Positions 1-64,000 of a DNA stretch of 64,000 bases are shown here, one piece after another. The stretch comes from Candidatus Parvarchaeota archaeon. Its GTDB lineage: Archaea > Nanobdellota > Nanobdellia > WJKC01. A program made the translations under genes and the position numbers. The notes under the pieces were generated by a model. It saw nothing but the letters and a program-made list of their open reading frames with translations. It was not told the origin of the DNA and made no database searches. Numbering within the stretch: position 1 is the stretch's first letter; each line of letters begins with the position of its first letter. The stretch is from positions 1 to 64,000 of the forward strand of contig JAUWZX010000002.1 in NCBI GenBank assembly GCA_030615175.1, written 5' to 3'.

Positions 1-195
1 AGCCCTAGGAGAAGACAAAAACAACTGAATAGCCATCGCTAAAACCGCAGCAACACTTAAAGCAGACAACTCATGAGAATAAGCCATCATGAACTCTTGA
101 ACAGCAGAATCAGGCTCCCAATACTGATAATAATACTGAGCAAAAACAACACTACAAACAAAAAAACAAAGAAACAAAACTAACACCCTTCTCAT
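1..195 (-). CDS. Partial secreted or membrane protein (5' end only)
   Basis: An open frame of 65 codons starts at ATG 195 and runs off the left edge without a stop. The first residues (MRR) are basic, followed by a hydrophobic run to about residue 18 and a VFA-Q junction that looks like a signal peptidase site. A second hydrophobic stretch lies at about residues 45-60, so this may be membrane-bound rather than freely secreted. Codons are read divergently from the HAD-like gene at 285. The family cannot be named from this fragment. Confidence 0.55.
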   Translation of the reverse strand, partial: MRRVLVLFLCFFVCSVVFAQYYYQYWEPDSAVQEFMMAYSHELSALSVAAVLAMAIQLFLSSPRA

Positions 196-284
196 AATAA
201 TTAAATATACTTACCTGATATTTAATAAATGTTCTCCTTACACGTAAAGAGTTATAAGAAATAAATGCATTAGTAATTAATCTA

Positions 285-980
285 ATGACTGACTTACTTG
301 AAACAGAAGCAGTAATATTTGATTCAAGCGTGCTCCTAAAATTAGACATTAAAGGAATGAGGAGTAAAATGAAGGAAATAATCAAGAATCATGCAGATCA
401 TAAAAGAGTAATGGGGAACTACGTTAAAGCATTCAAGCAATACCAGAAAGGAATAATAAAGAATGATATTAAATTCTTCAAAGAAGTATTCAAAGGGTTA
501 AGAATGCCGCAGAGAAAAATTAAGAACTTAATAATAAGGCATGATAATTGGCGCAAGAAGTACGTGAAATTAAATCCTCACGCCAAGAAAGTGATTAATA
601 TTTTATCAAAGGATTACAGACTGGGATTAATAAGTAATATGCCGAAGAAATGGTTTAATAATGACACTCGAATGACAGGACTTAATCATAAAAGAATACT
701 TCAAAGTGAAATCTTCTCGCAGGAAGCGGGCATACCAAAACCGGATATCAGGATATTCAAGAGATCGATAAGGGAATTATTCACAGACCCTGAACGGTGC
801 GCTTACGTGACAAATCATTTAAGTGAAGTGAAAGGGGCTGGAATGGCAGGCATGCAAGTAATATTTATTGGTGAAAGACAAGCAGGTGATTACACAATCA
901 AGAACTTAGGTGAATTAATAGACTTATTCATCACTCCAGATGTTACAGAACCACAGGAAGTAAAAGTAAGGGATAAGTAA
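285..980 (+). CDS. HAD-like protein with degenerate catalytic motifs
   Basis: The 231-aa protein has the layout of a haloacid dehalogenase superfamily hydrolase: a motif I-like strand near residue 10 (IFDSS), a motif II strand (LISN, about 115), the motif III lysine in GIPKPD (about 150) and a final strand where motif IV should be. HAD enzymes need Asp-x-Asp in motif I and acidic residues in motif IV. Here the second Asp of motif I is Ser15, and motif IV reads YVTNHLSEV with no Asp. That suggests a non-catalytic, perhaps binding, role; weak activity cannot be excluded. It lies just upstream of two tRNA genes, in the same direction. Confidence 0.65.
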   Translation: MTDLLETEAVIFDSSVLLKLDIKGMRSKMKEIIKNHADHKRVMGNYVKAFKQYQKGIIKNDIKFFKEVFKGLRMPQRKIKNLIIRHDNWRKKYVKLNPHAKKVINILSKDYRLGLISNMPKKWFNNDTRMTGLNHKRILQSEIFSQEAGIPKPDIRIFKRSIRELFTDPERCAYVTNHLSEVKGAGMAGMQVIFIGERQAGDYTIKNLGELIDLFITPDVTEPQEVKVRDK

Positions 981-1022
981 AAACTTAAAAACAATGATAA
1001 TTCTAATATTTAATTATTAGAT

Positions 1023-1094
1023 GGGCCGGTAGTTCAGTAGTAGAATACTCCCCTGGCTTGGGAGAGGTCCCGGGTGCGAATCCCGGCCGGTCCA
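1023..1094 (+). tRNA. tRNA-Ala (GGC)
   Basis: A full 72-nt cloverleaf folds: acceptor GGGCCGG/CCGGTCC with a G3:U70 pair, the alanine identity element, D stem GTTC/GAAT, anticodon stem CTCCC/GGGAG with loop CTGGCTT (anticodon GGC), T stem CCGGG/CCCGG and discriminator A. CCA is not encoded. Two usually invariant positions differ: the D loop AGTAGTA has A at position 18, and the T loop TGCGAAT has G at position 55. Position 37 is T, which is also uncommon. Confidence 0.93.
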
Positions 1095-1131
1095 TAAAAT
1101 TTATAATACTTTTAAATCTTAATCTTAGGTT

Positions 1132-1374
1132 ATGATTAATGGACTTGAAAAACAATTAATTAAAATGCCTGAAATAATGAAAAAGAAAACAATTCAGGAA
1201 GAAATAGAAGAAGTTCTTAAAAAAATGATAGAAAAAGGGGAGATGTTTTTAGACAAATATAAAGATATAAATAAAATTATTAAGAAAATGAGAGAAAATG
1301 GGGAGGAATATCTTAAAAAAAACACAGAGTACTGGGAGAATATTAAAGGAAAAGAAGAATATCCTAATTATTAA
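1132..1374 (+). CDS. Small charged helical hypothetical protein
   Basis: An 80-aa frame lies between two tRNA genes on the same strand. It is rich in Lys and Glu with heptad-like spacing of Ile, Leu and Met over residues 15-70, so it is probably one long helix or coiled coil. T/A-rich promoter-like sequence (tttataatacttttaaat) lies 15-35 bp before the ATG, in line with a leaderless transcript. No family is recognised. Confidence 0.5.
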   Translation: MINGLEKQLIKMPEIMKKKTIQEEIEEVLKKMIEKGEMFLDKYKDINKIIKKMRENGEEYLKKNTEYWENIKGKEEYPNY

Positions 1375-1417
1375 CAGAAAAATTAAAAAAGGAATAACCT
1401 TATTCTTAATACTTAGT

Positions 1418-1492
1418 GGGCCCGTAACTCAGTCTGGTCAGAGTGGCTGGCTCTTAACCAGTTAGTCGAGGGTTCAAATCCCTCCGGGCTCA
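1418..1492 (+). tRNA. tRNA-Lys (CTT)
   Basis: The 75-nt cloverleaf has acceptor GGGCCCG/CGGGCTC, D stem ACTC/GAGT with the normal GG in its loop, anticodon stem GCTGG/CCAGT with loop CTCTTAA (anticodon CTT), T stem GAGGG/CCCTC with loop TTCAAAT, and discriminator A. No CCA is encoded and no intron is seen. Its 3' end is 4 bp from the stop codon of the convergent gene at 1497. Confidence 0.95.
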
Positions 1493-1496
1493 CTTC

Positions 1497-1883
1497 TTAA
1501 ATAAATAATTTATCAATATCTTCTGAATTAGTAGGAGTAGGCATCTTTAACAGCATGTCAATGAAGTCCTCATTACAATGAGTGCCTAATGTGAATTCAA
1601 CCTTGTCTTTTTTTCTTTTAAAAGAGTAAAATTCCTCATCATTAGGGAATTCTTTTATTTTTATTTTAAAACCCAGTGACTTAAAACTATTCAAGTAATG
1701 CCTGCCAATTACTCTATCAACTGTCTTGCCAAAATTCAAGGAGCCAAACTCAAATATTATGAATTCCCATCCATTCCTTGCCAACGCCTCACTATTATTC
1801 TTCAAGTAATCTGACACCTTAGCTTTAAAGTAATCATTGTTTGGGAGTCTATTAATCCTGCCAATTATTGTACTTACTTTCAT
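1497..1883 (-). CDS. Hypothetical protein, 128 aa
   Basis: A mixed alpha/beta 128-aa protein with no signal peptide or membrane segment. The N-terminus looks helical (residues 1-35) and a hydrophobic strand WEFIIFEFGSL follows at about 39-49. It converges on tRNA-Lys, with its stop 4 bp from the tRNA end. Function is not recognised. Confidence 0.6.
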   Translation of the reverse strand: MKVSTIIGRINRLPNNDYFKAKVSDYLKNNSEALARNGWEFIIFEFGSLNFGKTVDRVIGRHYLNSFKSLGFKIKIKEFPNDEEFYSFKRKKDKVEFTLGTHCNEDFIDMLLKMPTPTNSEDIDKLFI

Positions 1884-1926
1884 AGAATTAAGTATTTAAA
1901 TTGCTCTTTTTAAGGTTTTATATTCT

Positions 1927-2109
1927 CTAGTTAGGAATGTTATGCGTCTTCTTATTCCAGGAGTACTTCCTTAACTTACTCGTCTTCCCGTAACCGCAAC
2001 TAGCACAATGCTTGCTGCGCTTGTGAAGTGAGTGCTTACCGCACCTGCGGCAGATTATATGCGATTTGCCTCTGCTGTGCTTGCCCTTGCTTGGAGTTCC
2101 TTTACTCAT
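1927..2109 (-). CDS. rpl37e: Ribosomal protein L37e
   Basis: A 60-aa zinc-ribbon protein of the large subunit. It opens with [12 protein letters not shown], the family's typical start, and carries CRRCG (about 20-24) and CASCGYG (about 35-41), the two halves of the Zn site. The rest is basic, as expected for an rRNA-binding protein. An upstream in-frame GTG at 2115 is possible, but ATG 2109 gives the canonical N-terminus. It follows the LSm gene by 2 bp; the LSm-L37e pair is a common archaeal operon. Confidence 0.95.
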
Positions 2110-2111
2110 CT

Positions 2112-2345
2112 TCACTCAGCTGCACTGCTTATAAGAATTATCGTGTCGCCTCTAACGAACAGCCTGCCGAGTTTACGCTTAACCTCGCCATTAACTATTT
2201 GCTCAGCAGACCCTAATACCACGTTAATGTGAATGTCAAATGCTTCCAGTAAGCCATTAAATTTAGTGCCATTCTTTAACTCTATGAGAACCCTCTTACC
2301 CTTAGCCTCATTCAAAGCATCCAAAGGTCTCTGTATCTCAGCCAT
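2112..2345 (-). CDS. lsm: LSm / Sm-like archaeal protein
   Basis: A 77-aa Sm-fold protein that forms a heptameric ring binding U-rich RNA. The start [11 protein letters not shown] is preferred over a longer frame from 2399 because archaeal LSm proteins begin this way. Sm1 is visible as [30 protein letters not shown] (split here: residues about 15-43), and Sm2 ends with [10 protein letters not shown] (about 62-71). Directly followed by rpl37e. Confidence 0.93.
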
Positions 2346-2434
2346 AATTAATGAAGCAAAACTTAACATATTTAAAAAGTTATTGGTGTTCAGTCCCAAA
2401 ATCCTTAAAAACAGAAATTGTATGAAAATGCAAC

Positions 2435-2728
2435 ATGATTCCGGAGAATTTAATACTTGGATTAGGGAGCAGGCTTAATATAAGGATTTTAAAATCATTA
2501 ACAGATAACTTGGATAAAGAATTAACTATAAAAGGCACAGCAAAAGATTTAAAAATTGACTATTCAACAGCATTCAGGCATTTAGAAAAATTATGCGACG
2601 CTGGATACTTAACATTTGATTATGAAAATAGTGAATTAAAAGCCATAAAAACATATTATTTAAAGGATGAAATAAAAGATAATGAAAAATTAATTGATTT
2701 CATACAAAGCATTGAACTCTATAAGTAA
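2435..2728 (+). CDS. Winged-helix DNA-binding protein
   Basis: A 97-aa single-domain protein with an ArsR/MarR-like winged helix-turn-helix: helix at 13-25 (RLNIRILKSL), then KGTAKDLKIDYSTAFRHLEKLCDAGYL (split: residues about 33-59), the recognition helix being STAFRHLEKL. A charged tail follows and no effector domain is visible. Likely a small transcription regulator. It is divergent from lsm and lies upstream of S8e, which has its own promoter, so the target is unknown. Confidence 0.7.
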   Translation: MIPENLILGLGSRLNIRILKSLTDNLDKELTIKGTAKDLKIDYSTAFRHLEKLCDAGYLTFDYENSELKAIKTYYLKDEIKDNEKLIDFIQSIELYK

Positions 2729-2740
2729 GACACCAATAAT

Positions 2741-2748
2741 TTTATAAA
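2741..2748 (+). promoter_or_regulatory. TATA box of the S8e gene
   Basis: TTTATAAA lies 25-32 bp upstream of ATG 2773, so transcription would start at or within a few bases of the start codon (leaderless mRNA). Confidence 0.65.
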
Positions 2749-2772
2749 CCCTTGCCAAATTCTTCTTGTTTT

Positions 2773-3315
2773 ATGAGTATCTGGACAGGAGGCTCTAAGA
2801 GGAAGCCGAGCGGCGGCAGGTATCACAGAAGCATTCCTAAAAAGAAAGCATTGTTAGGCAGGATTCCAAGCCTTACAAGAGCTTCAAATAAAAGAGTTAT
2901 TAAGAAGATAAGAACTAAAGGTGGAGGAAGGAAGAACAGTGCAGTCCAGTTAAAAGAAGTTAATGTTTATGATCCTAAGAAGAAGAAAACAGTTAAAGCA
3001 GTTATTCAGGACGTGTTAGAGAATAAGGCTTCAAGGCATTACGTGCGCATGAACGTCATAACAAAAGGTGCTATTCTAAAAACTAATCTCGGACCAGTAA
3101 AAGTTACTAACCGGCCTGGACAGGACGGAATTGCCAATGCAGTATTCACTGAATATAAAGAAGAAGTGAAAACTACAAAGATTAAGAAAGCAAAGATGAG
3201 GAAGAAGAAAGCTCACAGGGACAGGAAGGTAAAGAAAGTCAAGGTTAAGAGAGAGCCATTAACTAAGAAAGTAATTAAAACAGTTACGAAAGTAGTTGCT
3301 GGCAAAAAGAAATAA
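2773..3315 (+). CDS. rps8e: Ribosomal protein S8e with a long basic tail
   Basis: Small-subunit protein S8e. The conserved beginning MSIWTGGSKRKPSGGR marks ATG 2773; an upstream in-frame start at 2752 would add seven non-conserved residues and overlap the promoter. The domain runs to about residue 125 and includes RVIKKIRTKGGGRKN and NRPGQDGIANAVFTEY. Archaeal S8e is usually about 125-130 aa, but this one is 180 aa with a C-terminal lysine-rich extension of about 50 residues. Confidence 0.93.
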   Translation: MSIWTGGSKRKPSGGRYHRSIPKKKALLGRIPSLTRASNKRVIKKIRTKGGGRKNSAVQLKEVNVYDPKKKKTVKAVIQDVLENKASRHYVRMNVITKGAILKTNLGPVKVTNRPGQDGIANAVFTEYKEEVKTTKIKKAKMRKKKAHRDRKVKKVKVKREPLTKKVIKTVTKVVAGKKK

Positions 3316-3389
3316 ACATTATGATACAATAATTCTTATATTATAATTCTTAATTGATAACTATTATTATGAATGGAGCTGAATAAAAA

Positions 3390-3815
3390 ATGGCACTGGA
3401 TTTGTTGTATGATAAGTTTAAACCTGTTACAGTCTTTGTGCAGGATCACTTTGAGAAGATTTGGAAAATTAATTTGTTGAATGATGATAGAGTGGAGTTA
3501 ACTTATTATGTTAATGCACAAGAGAGCTTGGATGATAAAAAAGTTGAAAGTTTTTTCTCAGCTTGTAACAGTGTTGTAAAAGGACTTGAGCATAATGTTG
3601 ATACAACTGATTTTCCTTATAAGAATTTTTTTGGAGGAGGTGGGAAAAAGAAAAGTAAAAAAAGCAAATATGACATAAAACTCCCCACTCATCTTAAAGA
3701 AGTAGATAATAAAATAAAAACCTTAGAGAAAGAATTGGAAAAAGTCAGACAAGAACAAAAATTAATAGCAAGAAACAATGATTACTCAATAGAACTACAC
3801 ATAAGCGTGTATTAA
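3390..3815 (+). CDS. Hypothetical protein with C-terminal coiled coil
   Basis: A 141-aa protein with an alpha/beta N-terminal part (1-75), a flexible GGGGKKKSKKSK linker at about 82-93, and a coiled-coil stretch at about 105-125 (DNKIKTLEKELEKV). No family recognised and no signal peptide. It stands alone between S8e and a convergent methyltransferase-like gene. Confidence 0.6.
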   Translation: MALDLLYDKFKPVTVFVQDHFEKIWKINLLNDDRVELTYYVNAQESLDDKKVESFFSACNSVVKGLEHNVDTTDFPYKNFFGGGGKKKSKKSKYDIKLPTHLKEVDNKIKTLEKELEKVRQEQKLIARNNDYSIELHISVY

Positions 3816-3910
3816 AAAATTTCAAAGTTAATCAGGTGGGCGAACAACACCTTTGAGAAGGGTGGGGGTGTGTTATTACTAATTATTCAGACGCAGAAAG
3901 AAGAAGTAAT

Positions 3911-4540
3911 TTAAAAGAATCCTATTAATATGTAATAATCCTTTTTATCACAAGCAGCGCCAAAACCATCACTAGTGCAGGGATGCTTATTCTCTTCATT
4001 TACTATTATTTCACATCCTAATTTCTTCATTATCTCCAGAGCCCTTAGGAATTCATCATCCCTTAATAAAGTTAATAATAACATTGCATTCTCTCTTGCG
4101 TAATCCTTTATACTAAGAAATATTTTGTACCACTCATCATCATTAGTGACTGGCTTATAATAAGTATGATTTAAAGAATAATGATAACAATAAGGCATCG
4201 GAATATTCCCAGAACCACCAGGGCTTAATGGAACATTTCGTCCCATAATTATATCAAATAAATCATCGCTTGATAGAATATCATTTAATTTGTTTAATTC
4301 CCCTCTTACAAATGACTTCCTTCCTAACTTTTCTGCTCGCACCTCAGCTGTATGGCAATTATCAATACTAATTAATTCCTTTGGCTTAAAGTACTCATAT
4401 AATACGGGCTCTTCATTTATTAAGCCACAGCAGATATTCAATATCCATGAATTATAATAATCCCCTTTATTAGGAATATAGTACTCCAGTAACTTCCTAA
4501 AGTCCCCCGCATCCTTTTTTAATAACTCGCTCCAGTGCAT
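3911..4540 (-). CDS. Putative class I SAM-dependent methyltransferase
   Basis: A 209-aa protein with a Rossmann methyltransferase outline. ILNICCGLINE (about 33-43) sits where the glycine-rich motif I strand and loop would be, LISID (about 56-60) matches motif II with its terminal acidic residue, and FDIIMGRNVPLSP (about 95-107) resembles motif IV. The glycine loop is poor (CCGLIN), so SAM binding is inferred and the substrate is unknown. Transcribed alone, divergent from the zincin-like gene. Confidence 0.5.
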   Translation of the reverse strand: MHWSELLKKDAGDFRKLLEYYIPNKGDYYNSWILNICCGLINEEPVLYEYFKPKELISIDNCHTAEVRAEKLGRKSFVRGELNKLNDILSSDDLFDIIMGRNVPLSPGGSGNIPMPYCYHYSLNHTYYKPVTNDDEWYKIFLSIKDYARENAMLLLTLLRDDEFLRALEIMKKLGCEIIVNEENKHPCTSDGFGAACDKKDYYILIGFF

Positions 4541-4596
4541 GACTTATCGTCATAGTAATTAACACTTATAAAATTATTGTAAAAAAGAGATACATA

Positions 4597-4628
4597 TTAT
4601 CCACAATCGCGTACATGATATTCTTCCT
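4597..4628. repeat. 32-bp direct repeat, left copy
   Basis: These 32 bp are identical to 5364-5395 in the same orientation; the core includes CCACAATCGCGTACATGATA. The two copies bracket the zincin-like gene at 4692-5318. Read in one frame, both encode IHNRVHDILP followed by diverged charged residues. Confidence 0.9.
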
Positions 4629-4691
4629 GTTCCTCAGGAGGAGAGAGAAAAAGTAAAAATGTTTATAAGTATAAAAAATTAGTTTCAGCTT

Positions 4692-5318
4692 ATGCCAAGT
4701 CTAGATCAGATTATTATTGATGAAGATATTGAAAGAAAGGACACTGCTTATGATAATCCTAAGAAGTTTTTTGTCCAAACTTTTGGTTTTAACGACGTAA
4801 AAGAAGGAGAAGTTATTTTCTGGCACAAACCTCAATACGCCTTACATGTTGGTCTTCCAGAAGAATCTTGTTGGGGGCTTGATGTTGATAAAAGGGTTTC
4901 AAAAAAAGCTTTTGGCTCCACATGTGGAATTTATTCTATTATAGAAAAGATTGTCATAATTCCCATACGTAAGTCAAAAAAATATTCCAGTAGCGAAATG
5001 CATGAGTTGGCCCATAAAGCATATTATTTTCGTTTGGAGCCCATTGTTAAAACCATTCTGGAAAAATATCCAATGGATCTTCGCAACATATCAGAAACTG
5101 CTACAGCCATCGTGGATGGTAACAGTGCTTGTTTTCTCTTCAATAATGGACTATGTTACAAACTGTACCTTATTGATGAATTATTAAATCATAACAGAAA
5201 TGCATTTTTTAACATAATTTCTGATTTTAATTCTAAAAAAGATGCTGAAGTTTATTTGAAGACAAAAAAACCATCCCTCAGTCAAAAAATCAAAGCCAGG
5301 TTTAGAGGAACGCTTTAA
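4692..5318 (+). CDS. Zincin-like putative metalloprotease
   Basis: A 208-aa protein with MHELAHKAYYF, where residues 104-108 form the HExxH zinc-protease signature. A possible third ligand is Glu135 in SETATAIVDG, 27 residues downstream, which would fit a gluzincin-like arrangement. No signal peptide is visible, so it would act in the cytoplasm. HExxH alone can occur by chance, so the activity is inferred. The gene lies between two identical 32-bp direct repeats, which suggests it arrived or was duplicated as a unit. Confidence 0.5.
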   Translation: MPSLDQIIIDEDIERKDTAYDNPKKFFVQTFGFNDVKEGEVIFWHKPQYALHVGLPEESCWGLDVDKRVSKKAFGSTCGIYSIIEKIVIIPIRKSKKYSSSEMHELAHKAYYFRLEPIVKTILEKYPMDLRNISETATAIVDGNSACFLFNNGLCYKLYLIDELLNHNRNAFFNIISDFNSKKDAEVYLKTKKPSLSQKIKARFRGTL

Positions 5319-5363
5319 ACACTAGAATTAATCAATAGAAAAGAATACGAAATATGATATATT

Positions 5364-5395
5364 TTATCCACAATCGCGTACATGATATTCTTCCT
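5364..5395. repeat. 32-bp direct repeat, right copy
   Basis: Identical to 4597-4628 and in the same orientation, 767 bp further on. It lies between the zincin-like gene and the convergent gene at 5451. A frame beginning at ATG 5354 runs through it, but that frame is antisense to the 5451-5873 gene and is probably not expressed. Confidence 0.9.
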
Positions 5396-5450
5396 ATTCA
5401 GAAGAAGGAAAAAGAAATAGTCACTACAAAGAATAAAGGGTTAGGATTTA

Positions 5451-5873
5451 TCAGCGGTATATTCTGTTTGAGACTTTTTTTGGTATTGTTTTATGAACTT
5501 CAAGGTCTATTTTTATACGTTGGCTTATCCCATCTTTTAATAATTCCAAGCCTTTAATTATACTATTATATTCTGGCAGTTCCTCTAATTGTTTAACTTC
5601 TTCTTTGATTATATTGAATTCCTTATCAATTTGTTCATCACTGGCCATGAAACGCCTGTACACGTGATCAAGTACTGAAAACCGTTGCAGTAAGAGTACA
5701 GACTTCATTTTCATATCAAGTCCTGATCCAATATCACCATTATTAACGTAATTAATTCTGTTTTCTTCATACTTATTCATCTTAAGGGCTAATTCTACAA
5801 TGTTGTGAGTATAATCATTTAGTAACTTAAAGTGAGAATCATTTTTTAATAAGTCGCGCAACCCTTCAACCAT
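5451..5873 (-). CDS. Hypothetical helical protein, 140 aa
   Basis: A mostly helical 140-aa protein, with a possible coiled coil over residues 80-115 (EFNIIKEEVKQLEEL). No signal peptide, motif or family recognised. It has its own start 88 bp from the T-rich terminator of the next gene on the same strand. Confidence 0.55.
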   Translation of the reverse strand: MVEGLRDLLKNDSHFKLLNDYTHNIVELALKMNKYEENRINYVNNGDIGSGLDMKMKSVLLLQRFSVLDHVYRRFMASDEQIDKEFNIIKEEVKQLEELPEYNSIIKGLELLKDGISQRIKIDLEVHKTIPKKVSNRIYR

Positions 5874-5936
5874 TAAATATTAATTATTAAAAGAATATTT
5901 ATAAAGTTATGGTGGCAGTAACTGGCAAAAAGAAAT

Positions 5937-5954
5937 AAAATAAAAAAAAAATAA
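5937..5954 (-). terminator. T-rich terminator after the surface lipoprotein gene
   Basis: Immediately downstream of the 5962 stop codon, the minus strand carries a run of ten T residues inside a longer T-rich tract. Oligo-T is the usual archaeal termination signal. It would end the two-gene transcript 9248 to 5962. Confidence 0.6.
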
Positions 5955-5961
5955 GAAAGTT

Positions 5962-6414
5962 TTAAATCGTGCTTGTTTCAACGCCTTCCAGTGGATTAAG
6001 CAATGAACCCAGGTCTCCGAATTCGCCAAGACCCATTCCCTCAGTTGAAGTATCCATATCTCCTAAGTCAGTCTCGTCAGTGCCTAGTTCAGCGCTTGTT
6101 TCTAACGCTTCACCAAGTAAATTACCTAGTTCGCAGTCCGTTGTCTGGCATGTAAATGTTCCGTCACCGTCATCATCGCACCAGTATAGACTAGCACCAG
6201 TGCAAGTTGCTTCATCATTGCAGAGCACTAAGTGGCTTGAATCACAAACAGTGCACTCAGTTTCCTGACAGTTAAATGTTCCGTTACCGTCATCATCGCA
6301 CCAGTAATAATTTGCTCCTGTACACGCTGCTTCAGTGGTTATGTCTGCTGGTTGTAATGCGCAGCCCGCTAATAACACGACTGTCATTAAACCAATTATT
6401 AAAGTCTTCTTCAT
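5962..6414 (-). CDS. Lipoprotein with duplicated CDDDGxGTFxC repeat
   Basis: A 150-aa exported protein. The N-terminus is a lipoprotein signal (MKKTLIIGLMTVVLLAGC) with Cys18 as the lipidation site. Two copies of a repeat of about 25 residues follow, each with CTGA/CTGAS, YWCDDDG and GTFxCQxT; the D-D-D-G segment resembles calcium-binding loops. The C-terminal half is acidic and rich in Gly, Leu and Glu. Its ATG overlaps the stop of the large surface protein by 4 bp (ATGA), so the two are translationally coupled and probably act together at the surface. Confidence 0.7.
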   Translation of the reverse strand: MKKTLIIGLMTVVLLAGCALQPADITTEAACTGANYYWCDDDGNGTFNCQETECTVCDSSHLVLCNDEATCTGASLYWCDDDGDGTFTCQTTDCELGNLLGEALETSAELGTDETDLGDMDTSTEGMGLGEFGDLGSLLNPLEGVETSTI

Positions 6415-9248
6415 GTTCCACCAACTCCTTTAGCTAGACTAGTCCATTCAATAGTTATTGCATCCATTTTCAATTTCGCTGCTTCCAAATCCGTTAACGC
6501 ATCTTCAAAGTTCCCTGCATTCCTCTTTGACTCTGCTGAAGTAATTAATGCATTAAACTCATTAATCAATGCCTTCAAGTTTGTTGCGTCAATAACTCCT
6601 CTTGCTTCAAACATCTCCGCTCTCTTAAGCGCTGAAGCCAGTCTGTTCTGAAGAGCAGTTGTCTTCCCTAAGAATCCATTTATAATGCCTTCCTTCTTAA
6701 TATTCCTCCATTCCTTCTCCATTAATTCATACTTTGCTTTAATCAAGCCCAAGTACATTAATGCCTCATCATAATTCTCAGCATCATACGCTTCAATTGC
6801 CTTAATCTCATTCTCCAGGATATCTGCATATAATTCCTCCAGTCTAGTTGTTGTTAATCCATCAGCCTGCGCTTCTGCAAGTCGCGTGTCATACACTGCC
6901 TTGAAATCATCTAGTTTATCAAGGAATTTCTCCACTAGTTTCTTCTGCATCTGCACACTTAATTGCTCTTCAACTTCTACCTGCTTTGCATCCCATAAGT
7001 CCATCATTTCCTCAATGCCGGCATCTATTAACTCTTGTCCAGCAGCCTCTAATTCCCATATGTCATTGCTCGTGTCATCATCTTCCATATTCACATTATC
7101 CATGTTCGCTGCTGCCTGGTCAAATAATGCTTCTACAACAATCATTTGAGCTCTTAATTCATCAAGCGCGTTGTCAAAAACAGTTGTGTCAGTCCCTTCA
7201 GCAATTAATTCATCCCTCTTCGCCTCTGCCTGCAGTAATTTATAGTCTCCTATTTTCCTGAACAAAGTCTTCATTGCCATGAATCTCTGCTTAATTTCAG
7301 CCACAATCGCTGTTACCTCTGCTTGCTCCATTTCCCTCATTTTCACTTCCATGTCCCTCATCATGCTTTCAAGCTTGCTGCCTAACGCCTGCATCTTGAT
7401 TGCTGACGGAGGCTCCATGTCTGTAAATAATTCTGCTTCCAATTCCAGCCTTCTAATCTCAATCTGATCTTCTATATATGACTGCATTTGCTGTTGTGTA
7501 ATTTCACCACTCGCAACTTTTGCCTGCGCTTCTGCCATAACTTCACTCTGCGCTGCCTGCATTCGCGTCTCCATTTCTGCCTGTACCTGCAACATCAATG
7601 CTTCCATTTCAGCACTTATTTGAGATTGAAGAGTCCTCATAGCAGCCCTTATCTGGTCATCCATTTGCTTGAAAACACTGTCAACTATTGCTCCTATTGC
7701 ATCCTCTCCTCCTTCTAATAATTCCTTTAAAGGCATGACTGCTGCCTTGAAAGTGTCTGGTGTTGAAGCACAGATGTTATCAACTAATGAAGCCACTGTT
7801 ACAACTATGCCTTCAATTGGTGATACATCAATGTTCAAGTACTCGCTTAAATCAGGGTCATTATTCAACGCCGTGAAGTGGTCTATGATTACCTGCATGC
7901 TTCCCTTTAACTGCTGATTAATCCCTGTACTTATTGAATTGCAGAACATGTCTATAAAGTCCTGCCCAGCGCCTGCTTCTAAAATCTCTATTGGTATTTC
8001 AACAGGCATTCCTCCTTCAGGTCCTTTATGCCTCTGCCTTTCCCTCTCTTTTCCTTCAAAGTCGCCGCCAAGAGACCTAAGACAGTCATTCTTTATGTTC
8101 CTTTCAGAAACCTGGTCGCATAAGTTAATATTGTCATTAATCCATGCTATATGGTGAATGCAATGGTCAACTTCCACATCACTCATTGCTGGAGTCACTC
8201 CACCTGCTCTCTTGCAAATAGTGTTTAATAATTTGCACTCCTCAACAGTTTCAGGCATTCCAACAACAGGGCATGCTTCCTCAAATTCCTCTTTTCCCTG
8301 CTCAAAACCTCTTCTGAAACCGCCTCCAACTGATTGCTCGCAGTTCTCCTTCATGCCAACATCCAGTATACTGTCACAGTATGAAGAATCTTTTTCCTCA
8401 AAAGCAAAGTACATATAACAGTCATCTGCTCCAATCACTCTTCCAGAATCATCCATTACTTCCTGGGTTGTTACGAATTCAACACATGCTTCAACTGTCT
8501 GCGGTGGTTCAACCTTGCACCCTGTCTCGTCAACAGGCGTGTTAACCGGCGTGTTAGGGCATTGGTCACTATCATCAAGGACTCCATCATTATCAGAGTC
8601 CGCGCCAATGACTTCCCCTCCTTCCATTTCAACACCTTGAATCCTCTTACCTTTTCTCTCGCCATGTTCAATTAACGCGTCCTTGCATTCCCCTCTCTTC
8701 ACATCATCCTCTATGCCTCCACAGAGCTCAATGTTTCTGGAGTTCATTGCAATTCCGAACCAACAGTCATCTATTTCCTCTGTTATTTCTAGTTGTTTGC
8801 AGTCAAACTGTCCTTCAGGTGCTTCTTCTTCCCATACGCATCCAACTACAGAAACGCATGTTCCCTCATCAGGTACAAGTGAACAGTCACCTGCTCCATC
8901 GCAGTTAGCCACTACTTCTTCCCAAGTGCATCCAATCTCCTGGCATATGTATGAAGTTATAGCTACATTACAGCCAGCCACAATTCCTGAGCACGTGTTA
9001 TCAGTGCTATTCCACTTGCAAGCAACGCTTTCGCATGTTTTCTGGTCGTCCGCTATAGAACAGTCAGTCATGCTTGGAGTTCCACTACAACCTATCTTGT
9101 CAGGAGTCCAAGTACATCCAGCATTCCTGCATACCACATCATCGTCAGTTATTCCATAGCAATCAAATGTTCCGCTGCACTGTGCGTGCGCCACTGAAAT
9201 CAATGTTAATACTCCTAAAATAGTTATTAAAATAGAAATGTATTTCAT
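6411..9248 (-). CDS. Large secreted cysteine-repeat and coiled-coil surface protein
   Basis: A 945-aa exported protein. ATG 9248 is chosen because MKYISILITILGVLTLISVAHAQ is a clean signal peptide (quoted in part; residues 1-23); a longer frame from 9326 lacks it. After the signal come about four cysteine repeats of the pattern C...C...GCxW, a thrombospondin type 3-like calcium motif (DSDNDGVLDDSDQCP), and three copies of a second four-cysteine repeat containing DDC/DHC and a CDxI-like element. The second half (about 450-945) is helical and Gln/Glu/Met-rich, with long coiled coils. No C-terminal membrane anchor is seen. It is probably an elongated stalk or adhesin working with the overlapping lipoprotein. 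Confidence 0.75.
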   Translation of the reverse strand: MKYISILITILGVLTLISVAHAQCSGTFDCYGITDDDVVCRNAGCTWTPDKIGCSGTPSMTDCSIADDQKTCESVACKWNSTDNTCSGIVAGCNVAITSYICQEIGCTWEEVVANCDGAGDCSLVPDEGTCVSVVGCVWEEEAPEGQFDCKQLEITEEIDDCWFGIAMNSRNIELCGGIEDDVKRGECKDALIEHGERKGKRIQGVEMEGGEVIGADSDNDGVLDDSDQCPNTPVNTPVDETGCKVEPPQTVEACVEFVTTQEVMDDSGRVIGADDCYMYFAFEEKDSSYCDSILDVGMKENCEQSVGGGFRRGFEQGKEEFEEACPVVGMPETVEECKLLNTICKRAGGVTPAMSDVEVDHCIHHIAWINDNINLCDQVSERNIKNDCLRSLGGDFEGKERERQRHKGPEGGMPVEIPIEILEAGAGQDFIDMFCNSISTGINQQLKGSMQVIIDHFTALNNDPDLSEYLNIDVSPIEGIVVTVASLVDNICASTPDTFKAAVMPLKELLEGGEDAIGAIVDSVFKQMDDQIRAAMRTLQSQISAEMEALMLQVQAEMETRMQAAQSEVMAEAQAKVASGEITQQQMQSYIEDQIEIRRLELEAELFTDMEPPSAIKMQALGSKLESMMRDMEVKMREMEQAEVTAIVAEIKQRFMAMKTLFRKIGDYKLLQAEAKRDELIAEGTDTTVFDNALDELRAQMIVVEALFDQAAANMDNVNMEDDDTSNDIWELEAAGQELIDAGIEEMMDLWDAKQVEVEEQLSVQMQKKLVEKFLDKLDDFKAVYDTRLAEAQADGLTTTRLEELYADILENEIKAIEAYDAENYDEALMYLGLIKAKYELMEKEWRNIKKEGIINGFLGKTTALQNRLASALKRAEMFEARGVIDATNLKALINEFNALITSAESKRNAGNFEDALTDLEAAKLKMDAITIEWTSLAKGVGGT

Positions 9249-9353
9249 TTCATTAGAATAATAATGGTTAATCACTAATAAATCTTTCATGAATGGAAAA
9301 GTATTAAATAGTGTATCAAAAGACAATAATCATTAAATAATTAATATGATATA

Positions 9354-10058
9354 ATGAAAGTTATGTTAAATAATGAAGATATTAAAATGAAAGTTGTTCC
9401 TTATAAGAAAAACATTGAAATAGGATATAAAGAGTTAAAAGACAAAAAGGACACCCCGGTAAAAATTATTTTTAATTTATTAAAAGAAGTGCGCTCCAAA
9501 AAAAATGAGGCCACGCCAATAGAAGAATTATTCGAGTACGCAATGAATGCATTAAACCTTGAATTCAAGGAAGCAAGTTTTAACTTAGACAGGGAATCAG
9601 GCACGGGTTCAAAGCATGATAATGACTTATCATCAGTAATACATAAAGCATATGATGATAAAGTAGAGTACATAAAAATGATATCAGAAGACGTGTTATT
9701 ATTCGATGGATTGGATACAGGAGAAATCAAGCTTGACGATGTGATAAAACAAGTCAAGACAAGCAAGCCAGTAAGGGAGACATTGAACATCGAATTAAAG
9801 TACTTGTCAATGACGCTAATAGAAGGCTACGACCGATGGCAGCGTTTTAGAAACGAAAACCTGTCAATAGAAGGTGATTATTATCCCAGGGAATTAACAA
9901 TAAAAGTTAACATGCCATGGCTGTCAAAGCCAATGTCAAAGCATAAACTACAACCAGTAATCAAGATAAACCTCAAGAATAAAGGGTATGGAACCCGTAC
10001 ATCAGTAGAAATGGTTAAAGACATTCTTGATGAATACATATCATCAATGAAAGCATAG
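9354..10058 (+). CDS. Hypothetical protein, 234 aa
   Basis: A soluble 234-aa protein, acidic and basic patches mixed, no membrane segment. Helical through residues 45-130, with a more beta-like C-terminal part (YPRELTIKVNMPW at about 182-194). It diverges from the large surface protein gene with 105 bp between the starts. Family not recognised. It is the last gene before the accessory island. Confidence 0.6.
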   Translation: MKVMLNNEDIKMKVVPYKKNIEIGYKELKDKKDTPVKIIFNLLKEVRSKKNEATPIEELFEYAMNALNLEFKEASFNLDRESGTGSKHDNDLSSVIHKAYDDKVEYIKMISEDVLLFDGLDTGEIKLDDVIKQVKTSKPVRETLNIELKYLSMTLIEGYDRWQRFRNENLSIEGDYYPRELTIKVNMPWLSKPMSKHKLQPVIKINLKNKGYGTRTSVEMVKDILDEYISSMKA

Positions 10059-10076
10059 CGCAAGCAGGAGAATCCT

Positions 10077-10111
10077 AATTTAAGTGCAAAAGGTAGTTGC
10101 GAAAGGTTTAT
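10077..10111. repeat. Left boundary repeat of the accessory island
   Basis: Begins AATTTAAGTGCAAAA and ends GTTGCGAAAGGTTTAT. It matches the right copy at 15293-15329, with 16 identical bases at the end (10096-10111 and 15314-15329). The end contains BRE-like GCGAAAGG plus a partial TATA, but it faces away from the neighbouring minus-strand gene, so it looks like an orphan promoter copy. Confidence 0.75.
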
Positions 10112-10114
10112 TGT

Positions 10115-10510
10115 TTAATTCTTTAACTGTTCTATTAATTCTTCTAGTCTTGTTTGATAATTGTCTATCTCTTTTCCAAAAAAATTTGTTACAGATTCAA
10201 TTGCTTTTATCTTCTCTTCATTTATAAAATCAGGATCAACACCAACAATACAAGAAACCTGCAATGTAGAACAAAGTTTAGATAAATAGATAACTAAGCC
10301 AGCACCCAAAGTTGTGTCTTTAATAAAGCGCTCTTTTAAATTATCTACAATAGAATAAGTCATATCTCCACTAAAATTATCATCAGTTCTTAGTTCTGAT
10401 AAAAGATAATCTCTCACCTTTTCTCTTATTTTACCTCTCTCGTCAGAAGAGGATTGGTATTTACTTCCAGGTGTCCTTTTCATTGAGCCATACATAATAT
10501 TAATTTTCAC
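10115..10510 (-). CDS. Hypothetical protein, 131 aa
   Basis: A soluble, mostly helical 131-aa protein. Residues 28-75 alternate helix and short strands, and the C-terminus (105-131) may form a short coiled coil. Starts at Met1, Met6 and Met10 (MKINIMYGSM) are all possible. It is the first gene inside the left island boundary. Function is not recognised. Confidence 0.5.
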   Translation of the reverse strand: MKINIMYGSMKRTPGSKYQSSSDERGKIREKVRDYLLSELRTDDNFSGDMTYSIVDNLKERFIKDTTLGAGLVIYLSKLCSTLQVSCIVGVDPDFINEEKIKAIESVTNFFGKEIDNYQTRLEELIEQLKN

Positions 10511-10593
10511 TATTAGATATAATAAGCATTTCGTTATTGAGAGATATAATATGTCAAGAAATTAAAAAACAAATAATTCTGAAAGGATTTAAT

Positions 10594-10760
10594 AATTTAT
10601 GTGCAGAATTCTTAATTAAGCGAATTTAGGTACAAAGCAGGTGGTTGCGACTTTGCACTTTAATTAGTCCTTACTCAACGTGATTCGTGTGCAGATTCCT
10701 TGTTCTGCTAGTAATTTGTGTGCAGATAATCTTTTAAGCTTTTAATTTATGTGCAATTTT
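10594..10760. repeat. Cluster of TGTGCA-type short repeats
   Basis: This gene-free stretch carries at least four copies of a short element with consensus AATTTRTGTGCAGA: near 10594, 10682, 10713 and 10744. A longer relative at 10622-10658 includes AAAGCAGGTGGTTGCGA, matching the island boundary repeat. Similar copies occur at 13852, 14162, 15241, 15263 and 15292, all in island gaps. No gene is visible in 10511-10768. Confidence 0.7.
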
Positions 10761-10768
10761 CATTTTTT

Positions 10769-11131
10769 TTATATGTCTAATTTTTTTAGAACTAGTTTCA
10801 TCTTTTCATTATAGGCATCCTTAGCTAAGTCAATTAAGTACAAGCATTCTTTAAGTCCATCCTCATTTAATCTGACAGGAAAGCCATACAAAGCAAGTCC
10901 AGCCATATAAAATCCACTAAGGTATGAGTCTAATTCCTCTGAGTAATAACCGCCAGGAACTTTTGAATTCTTAATTAACAAGACATCATCCTTAATCTCT
11001 TTAATACTCTCTAAATTCTTTAATTCCTGAGATAAGTCCTGACTCTCACTGCCAATTTTACCTTTTTGTGCAGCATATAAAAGAGTTGTCATAATTGCAG
11101 CTTGAAAAGTTGGAACTTTAACATCACTCAT
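10769..11131 (-). CDS. Hypothetical protein, 120 aa
   Basis: A soluble 120-aa protein, predicted mostly helical, with the centre (RLNEDGLKECLYLIDLAK, about 86-103) amphipathic. No motif recognised. It is preceded on its own strand by an A/T-rich region (11132-11190) which also holds the beginning of the plus-strand wHTH fragment. Its downstream side is the repeat cluster. Confidence 0.5.
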   Translation of the reverse strand: MSDVKVPTFQAAIMTTLLYAAQKGKIGSESQDLSQELKNLESIKEIKDDVLLIKNSKVPGGYYSEELDSYLSGFYMAGLALYGFPVRLNEDGLKECLYLIDLAKDAYNEKMKLVLKKLDI

Positions 11132-11189
11132 AACTATAAAGTAATTATTAAGTTCCTTTTAAGAATTATTGTATTAAAGCATTCTTCTA

Positions 11190-11363
11190 ATGCCTAGCGT
11201 AATTGCTAGGACTCTTAAGTTAAGTAGGCCTAACGTCAGCAATACCTTAAAGGAGTTAATGCGGCTCGGACTGGTCGAGTGCTTAACTCCTGATGAACGG
11301 ATGGGTCGCTTGTACGCGCTAACAGCGCAGGGAAGAGAAGTAATAAAGGAAATCAAAGCTTAG
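11190..11363 (+). CDS. Short winged-helix protein, probably 5'-truncated
   Basis: A 57-codon frame from ATG 11190 encodes the core of a MarR/ArsR-type winged helix: SVIARTLKLSRPNVSNTLKE (helix-turn-helix), then LGLVECLTPDERMGRLYALT (wing). Complete family members have another helix before this. In a neighbouring frame just upstream, 11168-11191 reads IVLKHSSNA, which resembles that missing helix, so a frameshift may have broken the gene. G+C is visibly higher than in the neighbours. Either a minimal regulator or a decaying gene. Confidence 0.55.
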   Translation: MPSVIARTLKLSRPNVSNTLKELMRLGLVECLTPDERMGRLYALTAQGREVIKEIKA

Positions 11364-11488
11364 GCGCAAGAGTGGTTACTGGCAACGCTGGAGGCTTAAG
11401 TAAATTATTTAAATATTGCCCCCCTATTTGAGATTAATGAATAAGCTTAAATATTACTATTACTCAAAAGATATTAAAGTGATTGAAC

Positions 11489-11761
11489 ATGGCTAAGAAA
11501 AATATAGAATTTAAAGAATTAGGTCTTGAAGAAAGAAAATTACTTTTGAGCGCTTATGATTATGATGTTGACGAGGAGGGATACATAATTTCACCAACTG
11601 GAGAGCGAATTGCTTCTGAGGAATTGCCATTAAAATTTTTAAAGGTTGATTCAGCAATGTTAATTGTGGGTTCATTAGATGTCAGAGATAGTTCTCCAAC
11701 GGTAATTTCAAAGTTTATTAGGGAAAGGATTGAAACCTCCAATGACGCCAGTACCATCTGA
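11489..11761 (+). CDS. Small hypothetical protein, first of an overlapping pair
   Basis: A 90-aa acidic protein. ATG 11489 is preferred to an in-frame TTG six bases earlier. The sequence contains SPTGERIASEELPLKFLKV and VISKFIRERI and looks like one small alpha/beta domain. No family recognised. Its 3' end overlaps the start of the 259-aa gene by 20 bp, so the two are probably co-translated, an arrangement seen in toxin-antitoxin and immunity pairs but not proof of one. Confidence 0.55.
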   Translation: MAKKNIEFKELGLEERKLLLSAYDYDVDEEGYIISPTGERIASEELPLKFLKVDSAMLIVGSLDVRDSSPTVISKFIRERIETSNDASTI

Positions 11762-12521
11762 AGTTGAACTTATTAACCTAATTTTAGATTTACAATTAGA
11801 TCAAGCATTAAGTTTTTTAGTTAATGCAGGGATCACAGTTGTTGCATTTAAAAAAGGAATTTATAATAAAGTAAGACAGGCAATCATAAATAAGTGTAAT
11901 GAAAAAAGATATGCTTTTATACCAAATAAAGAGGAAGCAGATAAATTAAAAGAATTAAGTAAAGACCCCAATTATACGACATTAAGAAGATTAATTCCTG
12001 GCTACAGATACCTTGATTTAATTAGAACAGGGTTATTAATTAAAAAGTATCTTCAAAGAAATGCACTAGGAGACCATGATAGAGTTAATGAAATTAAGAG
12101 AGATATTAATAACAGACCAAATGGGCAAAAACTATTAAAAATTGTTAAACTTCCAGATGCGCCTTTTTTTGATGTTATTACTGATGAAATATTTTATCTT
12201 CAAAAAGAGGGGTATAATCAGACTCAATTAGAAGAAAAATTTGATGAAGTAGTTAATGATTGGGAAGATACTACTAAGTTTGTAAAAACAGGGGATAAAC
12301 TTAAAACAGTAATTAATTTTTGTGTAAAGCATATTAATAAAGATGTTAAACAATTCTTTTTATTGGGTATGAAAACCGCTATTGATATTATTGAAAAAGC
12401 AATTTCTGAAATGACATCTAAAAGCATATTGAAAGATAATAATTATTCACTTCGTAAAACAACTAAACCTAAAGGAGTTCAGCCTAGAATGGAAGTGACT
12501 TTTTATAAAAAATATGAATAA
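11742..12521 (+). CDS. Hypothetical protein, 259 aa, second of an overlapping pair
   Basis: A soluble 259-aa protein starting at ATG 11742 inside the end of the previous gene; an in-frame TTG at 11730 is the alternative. A hydrophobic helix-strand segment LSFLVNAGITVVAFKKGIYNK (about 19-39, quoted in part) is followed by a long helical, charged body. No catalytic motif recognised. The gene ends at a pair of strong hairpins shared with the convergent GIY-YIG gene. Confidence 0.55.
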   Translation: MTPVPSEVELINLILDLQLDQALSFLVNAGITVVAFKKGIYNKVRQAIINKCNEKRYAFIPNKEEADKLKELSKDPNYTTLRRLIPGYRYLDLIRTGLLIKKYLQRNALGDHDRVNEIKRDINNRPNGQKLLKIVKLPDAPFFDVITDEIFYLQKEGYNQTQLEEKFDEVVNDWEDTTKFVKTGDKLKTVINFCVKHINKDVKQFFLLGMKTAIDIIEKAISEMTSKSILKDNNYSLRKTTKPKGVQPRMEVTFYKKYE

Positions 12522-12533
12522 ATAATCCTCCCC

Positions 12534-12571
12534 TCCTAAAACGACAGTTCTGTCGTTTTCTCTTATTAGGA
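12534..12571. terminator. Nested hairpin between convergent genes
   Basis: AAAACGACAG at 12538-12547 and CTGTCGTTTT at 12550-12559 are perfect inverted repeats. They lie inside an outer arm TCCTAA (12534-12539) and TTAGGA (12566-12571), which shares its AA with the inner arm. It sits 13 bp after one stop codon and before the opposing gene's stop, so it could end transcription both ways, or serve as a recombination or operator site. Confidence 0.55.
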
Positions 12572-12575
12572 AGAG

Positions 12576-12589
12576 TCGGACAAGTCCGA
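12576..12589. repeat. Second palindrome between convergent genes
   Basis: TCGGAC and GTCCGA surround a two-base AA centre, a perfect 14-bp palindrome 4 bp after the nested hairpin. Two different palindromes in 56 bp is unusual for this genome's otherwise plain intergenic spaces. Confidence 0.6.
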
Positions 12590-12609
12590 ATTATTAAATT
12601 AACAGGTGA

Positions 12610-12879
12610 TTATTTATTTTTCATATAACGTCTTTTTTCAGGAGGAGTCAAGCCTTTAAGATAACGCTCTACTCTCAAAGCATCTCCTCTAGTAGCCACC
12701 TGTTTTTTCCAGATTAACTTAACAAAATCAAATCTTCCAGTGAACTTATTAGTATCATGATATCTTACATTATCATAATGTTCCTGCATTCTTGACTTAA
12801 TGTCATTAGTCTGACCAGGATAATAACAAGAAAACGCACCATCAATATAACAAGCCAACATGTAAACATGATAAACCAT
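12610..12879 (-). CDS. GIY-YIG domain nuclease
   Basis: An 89-aa stand-alone GIY-YIG protein. The paired strands are HVYML (4-8) and YYPGQT (19-24), followed by the catalytic Arg in IKSRMQEH (about 31) and the metal-binding Glu in RVERYLKG (about 67). The length and layout match the short UPF0213/YhbQ-like group rather than homing endonucleases, which are longer. Substrate is unknown; small GIY-YIG proteins are linked to DNA repair and to mobile DNA. Confidence 0.8.
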   Translation of the reverse strand: MVYHVYMLACYIDGAFSCYYPGQTNDIKSRMQEHYDNVRYHDTNKFTGRFDFVKLIWKKQVATRGDALRVERYLKGLTPPEKRRYMKNK

Positions 12880-12961
12880 ATAACTAAAAAAAAAGAAATT
12901 AGTTTAAAAATATTTGCTTTTTTGTAAACTATTTTATACTCTCAGTTAATCAAGATTACTT

Positions 12962-13129
12962 ATGCTTGAGGAGGAGTCTTATAAATGGCTTTTAGAGGCG
13001 TTTGAGTGGTTGGGTGGGGATGCCTCTCGCTTGCATTGGGAGTATGAAAAAGCCCTGAATAACGGAATAGACCCAGGAATAAATAATGACTCGACTGAAA
13101 TGATTGCAGCATGGTTTGTGAATAATTAA
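12962..13129 (+). CDS. Possible small acidic protein, 55 aa
   Basis: A frame of 55 codons from ATG 12962 to TAA 13127-13129. The translation is acidic and aromatic (SYKWLLEAFEWLGG), compatible with two short helices. A longer frame on the opposite strand (12960-13154) is Pro/His/Thr-rich and looks like its shadow. No homology is recognised. Confidence 0.4.
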   Translation: MLEEESYKWLLEAFEWLGGDASRLHWEYEKALNNGIDPGINNDSTEMIAAWFVNN

Positions 13130-13293
13130 CTATTACTAAATCTTGGCGCGGCATTGATTTAATTTTTTCTTGTTTTTCCTTCAGTAACTGGAATAAATAT
13201 TCAGGTCGGCTTATTTAAAATTCAAACCCTATTATTTACGCAAAGCCAGTTACTACAAAACATTGATAAATGATTATTTTAATAGATAATTAT

Positions 13294-13479
13294 ATGTCTA
13301 AAAGTTTTTGGGATGATTTAATAACAGCAGGTTCAATAATTGGTGGAGCGTGGATTGCTGCAGAAATAATTAAAGCCTTTTCAAAAAAAGTGACTATTTA
13401 TCGCTGTCCAAGATGTTATGTGGTGATTAATAAAAATGCGGCAAGATGTCATAACTGTGGGGCTTGTTTGAACTGGTGA
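13294..13479 (+). CDS. Small membrane protein with zinc ribbon
   Basis: A 61-aa protein from ATG 13294 (MSKSFWDDL); a start at 13270 is also possible. Residues 9-28 are hydrophobic and small (GSIIGGAWIAAEII), a probable membrane helix. The C-terminus holds RCPRC and RCHNCGAC, a zinc ribbon of the kind seen in double zinc-ribbon proteins. The next gene starts 5 bp after its stop, so they form an operon. Confidence 0.55.
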   Translation: MSKSFWDDLITAGSIIGGAWIAAEIIKAFSKKVTIYRCPRCYVVINKNAARCHNCGACLNW

Positions 13480-13484
13480 TTAAA

Positions 13485-13811
13485 ATGAACAAAAGACAAG
13501 AGGAGTTAGCAGGATTGCAAAAAGAAGAAATGACAATGTTAAAAACAATATACATGCCCGAGAATATTAGATGTGCTCCAATAGTTGAAGAAATATATAA
13601 ACCTTCTAAGGGTGTTTATTTTTTAGCATTAATCCCAAAAATCATTTCCTTTTTATTAGGAATTTGGTTAACTTTTTTTATCTACAATAATTGTATGTTT
13701 TCAGAATGTAATCCATTTGTTACTGTTTATTTTATTATTCTTGCATTACTATGTTTTCAAGCGGCAGGAGTATCTGTTGATAAATTAGTAAAAATTCAAT
13801 TTCCTAAGTAG
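13485..13811 (+). CDS. Small membrane protein with two transmembrane helices
   Basis: A 108-aa protein starting at ATG 13485 (MNKRQEELAGL); an in-frame TTG at 13464 would overlap the preceding gene. A soluble, charged N-terminus of about 45 residues is followed by two hydrophobic helices (about 47-65 and 75-95) joined by a short loop with CMFSECNP. Function is unknown. It likely works with the zinc-ribbon membrane protein immediately upstream. Confidence 0.5.
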   Translation: MNKRQEELAGLQKEEMTMLKTIYMPENIRCAPIVEEIYKPSKGVYFLALIPKIISFLLGIWLTFFIYNNCMFSECNPFVTVYFIILALLCFQAAGVSVDKLVKIQFPK

Positions 13812-13961
13812 TTCTTTTGAGGTCGCCATAGATACCTAAATACTTAAATTCATTTTTTGTGCAACCTTGAGCGAATTTTGGTGTGGTTTTTTTATTAGTA
13901 AATAATTATTTATAGCAGTTATTACAGTATTATATTAACAAGGAAGTAAGGATGTCTTAGA

Positions 13962-14111
13962 ATGGTTAAAAATTTAAAATATTGCCTAGAATGTGAAAAA
14001 GTTTTATACACAGATAACACACATTGTGAAGACTGTGATGTAGTACTAAAAAAACTTCAAGGATTCATTTACGGTGAAGGCGATAACAAATTCGTTGAAA
14101 TTAAAGAATAA
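13962..14111 (+). CDS. 49-aa zinc-ribbon protein
   Basis: A short frame from ATG 13962 encodes YCLECEKVLYTDNTHCEDCD near its start, two CxxC pairs 12 residues apart and a clear one-knuckle zinc ribbon, then a charged tail. The spacing and its isolated position between TGTGCA repeats suggest a real small protein. No partner is evident. Confidence 0.55.
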   Translation: MVKNLKYCLECEKVLYTDNTHCEDCDVVLKKLQGFIYGEGDNKFVEIKE

Positions 14112-14161
14112 AATAAGTTATCACATCAGTCTTAATATTGGTGCAGGTTTCTTCAATAACT

Positions 14162-14180
14162 GAATTTATGTGCAAAGCCC
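14162..14180. repeat. Copy of the island repeat (GAATTTATGTGCAAAGC)
   Basis: GAATTTATGTGCAAAGCCC matches the beginning of the right boundary repeat at 15292. A weaker relative (ATTGGTGCAGG) lies just before it at 14137. It falls between the zinc-ribbon gene and the P-loop NTPase gene. Confidence 0.65.
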
Positions 14181-14226
14181 TAATGACAGATAACCTTTTA
14201 AAAGGCATTTTAGCTTAAACTAACTA

Positions 14227-14700
14227 ATGAAAACTTGTATTTTCGTTATTGGTGACTCTGATAGTGGTAAGTCTTCTGTGATTAGGGCTTTGACTGGTTG
14301 TTGGAGAGGTGGTATTAGGGTTTTACGAACTTTAAGTAAGAAGCCAATAAGAATCCTTGTTGTAATCGGTTCTCTTCAAGAAATGGTATGTAAAAAGTTC
14401 CCACCAGATAAGTTTCTTAGTGAGTTAGAAAAGAAGTTTAAGATTAAGAGGAAGGATTATGACATGATTATTTGTGCTCTACAAGTAAGATTAAACAGTA
14501 AAAAATATAGTTATGACAAATACTTAATGGGGGCTAAAAACAAAGGACTTAAAGTCAAAGCAGCAATCATTAAGGATGATAATTCTAAACAAGTGATTAA
14601 TTTCTGCAAGAATAATAAAATAGGTTGCCTTGAATTGGACTTAAACAAAGGATATAACGAAGTTGCACATGAAATAAGAAAAAAGTTTTATCCTAAATAA
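14227..14700 (+). CDS. P-loop NTPase-like protein
   Basis: A 157-aa protein whose first strand leads into a Walker A motif, GDSDSGKS (9-16). A plausible second strand is YDMIICAL (about 78-85), but it lacks a clean Walker B Asp. Size fits a small kinase-like or GTPase-like fold. The 3' end overlaps the HEPN gene on the opposite strand by 13 bp. Substrate is unknown. Confidence 0.6.
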   Translation: MKTCIFVIGDSDSGKSSVIRALTGCWRGGIRVLRTLSKKPIRILVVIGSLQEMVCKKFPPDKFLSELEKKFKIKRKDYDMIICALQVRLNSKKYSYDKYLMGAKNKGLKVKAAIIKDDNSKQVINFCKNNKIGCLELDLNKGYNEVAHEIRKKFYPK

Positions 14701-15209
14701 TTTGTATAAATATTCTTAAGCGATAACTTCACTAATTTTTTTACTATTTTATATGCGGTTTTGAGAAGTTTGTTCTGATTTTTTTTATCTGGTCCTTTAA
14801 CTCCATGGAATAAGTTATTTCTTATACCATATAAGCATTCCAATAATACTTCAAATGTCTTTCCCAAGTCTTCATCTTGGTAATAATGTTCTCTAAGTTT
14901 TGGAATTATGTCCCTCCCTCTTTTTTTAAGCGTAAATTCCTCAAAAAGGTTAATTACATCTTCTATTTTGATTTCTTTAAAGAATTTGTTTAAATCAATC
15001 TTTTCTTTTAGTTCATTAATTAAATTACTGAATTTGTCCCCTTCCCGAGCACGCCATTTGTCCACATTAGGATTTCTTTGAAAATATAAATCATTATAAA
15101 TTATGTTTATTGCTATCCAATTATAAAAAAATCCCACATAACCGCTTCTTGCTCTCTTATGGACCCAAATACTAATGCTTTCTTTCTTATCATCATCTAA
15201 TTCTAACAT
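14688..15209 (-). CDS. HEPN-like protein (putative RNase toxin or nucleotide-binding helper)
   Basis: A 173-aa all-helical protein with the HEPN signature Rx4H: R130-N-N-L-F-H135-G in its C-terminal third. In HEPN toxins this pair is the RNase active site. Long amphipathic helices surround it. It converges on the P-loop NTPase, overlapping by 13 bp. Function as an RNase is inferred from the motif and from the accessory setting; non-toxic HEPN proteins also exist. Confidence 0.6.
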   Translation of the reverse strand: MLELDDDKKESISIWVHKRARSGYVGFFYNWIAINIIYNDLYFQRNPNVDKWRAREGDKFSNLINELKEKIDLNKFFKEIKIEDVINLFEEFTLKKRGRDIIPKLREHYYQDEDLGKTFEVLLECLYGIRNNLFHGVKGPDKKNQNKLLKTAYKIVKKLVKLSLKNIYTNYLG

Positions 15210-15292
15210 AATTAATATTAATCAACTACCATTTTTATTCTTTATTTATGTGCAGAAGTTAATAGTTTATGTGCAAGTTTATTTAATACTTG

Positions 15293-15329
15293 AATTTATG
15301 TGCAAAGCCGGCGGTTGCGAAAGGTTTAT
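15293..15329. repeat. Right boundary repeat of the island (TFB promoter)
   Basis: AATTTATGTGCAAAG leads into GCGGTTGCGAAAGGTTTAT. It matches the left copy (10077-10111). The 3' half is the promoter of the TFB gene. Two shorter TGTGCA copies precede it at 15241 and 15263. Confidence 0.75.
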
Positions 15330-15356
15330 AAAGGAGTTCTTCTTTCTCCTTATAAA
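15317..15356 (+). promoter_or_regulatory. TFB promoter: BRE, TATA and inverted repeat
   Basis: GCGAAAGG (15317-15324) fits a BRE and TTTATAAA (15325-15332) a TATA box, 43-50 bp before ATG 15375. TTTATAAAGGAG (15325-15336) and CTCCTTATAAA (15346-15356) form an 11-bp inverted repeat with one extra A, covering TATA and the predicted start region. Confidence 0.65.
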
Positions 15357-15374
15357 CTTAATGGTGATTTCCTA

Positions 15375-16307
15375 ATGAAAAAAAAAGATTTTAAAGGAGC
15401 TAAAAAAACTTGTTCTGAATGCAATTCAACAGAAATTACCTGGGACCGCACTCGAGGCGAAATGATTTGTAAAAAATGCGGTTACATAGTTGAAGACCAT
15501 AAAATAGACTTTGGCCAGGAATGGCGTGAATTCGATTATGACCAGATGGAATCAAGAAGAAGAGTAGGCAACCCCTTAACATTCACAAAGCATGATAAAG
15601 GAGTTTCAACAAAAATAGGGAAAGCAGGCGACTTATACAAGTTAGCAGCATCTGACAGGAAAAAATTCTACAGGCTTAAGAAATGGCAGTCAAGAATTAG
15701 CACTGCAATTGAAAGAAACCTTAAATTCGCGCTTGCAGAACTAAGAAGGGTTTCAAGCTTCCTGAACATCTCCAGAACATCTGAAGAGGAAGCAGCAAGG
15801 ATTTACTACATGGCAGCTGAACGGGGACTAGTCAGGGGAAGGTCAATGGAATCAGTAGTTGCCGGAGCATTATACGCTGCGTGCAGAAGGTACGGCGTTC
15901 CAAGAACCCTTGACGAAATCAGCAATGCATTCCCGCTTGACAAAAAAGAGATTGGCAAAACTTACAGATTCATCTGCAGAGAATTAAACATCAGGATACT
16001 GCCAACAACGCCTAATGACTATATTTACAGATTCGCCAGCGACTTAAAATTAAGCCCTAAAACAATCAGTAAAAGCCTTGAGATTCTCAAGATGGCCAAG
16101 CAGAAAGAAATTATTTCAGGCAAAGGTCCAATGGGTATTGCAGCAGCAAGCCTTTACGTAGCAGCACTATTATCAAACGAGCGCAGAACTCAAAGAGAAG
16201 TTGCTGACGTCGCAGGAGTAACAGAAGTAACAATAAGGAACAGGTACAAAGAATTGCTGGAAAAACTTGACTTAGAAGAACAAGTACGTAAAATGAAGGA
16301 AAAATAA
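15375..16307 (+). CDS. tfb: Transcription initiation factor TFB
   Basis: A 310-aa TFIIB homologue that bridges TBP-DNA and RNA polymerase. The N-terminal zinc ribbon is C13-x2-C16 and C32-x2-C35, the B-finger region follows (DQMESRRRVGNPLT), and two cyclin-like repeats occupy about 115-210 and 215-305 (SVVAGALYAACRR; GIAAASLYVAALLS). The C-terminal HTH of repeat 2 reads QREVADVAGVTEVTIRNRY. ATG 15375 is chosen because a longer frame adds non-conserved residues. Convergent with trm1, one base apart. Confidence 0.96.
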   Translation: MKKKDFKGAKKTCSECNSTEITWDRTRGEMICKKCGYIVEDHKIDFGQEWREFDYDQMESRRRVGNPLTFTKHDKGVSTKIGKAGDLYKLAASDRKKFYRLKKWQSRISTAIERNLKFALAELRRVSSFLNISRTSEEEAARIYYMAAERGLVRGRSMESVVAGALYAACRRYGVPRTLDEISNAFPLDKKEIGKTYRFICRELNIRILPTTPNDYIYRFASDLKLSPKTISKSLEILKMAKQKEIISGKGPMGIAAASLYVAALLSNERRTQREVADVAGVTEVTIRNRYKELLEKLDLEEQVRKMKEK

Positions 16308-17285
16308 TTATTTTCTTTTCTTTTTTATTATTGACTTCTTAGTCTTGAAACCCTTAGGATTATAATGCACGCGCGCTCCCAAACCCTCAATTCTCATCTC
16401 ATCACCTGACTTAAAGAACTTCACTAACTCCGTCGTCGTGTAATGCCAAGGAGGATAGGAATCCTCCTCACTTAACTCATTTATTCCCAGTGAATTAATA
16501 CTGCCAGCATAAACGGGTCCCAGAGTAATGCACTGCTTGTGCCTGCAAGGCTTAAACCCCCTATGCCCGCACTCAGAGCAGTAATGAATAAATTTTACTT
16601 CCCTGAGAAGGGAGTCCGCCCTCCCAGCACCTAAATCCTTAATAAAGTAAGCACGGAAATAATGAGCAGTGCAATGAGCAAGCACAGGCTTCAATGCAAA
16701 ATCAAACTCAGCACCAGTCTCCACCACATGCTTGATTAAGATTCTAAGCCCAGTCTCCTTCATAAAAGGATGACGCTGACTCCTAGCATGGTATTTTCGC
16801 ATGCACGCCCGCGGCTTAACTCCAACGAGAGCTGCAGTATCAGTAGCAGTAACAGCGAGCAGTCCATGCCTCTGAAGAAAACGAACTGATGACTCAAGAT
16901 AAGGATTAGGCGAGCCGAAAGGGTCAACATCAATGAAATCAAAATACTCATTAAGGTCATAAAGCAGGTGACTAGCATTCTTATTAAAGACCCTGGCCTT
17001 AAGATTATTAACCTTCAAATTCTTCTTCAATAACTTAATCGCCTCAGGATTCGCATCATTAAAAGTCATGTCAGTAACTCCTGCCTCACGCATTAAGCGG
17101 ATTCCGCGCGCACCAGAAGCGCATAATAAATCAAGGCAGTGCTTGGGTTTTAAATGCTTAACAACTTCAACTGACATGGTCCTGTCAAAATCCTTCCTAG
17201 GATTAAAGAAAACAAGCATTTTCTTAGAAGGAAGCCCTGTATGAACAAATAATTTCGCGCCGCCCTCAACCACCTGCTTCATCAT
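16308..17285 (-). CDS. trm1: tRNA (guanine26-N2)-dimethyltransferase Trm1
   Basis: A 325-aa SAM-dependent enzyme that methylates G26 of tRNA. DLLCASGARGIR (about 52-63) is the SAM-binding loop, FNDANPEAIKLL the motif II region, and DPFGSPNPYLE (about 120-130) the family's catalytic signature. A C-terminal zinc-binding segment shows CSECGHRGFKPCRHKQC (about 235-251). Length is somewhat shorter than the usual 370-380 aa. The start overlaps the stop of L35Ae by 4 bp, so they form an operon. Confidence 0.94.
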   Translation of the reverse strand: MMKQVVEGGAKLFVHTGLPSKKMLVFFNPRKDFDRTMSVEVVKHLKPKHCLDLLCASGARGIRLMREAGVTDMTFNDANPEAIKLLKKNLKVNNLKARVFNKNASHLLYDLNEYFDFIDVDPFGSPNPYLESSVRFLQRHGLLAVTATDTAALVGVKPRACMRKYHARSQRHPFMKETGLRILIKHVVETGAEFDFALKPVLAHCTAHYFRAYFIKDLGAGRADSLLREVKFIHYCSECGHRGFKPCRHKQCITLGPVYAGSINSLGINELSEEDSYPPWHYTTTELVKFFKSGDEMRIEGLGARVHYNPKGFKTKKSIIKKKRK

Positions 17286-17539
17286 GATAGACTAACTTCT
17301 TCACCAATCGCCTGACCAGGCAGTCCGCGCACAAAACGAGCTCTTAAACGACCATTGCCACCATGAATAGCAGTAACCACGCCCCTGATTAACTTGCCAG
17401 AACCAGTCTTAAAAACAACTTTCCTGCCAACAAACTTGTAAGCGGTTTTCTTATCATTAACATCAGATACTTTAAGAATAGCCTGATTAGGCGTGACAGT
17501 ATGCCTCCCCCGCCTGTATGAAACAATAATAACCTTCAT
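17282..17539 (-). CDS. rpl35ae: Ribosomal protein L35Ae
   Basis: An 85-aa large-subunit protein. MKVIIVSYRRGRHT is the conserved start, followed by GRKVVFKTGSGKLIRG and the signature RARFVRGLPGQAIGEEV. ATG 17539 is chosen; the frame can be extended upstream to 17593 only with non-conserved residues. It is the first gene of a two-gene operon with trm1. Confidence 0.92.
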   Translation of the reverse strand: MKVIIVSYRRGRHTVTPNQAILKVSDVNDKKTAYKFVGRKVVFKTGSGKLIRGVVTAIHGGNGRLRARFVRGLPGQAIGEEVSLS

Positions 17540-17615
17540 GATTTTAAAAAAAGAGCAATGAAGACCTTTTAATTCTTTCGATAAAGAAAACAAAAAAACT
17601 TATAAAGGAATAAGA

Positions 17616-18485
17616 ATGAATTATGGGTTTATGACTAAAAAACAAGGATTATCACTTGATGAATTAATCGAATTACTTGACCACTCTTATAATCATCCAA
17701 TAAACGCTGGCGACCGTATTAAATTAAAAAGCAGGGTAGTTGAAATTACACAAGGGTTTTATAAATCCTTAAAGCAAGCGCTTTCAGAAAAAACCAGCAC
17801 TAATTATACAGTATTAAAAAAAGTTAAAGCAAGAGAATTAAATGAGTATAAAGAGAAAGGAGTTATCTCACAAGAATTCTATAAAGCCTTAAAACAAGCA
17901 CTTGATAGGAAGTGCTTGAAGATTGGGGAAACTAATTACGTAAAATCCTTTAATAAAGTAAAAGAAAACAAAGTATTCTTTAATGAAGACAAAGGAGGAA
18001 TCAGCATTCATTCACCATGGGAAGTAATTGATAAAGATGAGAAAATGAATGAAATCCTGAAAAAGTTACCGCCACTGCCTTATACAGAAATAATAAGTGA
18101 AGACGCTGTTATCCGTGACGGCTATGTTTACTCAAACCATGAAGGAAACAAGATTGGAAAAACAAGACAGCCATTAATAATGAATGAAGTCATTAATGCC
18201 TTAAACGCGCTAGCATCATTATATGGAAAGACTAAAAGTTTAACTGAATTATTAACCAAGAAAGAGTTAATAGAGAAACTAACATGGAATAACCTTAACT
18301 CGGGTTCAGAAATAAATGGTTATAAAGTCACTGCAAGCAATCTTGAAGACTGGAAAAAGGAACTCAGAGCATACAAGATTTCCTTTAAAAGAAAGAATAA
18401 CATCATGTCAGTGCACAGGGTAAGAGGCGGAGGGATAACTCTTCCGCAAAAAATTGAAAACTTCTACTCTAACCAAAGACTGTAA
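17616..18485 (+). CDS. Hypothetical protein with paired repeat modules (paralogue 1)
   Basis: A soluble 289-aa protein. Near residues 12-53 is module A: LSLDELIELLDHSY, PINAGDRIKLKS and ITQGFYKSLKQAL. A partial repeat (GVISQEFYKALKQAL) follows at about 83-97. Near 207-285 is module B: KSLTELLTKKELIEKL, INGYKVTASNLEDWKKEL, MSVHRVRGG and TLPQKIENFYS. Both modules recur in the next gene. No known family is recognised, and no signal peptide or membrane segment is present. Confidence 0.6.
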   Translation: MNYGFMTKKQGLSLDELIELLDHSYNHPINAGDRIKLKSRVVEITQGFYKSLKQALSEKTSTNYTVLKKVKARELNEYKEKGVISQEFYKALKQALDRKCLKIGETNYVKSFNKVKENKVFFNEDKGGISIHSPWEVIDKDEKMNEILKKLPPLPYTEIISEDAVIRDGYVYSNHEGNKIGKTRQPLIMNEVINALNALASLYGKTKSLTELLTKKELIEKLTWNNLNSGSEINGYKVTASNLEDWKKELRAYKISFKRKNNIMSVHRVRGGGITLPQKIENFYSNQRL

Positions 18486-18536
18486 AAAACAAGAAACAAA
18501 ACATTTAAAAATGGAATTAAATAAATATTCATTTCT

Positions 18537-20843
18537 ATGGGAAATACGCTCTTAGTAACGCCTGAAGAAAACAAGTCATCATTAGTTAATGGATTAATAA
18601 AATTTCTTAATAATTACATTAAATATGATTTAAGTATTGGACTAGAAATAGGAGACGAGATTCCAATCAATGGGAGCGGACAATATATTACTCTTGATGA
18701 AGAACTCAGCAATGCATTAAAAGAAACATTTAATGAAGTGGAAAACAAAATCAAAAATAAAGATTACGACCATGAAATCAACAAACAAAAAATTAAATCA
18801 CTCATCCCTAATGAGATACTTGTAACTTTAATAAATAAAATTTACAGCAATAATATTAAGATAAAAACATCTAAGAACCTTGAAACAATATTAAAGAATC
18901 CTGAATTAAAGTCAGATGGCATTGAAGAAGAATCACTAACGCTCTACGACGTAGTAGAACTGCTTGACCGCTCTTATGATTACCCAATAAACGCTGGTGA
19001 CAAGATTAAGTTAAAAAGCGGGATAATTGAGATTACTGAAGAATTCTATAATGCCTTAAAAAAAGAAGTCTATGATTATGAGAAAAAAAACTTCAGAGAA
19101 AAAGAATTCAAAGAATATTATAATGAAAAAGAAATCCAGATTATTGATGACTGGGAAACAACGGATACAAATGGAATGAAAGAGATACATGAAAACCTTA
19201 TGAATGAAATGAATAATAATGATGAATTCACTGTCTATCCTGATAACGCTGAAAAAGTTGACTCTGAAAACATTTACAAATATCATTTAAGCCCTAAGTT
19301 TGAAAAATTATTAGAAGACCCTAATGACTTAATGCAAAATAAATTAATGAATTTACAAATGTTTATTTCAAATCCGCAAGACCATCCATTAAATAATGAA
19401 AGCAAAAAATTTATTAAAATGCTTAATCCGGAATTTAATCCGGAAAAAGACAATCCTGAAGACTTAACAGGCGTGATTCAAAATTTAAATAATTACTTAT
19501 TCACATTAATTTACAGCCCTACACAAAACTTAGAGGTTGCAGTAGATGATTCAAAATTCCTCGCCGGCGTTAAGAATTCATTAAAATCATTTTATGAACA
19601 GGCAGAGAAAGAATTAAATAATAAAATAAAGAAAGGCGCAGCCATAAGTCCTGAAGAATTAACTGAAATAACAAGGGGGCACATGAGGTTAATAAGCCTG
19701 TTTAAAGAGAACAAGGATAACAATTATGTCTATGCTGGTAATAATACAGCCAATGAATTATCACAATTCCTTGATTACTTCACAAGAGGTCAAATCAGGA
19801 ATGACTTAAGTAATTTAGAATCAGATTATGAACCATCAAGAATAATAAAATACTTAAGGATAAACCTGGATGATGTTGACAAACAATCAATGACTAAAGA
19901 CATTATTGAATCACTGAAGATTTACAAAAATGGAAAGGATATAGAATCAGTCAAGCAGTACTTAATTCAAACAAAAGAATATGAAGAGGATGACATTAAA
20001 GAAGCAATTAATAAGATAAGCAATTACTTTAAACCACAATCAAAAAATTTAAAAAGGGCTTCTGACACTAAAAAAGGCATGACTAAAAGTTTAACTGAAC
20101 TATTCACCCTGGATGAATTAATAAATAAATTAACAGAAAGCAATATTAATTTAGGTGAGGAAATAAAAGGTTACGCAGTCACTTCACAGGACCTTGAAAA
20201 TTTCAAAGAAGAACTAAGAACGTACGGCATCTCATTTAAAAAACTCAAAGAATCCATGTCAGTATACCGTGTTAAAGACGGCGAACAAACGCTTCCACAA
20301 AAAATTGAAAACTTCTACTCAAGCAAAAACCCTGCAACCAAAGGAAGCAAGTTTGATACATTATATGAAAGAATAGATAAAACAAAAGAAACTGCTATGA
20401 AAGCACTTAAGAATTTAACCGAACTTGAAGGCATCCTTAACAAAACAGTAAAATATGAAACAGAACATCAAGAGGTTAATAAACTAATTAATGAATACAA
20501 AAAATTAAGCAAAGTAAATGATTACACTCCTCTAACAGGCATAAAGGATTACTTAAATAATTTAAGTAATAAAGTTATTGAAGTTGGAGAAGATGATATT
20601 AACTTAGACGGCGTTATTAACGGCTTTGAAAATCAAATAAGCACAATTGAAAAAAACATCAGCAACCTGGATAATGAAATAAGTGAAGCCAAAAAAATAA
20701 AAATAAGTTGCACACCAAAATTAAATGAGAACCTTAAAAATGCATTAGATAAGTGCTATGATAGAATAGAAGAGATAACCAAGAATTATAATAGAATGAA
20801 TAAAAAGATGGAAAAACTTGATAATATATACAAATCTAGGTAA
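18537..20843 (+). CDS. Hypothetical protein with paired repeat modules (paralogue 2)
   Basis: A soluble, highly charged 768-aa protein. Module A is at about 133-175 (LTLYDVVELLDRSYDYPI, INAGDKIKLKS, ITEEFYNALKKE), with a degenerate earlier copy at about 35-66 (LEIGDEIPINGSGQYITLDE). Module B is at about 515-595 (KSLTELFTLDELINKLTE, IKGYAVTSQDLENFKEEL, TLPQKIENFYSS). A long coiled-coil tail runs from about 615 to the end. It starts 51 bp after paralogue 1 and likely shares its transcript. Function is unknown; scaffold-like architecture is an inference. Confidence 0.6.
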   Translation: MGNTLLVTPEENKSSLVNGLIKFLNNYIKYDLSIGLEIGDEIPINGSGQYITLDEELSNALKETFNEVENKIKNKDYDHEINKQKIKSLIPNEILVTLINKIYSNNIKIKTSKNLETILKNPELKSDGIEEESLTLYDVVELLDRSYDYPINAGDKIKLKSGIIEITEEFYNALKKEVYDYEKKNFREKEFKEYYNEKEIQIIDDWETTDTNGMKEIHENLMNEMNNNDEFTVYPDNAEKVDSENIYKYHLSPKFEKLLEDPNDLMQNKLMNLQMFISNPQDHPLNNESKKFIKMLNPEFNPEKDNPEDLTGVIQNLNNYLFTLIYSPTQNLEVAVDDSKFLAGVKNSLKSFYEQAEKELNNKIKKGAAISPEELTEITRGHMRLISLFKENKDNNYVYAGNNTANELSQFLDYFTRGQIRNDLSNLESDYEPSRIIKYLRINLDDVDKQSMTKDIIESLKIYKNGKDIESVKQYLIQTKEYEEDDIKEAINKISNYFKPQSKNLKRASDTKKGMTKSLTELFTLDELINKLTESNINLGEEIKGYAVTSQDLENFKEELRTYGISFKKLKESMSVYRVKDGEQTLPQKIENFYSSKNPATKGSKFDTLYERIDKTKETAMKALKNLTELEGILNKTVKYETEHQEVNKLINEYKKLSKVNDYTPLTGIKDYLNNLSNKVIEVGEDDINLDGVINGFENQISTIEKNISNLDNEISEAKKIKISCTPKLNENLKNALDKCYDRIEEITKNYNRMNKKMEKLDNIYKSR

Positions 20844-20897
20844 TTTTAAAGTCAACCAAAACAATTATAAATAAGTTCCTTTATTTTCTCAAGTAAC

Positions 20898-21839
20898 ATG
20901 AATCTTGATGGCTTCATTAATGAGCCTCCAGTAAAGCATGAGTTCTTCTGCGAGTGCTGCGGTGAAGATATAGGCAGGAATAATCAAAAATACTGCAGTT
21001 CCTGCGGTACTGGAATCAATGATGAATTATTAGATAAGATAAACAAGGCGAAATCAGAAAGCAGTGAGTTAGAAGCGAATGAAATTATTAGTGAAGTAAG
21101 CACGTATAATGATAACTCAGAAATGCTTGCTGATAAATTAGTGAAAATAAGAAGAGGAGGATTGAAAGGAACACAAATATATAAGAATGAATTAATAGTA
21201 ATAAAAGAACTTGGAATCCCATTAAAGAATTTGGGATGGTACTTAGAAAAAATTCCCTGGAAATATTCTAAAGATCTAAAAAAATCTTTTACAGCAGAAA
21301 TAAAGGAGGGGCGCGTGAGGGGAATAAAAATAAATAATTACAAATTAGAAAATTTGCCAAATAGTATTGAGGAACTGAGGGAATTAGAGTACTTAAACTT
21401 GGAGGGCAATCAATTAAGGACGTTGCCTAATTGTGTTAGTAAACTTAAAAAATTAAAATACTTGAACTTGCGGGGTAACCAGTTAAGTGAATTGCCTGAT
21501 AACATATATGGATTAACAGGGTTGCAAACATTGATTTTGCGAGATAATCAATTAAGAGAACTCACCGCAGGTATAGGGCAATTAAGAAACTTAAGATATT
21601 TAGACTTGGAGGGCAATCAATTAAATGAATTGCCTAATAGTATAAGTAAATTAGTAAGCTTGCTAACTCTAAACTTAAGGAATAATCAATTAAGAGACGC
21701 GCCTAAAGACATAGGCAATCTAACGAAACTGGAATACTTGAACTTAGAGGATAACCAATTAATTAAGTATCCTGAAGGCATTGGTAAATTGAAAAGATTG
21801 CGGAAACTTTACTTATGGAAAAGTGAGAAGAAAGATTAA
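20898..21839 (+). CDS. Zinc-ribbon and leucine-rich repeat protein
   Basis: A 313-aa protein. The N-terminus carries two CxxC pairs (CECCGEDIG, about 18-26; YCSSCGTGI, about 33-41), a zinc ribbon. A helical middle follows, then about seven leucine-rich repeats of 23 residues from about 148 with the pattern LxxLxLxxNQLxxLP. LRR domains usually bind proteins. The stop (21837-21839) is followed in the same frame by a further LRR unit, so the protein may be truncated. No signal peptide is seen, so a cytoplasmic role is likely. Confidence 0.75.
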   Translation: MNLDGFINEPPVKHEFFCECCGEDIGRNNQKYCSSCGTGINDELLDKINKAKSESSELEANEIISEVSTYNDNSEMLADKLVKIRRGGLKGTQIYKNELIVIKELGIPLKNLGWYLEKIPWKYSKDLKKSFTAEIKEGRVRGIKINNYKLENLPNSIEELRELEYLNLEGNQLRTLPNCVSKLKKLKYLNLRGNQLSELPDNIYGLTGLQTLILRDNQLRELTAGIGQLRNLRYLDLEGNQLNELPNSISKLVSLLTLNLRNNQLRDAPKDIGNLTKLEYLNLEDNQLIKYPEGIGKLKRLRKLYLWKSEKKD

Positions 21840-21968
21840 GTGATGACAATAAAAGGATTGCAAGTGCTGGACTTATGGAATAATCAATTAACTGAAGTGC
21901 CTGAAAGCATTGGTAAACTAAAAGGGCTGAAACTATACTTAGGTAGTATAGAGACCATTTATCCGTAA
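21840..21968 (+). pseudogene. In-frame LRR continuation after a stop codon
   Basis: Directly after the TAA at 21837 the same frame stays open for 42 codons. It encodes another repeat: LQVLDLWNNQLTEVPESIGK, then LKLYLG, to TAA 21966-21968. This looks like the original 3' end of the LRR gene cut off by a nonsense change, or expressed only by readthrough. An ATG at 21843 could start it separately. Confidence 0.55.
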
Positions 21969-22051
21969 ATAAATCTGACTTAAATCATCTATTGGAGCAG
22001 TTTATATATCAACCAAAACACTTATAAGTAATTACTGGTAGGTAGTAAATT

Positions 22052-22987
22052 ATGTCTGAAGTTTTAAGTCTTGAACAGGAAACTGCCCAGTTAGGCAGGC
22101 TTAAGAGGTTATATGAAGAAGACCTTCCTAACCTAAATAATAAGATTTTAAACAAAGAAATTAAAATTGATAAATTACTAAACAAATATGAAAACAGGCC
22201 AGCAATAGAAGAAAAGATAGAACTCCCTAAAGAAAAAGATAATTATATTCCAAGACAATCTTATGAAGATGAAAAATCACGCGTTGAACTGGAAATTCCT
22301 AAGAAAGAAGAAACTAAAAAGCCAGCACCTGCAAAGAAATTAAGAAGGAAAATAAAGAAAGTGGAAGAACAGGTAGATTCTAACGCATTCCAGTTCTTAT
22401 CATTCATAAGCGACGTTTACACAACCAGTCTGGGAGTATATCATATACAGAAAGCAAACGGTCAGGAAGTGGACCCTAATGATAACAGTTACTTAAGCAC
22501 GGGACTAGGGAATTACTTAATGAATACAAAAGGACTAAAGGGCACTACCCTAAACTTAGGAGGCATAAAATTTGAAATAAAGGACAGTGAAATAATGGAT
22601 ATGATATTAAAATCAATTGGAAGCGCTGGACTTAATAAAGAGCAAATAACAGCATTCATGGGAACATTCGGAGGTCAAATATCAGAATACTTCTTAAATA
22701 ATATTGACGAATTCAAGAAATCAAGCGAGTACCAGACAGTTAAAAAAGAAATCAATGAATTACTCAACAATGACGGCGTCTACTCAGTTCTCGCCTCATT
22801 ACTCGCAGACCCGCAAGCTGAAAAAGAACTAAGAGACAACCCTAAAAAAATGACTGGAGGCAAAAGCGGTGAAGAATTATACTTAACAGCAAAAGCAGTG
22901 ATGAACGGCTTAAGAAACGCTGACAAACTAATGAATGAACTGAAAGACAACGAGTACATGAATAAATTCGAATCACTAATAAAGTGA
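22052..22987 (+). CDS. Hypothetical protein with N-terminal coiled coil
   Basis: A 311-aa protein. Residues 1-110 are coiled-coil-like and then Lys/Glu/Pro-rich (KKPAPAKKLRRKIKK, about 87-101). Residues 112-311 form a globular, mainly helical domain with Ala and Leu-rich helices. No family is recognised. It is followed by the next gene after 7 bp, so they are co-transcribed, probably with the three genes upstream. Confidence 0.6.
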   Translation: MSEVLSLEQETAQLGRLKRLYEEDLPNLNNKILNKEIKIDKLLNKYENRPAIEEKIELPKEKDNYIPRQSYEDEKSRVELEIPKKEETKKPAPAKKLRRKIKKVEEQVDSNAFQFLSFISDVYTTSLGVYHIQKANGQEVDPNDNSYLSTGLGNYLMNTKGLKGTTLNLGGIKFEIKDSEIMDMILKSIGSAGLNKEQITAFMGTFGGQISEYFLNNIDEFKKSSEYQTVKKEINELLNNDGVYSVLASLLADPQAEKELRDNPKKMTGGKSGEELYLTAKAVMNGLRNADKLMNELKDNEYMNKFESLIK

Positions 22988-22994
22988 ATAAAAA

Positions 22995-23591
22995 ATGAAA
23001 ATTGAAGACTACGCAGGACCGCCAATACTATCACAATTACTAGGCTACGTTCAATCATCATCAATGATGATTGACCCGCAGCACATGGCTGACTACATAT
23101 GGCACATCACTAATGAATACCTGCCTGAAATAACCGAAGAATTAAGAGAAATAGGTAAAAACGAGTTAGCAGCTGACGTTGAAAAACTATCACGCTACGG
23201 CTTAGGATTACTATTAGTATTCAGGGAAAAAGGAATGCTTGAAAAATTAATGCCAAACGAGGATTACATGAAAGGAATTAAATTACTACACCCTGAATTA
23301 AGCAATAAAGCAGCCAAAATCGCAGCTCTAGGCCACCTAGGATATAATATTCAAAAAATTAATAACCCATTCGGCATATACGACATTGACTTAGGACACA
23401 TACTGACAGGAATGACTAACTTCAGAGGAAACAAGTCCCGCACCCCAATAATAGATGTAGGAATACCAAAAGAATGTCCTGACGCTTTCAGGGAAGAATA
23501 CAATCCAGAAAAGATTGACCCAACCCTGCTAAGAGAGCAAAGACTGCCAGAAGCAATGCCTAGAATGCAATTACATGAATTAAATAAGTGA
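22995..23591 (+). CDS. Hypothetical protein, 198 aa
   Basis: A soluble helical 198-aa protein with a Pro-rich, less ordered C-terminal 50 residues. A central segment, NPFGIYDIDLGHILTGM (about 122-138), looks like an ordered loop-helix. Its 3' end overlaps the convergent nucleotidyltransferase gene by 12 bp. It ends the 17.6-23.6 kb gene set. No family recognised. Confidence 0.6.
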   Translation: MKIEDYAGPPILSQLLGYVQSSSMMIDPQHMADYIWHITNEYLPEITEELREIGKNELAADVEKLSRYGLGLLLVFREKGMLEKLMPNEDYMKGIKLLHPELSNKAAKIAALGHLGYNIQKINNPFGIYDIDLGHILTGMTNFRGNKSRTPIIDVGIPKECPDAFREEYNPEKIDPTLLREQRLPEAMPRMQLHELNK

Positions 23592-24431
23592 ACTCACTCG
23601 TGAGCCGACGTACTTAACAAAATCACTTGCCTTCTTCTTTAACCTGTCGTACTCAGCGCCAGTGAACTCATTCTTCCTGCCATGAATCACAGCCCTCATT
23701 ACCTTAACAAGCTCTGCCATAGTCGTAACATGCCTTGCAGGGATTCCATACTTTCTGGCAAGCTTCTTCATTAATGCAGGCGCCTTTAATGGAGCCACTG
23801 TCCGAAGCCCCAGAGCCATCACGTAAGCATGGAATGAATCCATCACAGCCCAGTAAAGGTCAGCAACGCTTGCAACAACATGCATCTTGGTATTGTTAAC
23901 TAACTTGCGAGCCATACTCATGTGAGCCCTAACAGACTCAGGTGAAGGCTTAATCAAACCCTTCTCCAATAACTTCTTTAAAGGCGTAAAAAAGCCAGTG
24001 TCAACAATTGGCTTGCCAGTGCGAAGCAAACTCATGATTACCGGGTCACCGTTACGCACTCCATCCCAGAAGCGCAGCACTCCAAGAGTTGTTAAGTGCA
24101 GTTTCTCATGAGCGTTAAGCTTAGCAAGCAATGAACCAGTTGTTAAACTATAAGCAGAAGCCATCTCACTCGTTATCACATTCTCAACATCATTAATTAA
24201 CACGAGCAAGTCAATATCACTATCCTCCATCTGCTCATCCCTTGAAACACTGCCGAACAAGACTATTGCCTGAATCAACCCACCCATGTACTCCTTGCTG
24301 GCTAACTGGCTTGAAAACTTGTAAACAAGCTCAATGTCCCCTGTCCTAATCTTCCCAGGCCTCGACTTAATCAGGGTTAAACGCGCTTTTAAGTTTGAAA
24401 TACCAACCAAATGCTCCCTCTCCTTAATCAC
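23580..24431 (-). CDS. Nucleotidyltransferase (pol beta superfamily) with helical C-domain
   Basis: A 283-aa protein. IVLFGSVSRDEQMEDSDIDLLV (split: residues about 57-78) is the pol-beta-type nucleotidyltransferase motif GSxxR...SDxDL with both catalytic Asp residues. The helical region after about 150 resembles the accessory helical domain of archaeal NTases. It probably transfers a nucleotide to a protein, RNA or small molecule; the substrate cannot be read from the sequence. It starts 17 bp downstream of the TIM-barrel gene's stop and may be coupled to it. Confidence 0.75.
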   Translation of the reverse strand: MIKEREHLVGISNLKARLTLIKSRPGKIRTGDIELVYKFSSQLASKEYMGGLIQAIVLFGSVSRDEQMEDSDIDLLVLINDVENVITSEMASAYSLTTGSLLAKLNAHEKLHLTTLGVLRFWDGVRNGDPVIMSLLRTGKPIVDTGFFTPLKKLLEKGLIKPSPESVRAHMSMARKLVNNTKMHVVASVADLYWAVMDSFHAYVMALGLRTVAPLKAPALMKKLARKYGIPARHVTTMAELVKVMRAVIHGRKNEFTGAEYDRLKKKASDFVKYVGSRVSSLI

Positions 24432-24448
24432 TAATCACCTCCTGTTCA

Positions 24449-25948
24449 TTAAAATAAATCCACAAAGGATTCATGAAAATATCCACCCTCCTTCTGCATT
24501 GTTATCGGGTCAGTCATTGCTGCTGAAAGATAAGTTGGACCCCAAAAAGATGAAGTAGGCGCATCACCAATATGATACATGCCTGGCTCGTAAAACCTCA
24601 TTGAAGCATGATATAATTGAGGAATGCCTGCAGCACCTAACTCATGAACAGCAGTAAGCCCTGACTTCCTAACAGCCTTCTCAACTTTTTCCAAATCATC
24701 CTTAGTGACCTCTCCATGCCCGAGCGGCAAGTGCCCATCAATAACTCCAATAGCATCAGTGACATGAACGTGCTTAACAGCTCCCTTATCAAGAGCTTCA
24801 ACAAACCCGGGCACTGAATACTTCTTGCCGCCAGTCTCAAAATACTTGGCAGTCACTGCATGACCAAAATCAAAAGTGAACCCGACAAAGTTCTGAACAG
24901 CCTTCCTGCTGAAACCCTTCTTAACTAACTCACCAATAATCTTATTCCTAATATCAGTCATTTCTTCAGGAGTGCTGAATAACTGGTTGCCAGGCAAGTT
25001 CTCAATACCAATACTAATACCACTCTTCATCGCGTCCTGCAACACGTCCCTCGGGATGGCTGCAATATTCTCTGCAACATTTTGCTTCATTTTCTCCTCG
25101 CCGTCAAGGATTAAGTCCGCACCCTTAAAATGCTCAACCTCCTTTAACTGATTGCCAATGCTTACTCTATAATCCTTAGCCTGCCTGTTAACCCTTTCAG
25201 CGTAATCCCGGACAACTTTCTTCTCATGCTCAGTTAACCGCTGATTAGGAGTGAACACTTTCTTCTGAATCCTGCTCCACTCCCTCCAGTCCCCAGGGTG
25301 AATCCCTATCTGCGAGCCCTTCCTAAAAGCCTCAGATGTTAAGTTCATCAAGTCAAGAGCATTATCAGTACTAACTCCCCTCCTCGCTATTACTTCAGCA
25401 GAATCCTCCATTCCCTTAAGAAGGTTTAAATCACTCTCCAGCCTATTAATCTGCGTGTTCAAGCGCGCTTTCCTGCTTTCATTCATCATTTTAATGTACT
25501 CATCCCTTTCCATGCCTGAAGGAACCCTTGCACCGCTAACCTTTTCCTCCATTTTATCATAAACGTAGACAACATCTTCAGGAGGCCTGCCAGCCTGAAG
25601 CGTTGGGTGAAAAGTTATGTGCTTAGCACCAACCCTGCCAGCAGCCTTTAAAGCCTGAGCAAATACCTCCCTTGCAAACTTATTCTGCCTCTTATCAGGA
25701 ACTGCTAACTCGCCTGACTGCTCAACAGCAGGCGGTATGTGCATCGTATATTTTAACTCATTAACCTGGGCTAAATCCCTAATAACATCCAAAGCCTTGT
25801 TGCCAATGCGCTCAACCTGGTCATTAATCTCTATAACAGGGGCACCCCACCTCGCGGCCCTAGCCACCTTCTCCCATACAGGCATTTTATCCATGGGCAG
25901 GTTAACTCCAATCCTGTAACTCCCGAACTCCCTGAAATCAACTGCCAT
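24449..25948 (-). CDS. Xylose isomerase-like TIM-barrel protein
   Basis: A 499-aa protein of the AP endonuclease 2/sugar isomerase superfamily. Metal-ligand segments are in order: KHITFHP (about 110), GISIGIENLPG (about 316), FTFDFGHA (about 364) and VKHVHVTDA (about 393), with HLPLGHGEV (about 404) completing the barrel rim. A long helical insertion (about 135-275) separates the first ligand from the rest. Could be an endonuclease IV relative or a sugar isomerase; the insertion makes either uncertain. Cytoplasmic. It follows the 25950 gene by one base. Confidence 0.75.
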   Translation of the reverse strand: MAVDFREFGSYRIGVNLPMDKMPVWEKVARAARWGAPVIEINDQVERIGNKALDVIRDLAQVNELKYTMHIPPAVEQSGELAVPDKRQNKFAREVFAQALKAAGRVGAKHITFHPTLQAGRPPEDVVYVYDKMEEKVSGARVPSGMERDEYIKMMNESRKARLNTQINRLESDLNLLKGMEDSAEVIARRGVSTDNALDLMNLTSEAFRKGSQIGIHPGDWREWSRIQKKVFTPNQRLTEHEKKVVRDYAERVNRQAKDYRVSIGNQLKEVEHFKGADLILDGEEKMKQNVAENIAAIPRDVLQDAMKSGISIGIENLPGNQLFSTPEEMTDIRNKIIGELVKKGFSRKAVQNFVGFTFDFGHAVTAKYFETGGKKYSVPGFVEALDKGAVKHVHVTDAIGVIDGHLPLGHGEVTKDDLEKVEKAVRKSGLTAVHELGAAGIPQLYHASMRFYEPGMYHIGDAPTSSFWGPTYLSAAMTDPITMQKEGGYFHESFVDLF

Positions 25949-25949
25949 T

Positions 25950-27353
25950 TTAAAACTCCTTCAGGAAAGTATACATACCAAATGACTTCTTAAGTATGTA
26001 ATAAACTAACCATAATTCCTTATTAAGCTTCTTAATTGAATTATTATTAAGATGGTAAAGTATCATGTGGTCTGATAACTTCTTTTTAACTCCTGGCTTT
26101 GCCTTGCGTAATCTTAATTTACCAAACAATAATCTGAAGAAATCCTGCCCAGGGACTACTTCAGTCTTATCCTCTTTCTTTTCTTCCTCGTCATCTAAAT
26201 TCAATCCTTCTCTAAGCATTAAATTCTTAATCCACTCCTCAGCAGGATCCTTTGTCCACTTATCAAACAATCTATTCTCAAACTCCTCAATAGTGTAAAC
26301 CCTGGCTTCAAATTCTACAATGGTTGTCATGAATTGAGTGTTGCTTGGACCAATAAGTTTTAAATCAACTTCAACAACTGGAACGTAAGGCACTTCAATC
26401 TTCTGACCTTTCTCATCCTTAATATAAGCTCTGCCAAAAGGCACGTAGTCAGGAATGAATTCTCTCTTACTCTTCTTCCTTTCCCTATCAATCATTCTCT
26501 TAGCATACTCTTCCCTGGCCTTCTTCAAATCCTTGGGCTCTTCATAAGAATGCTCCATCCAAGCCACGAGTTTAACCTGTGACACTAAATTACTACTAAT
26601 CTTTAACAAGTAAGGACTTAGCCCTAACTCAGGCTTCATCTTTAATGACTCAACATTATAAATTAAAGGCTGAATCCAATTCCTGTATAACTCAACAGTT
26701 TTCTCAGAAGCCTTGTACTGCTGGTCAAGTATCTTCTTAAAATGCATTAAACTCTGCTTCCAATTCCTCTTCCAAACCTCGTACTCAGTGAACTTCCTTG
26801 CCAAGAAGCCCCTAACCACTCCAGGAATCTTCCCCTCAGGTATTGAATCAAGCTCCTTACGATCCTTAATCTTAAAGAACCAGTCACGAGCAACATATAA
26901 ATCAAGGTTCTTGGCAGCATTAACAAAACTTGCAGCCCCGCTCTTAGGATCAACCATGTCAGCCCAAATCCCCTTAAGCGTTATGTCATCAGGCGTCCTC
27001 TTCTTTTTATAATAATCAAGGCATTCCTGAACCCTCTGCTTGTCCTTTTTCATTGCCACAATACTCTTAATTACCTGCCCTACCTGCCCAAGTAATTGCG
27101 ACGCACTCGTCATCTCCTCCCTCAAATTACGCGACGAGAAGCCGAACTCCTGAGTCTTTGGTGAAATATTATAATAATCAAAGATTTTCCTAACCTTCTT
27201 AATGCCACGCGTTGATAAAGCGTATAATATCCTGTAATAAAAAGACTCTAAGGCATTTCCAGCACCATAAGTAATTTCATACTTATCTAATACAGGGTCA
27301 CTCACTTCAGGCGTGTAAACCCCATCCTTAAACTTTGACGTCCACTTCACCAT
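25950..27353 (-). CDS. Conserved-looking hypothetical protein, 467 aa
   Basis: A soluble, Lys/Glu-rich, mostly helical 467-aa protein. A strand-rich part with VPYVPVVEVDLKLIG lies at about 324-338, and an acidic loop (DDEEEKKED) at about 393-401. No signal peptide or membrane helix. The stop is one base before the TIM-barrel gene's ATG, so the two form a tight operon with the nucleotidyltransferase. Family not recognised. Confidence 0.65.
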   Translation of the reverse strand: MVKWTSKFKDGVYTPEVSDPVLDKYEITYGAGNALESFYYRILYALSTRGIKKVRKIFDYYNISPKTQEFGFSSRNLREEMTSASQLLGQVGQVIKSIVAMKKDKQRVQECLDYYKKKRTPDDITLKGIWADMVDPKSGAASFVNAAKNLDLYVARDWFFKIKDRKELDSIPEGKIPGVVRGFLARKFTEYEVWKRNWKQSLMHFKKILDQQYKASEKTVELYRNWIQPLIYNVESLKMKPELGLSPYLLKISSNLVSQVKLVAWMEHSYEEPKDLKKAREEYAKRMIDRERKKSKREFIPDYVPFGRAYIKDEKGQKIEVPYVPVVEVDLKLIGPSNTQFMTTIVEFEARVYTIEEFENRLFDKWTKDPAEEWIKNLMLREGLNLDDEEEKKEDKTEVVPGQDFFRLLFGKLRLRKAKPGVKKKLSDHMILYHLNNNSIKKLNKELWLVYYILKKSFGMYTFLKEF

Positions 27354-27428
27354 ATTAATTAATTAGTTGCTCTATCTTTTTAAATGTAAAGTAAGTTATT
27401 TAATAATGTATTGTTTTTAGTAAATAGT

Positions 27429-27779
27429 ATGGGATTGCTTGATAGTATTAAGTCAAAGATAAAGAAGGAAGAAGCTCCTGAAGTAAACGCTAACGAGGCT
27501 CCTAAACCAGCAGTAACTGGAAACCACTTGCCTGAACCAATAGGGATTCCTGAAGAACCAATGAGTGCTCCGCCCGGAATGCCTGAATTAACTCCTCACC
27601 CAATGTCTGAACCAGCGCCTGCAGAAGCGTACCAAACGCCGGTACCAACTGCACCGTCACCTGACATTCAGAATTTAAGAACCCAATTAGAAATAATTAA
27701 CTCAAAACTTGACACCCTTAAGGCGCAAATAGAAAACCTTAACCAGACACTAACAGTTATTAACACAAAACTCAGGTGA
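27429..27779 (+). CDS. Proline-rich protein with C-terminal coiled coil
   Basis: A 116-aa protein starting at ATG 27429 (MGLLDSIKSKIKKEE); an in-frame TTG at 27411 is less likely. Residues 17-78 are Pro/Glu/Ala-rich and probably disordered. Residues 80-116 form a clear heptad pattern (LRTQLEIINSKLDTLKAQIE). It directly precedes the DUF63 membrane protein and may tether or oligomerise at the membrane; that is inference from position. Confidence 0.6.
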   Translation: MGLLDSIKSKIKKEEAPEVNANEAPKPAVTGNHLPEPIGIPEEPMSAPPGMPELTPHPMSEPAPAEAYQTPVPTAPSPDIQNLRTQLEIINSKLDTLKAQIENLNQTLTVINTKLR

Positions 27780-27792
27780 AAAATTGACAGTA

Positions 27793-28626
27793 ATGACTAC
27801 CAATGAGACAAGCCTTGGAGTAAACTTCTTTGAAGAATTCTTTATTAAACCAATAATTGAACGCACAGGATATAATATTATTAACACAATTACTTACGGA
27901 ATCCTACTAATCATAGGCGCTTACGTGCTCTTCAAGTTCTTCAAGAAATTAAAGTTAAGAATTGACTTTAAATTATTCATAATTAACCTACCATTCATCC
28001 TGCTCGTCGCTGTCTGGCGAAGCCTGACTGACGCTGGAGTCTACCCTTATCACTTCTTAACAACCACTCCCGGACTCTACGTGCCAGTATTATTGCTCTT
28101 CTTCTCATTAACGTTGCTAGCAGTAAGGTTAGATAGAAAGTATAAAATTCCTTACTGGAAAGTGTTCGCTGGCGTGAGCACTGCATTACTAATCACTCAA
28201 TTAACCCTCATCAGGGTGAAAATGCCTGAAGCCATTAGCTTGTACTTATTCTTCGCGTTAATAACGACTGCGCCGTTCATTGTCTTAAAAAGGTGGATTA
28301 AGCCTTTAAGGAATAATTTCAACCTGTCAATATTCATTGCTCACATGCTTGACGCTACAGCAACCCACGTGTCAATAACTTACTACGGCTACTTTGAGCA
28401 ACACGTGATTCCTAACCTATTCATATGGTTATTTGGAGGCAGCACCTGGGGATTCTACGCCCTGAAATTACTCGTGTTAATACCAATTATTTACTTCCTT
28501 GACGCGAACAAAGGCAGGAAGTCCGCAAGACAAGAGGAATTAATTAATTGGGTAAAAATCGTATTCATTGTTTACGGCATAGCCACTGGAATGCGGGGAC
28601 TACTTAGATTAATAATGAGTGCTTAA
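27793..28626 (+). CDS. DUF63 family membrane protein
   Basis: A 277-aa integral membrane protein with about seven or eight hydrophobic helices. AHMLDATATHVSITYYGYFEQH (split: about 184-205), with its acidic and His residues inside the membrane, is the family's signature. DUF63 is nearly archaeal-specific and its biochemical role is not established. ATG 27793 and TTG 27784 are both possible starts. The 3' end overlaps the convergent helicase gene by 18 bp. Confidence 0.8.
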   Translation: MTTNETSLGVNFFEEFFIKPIIERTGYNIINTITYGILLIIGAYVLFKFFKKLKLRIDFKLFIINLPFILLVAVWRSLTDAGVYPYHFLTTTPGLYVPVLLLFFSLTLLAVRLDRKYKIPYWKVFAGVSTALLITQLTLIRVKMPEAISLYLFFALITTAPFIVLKRWIKPLRNNFNLSIFIAHMLDATATHVSITYYGYFEQHVIPNLFIWLFGGSTWGFYALKLLVLIPIIYFLDANKGRKSARQEELINWVKIVFIVYGIATGMRGLLRLIMSA

Positions 28627-30483
28627 GAATTCATTAACCAGTCTTTCAGGCTTCTTGCTAACCTTTAAACGCCACTCAGGAGGAATAACTCTCAAGTAAT
28701 TCTTCCACAAGTAACGCTCATCCATTAACACTATTACTCCCTTATCACTCTCAGAGCGGATGCACCTGCCGGCTGACTGCACAACCCTGGTAAGCGCAGG
28801 GTAAAGATAACCATATTCCCAGCCCTTGCTGAACTTACTATCATAATAATTAATCAAGGCTTTAGAATAAAGGTTAGGCGGTTGGAGCGGGACGCCGACA
28901 ATTATAATGCACTCCAAACTCTTGCCAGGCAAGTCAACGCCTTCAGAGAAACTGCCTGCAACAACACCGCACAACACTGCACCACGGTCCTTATAATCCT
29001 TAAATGACTTAAGCAGCGCGTCCTTGCCCTCCTTGCTAAGCCCCTGCCGTTCAATGATTAACTCTCTTTCGCAAATATTATTAAAGTACTGCAAAACACT
29101 CGTCATGACCACGTAACTTGGGAAGAAAACAGCAGTGTTAGAGGAATTACCCTTAATTATTGAATTAATCCTCTCAGCAATTAATGAATAATTCTCCTCA
29201 CTCCGCTTAGAGTACCTCGTTGTCAAGCAAGGGTCAATAATTGTTAAGCGGTTATTAACAGGGAAAGGGTTTTGCAGTTCAAGAATCATTGGTTCACTAA
29301 CGCCCAGCAACTCCTGATACATTTCAATCGGCGTTAAAGTCCCACTCATGAGCACTGCTGACTTGCATTCAGTGAAGACTGGTTCAGAATAAACTGCCGG
29401 GTCAAGGCAGTGATAAGTTAGTTTAACGAATTCCTGCCCGCTCCTTGACTTCTCTGCTTTCATAATCCTCGCATGATTATCATTACTTCCCTGCCACGCG
29501 TTAAGGAATAATGCTATAGCATGAGTCCTGCTTCTCTTCTTATGCTTGCGAATAACTTCAGAAGCGCATAATAATTTAACAATTAATTCATCATAATCAT
29601 AATTAGCAGCACTAACTACTTTCCTAATAAAGGCATCGCGTTCAATAACGACTTCCTTCTCAGTCATGCCTAAATTAAATAATTCAAGAATCCCTGCAAC
29701 AGCATCAGCCTCTTCTTCAAAGCCGTGCTCGCGCAATTCCCTAATGCCTGCCTTTAATGAATAAGTGCTTAACTGATAAGTCATTAAATCCCTAATCCTT
29801 TGCGGCAGGTTATGCGCCTCATCAACAATAATGATTGACTTCTTCAATTCCTTACCCATCTTATTAAGGAATGAATTCCTAACAACATCATGAAATAAAT
29901 GATAATAATCACAAACAATGACCTTGCTTTTCCTGCCTGACTCTAAAGCCATCTCGTGAGGGCAGAGTTTAGCGCCAGCACACTCACTGATTAATTCATT
30001 AACGTGCATAGGGCCCTTGCCATTTAAGTAATCTAAAAAATCCTTCGCACTGCTTGTTAAATCAATTTTACGAGTGTTCTTGTAATAACTGCACTTATCA
30101 TCCTTCTTAAGGTCCCTGCAGAATTGAGTGAATTCACTTGATGATAACTCCCTGCTCGCTGGCGTAGGACACATCCATTTCTTACCAATCAAATCAGTTA
30201 CTTTAAAGTTAAGCTCATTCTTTTCCTTGATTAATTTAAGAGTGTCAATTATTAACCTGTGCTGGGCATACCTCGGCGTTAGGAAGAAAATAGTTGAATC
30301 AGACTCTAAAACATGCTTTAATGCAGGCGCTAAAACCGCCACTGTCTTGCCAAGCCCTGTAGGCGCGTGAGCAATCAAGACTTTACCTGCATCAACAGCA
30401 TTTAACACTCCGTGAATTAACCTGTCCTGAAACTTGCGAACCTTCTTGAAAGGGAAGTAAACACTACTATAATCAAAACTCAT
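28609..30483 (-). CDS. xpd: XPD/Rad3-type Fe-S helicase
   Basis: A 624-aa superfamily 2 5'-3' DNA helicase. Walker A is APTGLGKT (40-47), motif II is DEAH in IIIVDEAHNLPQ, motif III is LMSGTLTP and motif VI includes QSAGRCIRS. Four cysteines between motifs Ia and II (WMCP, FCRDLKK, KCSYYK, KLCPHE) mark the Fe-S domain of XPD and FANCJ-type helicases. Likely roles are nucleotide excision repair or general DNA unwinding. Transcribed alone, upstream of the thermosome. Confidence 0.92.
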   Translation of the reverse strand: MSFDYSSVYFPFKKVRKFQDRLIHGVLNAVDAGKVLIAHAPTGLGKTVAVLAPALKHVLESDSTIFFLTPRYAQHRLIIDTLKLIKEKNELNFKVTDLIGKKWMCPTPASRELSSSEFTQFCRDLKKDDKCSYYKNTRKIDLTSSAKDFLDYLNGKGPMHVNELISECAGAKLCPHEMALESGRKSKVIVCDYYHLFHDVVRNSFLNKMGKELKKSIIIVDEAHNLPQRIRDLMTYQLSTYSLKAGIRELREHGFEEEADAVAGILELFNLGMTEKEVVIERDAFIRKVVSAANYDYDELIVKLLCASEVIRKHKKRSRTHAIALFLNAWQGSNDNHARIMKAEKSRSGQEFVKLTYHCLDPAVYSEPVFTECKSAVLMSGTLTPIEMYQELLGVSEPMILELQNPFPVNNRLTIIDPCLTTRYSKRSEENYSLIAERINSIIKGNSSNTAVFFPSYVVMTSVLQYFNNICERELIIERQGLSKEGKDALLKSFKDYKDRGAVLCGVVAGSFSEGVDLPGKSLECIIIVGVPLQPPNLYSKALINYYDSKFSKGWEYGYLYPALTRVVQSAGRCIRSESDKGVIVLMDERYLWKNYLRVIPPEWRLKVSKKPERLVNEFLSTHY

Positions 30484-30530
30484 AAAGAATAATAGAATAA
30501 TGACTTTATTAAAAAGACTTATGTATTCTT

Positions 30531-32153
30531 TTACATCATTCCAGGCATTCCGCCCATTCCAGGCATTGGAGGACCTCCTCCATCCTTTAATTTGCCAGCC
30601 GCAATAACGTCATCAATTCTGAGAATCATTTGAGCAACTTCAGAAGCACTAGTGATTGCCTGAGTCTTAACCCTTAAAGGCTCAACAACTCCCTGCGCTA
30701 GCATGTCCTCAACACCTCCCTTGAAAACGTTAACGCCAGCCCAAACCTTGCCAGCATCATGAGCAGCTTTCATGCCAACAATGATGTCAATAGGGTCAAG
30801 ACCTGCATTCTCAGCAAGAGTTCTTGGAATAATCTCCAAAGCCTCAGCAAAAGCCCTGACAGCCAACTGCTCCCTGCCAGAAAGTTTCTCAGCATACTTA
30901 TTAATCTGATTTGTTAATTCCATTTCAGGAGCGCCTCCTCCAGCAACGATTAAGCCATCCTCAATCGCAGCCTTCAAGACTCCAAGAGCATCCTTAACCG
31001 CGCGCTCAGCCTCATCAATAACGTGCTCAGTTCCACCCCTGATTAACAAACTAACTGCCTTAGGGTTACTGCAGTCGCGGACGAACACCATGTCATCATT
31101 ACCAATCTTTAACTCCTCAACAACCTTAGCCTTACCTAAATCCTTCCTGCTTAAATCATCAAGTGATTTAACAACTCTGCCTCCAGTAGCCCTTGCAAGC
31201 TTCTCTATATCACTTGAACTAATATTCTTAATAGTGAATATATTACTCTTAGTTAAGAAGTGCTGCGCCAAATCATCAATGCCTTTCTGGCATAATAAGA
31301 CATTAGCACCTGAAGCAATAACTTTCTGAACCATTTTCTTAAGCATTTTCTCCTCCTGATCAAGGAATGACTGCAACTGCTCAGGGCTTGAAATAGTAAT
31401 TTTAGCATCAGTCTCAGTCTTCTCAACTTCAAAGGACTGAGCAACTAATGCAATCCTGGCAGCCTCAACTTTCTTAGGCATTGCCGGTGAAACCCTCTCC
31501 TTGTCAATGATAATGCCTAAAATAAGTTCTGAATCGTCAACGCTCTTACCAACCTTCTTCTGTATCTTAATATTATCAGAGTCAAAAGTCCCGTTCTCAG
31601 TTACTTTCTGCACTGCCTCAACAATCTTCTTAATAAAGGATTCAGCCTCTCCTGGAGCCTTAGTGCTAACACTAGTCCTCACTAACTGAATAAGCATTTT
31701 AGTATCATTAGGGTTTATCTTAATAGCAATCTTTGACAGTACTTCATCAGCCTTCTCTGCAGCAATCATGTAACCCTTGGTAATAACTGTTGAGTGAACA
31801 TTCTGCTCTAATAACTGCTCAGCCTTCTTTAATAATTCTCCTGCAATAACTACTGCAGTTGTTGTGCCATCACCAACCTCTTCCTCCTGCGTCTTAGCTA
31901 TCTCCACCATCATCTTCGCTGCAGGATGCTCAATCTCCATTTCCTCAAGAATTGTGACGCCGTCATTAGTTATTACAACGTCGCCCATAGCATCCACAAG
32001 CATTTTATCCATACCCTTAGGACCAAGCGTTGTCCTAACAGTCTCAGCAACTAGTTTAGCAGCCATAATATTATTACTCTGAGCATCCCTCTTCTGAGTT
32101 CTGGTATAACCCTCAGGTAATATGAATACTTGCTGCGGTTTAACATTAGTCAT
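30531..32153 (-). CDS. thsA: Thermosome (group II chaperonin) subunit
   Basis: A 540-aa ATP-dependent chaperonin subunit of the CCT/TCP-1 type. [16 protein letters not shown] (about 40-55) and [11 protein letters not shown] (about 92-102, with the catalytic Asp) are the ATP site, and GGGAPEMEL lies near 403. The tail is Gly/Met-rich ([10 protein letters not shown]). Only one subunit gene is present in this window. The 45-bp upstream stretch to the next gene is AT-rich. Cytoplasmic. Confidence 0.97.
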
Positions 32154-32198
32154 TTAATAAATCACCTCTATTGAATTATGAATACATCACTGTCCTAT

Positions 32199-32660
32199 TT
32201 AAAAATTTTTTGGATAAAAATTGTGCCTTGTATGATAATTGAATGCCCTGTTTTTCAAATCCAATAACTCCCTCTCAACTGTTTCATCCTTAACCAATTC
32301 ATCTCCTAAACGCTTGTAAGCACTTATTAATTCATTATATTTTTCGAAATCCGTTTCAACTACCATCTCCTGTCTTAAATTCTTTAAAGTATCATAAATT
32401 TCAGGATTAATTTTTAATTCAAAAAAATCATCACCCTTTACTAACAGGTAATCACCATTTTCAACATACTTCTTTATTATTGAATAACCCTTCATAGCAT
32501 CTTTCATGTCTCCATCCTTTGTTTCATAAATAATGTTAGTAATCTTGCGCCCTCCAAGACTCATGGTTGCAGTAATAATCTTGCTTATGTAATTCTCTAA
32601 TCTCAAAGTAAAATCATTAAATTCATCTTCTTCAAATACTATTCCTTCAACTTGCGGCAT
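32199..32660 (-). CDS. Hypothetical protein, 153 aa
   Basis: A soluble 153-aa acidic protein. N-terminal strands (about 1-50), then helices (about 85-140) with ETVERELLDLKNRAF. No motif recognised. It lies upstream of the thermosome on the same strand, 45 bp away, so it may share the transcript. It diverges from the zinc-ribbon/Hsp20 gene. Confidence 0.6.
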   Translation of the reverse strand: MPQVEGIVFEEDEFNDFTLRLENYISKIITATMSLGGRKITNIIYETKDGDMKDAMKGYSIIKKYVENGDYLLVKGDDFFELKINPEIYDTLKNLRQEMVVETDFEKYNELISAYKRLGDELVKDETVERELLDLKNRAFNYHTRHNFYPKNF

Positions 32661-32750
32661 TGAGATAAGCCATGCAATTTTTCATTTAAAAACATTTCGT
32701 TTCTTTTAACAGTAATCTTTATTATTAACACGCTCATTAAATCAATTCTA

Positions 32751-33275
32751 ATGAAGTGCCCTTCTTGCAGTGAACGGACTGGCAAGGACTGGAAGTACTG
32801 TCCTTACTGTGGTTACACGCTTCCAAGAGAACCGCGATTCAAGGACTTAATGAACAATAATGTGATGAGAGAATTAAGACGCATTTTCAGAGGTCTTGGC
32901 ATGACAGCAAAACATGAACAATCAAAAGAGCATTTTATAATCAGGATTAAAACTAATACAGGTCCTGACATCAAATTCGAATCAGGCAAGGGGATAACTC
33001 ATGAATCATCTTCAAAATTCTTAAAAATGCCTGAAGACCTTATAGAACCGGAAGTTGAAGTTAAACAATTCCTTAATGAAATGACAATAAAGGCAGAACT
33101 GCCAGGAGTTAAGAAACTTGATAATGTATTACTCAAGAGGGTTGGCGAATCAATAGAGATAAGGGCGGTGGCTAAGAAAAAAGGATACTTCAGGGTACTG
33201 CACGTGCCAAAGGAATTCATGCTTGAAAGCAAAAAACTTAATAAAGGATTACTAGAATTAAAACTTAGGGTGTGA
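32751..33275 (+). CDS. Zinc-ribbon protein with Hsp20/CS-like domain
   Basis: A 174-aa protein. The N-terminal ribbon is CPSCSERTGKDWKYCPYCG (3-21), with two CxxC pairs. After a helical linker, residues about 95-174 have the alpha-crystallin/CS fold pattern: MTIKAELPGVKKLDNVLLKR, then SIEIRAV, RVLHVPKEF and the final LLELKLRV. The linkage of ribbon to sHSP-like domain suggests a targeted chaperone. The NAC gene starts 8 bp later, consistent with a protein-folding operon at the ribosome. Confidence 0.75.
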   Translation: MKCPSCSERTGKDWKYCPYCGYTLPREPRFKDLMNNNVMRELRRIFRGLGMTAKHEQSKEHFIIRIKTNTGPDIKFESGKGITHESSSKFLKMPEDLIEPEVEVKQFLNEMTIKAELPGVKKLDNVLLKRVGESIEIRAVAKKKGYFRVLHVPKEFMLESKKLNKGLLELKLRV

Positions 33276-33283
33276 ATTAATAA

Positions 33284-33604
33284 ATGATGATTAACCCTGG
33301 CATGATGAAGAAATTAATGAAGCAATTAAACATGAAGGAAATTGAAGCAACTGAAGTTATAATCAAAACTCCTGAAAAAAATATAGTGATTAAGAACCCT
33401 GCAGTTCAGCAAATGAAGATGAGCGGTCAAGACGTCTTTCAAGTAAGCGGTGAAGTCATTGAAGAGGAAGAGGGCGTAATTGAAGTAAGTGAAGAAGATA
33501 TTAAATTAATAATGGAAAAAACAGGCAAGTCAAGGAACAAAGTAATGGACGCGCTTGCAGAAACTGAAGGCGACATTGCAGGGGCAATACTGAAACTAAG
33601 TTAA
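33284..33604 (+). CDS. nac: Nascent polypeptide-associated complex protein
   Basis: A 106-aa archaeal NAC, homodimer at the ribosome exit tunnel. The NAC domain is at about 15-62 (IEATEVIIKTPEKNIVI, QDVFQVSGEV), and the C-terminal UBA domain at about 66-105 (EEDIKLIMEKTGKSRNKVMDAL, EGDIAGAILKL). The UBA domain matches family signature. The start MMINPGMMKKLMKQ may be at Met1 or Met2. Operonic with the zinc-ribbon/Hsp20-like gene. Confidence 0.94.
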   Translation: MMINPGMMKKLMKQLNMKEIEATEVIIKTPEKNIVIKNPAVQQMKMSGQDVFQVSGEVIEEEEGVIEVSEEDIKLIMEKTGKSRNKVMDALAETEGDIAGAILKLS

Positions 33605-33611
33605 TGTTAAA

Positions 33612-35180
33612 TTAATCCTTCTTAATTAATAATTCAAGCATGCTGGCGTAAGCTGGGCGCGTAATGGTAACGCCAATAACTGAACCAATCATTGTTGTAA
33701 GAGCAAACCCTCTCAGTAATCCGCCGCCAGCAGCGAGCAATGGAATCATGCTCGCGAAGATAGCAGCAAAAGAAGCAAAAATTACGAAGAAAGCATTCTT
33801 TAATCTTCGTTTAAAACTCTTAATGACCTCACCCCTCTCCCTTCTCAACACTTCATCAGTAATGATTATCTGATCATTCAGTCCAATGCCAACAGCAGCC
33901 ATAATGCCTGCAATAGAGGCAAGGTCAAGAGTCCAGTTAATAAGAGCTGCAATCCCTAAAGTACTGATTATTTCAACAAGAATTACAATAATGATTGGCA
34001 GCACAATCTTATAATTCCTGTAACGCAATCCAATGATTAAGTCAACAATGATTAATGCAATGATGAATACAATGAATATGTTGGCTGCGAATTCCCTCCC
34101 AAGAGCAGGGCTTAAAGTTTCAACGCTTACAATATCAAGTTTTACTGGAAGCCTCCTTGACTGAAGTATTGCCTGAAGTTTTCTCATCTCATTCTGCGCT
34201 TCAACCTTTGACAGCCTCATGCCAATAATGGTTGCCTGAGTTAATACTTGACCCTGAATGCTCGTTGGAATCCTTAAATCGCCATCCTCAATTAACTGCT
34301 TGTCAAGGTATAAGCTAAGAGTATCATTTAAATAACAGCCCTCAGAACCGCACTCACCAACTTCTAATCCGCGAGTAACGTTAGCAAAACGCTCAGCACC
34401 AACCGCGTTAATATCAACCTGGAAACTGAAACGCCAAGCAATCTGCCCTCCCTCACCCTCGCCAACGTAAACAGGCTGCAATCCAACATGACACTGAACT
34501 CCTGAAATGCATACTGATAATATATCATCACCAGTGAATACAGTGATATTCCCGACCCTGCCTTCAAAATCACCTTCCTTTTCTAAAAGAGTCTTAACAT
34601 CATCCTCCGTAGCGCCAGCGAACTCAATCCTAATGTATTGAGTGCCTGACAAGTCAGTCACGAAACTGACAGGCACTTCCTTTAAACCGAATAAGTTAAG
34701 CCTCTGCCTTAAAACTTCAAGAATATTCTCAATCTCAGCGCTGTCAAGAGTCTTATTAGGTATTAATAAAACTTTAGTGCCTCCTTCAATTTCCAAGCCG
34801 AAATGAAGATTTGAAGTCTTAACAGGTCCAACGCTTAAGCCAAGATAAGTTTCATTATCACGTTCGCCTGCAATGAAGGGGTAAGCATCCTCCTCAACGT
34901 AAATGTAAGGGAATTTTTCAGTCTTATAAGAAAGCTTGACTAAATCACCAGTCCTGTACTGCTTAATTAATTCATTATACTCAGCTAAGTCACTAACAGG
35001 GCTACCATTAACTTTAGTGATTACGTAACCAGTCCTTAAACCCTGACTTGCCGGTGCCCTAACGCCTTCAACAAGGACTCCAGGCACTCCTTTGAACGGA
35101 TGAATGGCAAGTATTGACACAATTATTAAGATTATGAATAATAAAATCTTCCACTCCTCAAGCAGTCTAACTAATTTCAT
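33612..35180 (-). CDS. secD: Protein-export membrane protein SecD
   Basis: A 522-aa RND-type membrane protein that works with SecF to assist SecYEG. After the first helix (about 13-31), a periplasm-equivalent domain contains a PDZ-like part, the D1 motif LHFGLEIEGGTKV (about 125-137) and a large soluble region. Five helices follow from about 365, with the D4-like LASIAGIMAAVGIGLNDQIIITDE. ATG 35180 is preferred: MKLVRLLEEWK begins the protein and GGAAGGGC precedes it. The frame extends upstream to 35288 without conserved residues. Confidence 0.93.
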   Translation of the reverse strand: MKLVRLLEEWKILLFIILIIVSILAIHPFKGVPGVLVEGVRAPASQGLRTGYVITKVNGSPVSDLAEYNELIKQYRTGDLVKLSYKTEKFPYIYVEEDAYPFIAGERDNETYLGLSVGPVKTSNLHFGLEIEGGTKVLLIPNKTLDSAEIENILEVLRQRLNLFGLKEVPVSFVTDLSGTQYIRIEFAGATEDDVKTLLEKEGDFEGRVGNITVFTGDDILSVCISGVQCHVGLQPVYVGEGEGGQIAWRFSFQVDINAVGAERFANVTRGLEVGECGSEGCYLNDTLSLYLDKQLIEDGDLRIPTSIQGQVLTQATIIGMRLSKVEAQNEMRKLQAILQSRRLPVKLDIVSVETLSPALGREFAANIFIVFIIALIIVDLIIGLRYRNYKIVLPIIIVILVEIISTLGIAALINWTLDLASIAGIMAAVGIGLNDQIIITDEVLRRERGEVIKSFKRRLKNAFFVIFASFAAIFASMIPLLAAGGGLLRGFALTTMIGSVIGVTITRPAYASMLELLIKKD

Positions 35181-35248
35181 TAGCCCTTCCTCTCCCTCAG
35201 GGGGCAAGCCCCCTTGAGCAACCCCCAAAAATACATTACTAAACCCAT
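35180..35248 (-). CDS. 22-codon frame linking secF and secD
   Basis: From ATG 35248 a frame of 22 codons (beginning MGLVMYFWGLLKG, ending PLRERKG) ends in TAA at 35182-35180. Its ATG shares a base with the secF stop (TAATG), and its stop shares a base with the secD ATG (TAATG). The N-terminal half is hydrophobic. A copy of the purine-rich GGAGAGGAAG ribosome-binding-like sequence precedes each ATG. It may be a coupling peptide that carries ribosomes from secF to secD; it could also be chance. Confidence 0.4.
   Translation of the reverse strand: MGLVMYFWGLLKGACPLRERKG
35199..35214. repeat. GC-rich hairpin between secF and secD
   Basis: AGGGGGC (35199-35205) and GCCCCCT (35208-35214) flank AA, forming a very stable stem in otherwise AT-rich sequence. 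It lies within the 22-codon frame, about 20 bp upstream of the secD start, so it may slow ribosomes or modulate secD translation. Confidence 0.7.
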
Positions 35249-36132
35249 TAACTCTTCCTCTCCAAGTAAATCCTTTGCAGTCCAGCACTCAAGATATAAG
35301 TATTAATTACATCACTAAATGAACCAATAAGAAGGACTAATGCAATGCTCCTAATTAATTCAATATTAGTTAATAAAAACATGACAGAGTAAGTCGTTAT
35401 TGCTGCAAGACTCATTGTTGCCTCAGTCTTTAAAGACATCTTAAGCCGGTCAATTACCGAGCCGTCCCTGCGCTTAATAATATTACTCGCAAGTAATATA
35501 TCACTATCAGTTGAATAAGCAATAATCATTAGTAGCGCGCCAATACTAGCAACACTTAAACTGGCGCCTAATAAGTTAAGCACGGCAATAATGTTAACAA
35601 CATCAGCAATTGTTGAAATGATTATTGAAAAACTCGGCAGAGGATTCCTGAAATAATAAAAAACAACGAACGACATCAAGATGAATGATATTAAAATTAT
35701 TATTAATGAATCAGTAAAGAAGTTTGAAGCAATCACTGCTGACTGCATGCCAATATTAAAGTTCTCGCTAGTTAATTCAATACTTAACTTGCCTCCTAAG
35801 ACGCTCACTGCTTCATCCCTGCTTAACTCAAGCGAAGTGCGGAACTCATAACCAATCACGTGTCCAGTTAAAGGATTAATTAAGTGAATAATGCTTGAAT
35901 CAGTACTCCAGACGTCAGCAGCCCAATCCATTAATTCATCCAAATCATAATGATTACTTGTGTAAACAGTCATGCTAGTACCGCCCTTCAAACTAATATC
36001 CTTACTGAAGAATTCGCCAGTCGTTGCCTTAGTGTAAATTATAACGCTAACTGAGAAAACAAGGATTAACACAGGAATAATCATTAACTTCTTATAGTCT
36101 TTTTCATAAAGTCTTAAAAGCCTTGTGAACAT
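35248..36132 (-). CDS. secF: Protein-export membrane protein SecF
   Basis: A 294-aa partner of SecD. Six hydrophobic helices: one at about 20-35 and five from about 120 to 285, with the D1-like DISLKGGTSMTVY before the soluble loop and ASIGALLMIIAYSTDSDILL as the conserved membrane segment. ATG 36132 (MFTRLLRLYEKDYKK) is chosen over an upstream GTG. secF precedes secD in the same operon, the usual archaeal order. A minus-strand TATA-like TTTATAA lies upstream near 36171-36177. Confidence 0.93.
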   Translation of the reverse strand: MFTRLLRLYEKDYKKLMIIPVLILVFSVSVIIYTKATTGEFFSKDISLKGGTSMTVYTSNHYDLDELMDWAADVWSTDSSIIHLINPLTGHVIGYEFRTSLELSRDEAVSVLGGKLSIELTSENFNIGMQSAVIASNFFTDSLIIILISFILMSFVVFYYFRNPLPSFSIIISTIADVVNIIAVLNLLGASLSVASIGALLMIIAYSTDSDILLASNIIKRRDGSVIDRLKMSLKTEATMSLAAITTYSVMFLLTNIELIRSIALVLLIGSFSDVINTYILSAGLQRIYLERKS

Positions 36133-36252
36133 GAATACTAACACAAAATAATAAATATGATTATAAAGTTTTTTATAAATGAAAACTGGAGTGATAGTCT
36201 AACCAACATGACATAATATTATTAAAACAGAAATACTTTTCTTTTGGTTAAG

Positions 36253-36271
36253 CTTTTCTTTTTAAGAAAAG
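36253..36271 (+). repeat. Hairpin just upstream of tRNA-Pro
   Basis: CTTTTCTT (36253-36260) and AAGAAAAG (36264-36271) form a perfect 8-bp stem with a TTT loop, ending 4 bp before the tRNA. Could be a pre-tRNA 5' leader structure. The region 36133-36252 otherwise holds only AT-rich promoter-like sequence. Confidence 0.55.
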
Positions 36272-36275
36272 GTTA

Positions 36276-36388
36276 GGGGCGGTAGTCTAGCTTGGTCAGG
36301 ACCCAGCGTTCGGGACGCTGAAACCGGAGTTCAAATACGCGTAAGTGGACTTCAAACCGTTTACTGGTTGAATGTCTCCGCCGCCTCA
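36276..36388 (+). tRNA. tRNA-Pro (CGG) with an intron in the T-loop
   Basis: The 113-bp gene folds to a 74-nt cloverleaf once 39 nt are removed. Acceptor GGGGCGG/CCGCCTC, D stem GTCT/GGAC with GG in the loop, anticodon stem CAGCG/CGCTG with loop TTCGGGA (anticodon CGG, 36311-36313), T stem CGGAG (36325-36329) and CTCCG (36376-36380), discriminator A. The T loop TTCAAAT is followed by an insert at about 36337-36375, so the intron is at position 59/60 or 60/61. A bulge-helix-bulge can be drawn: exon TTCAA pairs with intron TTGAA, with 3-nt bulges ATA and TGT. A T7 run follows the gene. Confidence 0.85.
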
Positions 36389-36395
36389 TTTTTTT
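36389..36395 (+). terminator. T-run after tRNA-Pro
   Basis: Seven consecutive T residues begin immediately after the discriminator base, a fitting archaeal termination signal for the tRNA transcript. Confidence 0.6.
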
Positions 36396-36405
36396 ATGAT
36401 TTAAA

Positions 36406-36451
36406 GGGGGGTGGGTATGCTCTAGGGAGGCTGAAAACCTCCGCCGCCTCA
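36406..36451 (+). pseudogene. Degenerate copy of the tRNA-Pro 3' end
   Basis: The last 13 bases, CTCCGCCGCCTCA at 36439-36451, are identical to the T-stem and acceptor 3' half of tRNA-Pro (36376-36388). Just before them, GCTGAAAAC resembles the GCTGAAAC that follows the anticodon stem. The rest only faintly resembles a tRNA. GGAGG and CCTCC surround a 7-base loop. A tRNA remnant or a duplicated 3' end, not a working tRNA. Confidence 0.5.
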
Positions 36452-36499
36452 CTCTCGAAAAATTTATAAGTTAAAGAATGGGAAAAACAAGTAGGTATC

Positions 36500-37984
36500 A
36501 TGAACTCTAGTAACGCGGCGAGAATAATAATTATGTCAGTAATACTTACAGTAATCATTAACACCGCGTTTTCTTCTTATTCAGTAGCAATGTGGGTAGT
36601 GCCTGACTCAGTTAATGTAACAGTATATTACTCAGGGAGCCTTCCAGACACTCATGATGATGAAAAATGCCTTGAAACCAATACCAGTGGCGGAGATCTG
36701 GTATTAGACTTTCCAGGTAACTGCGCGAAGCAACTGCCAGACTGCTTTGAATTAGGATTCCGGTTAATACTAAGCGCTAATGGTTATAATGACGAAAGTT
36801 ACATTCTAAGCCCTGAAAAACCCTCTTTATCAATAGGCACCACTGAGAATAGACACAAAATGCAATTAACCATTGAATTATTATTTCCAGTAGTTGAATT
36901 AATATGGACTGAACCTGAACACCCAAGCACTGATGACAACATCACTGTTTACGCAAGAGCCACTGACGAGGAAACAGGAAGGGATGATATCACCAACTGC
37001 TTATTAAGAATTGACGGCAAACCAGCAGGTTATATGGAAAGCACTTATGACTCATTTAACATAACTGCTCACAAGTTAATAGGCGCGCTGAGCGCCGGCG
37101 CTCACAGCATAGGCGTTGCATGCAAGGACGATGTCAGCGGGTGGGGCGTCCGTTACATAGAGTCATTCACTGTAACGCAGGCAGAAGAGGAAGAAGAAGA
37201 CCCCGAAGACCCCGAAGATCCTGAAGACCCTGAAGAACCGGAAATTGAAGTAAGCGATCAAGTAATCCAGTTAAGAAGATATAACGAATTAATGAATAAA
37301 ATTGAAATCCTATCATTACTCGGCGACAACTACCCTGAAGCCCGCAGCAAGTTAATAGAAGCAGGTGAGAAAATAATTAATGACTTCAACGCTGAATCAT
37401 TATTAAATGAAGTTGAAGAAGAACTGCCGGGAATAATCATTGAAGGCGAGGGCGAACTGGCAGTTAAGCCAGTCACTAATAAACAGGACTTTATCAAGAA
37501 AGTAATTGATTACGAGAACATTCCTCAAGAAATTACAGAAGTAAAATCACTAATCAGAAGCGAAGGCTTAAGTTATGAGAAAAATTTCACATGGTTCACC
37601 ATTAATGATGAAGATAAGTCATTAATAACCCTCAAAGTACTCAGTAAATACTCAAGACCTGACTACATTGTCATTGACGTGCTTAACCATCACAGCATTG
37701 AAGCAGTTCAAACAATTCACTATGATGGGAAAAGCATGACTTACTGGAAAGGACTTAAACAAGGAGTGAACGAGTTCCAGTACATAACAGACGGGTTTGT
37801 TAATGAAGGGTTTGAAACAATAATCTTTGAATTCCCAGAGATTCCAGAAACAAACTTCATCCTTGAAGGGATTACGGGCGCGGCAGCAGCAATAAGCAAA
37901 CTTGACTGGTCATGGATGATTATTTTACTAATGGGCGGCGCGCTTGGATTAGTAATCGGGAAATTAATGCTTATGCGAAAATGA
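36500..37984 (+). CDS. Exported surface protein with Ig-like region and C-terminal anchor
   Basis: A 494-aa membrane-anchored surface protein. A signal peptide or N-terminal helix is at about 7-30. Residues 45-225 look beta-rich and include an Ig-like part (PVVELIWTEPEHPSTDDNIT), with N-glycosylation sequons. An acidic EDPEDPEDPED hinge lies at about 233-246, followed by a helical and beta domain. A C-terminal helix (MIILLMGGALGLVIGKL, about 473-489) with basic tail anchors it, leaving the bulk outside. First of a set of surface protein genes. Confidence 0.7.
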   Translation: MNSSNAARIIIMSVILTVIINTAFSSYSVAMWVVPDSVNVTVYYSGSLPDTHDDEKCLETNTSGGDLVLDFPGNCAKQLPDCFELGFRLILSANGYNDESYILSPEKPSLSIGTTENRHKMQLTIELLFPVVELIWTEPEHPSTDDNITVYARATDEETGRDDITNCLLRIDGKPAGYMESTYDSFNITAHKLIGALSAGAHSIGVACKDDVSGWGVRYIESFTVTQAEEEEEDPEDPEDPEDPEEPEIEVSDQVIQLRRYNELMNKIEILSLLGDNYPEARSKLIEAGEKIINDFNAESLLNEVEEELPGIIIEGEGELAVKPVTNKQDFIKKVIDYENIPQEITEVKSLIRSEGLSYEKNFTWFTINDEDKSLITLKVLSKYSRPDYIVIDVLNHHSIEAVQTIHYDGKSMTYWKGLKQGVNEFQYITDGFVNEGFETIIFEFPEIPETNFILEGITGAAAAISKLDWSWMIILLMGGALGLVIGKLMLMRK

Positions 37985-38023
37985 GAAGTTTTTAATAAGT
38001 AAAAAGACTTAAATTTAATTGTT

Positions 38024-39409
38024 ATGGCTAAAGAATCTGCAGTAATGGCATCAATATTCCTAATACTCCTAGTCACGTACATTATTTACGTATTCATGCT
38101 CCACCCATGGGAAAGGGTTGCGCTATACGCTAAGGCAGGCAAAGTGATTGTAAGCGTCACTGACTGCGACACTAAATACCCAATCCCTAACGCTGAAGTC
38201 AAGTTTTACACAGATGATGGAATACTGCTTGAAGGAGTTACCAACATTGATGGACTAATTAGTTATGAATCACTACCAGTATGCATTAAAATCATAGCAT
38301 CATACTCTGGCGATAAATACGCTGGAATATGCATTGGCGACGGCGACCAGAGAACAGTTAGCTTATGCTTTAACGACCCAACAGTTAACCCTGACATTAT
38401 TTACTCAACAGAATACGTTGGAATCATTGGTGCCATGTCAGGGGAAGCAATTTCATCAAAGAATTACATACCATTCACGCTGTCACACCCTATTGAAACA
38501 GCAACAGCAACCTATCCCGACTATTACCTGTTATCCAATATTTTATGGAGTGAACGCATGGAATTAACTCTTAATGTTAATGAATCAATGACTCATGACA
38601 TCATGCTTTCATTCATATTGAAATCAAAGAAGGATAATCCAAACACGGTTGTAAAACTATCAGGCGTTGAATTATTCAAGGACCAAGTAACTGCAGGTGA
38701 CACCGTGAACGTAACCATCCCTAAAGGACTAATTAATGAATCAATGCAGTTATCAATTAATTGCGAATTCACAGGCTACTACTTCTGGACTACCCAGGAC
38801 TGCGAATTAACTAATATTACTGTCATACAGGAATATTACCTGCCCGTCAACACTGTTCACGAAATCAAGTTCGAGGCTGACTCACTTGAGCGCAGGAGCG
38901 CTACAACGCACATTGAATTCATGATTGACAAGAACACTAATGCAGGAGTTAAGACCTTCATTAATGATTATATAATATTCGAAACTGATAAATTGCAGGC
39001 AACTAATTATGAGGGCTCAGTTAACACTGATGAATTAAACCTCACAGAATCAGACAATACTATGCGCTTTGAATTAACGCCCGGAGGCAACGCCTCATTC
39101 AGCGAGATTAAGTTATGGTTCAGAACTGCCAATGCAACGAGTAATTATGAGGAATTATTCTTCACAGTCCAGTCAGACATTCTTGTATCAGCCAATTACT
39201 TTGAAGCCTTAATTTACATCAATGAAGTACTGCTCGGCGGTGATTTAATATTAACCCTTGACGACGCGATTTACGAAGAGGAAATCACGCATGCCGGCTG
39301 GACAACCATCCGCTTGGATAAAGAAGACATTGACGCATCAAACACTCTGAAACTATCAGCCCGCGACGCTAAATTCTCAATCCAGGACTTAAGGATAAGT
39401 TACACTTAG
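38024..39409 (+). CDS. Membrane-anchored beta-rich surface protein
   Basis: A 461-aa protein with an N-terminal signal-anchor helix (about 9-28). Residues 38-105 resemble a carboxypeptidase regulatory-like beta sandwich (VIVSVTDCDTKYPIPNAEV, TNIDGLISYESLP), a fold common in surface adhesins. The remainder is beta-strand-rich with many N-x-S/T sequons and no C-terminal anchor. 39 bp after the previous gene's stop, same strand. Exact function unknown. Confidence 0.65.
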   Translation: MAKESAVMASIFLILLVTYIIYVFMLHPWERVALYAKAGKVIVSVTDCDTKYPIPNAEVKFYTDDGILLEGVTNIDGLISYESLPVCIKIIASYSGDKYAGICIGDGDQRTVSLCFNDPTVNPDIIYSTEYVGIIGAMSGEAISSKNYIPFTLSHPIETATATYPDYYLLSNILWSERMELTLNVNESMTHDIMLSFILKSKKDNPNTVVKLSGVELFKDQVTAGDTVNVTIPKGLINESMQLSINCEFTGYYFWTTQDCELTNITVIQEYYLPVNTVHEIKFEADSLERRSATTHIEFMIDKNTNAGVKTFINDYIIFETDKLQATNYEGSVNTDELNLTESDNTMRFELTPGGNASFSEIKLWFRTANATSNYEELFFTVQSDILVSANYFEALIYINEVLLGGDLILTLDDAIYEEEITHAGWTTIRLDKEDIDASNTLKLSARDAKFSIQDLRISYT

Positions 39410-39522
39410 AAAAAAATCCTAATTAATAGAACCGAAGGAATAATAAATAAAAAAGGCATTAATAAATACTTAATGAAGGAATATAAAAATCCTAATTACA
39501 GTAATTGCTTGAGGAGTAAGTA

Positions 39523-41676
39523 ATGGCAAACAAAGATAAAGAAATTGAAAGCTTAAAAGAAGCTATAAAGTTTTGGGAAGTTAATGTAGAAGCTGCAAAA
39601 TTAAAAGGTCCTGAAGAATTCAAAGAGGCTAAACGAAAACTTCTTGGACTACAGGGAAGATTAAACAAAGCAATAAAAAAAGGGGAAGAGGGATGGATGA
39701 GAAAAGGCTGGTTGGCAAGGAGGAAGTTAAAAAAGAAGGGAGGAGAAGAATGGGGGGCGTACAAGGAAGGGAAGGAAAAGTATACGGAAGAGAAGAGAGC
39801 AATGAGGCCTGAAAGGGGGAGAGCGCTTTTCGGTTTTGGCGGAGAAGGGCCTAGAAAAGCGAGCGACGTATTACTCAGTCCGGGATTCATAATGTTCTTT
39901 TACATGGCTGCTTTTTTCCTCATAATAATACCCAACCCCATACTCATAGCTGGATTATTCTTCCTCGCTATCGCGTTATTCCTTTCATTTAGGTCAGGAA
40001 ACCAGACTTACACAGTAATGGCTGGAGCAGTCATTGGCGCGATAATAACGAGAGGCTACTTAAGCGGGTTCATACCATTATATGGATTTGATAGATTAAT
40101 AGGATTATTCATGGCAGTTGGTTCAGCATCATTCATGCAGTTAATAACCAAATATGATGAAGACACCCCTTATGAGAAATTAATGGTTGGAGGCTTCGGA
40201 GTCGTAATAGTAATAACTACATTAATTTTTATAACAATGATTGAAACATTTTACCTCATAATCTGGCTTATAAGTATTTTATTATTCTGGACAGCATTGG
40301 TAATGAATTATCCTGAAAAACACCCATTAGGCACTAAAGTATCCAAAATGATTCCACTAATATGCCTTGTGGGCGCTGGAATCTTTTATGGTCTTGCTTA
40401 CGCATTCACTATTGGAGGAGTAATGTTCGGAGGAGTAATTGACACGATAATGCACAGTCTTGGAGGCACGTCAAGCAGTGGAGGAAGCATTTTTGACATG
40501 ATACTAAACCCTAAATTAGCGCTGGCAGCGCAGTTAAAACCCCCAACTGAAAGGGAATACGCGCCAGGAGCAACAGCCCCACCAAACATAGCATTCACAA
40601 CAAGCTTTCAAGCAATACCCTTAACAGGATGCTACGAGCACTCAATTTACACGATAATAGGCAAAATAAAAAACACTGGCACAGCATTCATTGATGATAT
40701 AAGATTAACAATTAAGACTGAAGAAGGAATAAGCAATCCAAGCGTATGTCAAAGCGGAGAAGTAAAGGATTCATTAAAAAAACCTGACGGCGTAGAAGGA
40801 TGCATCTGGCATCAAGGAATCCAGATAGCGCCGGGCTCAACAGTATCAAAATCATGCCTTGCAGGACCAGTTAATGTTCCTACAGGTCTCGAGGAACTCG
40901 TTAATTGGTTCGGTGACATGATATGCCTCCCAAACTGTGACTTTGCTTACCAAGGAGGCGAGGACGTGCTGCCAAGCCACAGATGCTTCTTTGACGTAAC
41001 TGCAAGCACTGCCTTCCACTCGCGCTCAAGACTGCCAATAGAAATAATAGACAACAGCTACGCAAAGAATAAATACTTGCAGGGAACACTGGTTTCAAGT
41101 ATTAGACCATCAACATCAAGCGTTGGGCCAGTAGAGTTCTCGCTTGGAGGGATAGAACAGCCAGTATGGGATAATAATGATGCAGTAACCATGATAGTGT
41201 CAACAGTGAACACTGGCAATGGCGAAGTAAATGAATACTCATCAATATATTTACTGATACCAAAAAACTTGCTTGATGAAGAAGATGGAAAACCAACATG
41301 CAATAATGACGACTGGGTATGCTTTAACTATGAAGGACCAGTCTATGAATACTCTAGCGGGGGCGGAACATGGAAAGACAATGCTGAAGCGTTAAAACAG
41401 TTTGCTGAAGGGGAAGGAGTGGGCAGCATAGAAAACTTTAAACTAACATATGACTCCTCACTAGACAATGAAGTGCTAAAATCAGATTACGCAATATGCT
41501 TTTATAACAAAGGAATTTCAGGAGGATCATTAATGCAGACAGCAACCTGCAACTTGAAGATGAGGCCAAATCCTGAAGGCACGCTAAGAAGAACTGAAAT
41601 AATAAGAGGTGATGTCCTATACACTTACAAAGTCACTAGTGACGCATCATTCGAAGTGAGGGACTGCACGATATGA
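39523..41676 (+). CDS. Polytopic membrane protein with large extracellular domain
   Basis: A 717-aa protein. Residues 1-110 are charged and helical (cytoplasmic coiled-coil-like). About seven or eight membrane helices follow (about 120-320). Residues about 335-717 are a large, cysteine-containing, beta-rich outer domain, with a repeated arrangement of stranded segments resembling adhesion-type repeats. Its ATG is preceded by GAGGAG. The next gene starts inside its stop codon (ATGA overlap). It is probably the membrane core of a complex with the three lipoproteins downstream. Confidence 0.7.
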   Translation: MANKDKEIESLKEAIKFWEVNVEAAKLKGPEEFKEAKRKLLGLQGRLNKAIKKGEEGWMRKGWLARRKLKKKGGEEWGAYKEGKEKYTEEKRAMRPERGRALFGFGGEGPRKASDVLLSPGFIMFFYMAAFFLIIIPNPILIAGLFFLAIALFLSFRSGNQTYTVMAGAVIGAIITRGYLSGFIPLYGFDRLIGLFMAVGSASFMQLITKYDEDTPYEKLMVGGFGVVIVITTLIFITMIETFYLIIWLISILLFWTALVMNYPEKHPLGTKVSKMIPLICLVGAGIFYGLAYAFTIGGVMFGGVIDTIMHSLGGTSSSGGSIFDMILNPKLALAAQLKPPTEREYAPGATAPPNIAFTTSFQAIPLTGCYEHSIYTIIGKIKNTGTAFIDDIRLTIKTEEGISNPSVCQSGEVKDSLKKPDGVEGCIWHQGIQIAPGSTVSKSCLAGPVNVPTGLEELVNWFGDMICLPNCDFAYQGGEDVLPSHRCFFDVTASTAFHSRSRLPIEIIDNSYAKNKYLQGTLVSSIRPSTSSVGPVEFSLGGIEQPVWDNNDAVTMIVSTVNTGNGEVNEYSSIYLLIPKNLLDEEDGKPTCNNDDWVCFNYEGPVYEYSSGGGTWKDNAEALKQFAEGEGVGSIENFKLTYDSSLDNEVLKSDYAICFYNKGISGGSLMQTATCNLKMRPNPEGTLRRTEIIRGDVLYTYKVTSDASFEVRDCTI

Positions 41677-42746
41677 AACACGAATTAATAATGATGGTCA
41701 TTGGAATAATATTAATCAGTGGTTGCACCGGCCTTGAAGGAATAATGAACATGTTCGGCATTAGTGGTGTCGCAACCAAGCAGGAAACAATACTGCAGCC
41801 ACAGCAGGGGCTTGGAGTAACTTCATTCACGATAGCAGTTACTGACATGCTCGCGGACACTTATAACTACGTGCTAATGTCAGTGCGCAACCACGCAGGA
41901 GGCGCAAACGCTAAGAACATAATGGTAAGCCTTGAAAACGTTAAACCATTCCAATTACATGAATGCGATTATGACAGGGACGCGTCAAGCATTAGAACAG
42001 AACTATGCAATCAATTCTACAATGACTTCGGCGTGCCATACAAAGCGCACAAGATAAATGAAATGTTTCCGGACGAGGAAGTGCAATTCTTCTGGAACAT
42101 TAAGGCACCGGACGAAGGTGAGATAGCAAAAATGAAGTATAACCACATCATTTATTACACGCTCTCATATGATTACGCAATGGTAACAACTAAAACAATA
42201 GCAGGAATAAGCCAGGATGAATTCCTAAGGCAAAGTGAAGAAGGACCAGTAACAATAACAGGACAGCAAGTAAGCAGTGCAGGCGAAATAAAATTCACAA
42301 GCACGACGCAGGAACCATTCATATACTTAGAAGGCAGCGGGAAGACTGACATAAACTTAAACTTTGAAATTGAAAACCAGGGCGAAGGCATGGCAACCCC
42401 TGAAACAGAATTAATAATTATCATAAAGAAGCCAGCAGACACGACAATCAATTATAATAATGAAAAAATAACGCAATTCGGCTGGAAAAACGTTAGTGAA
42501 ATGCAAAGCGAGCATGGCAATCTAAGTGAAATATACACTGAACTGGCAAGCAACACTGGCGACCAGTTAATAAGGTCAATATCAAGTGATAACTTGAACA
42601 GCGGGAAGCAGACAGTAAGCGTGCCAATAAAGTTTGATTCAAGCACTTTTCACGAACCGCAAAAGATTTTAACATTTACTGTATACATAACCTATAATTA
42701 TTTAAAAGAAGGGCAAACAACTTTAAGTGTTTACCCAATCAAATAA
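41673..42746 (+). CDS. Surface lipoprotein 1 of three
   Basis: A 357-aa lipoprotein: signal MKHELIMMVIGIILISGC with lipidation Cys18 in the lipobox LISGC. The mature part is beta-rich with a region beginning LNFEIENQGEGMATPETE (about 229), a pattern like CARDB adhesion domains. The start overlaps the membrane protein stop by 4 bp, so the pair is translationally coupled. Confidence 0.72.
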   Translation: MKHELIMMVIGIILISGCTGLEGIMNMFGISGVATKQETILQPQQGLGVTSFTIAVTDMLADTYNYVLMSVRNHAGGANAKNIMVSLENVKPFQLHECDYDRDASSIRTELCNQFYNDFGVPYKAHKINEMFPDEEVQFFWNIKAPDEGEIAKMKYNHIIYYTLSYDYAMVTTKTIAGISQDEFLRQSEEGPVTITGQQVSSAGEIKFTSTTQEPFIYLEGSGKTDINLNFEIENQGEGMATPETELIIIIKKPADTTINYNNEKITQFGWKNVSEMQSEHGNLSEIYTELASNTGDQLIRSISSDNLNSGKQTVSVPIKFDSSTFHEPQKILTFTVYITYNYLKEGQTTLSVYPIK

Positions 42747-42766
42747 TAACAAAGAGTGAAATTCAA

Positions 42767-43777
42767 ATGAAAAAAAAGGATATAATAGCACTAATAACAC
42801 TTGGAGCTTTGACATTAATGATGGGCTGCGCAGGGGCTGGAGGAACACCAACCACTGGAATAGTAATAACAAATGAATTAAGCAGTGAAAGAATGCAGCC
42901 AGGAGGAACAGTGCAGTTAAGGACAAGCGTTAACAACTACTTTGACAATCCACTAAGAACTCCTTTAGGAAAGATAGTCAGGGGGTTCGGAGAATTAACA
43001 TACTCAGCAAATCCTATAAGCATGGGAGCTGAAGTTCAGAACAACCCTAACGCAACTGCAAGAGCGACTTGGACGATAACAATCAGCAGGTCAGCAACAG
43101 GAGGAACAGAGTACACTAACAGAGTAAGACTATGCTTCCAGTACACGCAGACTGCATGGCATGAGATAGGATTAGTAAATAGTTTTGACATTGAAACAAG
43201 CGTTAGCAGCGGAGCAGATACCGGACCAATGAGAATTACTTTCTCAGGACTTGACAACTCGTACATAAGGAATGAACAGATAACGGCAGAAGTCCCGATA
43301 AGCATTGGAATAAAGAATGATTACGCAGGCAGGGTGGGTCCAATGAATCTGCCAGGAGACGTTGTAGCAAACATAACAAAGGTTATAATAAGGATTTATG
43401 ACAGGAACGTTGTGCCTGATAATACTTCACCAGGAACTGTTGAGAAAAGCGGCGTATTCGACATATTAGAAGAATATAACAGTCCAGTAAACGACCCTAA
43501 TGAATTACAAACAGGAGACTTAATATGCAGTAATAAGGACATAGATGTAACTACAGGATACCCAGTGTCATACAAGACAAGTAACGGAAAATACTATGAA
43601 TGCTACATTGAGAACATGACTGTGTTCGGGACAGAAACATTCATTAACGCCAGATTAAATGTGACAAACCTGCTGGAATCAGAGGAAATCATTGAGAAAG
43701 TTGAAGTAGAAATGAATTATGACTACTGCATTGAAAGCACTGACTTCACATTAACAGTGTTCCAGCCTGGTGGTTAA
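42767..43777 (+). CDS. Surface lipoprotein 2 of three
   Basis: A 336-aa lipoprotein: signal MKKKDIIALITLGALTLMMGC with lipidation Cys21 in LMMGC. The mature part is beta-rich, with GGTVQLRTSVNNYFDNP (about 45-61) and a later VPISIGIKNDYAG (about 176-188) looking like paired sandwich domains. Similar overall to lipoproteins 1 and 3, suggesting paralogy. 20 bp after lipoprotein 1. Confidence 0.72.
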   Translation: MKKKDIIALITLGALTLMMGCAGAGGTPTTGIVITNELSSERMQPGGTVQLRTSVNNYFDNPLRTPLGKIVRGFGELTYSANPISMGAEVQNNPNATARATWTITISRSATGGTEYTNRVRLCFQYTQTAWHEIGLVNSFDIETSVSSGADTGPMRITFSGLDNSYIRNEQITAEVPISIGIKNDYAGRVGPMNLPGDVVANITKVIIRIYDRNVVPDNTSPGTVEKSGVFDILEEYNSPVNDPNELQTGDLICSNKDIDVTTGYPVSYKTSNGKYYECYIENMTVFGTETFINARLNVTNLLESEEIIEKVEVEMNYDYCIESTDFTLTVFQPGG

Positions 43778-43779
43778 GT

Positions 43780-44892
43780 TTGAAATCATTTTTTCTTTTA
43801 CTTTTCTTAATTTTCTTAATAACAGTAATTAGCGGCTGCACTCAGGAAAATGGTGTGGTGGACTTGACATCAACACTCTTCGGTCAGGGAAGAGGATTAA
43901 CAATAACTAATTACACAAGCACCCGTAATTCATTAAGGCTTAAGGAAACATCAGAGATTAAAACAGAATACAAGAACATAGGAGGCTTCGAGGCAAAAAA
44001 CGTTTCAGCAATAATTTACGGGTACGGAGAGTTAAGCATAACTAATGAAAGAAGCAGACTGCCTCAAATACTATCAGGGCTTGAGGACTTCATGTTCTGG
44101 ATACTAAAAGCAGATGTTATGGGTTCTGCAATAACAAGTTACACGATTAACTCAAGGATTTATTATAACTATGAATTCGAAGGATTCAAGCAGGTAAGTT
44201 TCATACCAGAAGATTACTTAGGCGATGACCCTGAAATATCAGGCAGTAATAGAATATCTCCATTAACAATTGACGTACAATCAGGAAACCCAATAAGAAC
44301 AATAGCTCAGGATCACGAAGCAAGCACCTGCCCAGACCCATGCGATTATGAATACTGCTATGACGGGATTGATAATGACGGTGATGGTTATACTGACTGC
44401 TTTGACACTGACTGCACACTAACTTGCGGGCAGGGATTCATAATAACAGCAGTTATTAAGAATGAAGGCTTAGGAGACGTTAAGTACAAGGATAACACTG
44501 GCAAGTCATACAAGTTAAATGAAATAACAGTTAAGGTGCCGAATACTTGGAGTCATACATTTGAAATTAAAAAAGACGATGTTGACATCTGGTCCTTTTA
44601 TGATAACACTGATGAAGACGTGAAGGAATACACGCTGAATCATGATTACATAAATGAAACAATGAATGATAATGAATGCGCTATAGGTGAAAGTGACTTG
44701 TGCAATTTACTTATTAACGCAATGCAGGACTTATGGCTGGTAAGGGGTGAGGAAACAAGAATAAAATTGGGATTCAGGAAGCCGTTAGTAAGTGACGTGA
44801 CAATAGATAAAGTAACAGTTCTAGGCGACTTCAGTTACATAATTGATACAAGGGACTTCGGCAGGAGCATTATCATAGGAGTTAATATTTAA
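43780..44892 (+). CDS. Surface lipoprotein 3 of three, with acidic calcium-like loop
   Basis: A 370-aa lipoprotein. TTG 43780 is chosen: it follows GGTGGT and gives a signal (MKSFFLLLFLIFL) ending in the lipobox VISGC with Cys20. The mature part is beta-rich and carries an insert with CPDPCDYEYCYDGIDNDGDG (about 187-206) and TDCFDTDC, an acidic cysteine-flanked loop like extracellular calcium sites. Two bases after lipoprotein 2's stop. It ends the surface operon. Confidence 0.72.
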   Translation: MKSFFLLLFLIFLITVISGCTQENGVVDLTSTLFGQGRGLTITNYTSTRNSLRLKETSEIKTEYKNIGGFEAKNVSAIIYGYGELSITNERSRLPQILSGLEDFMFWILKADVMGSAITSYTINSRIYYNYEFEGFKQVSFIPEDYLGDDPEISGSNRISPLTIDVQSGNPIRTIAQDHEASTCPDPCDYEYCYDGIDNDGDGYTDCFDTDCTLTCGQGFIITAVIKNEGLGDVKYKDNTGKSYKLNEITVKVPNTWSHTFEIKKDDVDIWSFYDNTDEDVKEYTLNHDYINETMNDNECAIGESDLCNLLINAMQDLWLVRGEETRIKLGFRKPLVSDVTIDKVTVLGDFSYIIDTRDFGRSIIIGVNI

Positions 44893-44893
44893 T

Positions 44894-45667
44894 TTAACCA
44901 ATATAACGCGGCTTGACAGCCATTAATTGCTGCTTCCTTAATTCACGGGCAAGGCTGGTCTCTGCCTTAATTTCCTCCTCAATACCCTTAATCTCCTCAT
45001 CCAAATCCTTTAATGACAAGTCAAGACCCAAATACTTAATAAGTACTTTAAGAACTTCACGAGACTCCTTAATTCCAATGTGCTGAGGATAACTCATTGT
45101 TTCAACAAGTAATGAGAAACCTTTAAAACCCATTAATTCACCGATACCGAGAAGCAAACCTGCAGCGCCAACAATTAACTTAATAGTGTCATTACCATCA
45201 AAAACTACTCCTAAAGACTTTAACTCTTTAATGAATGACTCATCAGTGACTACGCCATGAACCTTTGTAATATCAGGAATGCAACCTAAACTGGCGCCGC
45301 CAAGAGTGATTATTAAACTCACACCCAAATCCTTGCTTAACTCGAGTATTAACTTAGTAAGGGCATGACTATCCTTATCAGATGAGGGCTGAATATCGCC
45401 AATAAGCAATATTAATTCCCTGCCATTAGCCTTTGCATGATAAAACTCAACCTTAAATAACTTAATCATTGAATTATCAGTAACCATGACTGAGTTAGGA
45501 AAGGAATCAGAATAAATATTGCATAACTTCACAGCTTTGAACTTCTCAATAAGAAAGTCAACGCAAATCCTTGAAACATTACCAATACCAGGCAAGCCCT
45601 CAATGAGCACTGCATTATCAAACTTCTTAAAATGCTTGGTCTTAACAATTTTATAATTACTTGTCAA
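44894..45667 (-). CDS. PAC2 family protein (proteasome-assembly chaperone-like)
   Basis: A 257-aa protein of the PAC2 family, related to proteasome assembly chaperones. NAVLIEGLPGIGNVSRICVD (about 18-37), LILLIGDIQPSS (about 84-95), and IITLGGASLG (about 118-127) match the family outline. The C-terminal 45 residues are helical. In archaea it often neighbours aIF2-alpha and S27e, as it does here. The frame overlaps the aIF2-alpha gene by 11 bp, so it is co-translated. Confidence 0.88.
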   Translation of the reverse strand: MTSNYKIVKTKHFKKFDNAVLIEGLPGIGNVSRICVDFLIEKFKAVKLCNIYSDSFPNSVMVTDNSMIKLFKVEFYHAKANGRELILLIGDIQPSSDKDSHALTKLILELSKDLGVSLIITLGGASLGCIPDITKVHGVVTDESFIKELKSLGVVFDGNDTIKLIVGAAGLLLGIGELMGFKGFSLLVETMSYPQHIGIKESREVLKVLIKYLGLDLSLKDLDEEIKGIEEEIKAETSLARELRKQQLMAVKPRYIG

Positions 45668-46430
45668 CCTGCCCCACCATCACTCCTAACTTCTTAGCCT
45701 TAATTAATAAATCATTAAGGATTCCGGAATAAGCATTCTCAGCAACCTTGTAATTCCTAGAAATAATACTAAACAAGTACTTAGGACTTCCCAAGTAAGT
45801 AATTTTAACTGAATAATCATTAGAAGACTTAACATTGCTTAATAATTTCTTAATGCGTTCAATCCCGTTGCCCTGATTACAAGTTATCACTAACTTGCGC
45901 TTAATAATAACTTTCACTTGCTCAAGCATTTCAGTAAAGCTTTTCTCAAGCACTGAATGAACGCTTGGCTTAAGCCTTAACTTTGAAATAACAAGCACTC
46001 CATCCTCCTTCATTGCATCATACAATTCTGCAAGACTTCCAAACTCCTCCCTGGCATTCCTAACAATTGACTTAACAACTGAATTCTGAAGCTTTGCTTT
46101 CTTAACAGCGTGCTCGATTAATTTATAAACCCTCTTATTAGTGCGCGCCTCATTAAGCTTCCTCTTCATCTCAATTATCTTAACTCTCTTTAATGAAACA
46201 TCAACCTCTCCTCTAGGATTCACTTTTAATACCTTGCACACGAGTGACTTATCCTCGCTTAAGTGGTCCTTAATGTTGCGCACACCTCTAAGCGAAACTT
46301 CTGAAACGTGAAGCATTCCCTCAACTGACTCATACTCGTCAAGTCGAACAAAAGCGCAGTGAGGCAGCAGCTTCTTAACAGTGCATAGAATTAATTCATC
46401 TTCATCAGGCAATCCTCTTCTCTTAATCAT
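45657..46430 (-). CDS. eif2a: Translation initiation factor aIF2 alpha
   Basis: A 257-aa subunit of the heterotrimeric factor that brings initiator tRNA to the ribosome. N-terminal S1 domain (about 10-80) with CAFVRLDEYESVEGMLHVSE, then a helical domain (about 85-170) and the C-terminal alpha/beta domain that binds the gamma subunit. Overlaps S27e by 4 bp and PAC2 by 11 bp. The usual neighbour Nop10 is not visible here. Confidence 0.94.
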   Translation of the reverse strand: MIKRRGLPDEDELILCTVKKLLPHCAFVRLDEYESVEGMLHVSEVSLRGVRNIKDHLSEDKSLVCKVLKVNPRGEVDVSLKRVKIIEMKRKLNEARTNKRVYKLIEHAVKKAKLQNSVVKSIVRNAREEFGSLAELYDAMKEDGVLVISKLRLKPSVHSVLEKSFTEMLEQVKVIIKRKLVITCNQGNGIERIKKLLSNVKSSNDYSVKITYLGSPKYLFSIISRNYKVAENAYSGILNDLLIKAKKLGVMVGQVDK

Positions 46431-46609
46431 AAAACCTCCTTAACCTTAGCCCTAATAGCTGCCTTGCCTCCCCTGGACTTCACAAGCACCTTGCCGCATT
46501 TAAGGCACTTCACATTGGTTGAAGCCTTCCCGAATATTATCTGCTCATTCTTACAGTTATTACAGATAACCCTGACAAACTTGCTTGTAGGTTCCTTAAT
46601 TAACTTCAT
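46427..46609 (-). CDS. rps27e: Ribosomal protein S27e
   Basis: A 60-aa zinc-ribbon small-subunit protein. CNNC (about 16-19) and CLKC (about 35-38) form the zinc site; the signature SKFVRVICNNCKNEQIIFGKA is seen (quoted in part). The tail GGKAAIRAKVKEVL is typical. It overlaps aIF2-alpha by 4 bp. L44e, often upstream, is replaced here by the GINS gene. Confidence 0.94.
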   Translation of the reverse strand: MKLIKEPTSKFVRVICNNCKNEQIIFGKASTNVKCLKCGKVLVKSRGGKAAIRAKVKEVL

Positions 46610-46618
46610 TTAAATTCC

Positions 46619-47203
46619 TCACCTCATAATTTTAATTGACCCCTGCTTCTCTAAGACAAACATTAAATCCTTTGGTATGTTAGCAACGTCCTCAGCCTTA
46701 AATGGTCCTAAGTTGCCATTCTTCCAAGCGAATACCGGAATGTCCTTTAAAAACCTTACTAAAACGTAAGGATCATCTTGCGGGTTTTGGATTTGTGGAT
46801 TAACTTTATGTTTTTTAAACTTTCCTTTCGCGATGAGTGACGCTTCATGCACTTCAATCAAGTCCCTAACCTGCCTGTAAAAGGATTCCTCCATTACAAG
46901 CATGTTATCACTTAAACCCTGAGCACCCATTTTAATGTCAATGAATGCCTGTTCAATAATTTTCCTGGCGCGCAACTCAAATAATGACTTAAAGCTTGAC
47001 TCAGCATTAAATAATTCCTTCTTAGCGCGCTCCATGACTTTACGGGCAATAATGTTATCATCACTCTTTCCTAAAATCATACTCTTATCCTCCACATAAC
47101 TCAAGTAGCGAGGAATGAAGTCCGAATCCAGCTTAATTAATGCCTTGCTGTCACGCTCTTTGCGCTCAAACTTCCTTATCCCACTATAAGTTAATAAATC
47201 CAT
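46619..47203 (-). CDS. gins51: GINS complex subunit, Gins51-like
   Basis: A 194-aa helical protein of the replicative helicase complex (with MCM and GAN/Cdc45). The A domain, about 1-125, is helical and ends with RQVRDLIEVHE; the small B domain at about 145-190 has the characteristic VRFLKDIPVFAWKNG, then GPFKAEDVANIPKDL. The B domain after the A domain is the Gins51 (Sld5/Psf1-like) order. Immediately downstream of primase, it forms a replication operon. Start well supported by spacing. Confidence 0.82.
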   Translation of the reverse strand: MDLLTYSGIRKFERKERDSKALIKLDSDFIPRYLSYVEDKSMILGKSDDNIIARKVMERAKKELFNAESSFKSLFELRARKIIEQAFIDIKMGAQGLSDNMLVMEESFYRQVRDLIEVHEASLIAKGKFKKHKVNPQIQNPQDDPYVLVRFLKDIPVFAWKNGNLGPFKAEDVANIPKDLMFVLEKQGSIKIMR

Positions 47204-47218
47204 AAAATAAGAAATGAA

Positions 47219-48505
47219 TTAAGTCCTTTTTAAGTCTTTCTTCAGATTCTTACTCTTGCTTAACGCGTAAGTTACAGGATTCTTAATCCTCCTGCAGAAA
47301 TTATCAGGACGGCACACGCCAATACTCTTGTAAAAATTATTGTTAGAGCAGTTAGGAGGAAGCAAACTCCTCTGAGCTTTAGTCCACTTAAGCTGTGACT
47401 CAATATAAGACTCCTTTAAAGGCTTCTGATTAAACTTATTCCAATCACTAATAACTGACTCAATTGATTTCCAGTCATAACCAGTGCATCTGAGGAAGTT
47501 AGTAAGAATGAATAAGGACCTCTTCCTGCCGTCAACCAATCCCCTCCTGATGAGTTCAATGCATGGAGGGAACAATGACTGCGGCACTGCGTGTTCAGGA
47601 AGCACTACTTCATGACTAGGCAAATCCTTCTTCTTCATAATCTCCCTTTCATACCAGTAAAAAGCCTGAGTGAATAATTCTTTAGCATCACCATGCTCAT
47701 TAAGGAATCCCAGTTCAAACTTAACATTCTCAGGTCTTGCCTGCTCCTTAGTGAATGACTCAAGCTCTTCAGGCTTCAAAGGGATTGATGCAAGCCCTGT
47801 CTTCTCGTGAAGAGAATAAGGAAACCTTATTAAGTGCCTTGATGAAATAGCAATAGAATCAATGTCAAGCACCCTGTAAGGCAGGAACTTGCCTTCAGGC
47901 TTTAAGTCCTTAACAGGCAGTCCGGTGCGCTCTGAAACCATCTCAATTGAATCCTTTTCAAGAATCTTCTCAGATAAAAGCCCTAATTCATCTTCAATAA
48001 ACCAGCTTAAGTATTCATTAATAATTCTCGCAGCCTCAGGGAAGTAATCCTTAATAACCTTGCCGCCTACTTTTTCAGGGAATGACTCGAAATTAACGCC
48101 TACATGAAAACCCTTATTACCAGAATACTTAAGTGATGTGTTTTTCACTCCAAGAGTTCGTAAAGTATCAATAAGCAGGCGCGCGCAGATTCGCGAGTAA
48201 TCAAGCACCGGACAGTCAATGTCAAGTATTAAGTCCCAGCCAGTCCTGAACGAATCAAGGTCGCTCCTCTTTAAGTCTCCTTTAAGAACCATTGGGTTAA
48301 CCCAGCGCTCAACAGAAAAATGAAAAGAAGCAGCTCCCCTCCTCACAACACTAATCACTTCATCCTTATAATTAAAAACTTGAGGTCTCTGCCCAAAAGT
48401 GTTAAGGAATCTCGGCACTGCCTCGCGATTCTTAGCAAATTCTAAGAAGAATTCAATGAATTCAGGATTAGAGTAGTACTTAAGGCATTGCGAAGGTCTA
48501 AGCAT
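47219..48505 (-). CDS. priS: DNA primase small (catalytic) subunit PriS
   Basis: A 428-aa archaeo-eukaryotic primase. The catalytic strands show DLILDIDC with the paired Asp, and SGNKGFHVGVNFES with the SGxxGxHV element. The C-terminal part (about 300-428) carries PPCIELIRRG and a cysteine-containing section (CRPDNFCRRI). Longer than the usual 330-400 aa, with an added C-terminal region that resembles a primase-large-subunit-like stretch; this could be a fused domain. Synthesises RNA/DNA primers. Followed by GINS after 15 bp. Confidence 0.88.
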   Translation of the reverse strand: MLRPSQCLKYYSNPEFIEFFLEFAKNREAVPRFLNTFGQRPQVFNYKDEVISVVRRGAASFHFSVERWVNPMVLKGDLKRSDLDSFRTGWDLILDIDCPVLDYSRICARLLIDTLRTLGVKNTSLKYSGNKGFHVGVNFESFPEKVGGKVIKDYFPEAARIINEYLSWFIEDELGLLSEKILEKDSIEMVSERTGLPVKDLKPEGKFLPYRVLDIDSIAISSRHLIRFPYSLHEKTGLASIPLKPEELESFTKEQARPENVKFELGFLNEHGDAKELFTQAFYWYEREIMKKKDLPSHEVVLPEHAVPQSLFPPCIELIRRGLVDGRKRSLFILTNFLRCTGYDWKSIESVISDWNKFNQKPLKESYIESQLKWTKAQRSLLPPNCSNNNFYKSIGVCRPDNFCRRIKNPVTYALSKSKNLKKDLKRT

Positions 48506-48538
48506 GAAATTAATGAAGGGACTTAATTATTAATAAAT

Positions 48539-48928
48539 TTATTCTTCCTCAAGTTCTTCTTCCAAGTCTATTGCCATTGTCAAAGCATCTTCCTTAATCT
48601 TCCTAAATGTTGCTATTATTTTCTTCTTCTTCTGCTTTGTTAATTCAACTCTCAAGTAAGGCTTAGCTGCTTCAAGGAATTCAGCGTAAGTGAGAAAAGC
48701 GTAAGGCATCTTAGCCATACGATCAGAAATGTCCGCGCAAATCTTGCCCAATAACCTGTTCATCTCAACCTTAACGCGCTTCTTAAGCATTTTCTTGCCA
48801 GTATGCTTCCTTATTAAATTAACAACCCTTGCATTAGGAAAAGGCAATGGTTCTTCCTTCTGCTCTTGCTCCTTTCCCTCTTTTTTGGGCTTCGCGTCCA
48901 AAGACGAAGTCTTCTGGATTTTCTTCAT
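48539..48928 (-). CDS. Histone-fold-like protein
   Basis: A 129-aa protein from ATG 48928 (MKKIQKTSS); the frame extends to 49033 but would overlap corA and adds no conserved residues. After a Lys/Glu-rich tail of about 30 residues, FPNARVVNLIRKHTGKKML (about 33-51) followed by VEMNRLLGKICADISDRMAK and a TYAEFLEAAKPY segment resembles the three helices of a histone or CBF/NF-Y fold. That is a pattern match, not certain. Placed between CorA and primase, it would fit a chromatin or replication role. Confidence 0.55.
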   Translation of the reverse strand: MKKIQKTSSLDAKPKKEGKEQEQKEEPLPFPNARVVNLIRKHTGKKMLKKRVKVEMNRLLGKICADISDRMAKMPYAFLTYAEFLEAAKPYLRVELTKQKKKKIIATFRKIKEDALTMAIDLEEELEEE

Positions 48929-48971
48929 ACTTAACTGGGATGCAAACAAGTCTTTTAAAGCTTTTTCCTCC

Positions 48972-49925
48972 TTATAATTTAAGCATTCCTTTATTGTAAA
49001 TAAAGTATAAAACAACAAGCATTGCAAGACCAATAACCATGAATTCTAAGTGCATGGTATTAATTGTTAGGGCGCCTACAGTGAATAAATTAATAGGGTC
49101 AAACAAGTTATTCATGCCGAAAATGCCTGAAATCAGTGTTGGCACTAAGAATATGGCAGCAATAATAGTTAATTTAGTTGCAATTGAATTCATCCTATTA
49201 GTAAGCAGTAAGTCACGAAGTGACAAAGCCTCAGACAACTTCTGCTCAAGAGTGTACAACACGTTTAATTCTTCAGAAACTTCAGCGCTTAACTGCCCAA
49301 TCTTGCGCAAATCACCAGACTTCTCAAACACAGCCGGCAACTCCTCATCAATATCAAATAACAATCTCTTAAAGTCATGCAATACTTCCTTAATCCTGGA
49401 CAAGTAACGCCTATTCTTCAACACTAATTGAACAAGGTCGCTTATCTCAATCTTCAGTATTGCAGCACCCTCAACCAGCCTGTCAATGACTTCCTCATGC
49501 CTGTCAATGAGTTTAATACTGCCCTCATGAGCTTCCTGCAATAACCTCCTGAGAATGAATAATTCATTAAAGCCGCGCCTAACCCTGTCATGAACCGTGT
49601 CAGCAACATCATTAATAACTGCCTCGCATGACGAGTAAGAAAAAGTAATTATTAAATTACGCTTAACTAATACAAGGATTGAATCAACACTTAACTTGCC
49701 TTCAAAATCATGAATAACTGGAATCGCAACTGCAAAGAAACCATGAAAACGGAAAACATCATGATTCTTCTGAAAAACATTAAGTAATGCTGATTTAGTT
49801 ATCTTAAACTTCCTGCATAATAAATCAATGCTCTCTAAATTATTCTTGTCAGCATGCACCCATGACCAGCCATAATTCACTAACCTCTTAGCCCCGAACC
49901 GCCCTCCAGAAACAATAATTCTCAT
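48972..49925 (-). CDS. corA: CorA-type magnesium transporter
   Basis: A 317-aa CorA family channel for Mg2+ or related ions. A cytoplasmic alpha/beta domain (about 1-240) with long helices is followed by two transmembrane helices: the first ends in FGMNN, the family GMN selectivity motif (about 269-273), and the second (about 293-310) precedes a Lys-rich cytoplasmic end. Conserved length. Start ATG 49925 well supported (MRIIVSGGRFG). Confidence 0.92.
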   Translation of the reverse strand: MRIIVSGGRFGAKRLVNYGWSWVHADKNNLESIDLLCRKFKITKSALLNVFQKNHDVFRFHGFFAVAIPVIHDFEGKLSVDSILVLVKRNLIITFSYSSCEAVINDVADTVHDRVRRGFNELFILRRLLQEAHEGSIKLIDRHEEVIDRLVEGAAILKIEISDLVQLVLKNRRYLSRIKEVLHDFKRLLFDIDEELPAVFEKSGDLRKIGQLSAEVSEELNVLYTLEQKLSEALSLRDLLLTNRMNSIATKLTIIAAIFLVPTLISGIFGMNNLFDPINLFTVGALTINTMHLEFMVIGLAMLVVLYFIYNKGMLKL

Positions 49926-49947
49926 TAATTAAATAATGATATATTAC

Positions 49948-50082
49948 TCACTTTTTAGTCTTGCTCTTCTTCAAGTCGCGCCAGGACTTAATTCTCTTAT
50001 TACTTAACTCTTCAATATCCATTAACTGCTTCTTCATGCGCTTAATCCATAACTCAATAAACCCATAAGACTCTTCTTCCAT
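49948..50082 (-). CDS. Small basic protein, 44 aa
   Basis: A short frame from ATG 50082 to TGA 49948 encodes 44 residues. Residues 1-22 (MEEESYGFIELWIKRMKKQL) form a likely amphipathic helix, and the rest is basic. It lies between corA and the thioredoxin gene on the same strand. No family recognised; real protein is plausible but not proven. Confidence 0.45.
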   Translation of the reverse strand: MEEESYGFIELWIKRMKKQLMDIEELSNKRIKSWRDLKKSKTKK

Positions 50083-50103
50083 ACTAATGAATAAAGAATT
50101 CTT

Positions 50104-50412
50104 TTACTTTAAATCTTTTGTCAAGGCAGCCATTAACTCTTCTTTATCCTGAATACCAATCAAGCGCTTAACTTCCTTGCCATCCTTTAAGATAATGAAT
50201 GTTGGAATGCTCATTATCTTAAACTCTGATGCTAGAGATGAATTCTTATCAGCATTAACTTTAAAGAATCCCACATCACTTAATTCCACAGACAACTCAT
50301 TAAATACTTGCTCCATAACCCTGCACGGAATACACCAGTCAGCGTAGAAGTCAAGAATAACTGTACCAGCAACAGGGTAAGCATCACCATCAATTAATTC
50401 CTCAACCATCAA
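50104..50412 (-). CDS. trxA: Thioredoxin-like protein
   Basis: A 102-aa thioredoxin. ILDFYADWCIPCRVMEQVF carries the active site WCIPC (about 26-30, instead of the usual WCGPC), and the cis-Pro loop is SIPTFIILKDG (about 68-78). Its genome neighbours, NrdG and the anaerobic ribonucleotide reductase, suggest it could supply reducing power there, though class III reductases commonly use formate or thioredoxin. 71 bp downstream of nrdG on the same strand, likely co-transcribed. Confidence 0.9.
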   Translation of the reverse strand: MMVEELIDGDAYPVAGTVILDFYADWCIPCRVMEQVFNELSVELSDVGFFKVNADKNSSLASEFKIMSIPTFIILKDGKEVKRLIGIQDKEELMAALTKDLK

Positions 50413-50483
50413 ACAAACTTTAGAAATAAAGTAATAAATAAAGTTTTCCCAAAACCAAAACCCTCATTTCCTGTGGAAACCAT

Positions 50484-51188
50484 TTACTCTCCTCTTACTT
50501 CAACTTCCTTAAAATATTTCATTAATGCCTTCCTGAATCTTTCTAATTCACTTAATGAGTAAGTACTCCTATGCCTGTAACTCGGGTCAAGGGTTGGGAA
50601 CTCGCTTCTGAACTGCTGAAGCGCGAACTTGGAAGCGCCTTTAAGCCACTTACCAATACGTAATAAGTCAGATTTTGAATTAATACCTGGAACAACAGTT
50701 GTGCGGAACTCATAATTAACGCCTGAATCAATGATTAACTTAATGCACTTCCTAATATTACTCATGCTTAATTTAACGCCGCCAATTGCTTTTGAATAAT
50801 TCTCTGGCGAAGCCTTAACATCCATTGCAATGTAGTCAAGGAGTTTATTATCCAATAATTTTGTCAAGAGTTCAGGATTAGTGCCATTAGTGTCAAGCTT
50901 GACTTTTAAACCCATTCTTTTTACTTTCCTAATAAAAGGCAGGATTTCAGAATGGATTGTTGGCTCACCGCCAGTAATCACTAAAGCATCAATAAACTCC
51001 TTACGCGACTTTAAGAATTTAATGACTTCCTGTTCTTTAATGTCAGGGAGGATTCCCTGATTATTAATTAAGTCAGGGTTTTGACAGTAAGGACAGCGCA
51101 TATTGCACCCACCAACAAAGACTATTGATGAGATAAGTCCAGGGTAATCAATTAAACTAGTCTTCGTAAAGCCATTGAACACGAGCAT
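50484..51188 (-). CDS. nrdG: Anaerobic ribonucleotide reductase activating protein NrdG
   Basis: A 234-aa radical SAM enzyme. GGCNMRCPYC gives the Cx3Cx2C 4Fe-4S site (C28, C32, C35), and ITGGEPT (about 73-79) the SAM-binding GGE motif. It generates the glycyl radical of NrdD by abstracting a hydrogen. Start MLVFNGFTKTSLIDYPG is conserved. The stop of the small glycyl-radical gene is 6 bp upstream, so they are co-transcribed. Confidence 0.94.
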   Translation of the reverse strand: MLVFNGFTKTSLIDYPGLISSIVFVGGCNMRCPYCQNPDLINNQGILPDIKEQEVIKFLKSRKEFIDALVITGGEPTIHSEILPFIRKVKRMGLKVKLDTNGTNPELLTKLLDNKLLDYIAMDVKASPENYSKAIGGVKLSMSNIRKCIKLIIDSGVNYEFRTTVVPGINSKSDLLRIGKWLKGASKFALQQFRSEFPTLDPSYRHRSTYSLSELERFRKALMKYFKEVEVRGE

Positions 51189-51194
51189 TATAAA

Positions 51195-51380
51195 TTACTC
51201 TTCTTTTGCACAGGACTCTTGTCCTTGCGCTTCAAAACGCAGTCTTGAGGGCTTCACATCAAACTTTTTTCTATCCTTATACTCTGACTGCTTGCCTTCA
51301 TTCCAGTTCCCAAGTGGTCTTAAGTAACCTGTAATTCTTGAGAAAACCTCGCACTTCTTGCCGCAGACTTCGTCACTCAA
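51195..51380 (-). CDS. Separate glycyl-radical domain of anaerobic ribonucleotide reductase
   Basis: A 61-aa frame that holds the C-terminal end of NrdD. VCGKKCEVFSRITGYLRPLG (about 5-24, quoted without flanks) contains the radical glycine in RITGY and two cysteines of the C-terminal zinc site. The frame begins at TTG 51380, overlaps the end of the main gene by 8 bp, and is shifted +1 relative to it. GGAGGTGAG ends 4 bp before the TTG, like a ribosome-binding site, although it also encodes Gly-Gly-Glu of the upstream gene. Separate translation, a programmed frameshift, or an indel are all possible. Confidence 0.78.
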   Translation of the reverse strand: MSDEVCGKKCEVFSRITGYLRPLGNWNEGKQSEYKDRKKFDVKPSRLRFEAQGQESCAKEE

Positions 51381-53859
51381 TTAACTCACCTCCCTTACTT
51401 GCCTTAACAGGCGTTTTAACAACTTCAACATGCGCTTCCACTGCTCCTGGGAAAGGACATGTAAAGTGCTCCCCAGTAATGTAACCATGAACAGGGCATA
51501 TACTAAAAGTAGGAGTAATATTAAAATAAGGCATCTTGGTATTAAAAGCAATCTTCTTAACCAAGTTCCTGCATGATTCGGCATCAGGCAGTCTCTCGCC
51601 GAGGAATACGTGAAATATTGTGCCGCCAGTGTATAAAGTCTGAATGTCACTCTGATGCCTTAAAGCATAAACAAGGTCTTCAGTCTCGCTTACTGGCATG
51701 TGAGTGGAATTAGTAAGGTAAGGAGCGCCATCACCACCAGCAGTGTAAATATCAGGATGATATTTCTTATCAAGACGTGCAAACCTGTAAGCAGTGCTCT
51801 CAGCAGGCGTTGCCTCAAGATTATACAAGTTATTAGTCTCCACTTGGAACCGCTTAAGCATTTCACGCATAAAGATTAATGTATCAACAGCAAACTGCTT
51901 GCCCTCAGGGCTTACAATGCCCTTGCCAAGAAAGTTAACGCAGGCTTCATTCATACCGCAGACGCCAATAGTTGAGAAGTAATTCCTGAAAGAGCCTAGG
52001 TAAACCTTTGTGTAAGGCATTAAGCCACCCTCTAAATTCTTCCCAATAATCTTGCGCTTAATTTCAAGCGCGTTCCTTGCCAGCAGCATGTAACGCTTTA
52101 ACTCGTCAAAGAATCCAGCCCTGGTCTCGGACTCGTACGCAATCCTGTTAACATTAATGGTTATAACACCAATTGAACCAGTACTGTCACCCATCGCGAA
52201 TGAGTGGCCAGCCCTTCTAACTAACTCCTTCATGTTAAGGTTAAGCCTGCAGCACATTGCTTTTATTGCCTGCGGATCTAAATCACTTCCAATATAATTC
52301 TGAAAGTAAGGACTGCCATACTTAGCTGTTAACTCAAATAATAACAATGCATTCTCAGACTCCCAGTCAAAGTCCTTATAAAGATTATAAGTTGGTATTG
52401 GAAAAGTAAATACTCTTCCTTTAGCGTCGCCGTGAAGCATTATTTCAATGAATGCCTTATTAATTATGTCCATCTCCTTTTGCAACTCACCATAAGTGTA
52501 AGGCATTTTCCTGCCGCCAACAATTGCTTTTTCATCCTTCATTTCAGGAGGGCACACCCAGTCAAAAGTTAAGTTAGAGAAAGGGTACTGCGACCCCCAG
52601 CGTGATGGAATGTTAAGATTATAAATTAATTTCTGCATCTGCTGCTTAACCTTCCTGTATGATAACTTATCAGCCCTGACAAAAGGAGCTAATAAGGTGT
52701 CAACATTTGAAAAAGCCTGCGCCCCGGCAAATTCCATTTGAAGGCAGCCAATAAAGTTAACCATTTGTCCAACAACCACATCCAAGTGCTTTGCAGGATA
52801 AGTGTCAACCTTATTAGGCACGTTGCCGAAACCCATTAATAATAAATTCTTCAGCGACCATCCAGCGCAGTAACCAATGACGCCGCAGCTTAAGTCATGA
52901 ATATGAATGTAGCCCTTAACATGAGCCTCCCTGATTGATGGCATATAAATATTATTTAAAGTGTAATTAGCAATTACTTTACCTGCCGTGTGAAGCATTA
53001 ATCCTGAGAATGAGTAATCAGTGTTGCTGTTCTCCTTAACCCTCCAGTCAATCTTATTCAAGTACTCTGATATTGTATCATTAACGTCAATGAACGCATT
53101 CTTAATCTCCCTAATCTTCTTATGAGTGTCCCTGTAAAGAATGTAAGACTTAGCGGTTGTTACATGACCTGTCTCAATTAATACTTTTTCAACAGTGTCC
53201 TGTATTTCCTCAACTGAAGGAATGCCCCCATCAATATACTTTAATGAAAGCTCTGACTCAACTTTATCAGCCAGCCTCCTTGACAAGTTCTTGTCCTTTC
53301 CTCCAACTGACTCAGCAGCACCCCATATTGCCTCAACTATTTTACTCTTATTGTAAGGAACTATTCTCCCATCACGCTTCCTAATCTTCTTAGGCGGGGC
53401 TAACCTCTGGTTCTTCATCTTTGACAAGTTATCAATCTCGCGCTCAAATGACCTGATGTCGTCAAACATGTGATAAACAGAAGCAAATCTTAAGTAAGCA
53501 ATTTTATCAATGATTTTTAGTTTCTCCATTACTAACTCGCCAATCCTTGATGACTCAATTTCCAAGTCACCGCTATTCATTAATGCTAATTCAACCTCCT
53601 CGCATAATTTCTCAATCCTCTCAAGAGTGATTGGCCTCTTCTCGCATGCCTTAAGAACTCCCTTCTTTAATTTCTCCTTGTTAAACTGTTCTTTTGTTCC
53701 ATTCTTCTTTAAAATCATTAATGAAAGATTCTCAATTCGTTCATAAGTCGTGAACCTTTTATTGCATGAATTACACTCCCGTCTCCTTCTCGCAGAGTTT
53801 TCAGAATCCCTTTTATCAACTACTTTTATTTTATTACTACCACAGTAAGGACACTTCAT
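51373..53859 (-). CDS. nrdD: NrdR-NrdD fusion: anaerobic ribonucleotide reductase with repressor domain
   Basis: An 828-aa protein. Residues 1 to about 150 are a whole NrdR: zinc ribbon CPYC (3-6) and CNSC (29-32) with RRRREC and RFTTYE, then an ATP-cone (about 47-140). A second ATP-cone, typical of NrdD itself, is at about 157-250 (KIRKRDGRIVPYNKSKIVEA). The catalytic domain follows: HDLSCGVIGYCAGWSL includes the thiyl-radical Cys region, and TFSICPVHGYITGEHFTCP is the first half of the zinc site. The protein then stops (SKGGELIE) before the glycyl radical segment, which lies in the next frame. It reduces ribonucleotides without oxygen, activated by NrdG. Confidence 0.92.
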   Translation of the reverse strand: MKCPYCGSNKIKVVDKRDSENSARRRRECNSCNKRFTTYERIENLSLMILKKNGTKEQFNKEKLKKGVLKACEKRPITLERIEKLCEEVELALMNSGDLEIESSRIGELVMEKLKIIDKIAYLRFASVYHMFDDIRSFEREIDNLSKMKNQRLAPPKKIRKRDGRIVPYNKSKIVEAIWGAAESVGGKDKNLSRRLADKVESELSLKYIDGGIPSVEEIQDTVEKVLIETGHVTTAKSYILYRDTHKKIREIKNAFIDVNDTISEYLNKIDWRVKENSNTDYSFSGLMLHTAGKVIANYTLNNIYMPSIREAHVKGYIHIHDLSCGVIGYCAGWSLKNLLLMGFGNVPNKVDTYPAKHLDVVVGQMVNFIGCLQMEFAGAQAFSNVDTLLAPFVRADKLSYRKVKQQMQKLIYNLNIPSRWGSQYPFSNLTFDWVCPPEMKDEKAIVGGRKMPYTYGELQKEMDIINKAFIEIMLHGDAKGRVFTFPIPTYNLYKDFDWESENALLLFELTAKYGSPYFQNYIGSDLDPQAIKAMCCRLNLNMKELVRRAGHSFAMGDSTGSIGVITINVNRIAYESETRAGFFDELKRYMLLARNALEIKRKIIGKNLEGGLMPYTKVYLGSFRNYFSTIGVCGMNEACVNFLGKGIVSPEGKQFAVDTLIFMREMLKRFQVETNNLYNLEATPAESTAYRFARLDKKYHPDIYTAGGDGAPYLTNSTHMPVSETEDLVYALRHQSDIQTLYTGGTIFHVFLGERLPDAESCRNLVKKIAFNTKMPYFNITPTFSICPVHGYITGEHFTCPFPGAVEAHVEVVKTPVKASKGGELIE

Positions 53860-53867
53860 TATTACCC

Positions 53868-53884
53868 CTCAAATATATAGTTGG
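53868..53884 (-). promoter_or_regulatory. Weak NrdR-box-like site near the nrdRD start
   Basis: TCAAATATATAGTTGG matches about 10 of 16 positions of the NrdR-box consensus acaCwAtATaTwGtgt, with the core AATATATAG. It lies 9 bp before the fusion gene's ATG. Weaker than the two sites further up. Confidence 0.35.
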
Positions 53885-53901
53885 AATTCATTCCCAACAC
53901 C

Positions 53902-53922
53902 TCTGAAATTGAAAATTTCAGA
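53902..53922. repeat. Inverted repeat in the nrdRD leader
   Basis: TCTGAAATT (53902-53910) and AATTTCAGA (53914-53922) form a perfect 9-bp stem with a GAA loop. It would lie in the 5' leader of the fusion gene's transcript and could act as a regulator or structure. Confidence 0.7.
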
Positions 53923-53943
53923 TGTCTCTAAATCTTGCGATAA

Positions 53944-53959
53944 ACACAACATATGGTGG
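53944..53959. promoter_or_regulatory. NrdR-box-like site 2
   Basis: ACACAACATATGGTGG matches 13 of 16 positions of the NrdR-box consensus acaCwAtATaTwGtgt. It lies 32 bp from site 3, about three helical turns, the spacing typical of tandem NrdR sites. It falls in the predicted transcribed leader of the fusion gene. Confidence 0.6.
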
Positions 53960-53975
53960 TCTTACTTACGTGCAA

Positions 53976-53993
53976 CCACAACATATAGTTAGT
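53976..53993. promoter_or_regulatory. NrdR-box-like site 3, at the predicted transcription start
   Basis: CCACAACATATAGTTAGT matches about 12 of 16 NrdR-box positions and shares ACAACATAT with site 2. It overlaps the place where transcription would start (about 20-28 bp below the TATA box), so binding there could block the promoter. Confidence 0.6.
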
Positions 53994-54005
53994 AAAACCT
54001 ACAGC

Positions 54006-54013
54006 TTTATAAA
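54006..54013 (-). promoter_or_regulatory. TATA box of the nrdRD operon
   Basis: TTTATAAA, read on the minus strand, with a further AT-rich stretch upstream. Expected start is near 53980-53985, at NrdR-box site 3, leaving a leader of about 120 nt before ATG 53859. This is longer than for most genes here. Confidence 0.55.
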
Positions 54014-54084
54014 CATTATATAATAGAGAATATATATTTTAGGACATAATTAAACTTTTATAAAGGTTTTTTGAAATCAAATTT

Positions 54085-54114
54085 CACGTTCCAAAACACG
54101 TGTTCTGCAACGTG
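54085..54114. repeat. CACGT palindrome cluster
   Basis: CACGTT at 54085-54090 and AACGTG at 54109-54114 flank a perfect 10-bp palindrome, AACACGTGTT (54095-54104). The three CACGT-type cores lie 70 bp upstream of the TATA box of the HTH-isc operon. Could be an operator for that regulator or for another protein. Together with the sites above, it explains much of the gene-free span 53860-54200. Confidence 0.55.
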
Positions 54115-54153
54115 TCCCATAAACTATGTCACTGCTGAATGACAAAGAAAGTG

Positions 54154-54177
54154 AAGGTTGCCCGAAGGATTTATAAA
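54154..54177 (+). promoter_or_regulatory. Promoter of the HTH-iscS-iscU operon
   Basis: TTTATAAA at 54170-54177 lies 24-31 bp before ATG 54201, preceded by CCGAAGGA as BRE. GGTTGC and the following purine-rich element resemble the TFB promoter (GGTTGCGAAAGG). A leaderless transcript is likely. Confidence 0.6.
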
Positions 54178-54200
54178 CAACTTAACAATAGTTAATTACT

Positions 54201-54551
54201 ATGATTTTGCCTCAGGAGCTTGAAGTCTGGTACGTGTTGCCTGCTATTCGCAAGGAATTGGCAAGGAATCTCGTGGCTTTAGGCCTCAAGCAGAAGGGAG
54301 TGGCTGAAATACTTGACGTGACTGAAGCATGCATTAGTAATTACTTTAAATCAAAGAGGGCGATGGAAATCAAATTTAATAATAATATCAAATTATTAAT
54401 TCATGATTCTGCTTCAAGACTATTTAAAGGAGAATCATGCTTTATTAAGGAGGTTCAAAAGATTTGCAATGCTTTTAAAGAAGGAAAGCACTTATGCTCT
54501 TTGCATAAAAAATTTGGCAATGTGTGCGGGTGCAGGGGGTGCTTAACATGA
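54201..54551 (+). CDS. HTH regulator with C-terminal cysteine cluster (likely Fe-S responsive)
   Basis: A 116-aa protein. An XRE-like helix-turn-helix spans about 16-53 (RKELARNLVALGLKQKGVAE; VTEACISNYFKS). The C-terminal region has five cysteines, CSLHKKFGNVCGCRGC with one more at CFIKE and CNAFK, spaced like an Fe-S or metal site. Its stop overlaps the iscS start by 4 bp, so it is translationally coupled to Fe-S assembly genes. A role as a regulator of that operon is inferred from position and the cysteines. Confidence 0.7.
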   Translation: MILPQELEVWYVLPAIRKELARNLVALGLKQKGVAEILDVTEACISNYFKSKRAMEIKFNNNIKLLIHDSASRLFKGESCFIKEVQKICNAFKEGKHLCSLHKKFGNVCGCRGCLT

Positions 54552-55678
54552 AAGCATACTTTGACCATGGCGCAACAACGCCTGTTGACCCCTTAGTTCT
54601 TAAGGCAATGAAGCCTTACTTTTCCTTGAAGTTCGGCAACGCCTCATCAATTCATGAATTTGGCAGGGAAACGCATGAAGCGCTTGACCAGGCAAGAAAG
54701 GTTATTGCTGACTCTATCGGCGCTGAACCTTCAGAGATTATTTTCACTTCAGGAGGCACTGAAAGTAATAACCTAGCTATTAAGGGCTTGGCGCAAGCCA
54801 AGGGCAGCGGTCACATAATTACAAGCAAAATAGAGCATCACGCAGTCTTAATGACTTGTAAATACCTGGAGAAACAAGGCTTTAAAGTCACTTACCTGCC
54901 AGTTGATAATGAAGGCTTTGTTAATGCTTCTGATTTGAAGAAGGCGATGACTAAGAATACAATACTCGTTACAGTAATGCATGCTAATAATGAGATTGGC
55001 ACAGTAGAACCTATTGATGAACTAGCGCGCATCGCCCATGAAGGAGGCGCTTTGTTTCACACAGACGCTGTCCAGTCATTCACTAAAATACCTATTAATG
55101 TCAAGGAAATGAATCTTGACTTAGTCAGCCTGTCTGCTCATAAAATTCACGGCCCTAAGGGAGTCGGCGCTTTGTACGTGCGCAAGGGACTTAGGATTCA
55201 GAAGCAATTAGAAGGCGGAGTGCATGAGTTTAATTTAAGGGCTGGAACTGAAAACATTCCAGGAATTGTCGGCTTCGCAAAGGCAGTTAAACTAGCAAAG
55301 CCAGAACATGTAGTTTACATGACTGAACTAAGAGATAAAATCATTAATGAACTGCTTAAAATCCCTGGCACGCGCTTCAACGGCGCAAAGAAAAAGCGCT
55401 TATGCAATAACATTAATATTTCACTCATGGGTGTTGAAGGCGAATCAATACTTCTCGGTCTTGACGCCTTGGGAATCGCAGTCTCAACCGGCAGCGCCTG
55501 CTCGTCCAAGAATTTAAAGGCAAGTCACGTGCTCACAGCTATTGGCAGTAAACCTGAAGAAAGCCATGGCAGCATTAGGATTACGCTTGGCAGGGAGAAC
55601 ACTCGTGAAGAGGTTGATTACTTAATTAAGAATATTGTCAAGACTGTTAAGCGATTTAAGGAGATGAACTCGCTATGA
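54548..55678 (+). CDS. iscS: Cysteine desulfurase IscS/NifS
   Basis: A 376-aa PLP enzyme that releases sulfur from cysteine. The start is MKAYFDHGATTPVDP. The PLP lysine is in SAHKIHGPKGVGALYV (about 200) and the active-site cysteine in STGSACSSKNLKASHV (about 322). Also EIIFTSGGTESNN and HANNEIGT as PLP-binding segments. Group I type by the SACSS loop. Linked to IscU by a 4-bp overlap (ATGA). Confidence 0.95.
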   Translation: MKAYFDHGATTPVDPLVLKAMKPYFSLKFGNASSIHEFGRETHEALDQARKVIADSIGAEPSEIIFTSGGTESNNLAIKGLAQAKGSGHIITSKIEHHAVLMTCKYLEKQGFKVTYLPVDNEGFVNASDLKKAMTKNTILVTVMHANNEIGTVEPIDELARIAHEGGALFHTDAVQSFTKIPINVKEMNLDLVSLSAHKIHGPKGVGALYVRKGLRIQKQLEGGVHEFNLRAGTENIPGIVGFAKAVKLAKPEHVVYMTELRDKIINELLKIPGTRFNGAKKKRLCNNINISLMGVEGESILLGLDALGIAVSTGSACSSKNLKASHVLTAIGSKPEESHGSIRITLGRENTREEVDYLIKNIVKTVKRFKEMNSL

Positions 55679-56058
55679 ACAATTCGCTTCATTACTCTAA
55701 GAAAGTGATTGAACACTTTAATAATCCGCGCAACATGGGCGAGATTAAAAACCCTGACGGCGTTGGCAAGACGGGCTCACCAGTCTGCGGTGATGTAATG
55801 AAAGTATTCATTAAAGTAAAGGATAACAGGATTACTGATATTAAGTTCAAGACTTTAGGTTGCGCGGCAGCTATTGCTTCATCCAGCATGCTTACTGAAC
55901 TCGCTAAGGGCAGGACATTAAATGAAGCTGAGAAAATTACTCGCATGGATATTGTAAAAGCCTTAGGAGGACTGCCTCCTATAAAGATTCACTGCTCAGT
56001 CCTGGCTCAGGATGCCTTAAAGGAAGCAATTAAGGATTATAAGAATAAAAAAGAGTGA
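55675..56058 (+). CDS. iscU: Fe-S cluster scaffold IscU
   Basis: A 127-aa scaffold protein. The three conserved cysteines are in GSPVCGD, LGCAAAIA and IHCSVLA, with Asp next to the first (CGD), and HFNNPRNMG starts the family pattern. It receives sulfur from IscS and builds 2Fe-2S or 4Fe-4S clusters. Forms an operon with iscS and the HTH gene, ending one base before the convergent gene's stop. Confidence 0.95.
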   Translation: MNNSLHYSKKVIEHFNNPRNMGEIKNPDGVGKTGSPVCGDVMKVFIKVKDNRITDIKFKTLGCAAAIASSSMLTELAKGRTLNEAEKITRMDIVKALGGLPPIKIHCSVLAQDALKEAIKDYKNKKE

Positions 56059-56775
56059 TTAATAAGGTTTTGTTGGCAGACCCCTCTCTTCCCGCCATCT
56101 TGCCTGGTCTTTCAGGAACTCTATTGCCAATTCATATTGTTTCTCACTAATCATATTATTTTTTTCTCCAAACTTGAAAATGTATGGCAGGTAAACTAGC
56201 GGCTTAAATTCAAATCCTTCCTGATTAACCCATTCATCAAATCCTTTATTACCATAAGATACAATGCAGGTTATCTTTTTCGTCCTTAATTTAATATTTT
56301 TGTCCTCACACCATTCCTTAAAAGCATTCCAAACAATCTTACAGCTTCTTCCTGAATTTATTAAGTCCTCTGCAATAATAATATCAAGGCACTCTTTCTC
56401 TTTTGCTATTTCTTTTAATAATTCCTTATCACCTTCTATTCGCTGTCCAAGCCCATAAGCCTTTTCATCTGTTCTCACATAATAATAATGAGTTTCATTT
56501 CCTAATACCCTGCTTAAATTCTCTGCTGGACTCATGCCTGCTGTTGTTGAGCCAAGAACCACATCGTACTGCTCATTTATTACTAATTTCCTCTTCATTA
56601 ATTGCGCTATCTCTTCTTTTTCATCATCATGGCTTATTATTACTCTGCAGTCAGCGTATGTTTGTCCCTGTAATGGTTTTGCAGAGTACTCAAAGTAAGG
56701 ACCTTCCTCTGGCGCAACCATCACCGCACTTATATCTAATAATATTTCTGAAACCCTGTCCTTAATGCTTTTCAT
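56059..56775 (-). CDS. pyrE: Orotate phosphoribosyltransferase-like protein (PyrE type)
   Basis: A 238-aa phosphoribosyltransferase. IIIAEDLINSGRSCKIVWNA (split at about 140-158) is the PRPP-binding motif, and YDVVLGSTTAGMSPAENLSR (about 68-87, in two parts) resembles the family's substrate-binding loop. ATG 56775 is chosen (MKSIKDRVSEILLD); it lies 1 bp after the pyrF stop, whereas the longer frame to 56871 overlaps it. Converts orotate to OMP in pyrimidine synthesis, consistent with the pyrF neighbour. Longer than typical 180-200-aa PyrE. Confidence 0.75.
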   Translation of the reverse strand: MKSIKDRVSEILLDISAVMVAPEEGPYFEYSAKPLQGQTYADCRVIISHDDEKEEIAQLMKRKLVINEQYDVVLGSTTAGMSPAENLSRVLGNETHYYYVRTDEKAYGLGQRIEGDKELLKEIAKEKECLDIIIAEDLINSGRSCKIVWNAFKEWCEDKNIKLRTKKITCIVSYGNKGFDEWVNQEGFEFKPLVYLPYIFKFGEKNNMISEKQYELAIEFLKDQARWREERGLPTKPY

Positions 56776-56776
56776 T

Positions 56777-57511
56777 TTAAAAAACTCTCTCTTCATGCGC
56801 TGTTTTAATTGCAGCGTAAACATCTTTAATTGTTTGTATCGGATTCTTGCTTTGGTAGATTCCTCTTCCAATCACCAAATGGTCTGCTCCCTTCTCAATA
56901 GCAGTTACGGCATCTACTAAAACATTGCCTGTTTTTTGAGGACCACTGCCAGGACTAACAACATTTACTTCTCCATCAAAGATTTTCCTGTAAACCATTA
57001 ATCTCTCCGGTTTAGTTGCTGGCGCAACAATGTATTTAACCCCTAGTTCAACGCAATCCTTTGCTAATTGTTCGCACTTTTCTTTACTACTATACCTTGT
57101 TGCTCCTGGCTGCGTCATTTCTACAACAATTATGGGGATAATACCATTATTAGAGCATGCGTTTACAAAAGTTTCCAGCGTTCCAGGTTTCTCTGAATCA
57201 TCCAAGTTGCTTCCTGAACCAAGAGGAGAGCCAATATAGAATTTTGGTTTTAATTCATCAATATCTTCTACTTGTCCTTTTACAATAAAGGGCACGTCAG
57301 TTCCTCTTTTTTGAGGGTCATAACAAATTGGCAGGCTTAATTCAATATCATCAAATAATTTTCTTGAAATAATTGTTCCATAACGTTCAATAATTTTATA
57401 ACCAATCTTTAATGCAGTTATTCCCTCTTCAACACCTTCAAGTTTTGCAAAGAATTGTATTGCCTTGCCAAGATGCATATCAATTGCAGGCATTATTCCA
57501 ACTTCAACCAT
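56777..57511 (-). CDS. pyrF: Orotidine 5'-phosphate decarboxylase-like protein (PyrF type)
   Basis: A 244-aa TIM-barrel of the OMP decarboxylase superfamily. The active-site segment ICYDPQKRGTDVPF holds the Asp...Lys...Asp set with spacing D-x2-K-x3-D, a variant of the usual DxKxxD. Phosphate-binding elements include VSPGSGPQKTG (about 193-203) and GADHLVIGRGIYQ (about 213-225). One base before the pyrE-like start on the same strand, so they would carry out consecutive steps of UMP synthesis. Confidence 0.82.
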   Translation of the reverse strand: MVEVGIMPAIDMHLGKAIQFFAKLEGVEEGITALKIGYKIIERYGTIISRKLFDDIELSLPICYDPQKRGTDVPFIVKGQVEDIDELKPKFYIGSPLGSGSNLDDSEKPGTLETFVNACSNNGIIPIIVVEMTQPGATRYSSKEKCEQLAKDCVELGVKYIVAPATKPERLMVYRKIFDGEVNVVSPGSGPQKTGNVLVDAVTAIEKGADHLVIGRGIYQSKNPIQTIKDVYAAIKTAHEERVF

Positions 57512-57577
57512 TTTATCACTTCAAAATAACTTTTTAATTAACAAAGGGTTATTGCTTTTTAAAAGTTATGAGTAAAA

Positions 57578-57585
57578 TTTATAAA
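57578..57585 (+). promoter_or_regulatory. TATA box of the metallophosphoesterase gene
   Basis: TTTATAAA lies 27-34 bp before ATG 57612, in the short divergent space with the pyrimidine operon. Confidence 0.6.
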
Positions 57586-57611
57586 AGCGTGTTCTGCTTA
57601 AGAAAGCAATT

Positions 57612-58214
57612 ATGAAATTATTTGCTGTTTCAGACATTCATGGTGATAAAAGACTTGCTAAGAAATTAGCCATGAAAGCCATGGAGGCTGACTTAATAAT
57701 ACTTGCTGGGGACTTAACTTGGGCTGAAGCAGACTTAACAGGTATTATAGGACCTTTCAAGGGTACTGGGAAAAAAGTATTAATGATTCCTGGCAATCAT
57801 GAAACGCTTGCAAGCCTTGACTTCCTGGAGAAGCAGTACAAGCCAGGCGTTTATAATGTTCACGCAAAATCATTCATTGTTGATAATATTGGCTTCTTTG
57901 CCTGCGGCAGCGGCAACATCGGATTATTCCAGTTAACAGAAAATGAAGTTTATAGTATATTAATGAAAGCTTATAAGGGGGTTAAGGACTGCGTGAAGAA
58001 GGTCTTAATAAGCCATGTTCCTCCTTATAATACATTGCTTGATGATTTGGGTTGGACTCACGCAGGCAGCCAGGCAGTCAGGAAGGTTATTGAATTAGTG
58101 CAGCCTGAATTATGCATTTGCGGTCACTTGCACGAAACTGAAGGATTAATTGATAAGATAGGCAGAACAAAGATTATAAACGTAGGCCACAAGGGTGCAT
58201 TATTAAAAGTATAA
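57612..58214 (+). CDS. Calcineurin-like metallophosphoesterase
   Basis: A 200-aa phosphoesterase. The metal motifs appear in order: SDIHGD (7-12), LAGDLTWAE (about 31-39), IPGNHE (about 59-64), SHVPP (about 135-139) and CGHLHET (about 171-177). The final conserved histidine is in NVGHKGALLKV. Substrate not evident; small YfcE/YmdB-like enzymes act on nucleotides or phosphodiesters. Transcribed alone. Confidence 0.9.
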   Translation: MKLFAVSDIHGDKRLAKKLAMKAMEADLIILAGDLTWAEADLTGIIGPFKGTGKKVLMIPGNHETLASLDFLEKQYKPGVYNVHAKSFIVDNIGFFACGSGNIGLFQLTENEVYSILMKAYKGVKDCVKKVLISHVPPYNTLLDDLGWTHAGSQAVRKVIELVQPELCICGHLHETEGLIDKIGRTKIINVGHKGALLKV

Positions 58215-58278
58215 AATCTTTTTCCGTCAACGCTTTCCTAAAGGGTTGGGGCATAAAGGAGCACTGCTCAAAATTTAA
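58213..58278 (+). pseudogene. Remnant of a second metallophosphoesterase C-terminus
   Basis: A short frame ending TAA at 58276-58278 encodes LGHKGALLKI. This repeats the end of the upstream gene, VGHKGALLKV, with synonymous changes at nearly every codon. The upstream part of the frame is unrelated. It looks like what is left of a duplicated, degraded gene copy. Confidence 0.5.
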
Positions 58279-58805
58279 TCATGTAAGCAGTTCATGCATG
58301 GCTCGTGAGATGGAAGATGATAAGGCACTAAATTTCTCTCTAAAACCTTCTTCCTGAACTCAAAATATTTTCCACTACTTAGGCTTGATTCATAGACTTC
58401 TCTTATTCTTAGCAGTTTTTTCCTTGGCTTAATGTAAAACGTCCAGATACCCCCTTCTGGTCTTAAGTGCACGTGTAAGCCCTTATGATAGTTCATTTTC
58501 TTTTTGGGTGGAAGTAACTCTTGCTGTATTTTATAATAATTATTGAATTCTAAGATTGCACCATAATTAGAAGGCTCGTCAGGGTGCAGATGAGCTTTTA
58601 CTTCTTCTAAGCCCTTCTTTTTTACCCTATCAATCACGTACCCTTTACTAGTAATGCTTAATTGTTTACTAAATAATTCGTCCACGATTGATTTCATTTT
58701 TTTAAAATTAACATGCGTGCTTTCAGGCACTTGTTGAATTATTACTTCAAGATTGTATATTGGTTTGCCAAGTCTTTTAAAAAATCTTTTTAATGCATTC
58801 ATCAC
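58275..58805 (-). CDS. Hypothetical protein, 176 aa
   Basis: A basic, soluble 176-aa protein. The centre has HVHLRPEGGIWTFYIKPRKK (about 111-130), and the C-terminus ends HLPSHEPCMNCLHD with a CxxC and histidines, a possible metal site. No family recognised. Convergent with the metallophosphoesterase and divergent from the L7Ae operon. Confidence 0.6.
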   Translation of the reverse strand: MMNALKRFFKRLGKPIYNLEVIIQQVPESTHVNFKKMKSIVDELFSKQLSITSKGYVIDRVKKKGLEEVKAHLHPDEPSNYGAILEFNNYYKIQQELLPPKKKMNYHKGLHVHLRPEGGIWTFYIKPRKKLLRIREVYESSLSSGKYFEFRKKVLERNLVPYHLPSHEPCMNCLHD

Positions 58806-58903
58806 TAATCCTTTAATAATTTTTAATTTTAAAAGATTATACCATAAGTTTTAAAAAGACATTATTATTGTTTGAACAATAACCAATGAAATAAGGTGAA
58901 ATT

Positions 58904-59314
58904 ATGGTTGAAAAAAGTAAAAAAACAGTTGAAAAAGCAGCTCCAAAACCAGTTGAGAAACTAGTCAAAGCATTCGAAGTGAATGAGAAAGTAATCCTTG
59001 AATTAGTTGACTTAGCGTCAGAGCCTGGAAGTGAAGGCAGGGTTAAAAAAGGAGTTAATGTCACGACCAAAGCAATTGAGAAAGGCATGGCTAAAATAGT
59101 AATTATTGCAGATGATGTTGAACCTAAGGCAGTAATAGCGCACATACCATTACTATGTAAGGATAAGGAAGTGCCATTACTGCATGTATCTTCAAAAACC
59201 GCTCTTGGAAGCGCTGCAAGGTTAGAGGTCGGGTGCTCGAGTATTACAATAACCGAACCAGGCCTTGGTAAGGAATTATTCCTTAAAATGAAGAAAGCGA
59301 TTGGAAATGCCTAA
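58904..59314 (+). CDS. rpl7ae: Ribosomal protein L7Ae
   Basis: A 136-aa RNA-binding protein that recognises kink-turns in 23S rRNA, box C/D and H/ACA RNAs and RNase P. RRVKKGVNVTTKAIEKG-type segment (here VKKGVNVTTKAIEKGMAKIV), IAHIPLLCKDKEVPLLHV and GSAARLEVGCSSITI are the signature parts. It has a 20-residue Lys/Pro/Glu-rich N-terminal extension before the core at about 22. First gene of an L7Ae-S28e-L24e-NDK operon, with overlap to S28e. Confidence 0.95.
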   Translation: MVEKSKKTVEKAAPKPVEKLVKAFEVNEKVILELVDLASEPGSEGRVKKGVNVTTKAIEKGMAKIVIIADDVEPKAVIAHIPLLCKDKEVPLLHVSSKTALGSAARLEVGCSSITITEPGLGKELFLKMKKAIGNA

Positions 59315-59600
59315 AAGATTAAAGGATGTTGGACCAGAAGATAGAGTTGTGATTAAAACTAAGAAGGGAGAAGTACAAACAACTTACAGGAATGCTGTGC
59401 CTGCAAAGGTTGTGGAAATAATTGGCAGGGTTGGCGTCAGGGGGGAGGCAACTCAAGTGAGGTGTAAAATCCTTCAAGGGATTGATAAGAATAAGATTAT
59501 GAGGCGTAATGTCCGCGGACCAGTAAGGACTAATGATGTGTTAATGCTTAAGGAAACAGAATTAGAAGCAGCACCGCTAAAAGGAGGCAGGAGAAAGTGA
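59307..59600 (+). CDS. rps28e: Ribosomal protein S28e with N-terminal extension
   Basis: A 97-aa small-subunit protein. The conserved core starts at about 28 (AVPAKVVEIIGRVGVRGEAT, split), continuing through MRRNVRGPVRTNDVLMLKETE. Family members are typically near 70 aa, so about 25 extra N-terminal residues are present; this start is used because no other ATG is available in frame (an in-frame TTG lies at 59301). Overlaps L7Ae by 8 bp and L24e by 4 bp. Confidence 0.94.
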   Translation: MPKRLKDVGPEDRVVIKTKKGEVQTTYRNAVPAKVVEIIGRVGVRGEATQVRCKILQGIDKNKIMRRNVRGPVRTNDVLMLKETELEAAPLKGGRRK

Positions 59601-59767
59601 AGTGCAGTTTCTGTAAAAGAGATATTGAACCTGGAAGAGGAACAATTCATGTTAAGCCTGACGGCAAAATCATAAGATTATGCTCAAGCAAGTGCAGCAA
59701 GAACTTAACTCTTAAAAGGAAGCCAAGCAAACTAAAATGGATTACTAAAAAGGTGAAGAAAAAATGA
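59597..59767 (+). CDS. rpl24e: Ribosomal protein L24e
   Basis: A 56-aa zinc-binding large-subunit protein, too short for many ORF cut-offs. It starts at GTG 59597, overlapping the S28e stop by 4 bp (GTGA). CSFC (3-6) and CSSKC (29-33) are the Zn ligands, and KPSKLKWITKKVKKK is the conserved basic tail. Its stop overlaps the NDK start by 4 bp (ATGA). Confidence 0.92.
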   Translation: MKCSFCKRDIEPGRGTIHVKPDGKIIRLCSSKCSKNLTLKRKPSKLKWITKKVKKK

Positions 59768-60339
59768 TTGAAAGAAGTCTTGTTTTAATAAAACCTGATG
59801 GAGTGAACAGAGGGTTGATTGGAGCAATAATTAAGCGTTTTGAGAAAAGAGGCTTGAAAGTCGTTGGATTAAAATTAATCAGACCTAACGTTGATTTAGT
59901 TGGAAGGCATTACAAGCCAGACCCTGAATGGTTAAAAAATGTTGGAATAAAATCAAAGAAAGCTTATGCAGAGAGAGGAATTAAAGTAAAGAAAAAAGAT
60001 ATTGATATTGGAGAAGACATCCGCAGCATGCTAATGGAATACATTGGTTCTGGTCCTGTTGTGGCAATGGTTCTTGAAGGACCTCACGCTGTTAAAGCTA
60101 TCAGGAAGATTGTTGGAACAACTGAGCCGATGGGCGCGCCTATTGGCACTATTAGAGGCGACTTCAGCGTTGACTCTTACATGCTGTCTGACTCTCGAAA
60201 AAGACCTCTTAAGAATTTAATTCATGCCAGTGAAAGCATTAAAGAAGCTGATGATGAAATCAGCGTTTGGTTCTCTCCTAACGAGATTTATGACTACGAG
60301 CGCTCTGACGAGGCAGCTGCTTTCAAGAAGACCTGGTAG
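59764..60339 (+). CDS. ndk: Nucleoside diphosphate kinase with an insertion
   Basis: A 191-aa kinase exchanging phosphate between NTPs and NDPs. ERSLVLIKPDGVNRGLIG (2-19) and the catalytic histidine in NLIHASES (about 153) are diagnostic, with GTIRGDFS before it. It is 40 aa longer than the usual 150 because of an insert in the middle (about 52-90, rich in Lys and Asp). Coupled to L24e, an arrangement conserved in archaea. Confidence 0.94.
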   Translation: MIERSLVLIKPDGVNRGLIGAIIKRFEKRGLKVVGLKLIRPNVDLVGRHYKPDPEWLKNVGIKSKKAYAERGIKVKKKDIDIGEDIRSMLMEYIGSGPVVAMVLEGPHAVKAIRKIVGTTEPMGAPIGTIRGDFSVDSYMLSDSRKRPLKNLIHASESIKEADDEISVWFSPNEIYDYERSDEAAAFKKTW

Positions 60340-60384
60340 TAACATGAAAAAGTATTTAAATAATAATCCCTATCAAAATTTGCA

Positions 60385-60927
60385 ATGGCTAGTAAAGAAG
60401 AAAATGTTTTTAAGAAGATAGGAGAAGCGCTTGGCGAGCCTTCAGAAATAGCGGATAGCGGTGACTTGCTTTACGTTAAATTAATTGAAGGGCACTATAT
60501 TGACTTTCTTGGATTAGCCAAGTGCTGCGTGAATTATCATAAAAAATTGAATAATGAAGAAATTAATGAAAAAGAAGACAGTGAGTTGCAGAGAAAACAC
60601 TATTACCCTTTTGTTGACATAGCTAAATTAGTGGTTACAGGAGATTTTATACACGAAGGCGAACTTCAAGACGGCTGTTCACAGAGTTTTCTAGCTGAAT
60701 ATTATGGTTTCAGGAACAATGATGATGAAAGGATTATTAAGTTAGACATTGTTAACTGCCCTTACGGATTAGTAAAATTATATTCTAATAAGGATTTTCG
60801 TATTTTAATGAATAAAGTTCGCGTTGAATTGCCCTGTGACTTAATTGCAAGTTATACTGTTTACCAAAAAAAGGATACTACAATCCTGTTAGAGAATCTT
60901 ATCAAACATGATAAAATTACTTTTTAA
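60385..60927 (+). CDS. Hypothetical protein, 180 aa
   Basis: A soluble 180-aa acidic protein with several cysteines (KCCVNYH, DGCSQS, VNCPYG, LPCDLI) but no CxxC pattern. Mixed alpha/beta. Placed between NDK and aIF5B, 45 bp after NDK. No family recognised. Confidence 0.6.
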   Translation: MASKEENVFKKIGEALGEPSEIADSGDLLYVKLIEGHYIDFLGLAKCCVNYHKKLNNEEINEKEDSELQRKHYYPFVDIAKLVVTGDFIHEGELQDGCSQSFLAEYYGFRNNDDERIIKLDIVNCPYGLVKLYSNKDFRILMNKVRVELPCDLIASYTVYQKKDTTILLENLIKHDKITF

Positions 60928-60941
60928 CCGTTAAGCAAAAC

Positions 60942-60950
60942 TTTTTAAAA
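60942..60950 (+). promoter_or_regulatory. TATA-like element of the aIF5B gene
   Basis: TTTTTAAAA lies 24-32 bp before ATG 60974, followed by a pyrimidine-rich start region. Confidence 0.5.
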
Positions 60951-60973
60951 GCCATTCCTAATTCTTTTCTTTC

Positions 60974-62746
60974 ATGAAAATACGTCAATTAATCTGCGCA
61001 GTACTTGGTCACGTTGACCATGGCAAGACATTGTTGTTAGATACTATCAGAGGCAGCGCTGTCCAGGCAAGGGAAGCTGGGGGCATTACGCAGCACGTCG
61101 GTGCAAGCGAGGTGCCATTAAAAGTTATAAAGAACATTTGCGGTTCACTTCTTGAACAATTAAAAATCGAAATCACTATCCCGGGACTGCTGTTCCTTGA
61201 CACTCCAGGACACGAGGCATTCACCAGTCTAAGAGAAAGAGGAAGTTCAATCGCTGACATTGCAATACTCGTTATTGACGTCATGGAAGGCATGATGCCT
61301 CAAACAATTGAGTCAATAATGATGCTAAAACAATTCAAAGTGCCTTTCGTCATCGCGCTTAACAAGACTGACTTAATTAACGGATGGCACTCAAATCCTG
61401 ATAAATTACTGCTCGAAAGCATTAAGTTTCAAGGAAAGGATGTTCAAGGAATTCTTGAAACAAAACTTTACGAATTAGTTGGCAGGTTATTCGAACTCGG
61501 GTTTCAGGCAGAGCGTTTTGACAGGGTCTCGGATTTCACAAAAGAAGTCAGCATTGTCCCGGTAAGCGCTAAGACAGGTGAAGGAGTTAAGGAATTACTA
61601 ATGGTTTTAACTGGATTAGCCCAGCGCTTTTTAGAGAGCACTCTTAAAGTTAATATTAACTCACCTGCAAAAGCATCAGTTCTTGAAGTTAAGGAAGTCA
61701 GGGGGCTTGGCAAAACACTTGACATAATCCTTTATGACGGTAAATTAAGGAAAGGTGACTTAATAATTATTGGAGGAGTAAAAGAACCAATTGTCAGCAA
61801 GGCACGCGCACTGCTTAAGCCAGCGCCATTGCAGGAACTAAGGGAGAAAGGCAATTTCCTTAATGTTAAGGAAGTAACTGCTGCTTCAGGCATTAAAGTC
61901 TCTGGTCCTGGCTTAGATGAAGTTATTCCAGGAATGCCACTCATTGCTTGCTGGGATGAAAAAAAATTAGAATCATTAAAGGATGAAGTGCAGGAGAAAA
62001 TAAAAAATATATTAATCAAAACTGAAGGTAATGGTTTAATAATTAAGGCGGATTCGCTAGGGAGTCTTGAAGCAATTAATAACTTATTCAAGAATCATCC
62101 TATTATGAAGGCTGAGATTGGGGCGATAAACAAGCAGGACTTGATTGAAGCTAACTCCGTGCGTGAAAGCAAAAAGGAGCATGGCGTCATTATAGGATTC
62201 AATATTAGTGAACTCGCGGAGGCAGCTGAGTTTAACAAAGAATTAAATATTAAGATATTCAAGTCAAACATTATTTACAAACTATTAGAAGATTATGAGA
62301 ATTATTTAAAGGATTTATTAGATAAGCGCAAGGCAAGTGCTTTAAAGAGCCTTGTAACACCTGTTAAACTCAAATTCTTAAAGGATAATGTTTTCAGGGC
62401 TTCTAAGCCCGCGATTATTGGCATGGAAGTCCTTGACGGTACTTTAAGGGCAGGCTACTCACTCATTAATGAGGATTTAAGGAAGGTTGGCGAAGTCAAA
62501 GCCATTCAAGTTAAGGGTGAGTCAGTTGGCGAGGCAGTTAAGGGCATGCGCGTTGCAGTAAGCATTAGCAATGGAGTAGTTGGCAGGAACTTAAATGAAG
62601 GTGACGTCCTGTACTCTAACGTGCCTGAAAGCCACTTCATTAAGATGAAAACTGATTACAAAAAGTACTTGCGCAGTGATGAGATTACTGCCATGCGTGA
62701 AATACTTAAAATTCACAGGAAAAAGAATGAAGATTGGGGGCTATAA
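60974..62746 (+). CDS. infB: Translation initiation factor aIF5B (IF2 homologue)
   Basis: A 590-aa GTPase that joins ribosomal subunits and positions initiator tRNA. G1 is GHVDHGKT (12-19), G3 DTPGHEAF (about 76-83) and G4 NKTD (about 130-133). Domain II and the helical linker follow, then domain III-IV with GVIIGFNISELAE. The switch I region includes GGITQHVGASEV. Archaeal-type length without the long eukaryotic N-terminus. Confidence 0.97.
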   Translation: MKIRQLICAVLGHVDHGKTLLLDTIRGSAVQAREAGGITQHVGASEVPLKVIKNICGSLLEQLKIEITIPGLLFLDTPGHEAFTSLRERGSSIADIAILVIDVMEGMMPQTIESIMMLKQFKVPFVIALNKTDLINGWHSNPDKLLLESIKFQGKDVQGILETKLYELVGRLFELGFQAERFDRVSDFTKEVSIVPVSAKTGEGVKELLMVLTGLAQRFLESTLKVNINSPAKASVLEVKEVRGLGKTLDIILYDGKLRKGDLIIIGGVKEPIVSKARALLKPAPLQELREKGNFLNVKEVTAASGIKVSGPGLDEVIPGMPLIACWDEKKLESLKDEVQEKIKNILIKTEGNGLIIKADSLGSLEAINNLFKNHPIMKAEIGAINKQDLIEANSVRESKKEHGVIIGFNISELAEAAEFNKELNIKIFKSNIIYKLLEDYENYLKDLLDKRKASALKSLVTPVKLKFLKDNVFRASKPAIIGMEVLDGTLRAGYSLINEDLRKVGEVKAIQVKGESVGEAVKGMRVAVSISNGVVGRNLNEGDVLYSNVPESHFIKMKTDYKKYLRSDEITAMREILKIHRKKNEDWGL

Positions 62747-62752
62747 AACCCC

Positions 62753-63337
62753 TTAAAGCTTTAATTGTTTAAGATAATGCGCCCTCTTACTGTAATCTTT
62801 TTTAAAATGATTAATTAAAACAAGATTAACTAAATACTTATTAAATATTTCAAGTCCATCACTTAAGACTGTGAAGCCAAGGGATTCTGGCTGGGAAAAA
62901 TGTCTCTTAATGTTCTCGTATCCGTACTCGCGTGTTATTTTATATTTCTTGCAAATACTTTTCCAGTCCCATTGCGTTTCTATTGGCTTCCTAACCCCAT
63001 CATCATTATATAATACATAACAATGAGTTTGCCTTAAGACATCCTTCATGATAACAAGACTTATTGGCAGCCCTGATTCATCACCAATTATTTTATACAA
63101 CATTGATAATCCTAAACAATTGCCCCTGCCTTTTTTAATCACTTCAGTGATTTCAACATAATCACCTTTTTTGAACTCTGACTTCAAATAATCATCCAAT
63201 AACTCCAATTTCATGATGTTATCAGAATTATTAAACTCCTTAATCTCATTAATGACTGATTCTAAATATTGCCTGCAGGAAGCAGTGTTATCCTTGAAAT
63301 AAGATGCATTCAACACTAAATTCAATAAGTTTGCCAT
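62753..63337 (-). CDS. Transglutaminase-like protein (SirB1-like)
   Basis: A 194-aa protein with KKGRGNCLGLSMLYKIIG (about 65-82), holding the nucleophile Cys in GNCLGLS, and RQTHCYVLYNDD with the His; a later Asp or Glu would complete a Cys-His-Asp triad. This fits transglutaminase-like, core 2 proteins. Start ATG 63337 (MANLLNLV) or 63346. Whether it is active is not evident. Divergent from S6e. Confidence 0.6.
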   Translation of the reverse strand: MANLLNLVLNASYFKDNTASCRQYLESVINEIKEFNNSDNIMKLELLDDYLKSEFKKGDYVEITEVIKKGRGNCLGLSMLYKIIGDESGLPISLVIMKDVLRQTHCYVLYNDDGVRKPIETQWDWKSICKKYKITREYGYENIKRHFSQPESLGFTVLSDGLEIFNKYLVNLVLINHFKKDYSKRAHYLKQLKL

Positions 63338-63367
63338 GATAACCATTTAATAATTTATAGGCAAAAC

Positions 63368-63376
63368 TTTATAAAA
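63368..63376 (+). promoter_or_regulatory. TATA box of the S6e gene
   Basis: TTTATAAAA lies 27-35 bp before ATG 63403, with a pyrimidine-rich stretch between (TTTCTTTTTTCTAATTC). Confidence 0.6.
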
Positions 63377-63402
63377 TCATTTCTTTTTTCTAATTCGTAT
63401 TC

Positions 63403-63948
63403 ATGGAGTTTAAAATTAATATTGGTGATAAGGCAGGCAAGAGTTACAAAATTATTCTTAAAGAGCCTGAAGCTGCTAATTTAATTGGTTTAAAGATTGG
63501 CAGCTCATTTAACGGCAGCGTTTTAGGGCTTAATGGTTATGAATTTAAAATCACTGGCGGCAGTGATAATGCAGGTTTCCCGATGAGGAAAGAGGTTATG
63601 GGGTCAAGAAGGGTCAGGATACTCACAGGGAAGAGTGTTGGCTTAAAGAAGGTTAAGCAGAAAGGGTGGCGCAGGAGGAAGACTTTCAGAGGCAACACTA
63701 TTGCGGATGACATTGCTCAAATTAATGTTATTGCAGTGAAGCAGGGTAAGAAAAAGTTAAAGGAGATTTTCGGCAAGAAAGCGCCTGCAGCGAAAGAAGA
63801 GAAAAAGGAAAAATTGCCTAAAGAAGAAAAGTCCAGTGCGAAAGAAGAAAAAAAGGAAGAGAAAAAGAAAAAATCACCTAAAGAAGAAAAACCAGCTGAA
63901 GAGAAAAAGGAAACACTAAAAATTCCAAAAGAGAAGAAAAAAGAGTAA
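63403..63948 (+). CDS. rps6e: Ribosomal protein S6e with a long charged tail
   Basis: A 181-aa small-subunit protein. The core (about 1-130) has MEFKINIGDKAGKSY and GGSDNAGFPMRKEVMGSRRV, the family signature. The last 55 residues are nearly all Lys/Glu with Ala and Pro (KEEK, KKEKK), an extension past the usual archaeal length of about 125-130 aa. Often next to aIF2-gamma in archaea, which fits the following partial gene. Confidence 0.95.
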   Translation: MEFKINIGDKAGKSYKIILKEPEAANLIGLKIGSSFNGSVLGLNGYEFKITGGSDNAGFPMRKEVMGSRRVRILTGKSVGLKKVKQKGWRRRKTFRGNTIADDIAQINVIAVKQGKKKLKEIFGKKAPAAKEEKKEKLPKEEKSSAKEEKKEEKKKKSPKEEKPAEEKKETLKIPKEKKKE

Positions 63949-63983
63949 GGCTTATAATAGATATTAATTCTCTAATTCTTTTA

Positions 63984-64000
63984 ATGAACGTGCCTGAAAT
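63984..64000 (+). CDS. Start of a downstream gene, possibly aIF2 gamma
   Basis: Only MNVPE (five codons plus two bases) is inside the window from ATG 63984. The position after S6e is where aIF2-gamma is often found in archaea, so that is the suggested identity, without sequence evidence beyond the context. Confidence 0.3.

Follow-up and report, generated by a model that had tools for sequence, protein, structure and literature searches.

Nucleotide sensing by NrdR and class III reductases

The matching of ribonucleotide reductase activity and expression to the dNTP pools has usually been studied in systems with two separate dATP sensors, the repressor NrdR and the ATP-cone of the enzyme. The targets of NrdR are paired palindromic boxes located about three helical turns apart, and NrdR of S. 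coelicolor contacts the DNA via its zinc ribbons by residues R12, R26-29, R37, D15 and R17 (PMC9110341). Binding is best with a spacer of 15-17 bp between the boxes, with an optimum of 16 bp (PMC12051234). In the presence of ATP, NrdR forms a dodecamer that does not bind DNA, and the protein loaded with dATP and ATP is a DNA-binding tetramer; NrdR was also described as rare in archaea (PMC9110341). For the class III reductase NrdD of P. copri, dATP was found to shift the enzyme towards tetramers, with a loosened glycyl-radical domain and with substrate binding blocked (PMC11226230).

The window analysed here is a stretch of 64,000 nucleotides from a Candidatus Parvarchaeota archaeon, the genome of which is a 1.0-Mb draft of 5 contigs that is 87% complete. 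It contains an NrdR-NrdD fusion gene, nrdRD (Table 1), which had been pointed out in an earlier sequence-only reading. The fusion was surveyed in 56 relatives, 371 genomes of the phylum, 196 Asgard genomes and 399 Bacillota.

Table 1. Positions of nrdRD, its domains, neighbouring genes and predicted control elements in the window.
Feature	Position	Strand	Details
Thioredoxin	50104..50412	minus	PF00085
NrdG, radical-SAM activase	50484..51188	minus	PF04055 and PF13353
Separate glycyl-radical subunit	51195..51380	minus	61 aa; TTG start; motif CEVFSRITGYLRP; PF13597 positions 526-562 only
Shine-Dalgarno sequence GGAGGTG	51387..51393	minus	6 nt ahead of the TTG of the glycyl-radical ORF; 7/7 match
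nrdRD, NrdR-NrdD fusion gene	51373..53859	minus	828 aa; open frame; glycyl-radical domain absent from chain
NrdD catalytic core	51421..53034	minus	Residues 276-813; HIHDL and finger-loop MCCRL; PF13597
NrdD's own ATP-cone	53116..53388	minus	Residues 158-248; PF03477
NrdR ATP-cone	53422..53739	minus	To residue 146; PF03477 at 53458-53718; TIGR00244 residues 1-145
NrdR zinc ribbon	53740..53859	minus	Residues 1-40; PF22811; C3, C6, C29, C32; D15, R17, R24-R27
Predicted NrdR box 2	53944..53959	minus	CCACCATATGTTGTGT; 32 bp from box 1; 16-bp spacer
Predicted NrdR box 1	53976..53991	minus	TAACTATATGTTGTGG; pair score 37/44
TATA-like element	54006..54013	minus	TTTATAAA; from sequence

A complete NrdR in front of NrdD

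The sequence-only reading had described a complete NrdR in front of the ATP-cone and the catalytic core of NrdD, and both parts were recovered by profile searches. In Pfam, the zinc ribbon of NrdR scores E 6e-16 at residues 1-40, two ATP-cones are detected with E 5e-44, and residues 276-813 match the NRDD domain (E 9e-164). The NrdR model TIGR00244 matches at full length with 177.2 bits (cut-off 124.65), and PRK08270, the model for ribonucleoside triphosphate reductases, spans residues 157-813. The motifs C3/C6/C29/C32, RRRREC and RFTTYE are present as described, and the NrdD half carries the finger-loop cysteines and the HxHD motif of class III reductases. Among sequences with known structures, residues 1-146 match E. 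coli NrdR (9fvr/9fxk, E ~1e-36), and the NrdD half matches 4coi, 4u3e and 8p23. The structure of the single 828-aa chain was predicted with moderate confidence (pLDDT 80, pTM 0.65); a Foldseek search with this model retrieved the class III reductases 9d3x, 8p2c and 4coj as well as NrdR.

The fusion gene contains the only NrdR zinc ribbon found in the genome, the full-length protein used as query matches only once, and a search for the class I/II catalytic domain (PF02867) gave no match; since the genome is only 87% complete, a second NrdR or another reductase could be missing from the assembly. Contig C5 of the same genome encodes a free-standing ATP-cone-like protein of 96 aa with a Lys/Arg-rich tail and without a zinc ribbon (L003:1495-1785), which adjoins a GMP-synthase-like gene.

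The gene order including nrdG is conserved in relatives, and the thioredoxin is a possible reductant for this NrdD. Divergent from nrdRD and just before iscS/iscU lies a gene for an HTH-like protein of 116 aa (54201-54551, plus strand; weak HTH_3 match) with a C-terminal cysteine cluster, CSLHKKFGNVCGCRGC, which possibly acts as an Fe-S-sensing regulator; in G010 (L182), a divergent iscS gene likewise lies ahead of the fusion. Overlapping genes for phosphoribosyltransferase-like and OMP-decarboxylase/HUMPS-like proteins are located at 56059-56871 and 56777-57511 on the minus strand.

A detached glycyl-radical domain

Sensor, repressor and enzyme had been proposed to reside on one polypeptide with tandem ATP-cones. 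This description fits the chain with its two cones, but not the whole enzyme: the 828-aa chain, which is the sole NrdD match in the genome, stops before the radical glycine, and the remainder, with this glycine as G18, is encoded by the 61-aa ORF in another frame. As the core lacks a glycyl-radical domain, the 61-aa protein is presumably obligatory, and it would be expected to assemble with the core.

The fusions fall into two NrdD subfamilies, A, which includes nrdRD, and B. In subfamily A, the split is found in fused (nrdRD, G001 and G038) as well as in unfused genes (G229, G039, G003, L034 and L035), and subfamily B likewise contains it in both fused and unfused genes. The small gene of G001 has the same GGAGGTG sequence in front of an ATG start codon, and G039 is a one-contig genome. 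In G075, the glycyl-radical gene is located three ORFs downstream of nrdRD, which makes its protein an independent product; the intervening ORFs lie on the same strand and encode 84, 149 and 100 aa (L177:173-1212). In G017, the domain is rejoined to the chain. Sequencing frameshifts and programmed frameshifting or readthrough are ruled out as general causes by the breadth of the split, the dedicated Shine-Dalgarno sequences, several stop codons, and distances of 140-190 nt or three ORFs between the genes.

The split falls within the zinc module. In subfamily B, there is one CxxC at the end of the core and another at the start of the small protein, and in subfamily A, CPVH plus one cysteine are found on one side and CxxxC on the other. 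The natural inference is that a zinc site is shared by the core and the small protein, in agreement with the predicted structure, in which residues 786-828 are disordered. A separate radical subunit would be the first among class III reductases in the literature searched, and would allow titration, exchange or repair of the radical part with no need to make the enzyme anew.

Proposed autoregulation of the nrdRD operon

We propose, with a probability of roughly 0.7, that nrdRD encodes an autoregulatory "trigger enzyme" whose catalysis and operon transcription would both depend on the nucleotide state. The N-terminal NrdR half would sense ATP/dATP and bind the two NrdR boxes that overlap the beginning of the operon, which would comprise nrdRD, the gene for the glycyl-radical subunit and nrdG, with the thioredoxin gene following. 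The C-terminal half would act as class III reductase with the glycyl radical on the small subunit from the next ORF, activated by NrdG. At increased dATP, dATP/ATP would occupy the NrdR cone and the protein would form the DNA-binding tetramer, and dATP bound to NrdD's own cone would turn off catalysis. Since both switches are located on one chain, the activity of the enzyme and its new synthesis would stop together. The sequence itself shows that NrdR and NrdD form one chain, that a box pair is present, that the radical domain is split off and that these features are conserved; DNA binding and nucleotide response of the fusion are predicted properties.

Several observations suggest that the NrdR half is functional. 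In the alignment of the fusions, C3, C6, C29 and C32 are invariant and D15, R17 and R24-27 are present; zinc ribbon and DNA-contact residues are thus retained in every fusion aligned. The predicted operator lies 132-85 nt upstream of the nrdRD start codon, and its 16-bp spacer falls within the 15-17 bp rule. Its score was reached by none of 5000 shuffled sequences, the pair pattern has an expectation of 0.08 in 64 kb, and the only box pair with at most one mismatch in the 1.0-Mb genome is the one ahead of nrdRD. The TATA-like element would place the presumed transcription start on box 1. No riboswitch or other known RNA was detected in the leader at the gathering threshold, and a scan for sigma-70 promoters, a model ill-suited to archaea, gave matches at chance level. 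With predicted repressor sites just before its gene, the enzyme is probably in control of its own synthesis; the conserved contact residues and the optimally spaced box pair, the sole one in the genome, suggest that sensor, repressor and reductase core are apparently one chain. Upstream box pairs are likewise present at most other fusions, namely those of G001, G010 (a strong pair with a score of 40/44), G233, G222, G008, G075, G017 and L048, and at the majority of other archaeal nrdR genes.

Some points speak against autoregulation. Every chain of an NrdR tetramer would have to carry a 680-residue enzyme; the structure model, of moderate confidence, is that of one chain and does not bear on complexes, and the incomplete genome leaves room for a second NrdR or reductase. 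Moreover, box pairs are missing or weak at some fusions: no convincing consensus pair was found at those of G012, G022, G032 and G040, which belong to one family, of G026, or at G154's own gene, and G038 has only a weak pair. G026 and G040 carry a GC-richer look-alike.

A more tentative proposal goes beyond autoregulation by two linked switches and assumes that the dATP tetramer of NrdD and the NrdR tetramer are the same, so that one dATP-induced oligomer would be both inactive enzyme and DNA-bound repressor, a single switch of catalysis and transcription. The glycyl-radical domain would then be exchangeable, held by the two-chain zinc site and released by dATP; as the radical domain is detached, the loosening described for the P. 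copri enzyme could here mean release.

Alternatively, the fused NrdR might have no transcriptional role and be kept as an extra allosteric ATP-cone, as in reductases with tandem cones; between 0 and 3 cones are known in reductases (PMC9669993). In subfamily B, a degenerate cone comes after the NrdR cone, at the position where a separately encoded NrdD (L029) has a full one, and the NrdR cone seems to replace NrdD's cone; the fusions without clear boxes would also be compatible with a purely allosteric function. However, an allosteric cone would need neither the zinc ribbon nor the DNA-contact residues kept in all aligned fusions, and the genome's sole box pair is located in front of nrdRD. Furthermore, the minimal fusion of G010 (L182:2070-4343) has retained only the zinc ribbon of NrdR, which is joined straight to the single ATP-cone of NrdD, and the NrdR cone is lost.

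The strongest hint that the NrdR half of such fusions regulates by binding DNA, and does so in trans as well, comes from two members of the same genus, G154 and G075. The NrdD half of G154 no longer has finger-loop cysteines or a glycyl-radical domain. The NrdD core of G154 is only 46% identical to that of its sister G075, compared to 69% between G075 and the more distant G008, whereas the zinc ribbons of G154 and G075 are 79% and their NrdR cones 78% identical. The branch lengths for G154 and G075 are 2.27 vs 0.21 for NrdD and 0.12 vs 0.12 for NrdR. Another contig of G154 encodes a class II reductase with a box pair just upstream (L185, about 945-992; 37/44; 0 of 2000 shuffles), and in G075, a box pair lies between the fusion and the divergently oriented class I nrdAB genes. 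Judged by its sequence, the NrdD of G154 is dead, its NrdR is preserved and the class II reductase is the replacement. A repressor kept on a dead enzyme, together with the box pair at the class II gene, suggests that the NrdR half works as a regulator and makes a purely allosteric role unlikely; G154 thus represents a natural case of separation of function.

Translation across the junction

It could be argued that the fusion exists at the gene level only and that separate NrdR and NrdD are produced by proteolysis or from an internal start, the more so as nrdR and nrdD are adjacent or overlapping genes in many other relatives and share a frame, separated by a single stop codon, in G120 and G229. 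We consider this very unlikely because none of 18 fusions has an internal start with a good Shine-Dalgarno sequence near the junction, and G038, G026 and G222 have no ATG, GTG or TTG codon at all between residues 136 and 185, so that their NrdD half could not be translated on its own.

Recurrence and origins of the fusion

An unbroken fusion was found in at least 14 of the 371 sampled genomes of the phylum, in subfamily A (G000, G001, G038, G026, G222, G233 and G010) as well as in subfamily B (G008, G012, G022, G032, G075, G017 and G154). The same uninterrupted arrangement in many other genomes shows that the fusion is not due to chance or misassembly, and counters the concern that the frame might be interrupted or misassembled near residue 150. 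That the fusion, the split or both are assembly or frame artefacts of a draft genome is given next to no weight and largely refuted by the many independent genomes with uninterrupted fusions and by a split seen in both subfamilies, in a one-contig genome, with dedicated Shine-Dalgarno sequences and with as many as three ORFs between the core and the small gene.

Fusions were also found in 5 of the 196 Asgard genomes, all of type B: on the L048 contig (Heimdallarchaeota) and in G562, G573, G545 and G466. As the latter four carry fusions that are 82-83% identical, L048 is not a misbinned contig. Among the matches listed for the 399 Bacillota, there was no unbroken fusion; nrdR sometimes adjoins the reductase gene there, with stop codons in between. 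A phage origin was rejected since the phage NrdDs among the matches listed align only from residue ~157. The sequence-only reading had called NrdR mainly bacterial. In this archaeal phylum, 284 of the 371 genomes have an NrdR match, in contrast to the rarity in archaea stated in PMC9110341; the presence of NrdR as such is therefore not odd here, only the fusion is.

A further fusion of subfamily B was found among the 56 relatives in G040. It is intact except for one in-frame TGA in place of the codon for the first finger-loop cysteine (LSA*CRL; L183:3957-3965). Selenocysteine at this position is not supported because no tRNA-Sec was found above the Rfam cut-off; a sequencing error or decay is the likelier cause. 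Several NrdD frames (L159, L161-L163, L165 and L166) reach about 1035-1215 aa and carry large inserts close to the midpoint of the core, possibly inteins or other insertions.

The in-frame genes of G120 and G229 likely represent a precursor state of the fusion. In the tree of subfamily A, the fused state requires four changes and in that of subfamily B three; supported branches make at least two of them necessary in each tree, and these counts do not distinguish gain from loss. Fused NrdRs are likewise not united in the NrdR tree. Since NrdDs of two subfamilies are fused, the fusion most likely arose more than once, and indeed several times.

Comparison with known systems

The architecture is real and recurrent and has apparently not been described before: neither an NrdR-NrdD fusion nor a detached radical domain of NrdD was found in the literature searched, which did not extend to subscription journals, so that absence is not proof. 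By family, the protein is NrdR plus NrdD, and one defining feature of each is missing. With NrdR (TIGR00244; PDB 7p37, 9fvr) it shares the domain set, the zinc ligands, the DNA-contact residues, the ATP-cone and an upstream box pair with a 16-bp spacer; however, NrdR is a free-standing protein of 140-220 aa, and the 828-aa fusion carries the very reductase that is expected as its target. With class III NrdD of the PRK08270 type (PDB 8p23, 4coi, 9d3x) it has in common the ATP-cone, the NRDD core, the HxHD motif, the two finger-loop cysteines and the NrdG neighbour, but it differs in the N-terminal NrdR and in the glycyl-radical domain, which is a separate protein rather than part of the chain. 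Both dATP sensors are located on one chain in these archaea, some with two cones and G010 with a zinc ribbon wired to the enzyme's cone, and the two-cone fusions and G010 therefore offer natural constructs to learn how two cones share a signal.

Fission and fusion of reductase parts are also known from the NrdDG fusion of fungi and oomycetes (PMC3019208) and the split class II reductase NrdJab (PMC4520616), neither of which involves NrdR or a detached glycyl-radical domain. The closest likeness to the small subunit is GrcA/YfiD, the spare glycyl-radical domain of pyruvate formate-lyase, which as a small free protein supplies a larger core with the radical glycine, and spare-part proteins were speculated to exist for other glycyl radical enzymes (PMC8683613). 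The 61-aa protein is, like GrcA/YfiD, a small autonomous glycyl-radical protein, with its own start and Shine-Dalgarno sequence. However, YfiD repairs an enzyme that possesses its own glycyl-radical domain, which the core of the fusion lacks, and the split of NrdD falls inside the zinc-binding module. The trigger enzyme PutA of E. coli combines an enzyme with a DNA-binding domain and represses its own operon via a single target (PMC8249747), and the fusion would work in a similar way; a predicted operator and DNA-binding residues can be recognized in its sequence. PutA differs in fold and pathway, and the fusion joins an essential enzyme of DNA precursor synthesis to a nucleotide-sensing repressor of a known family.
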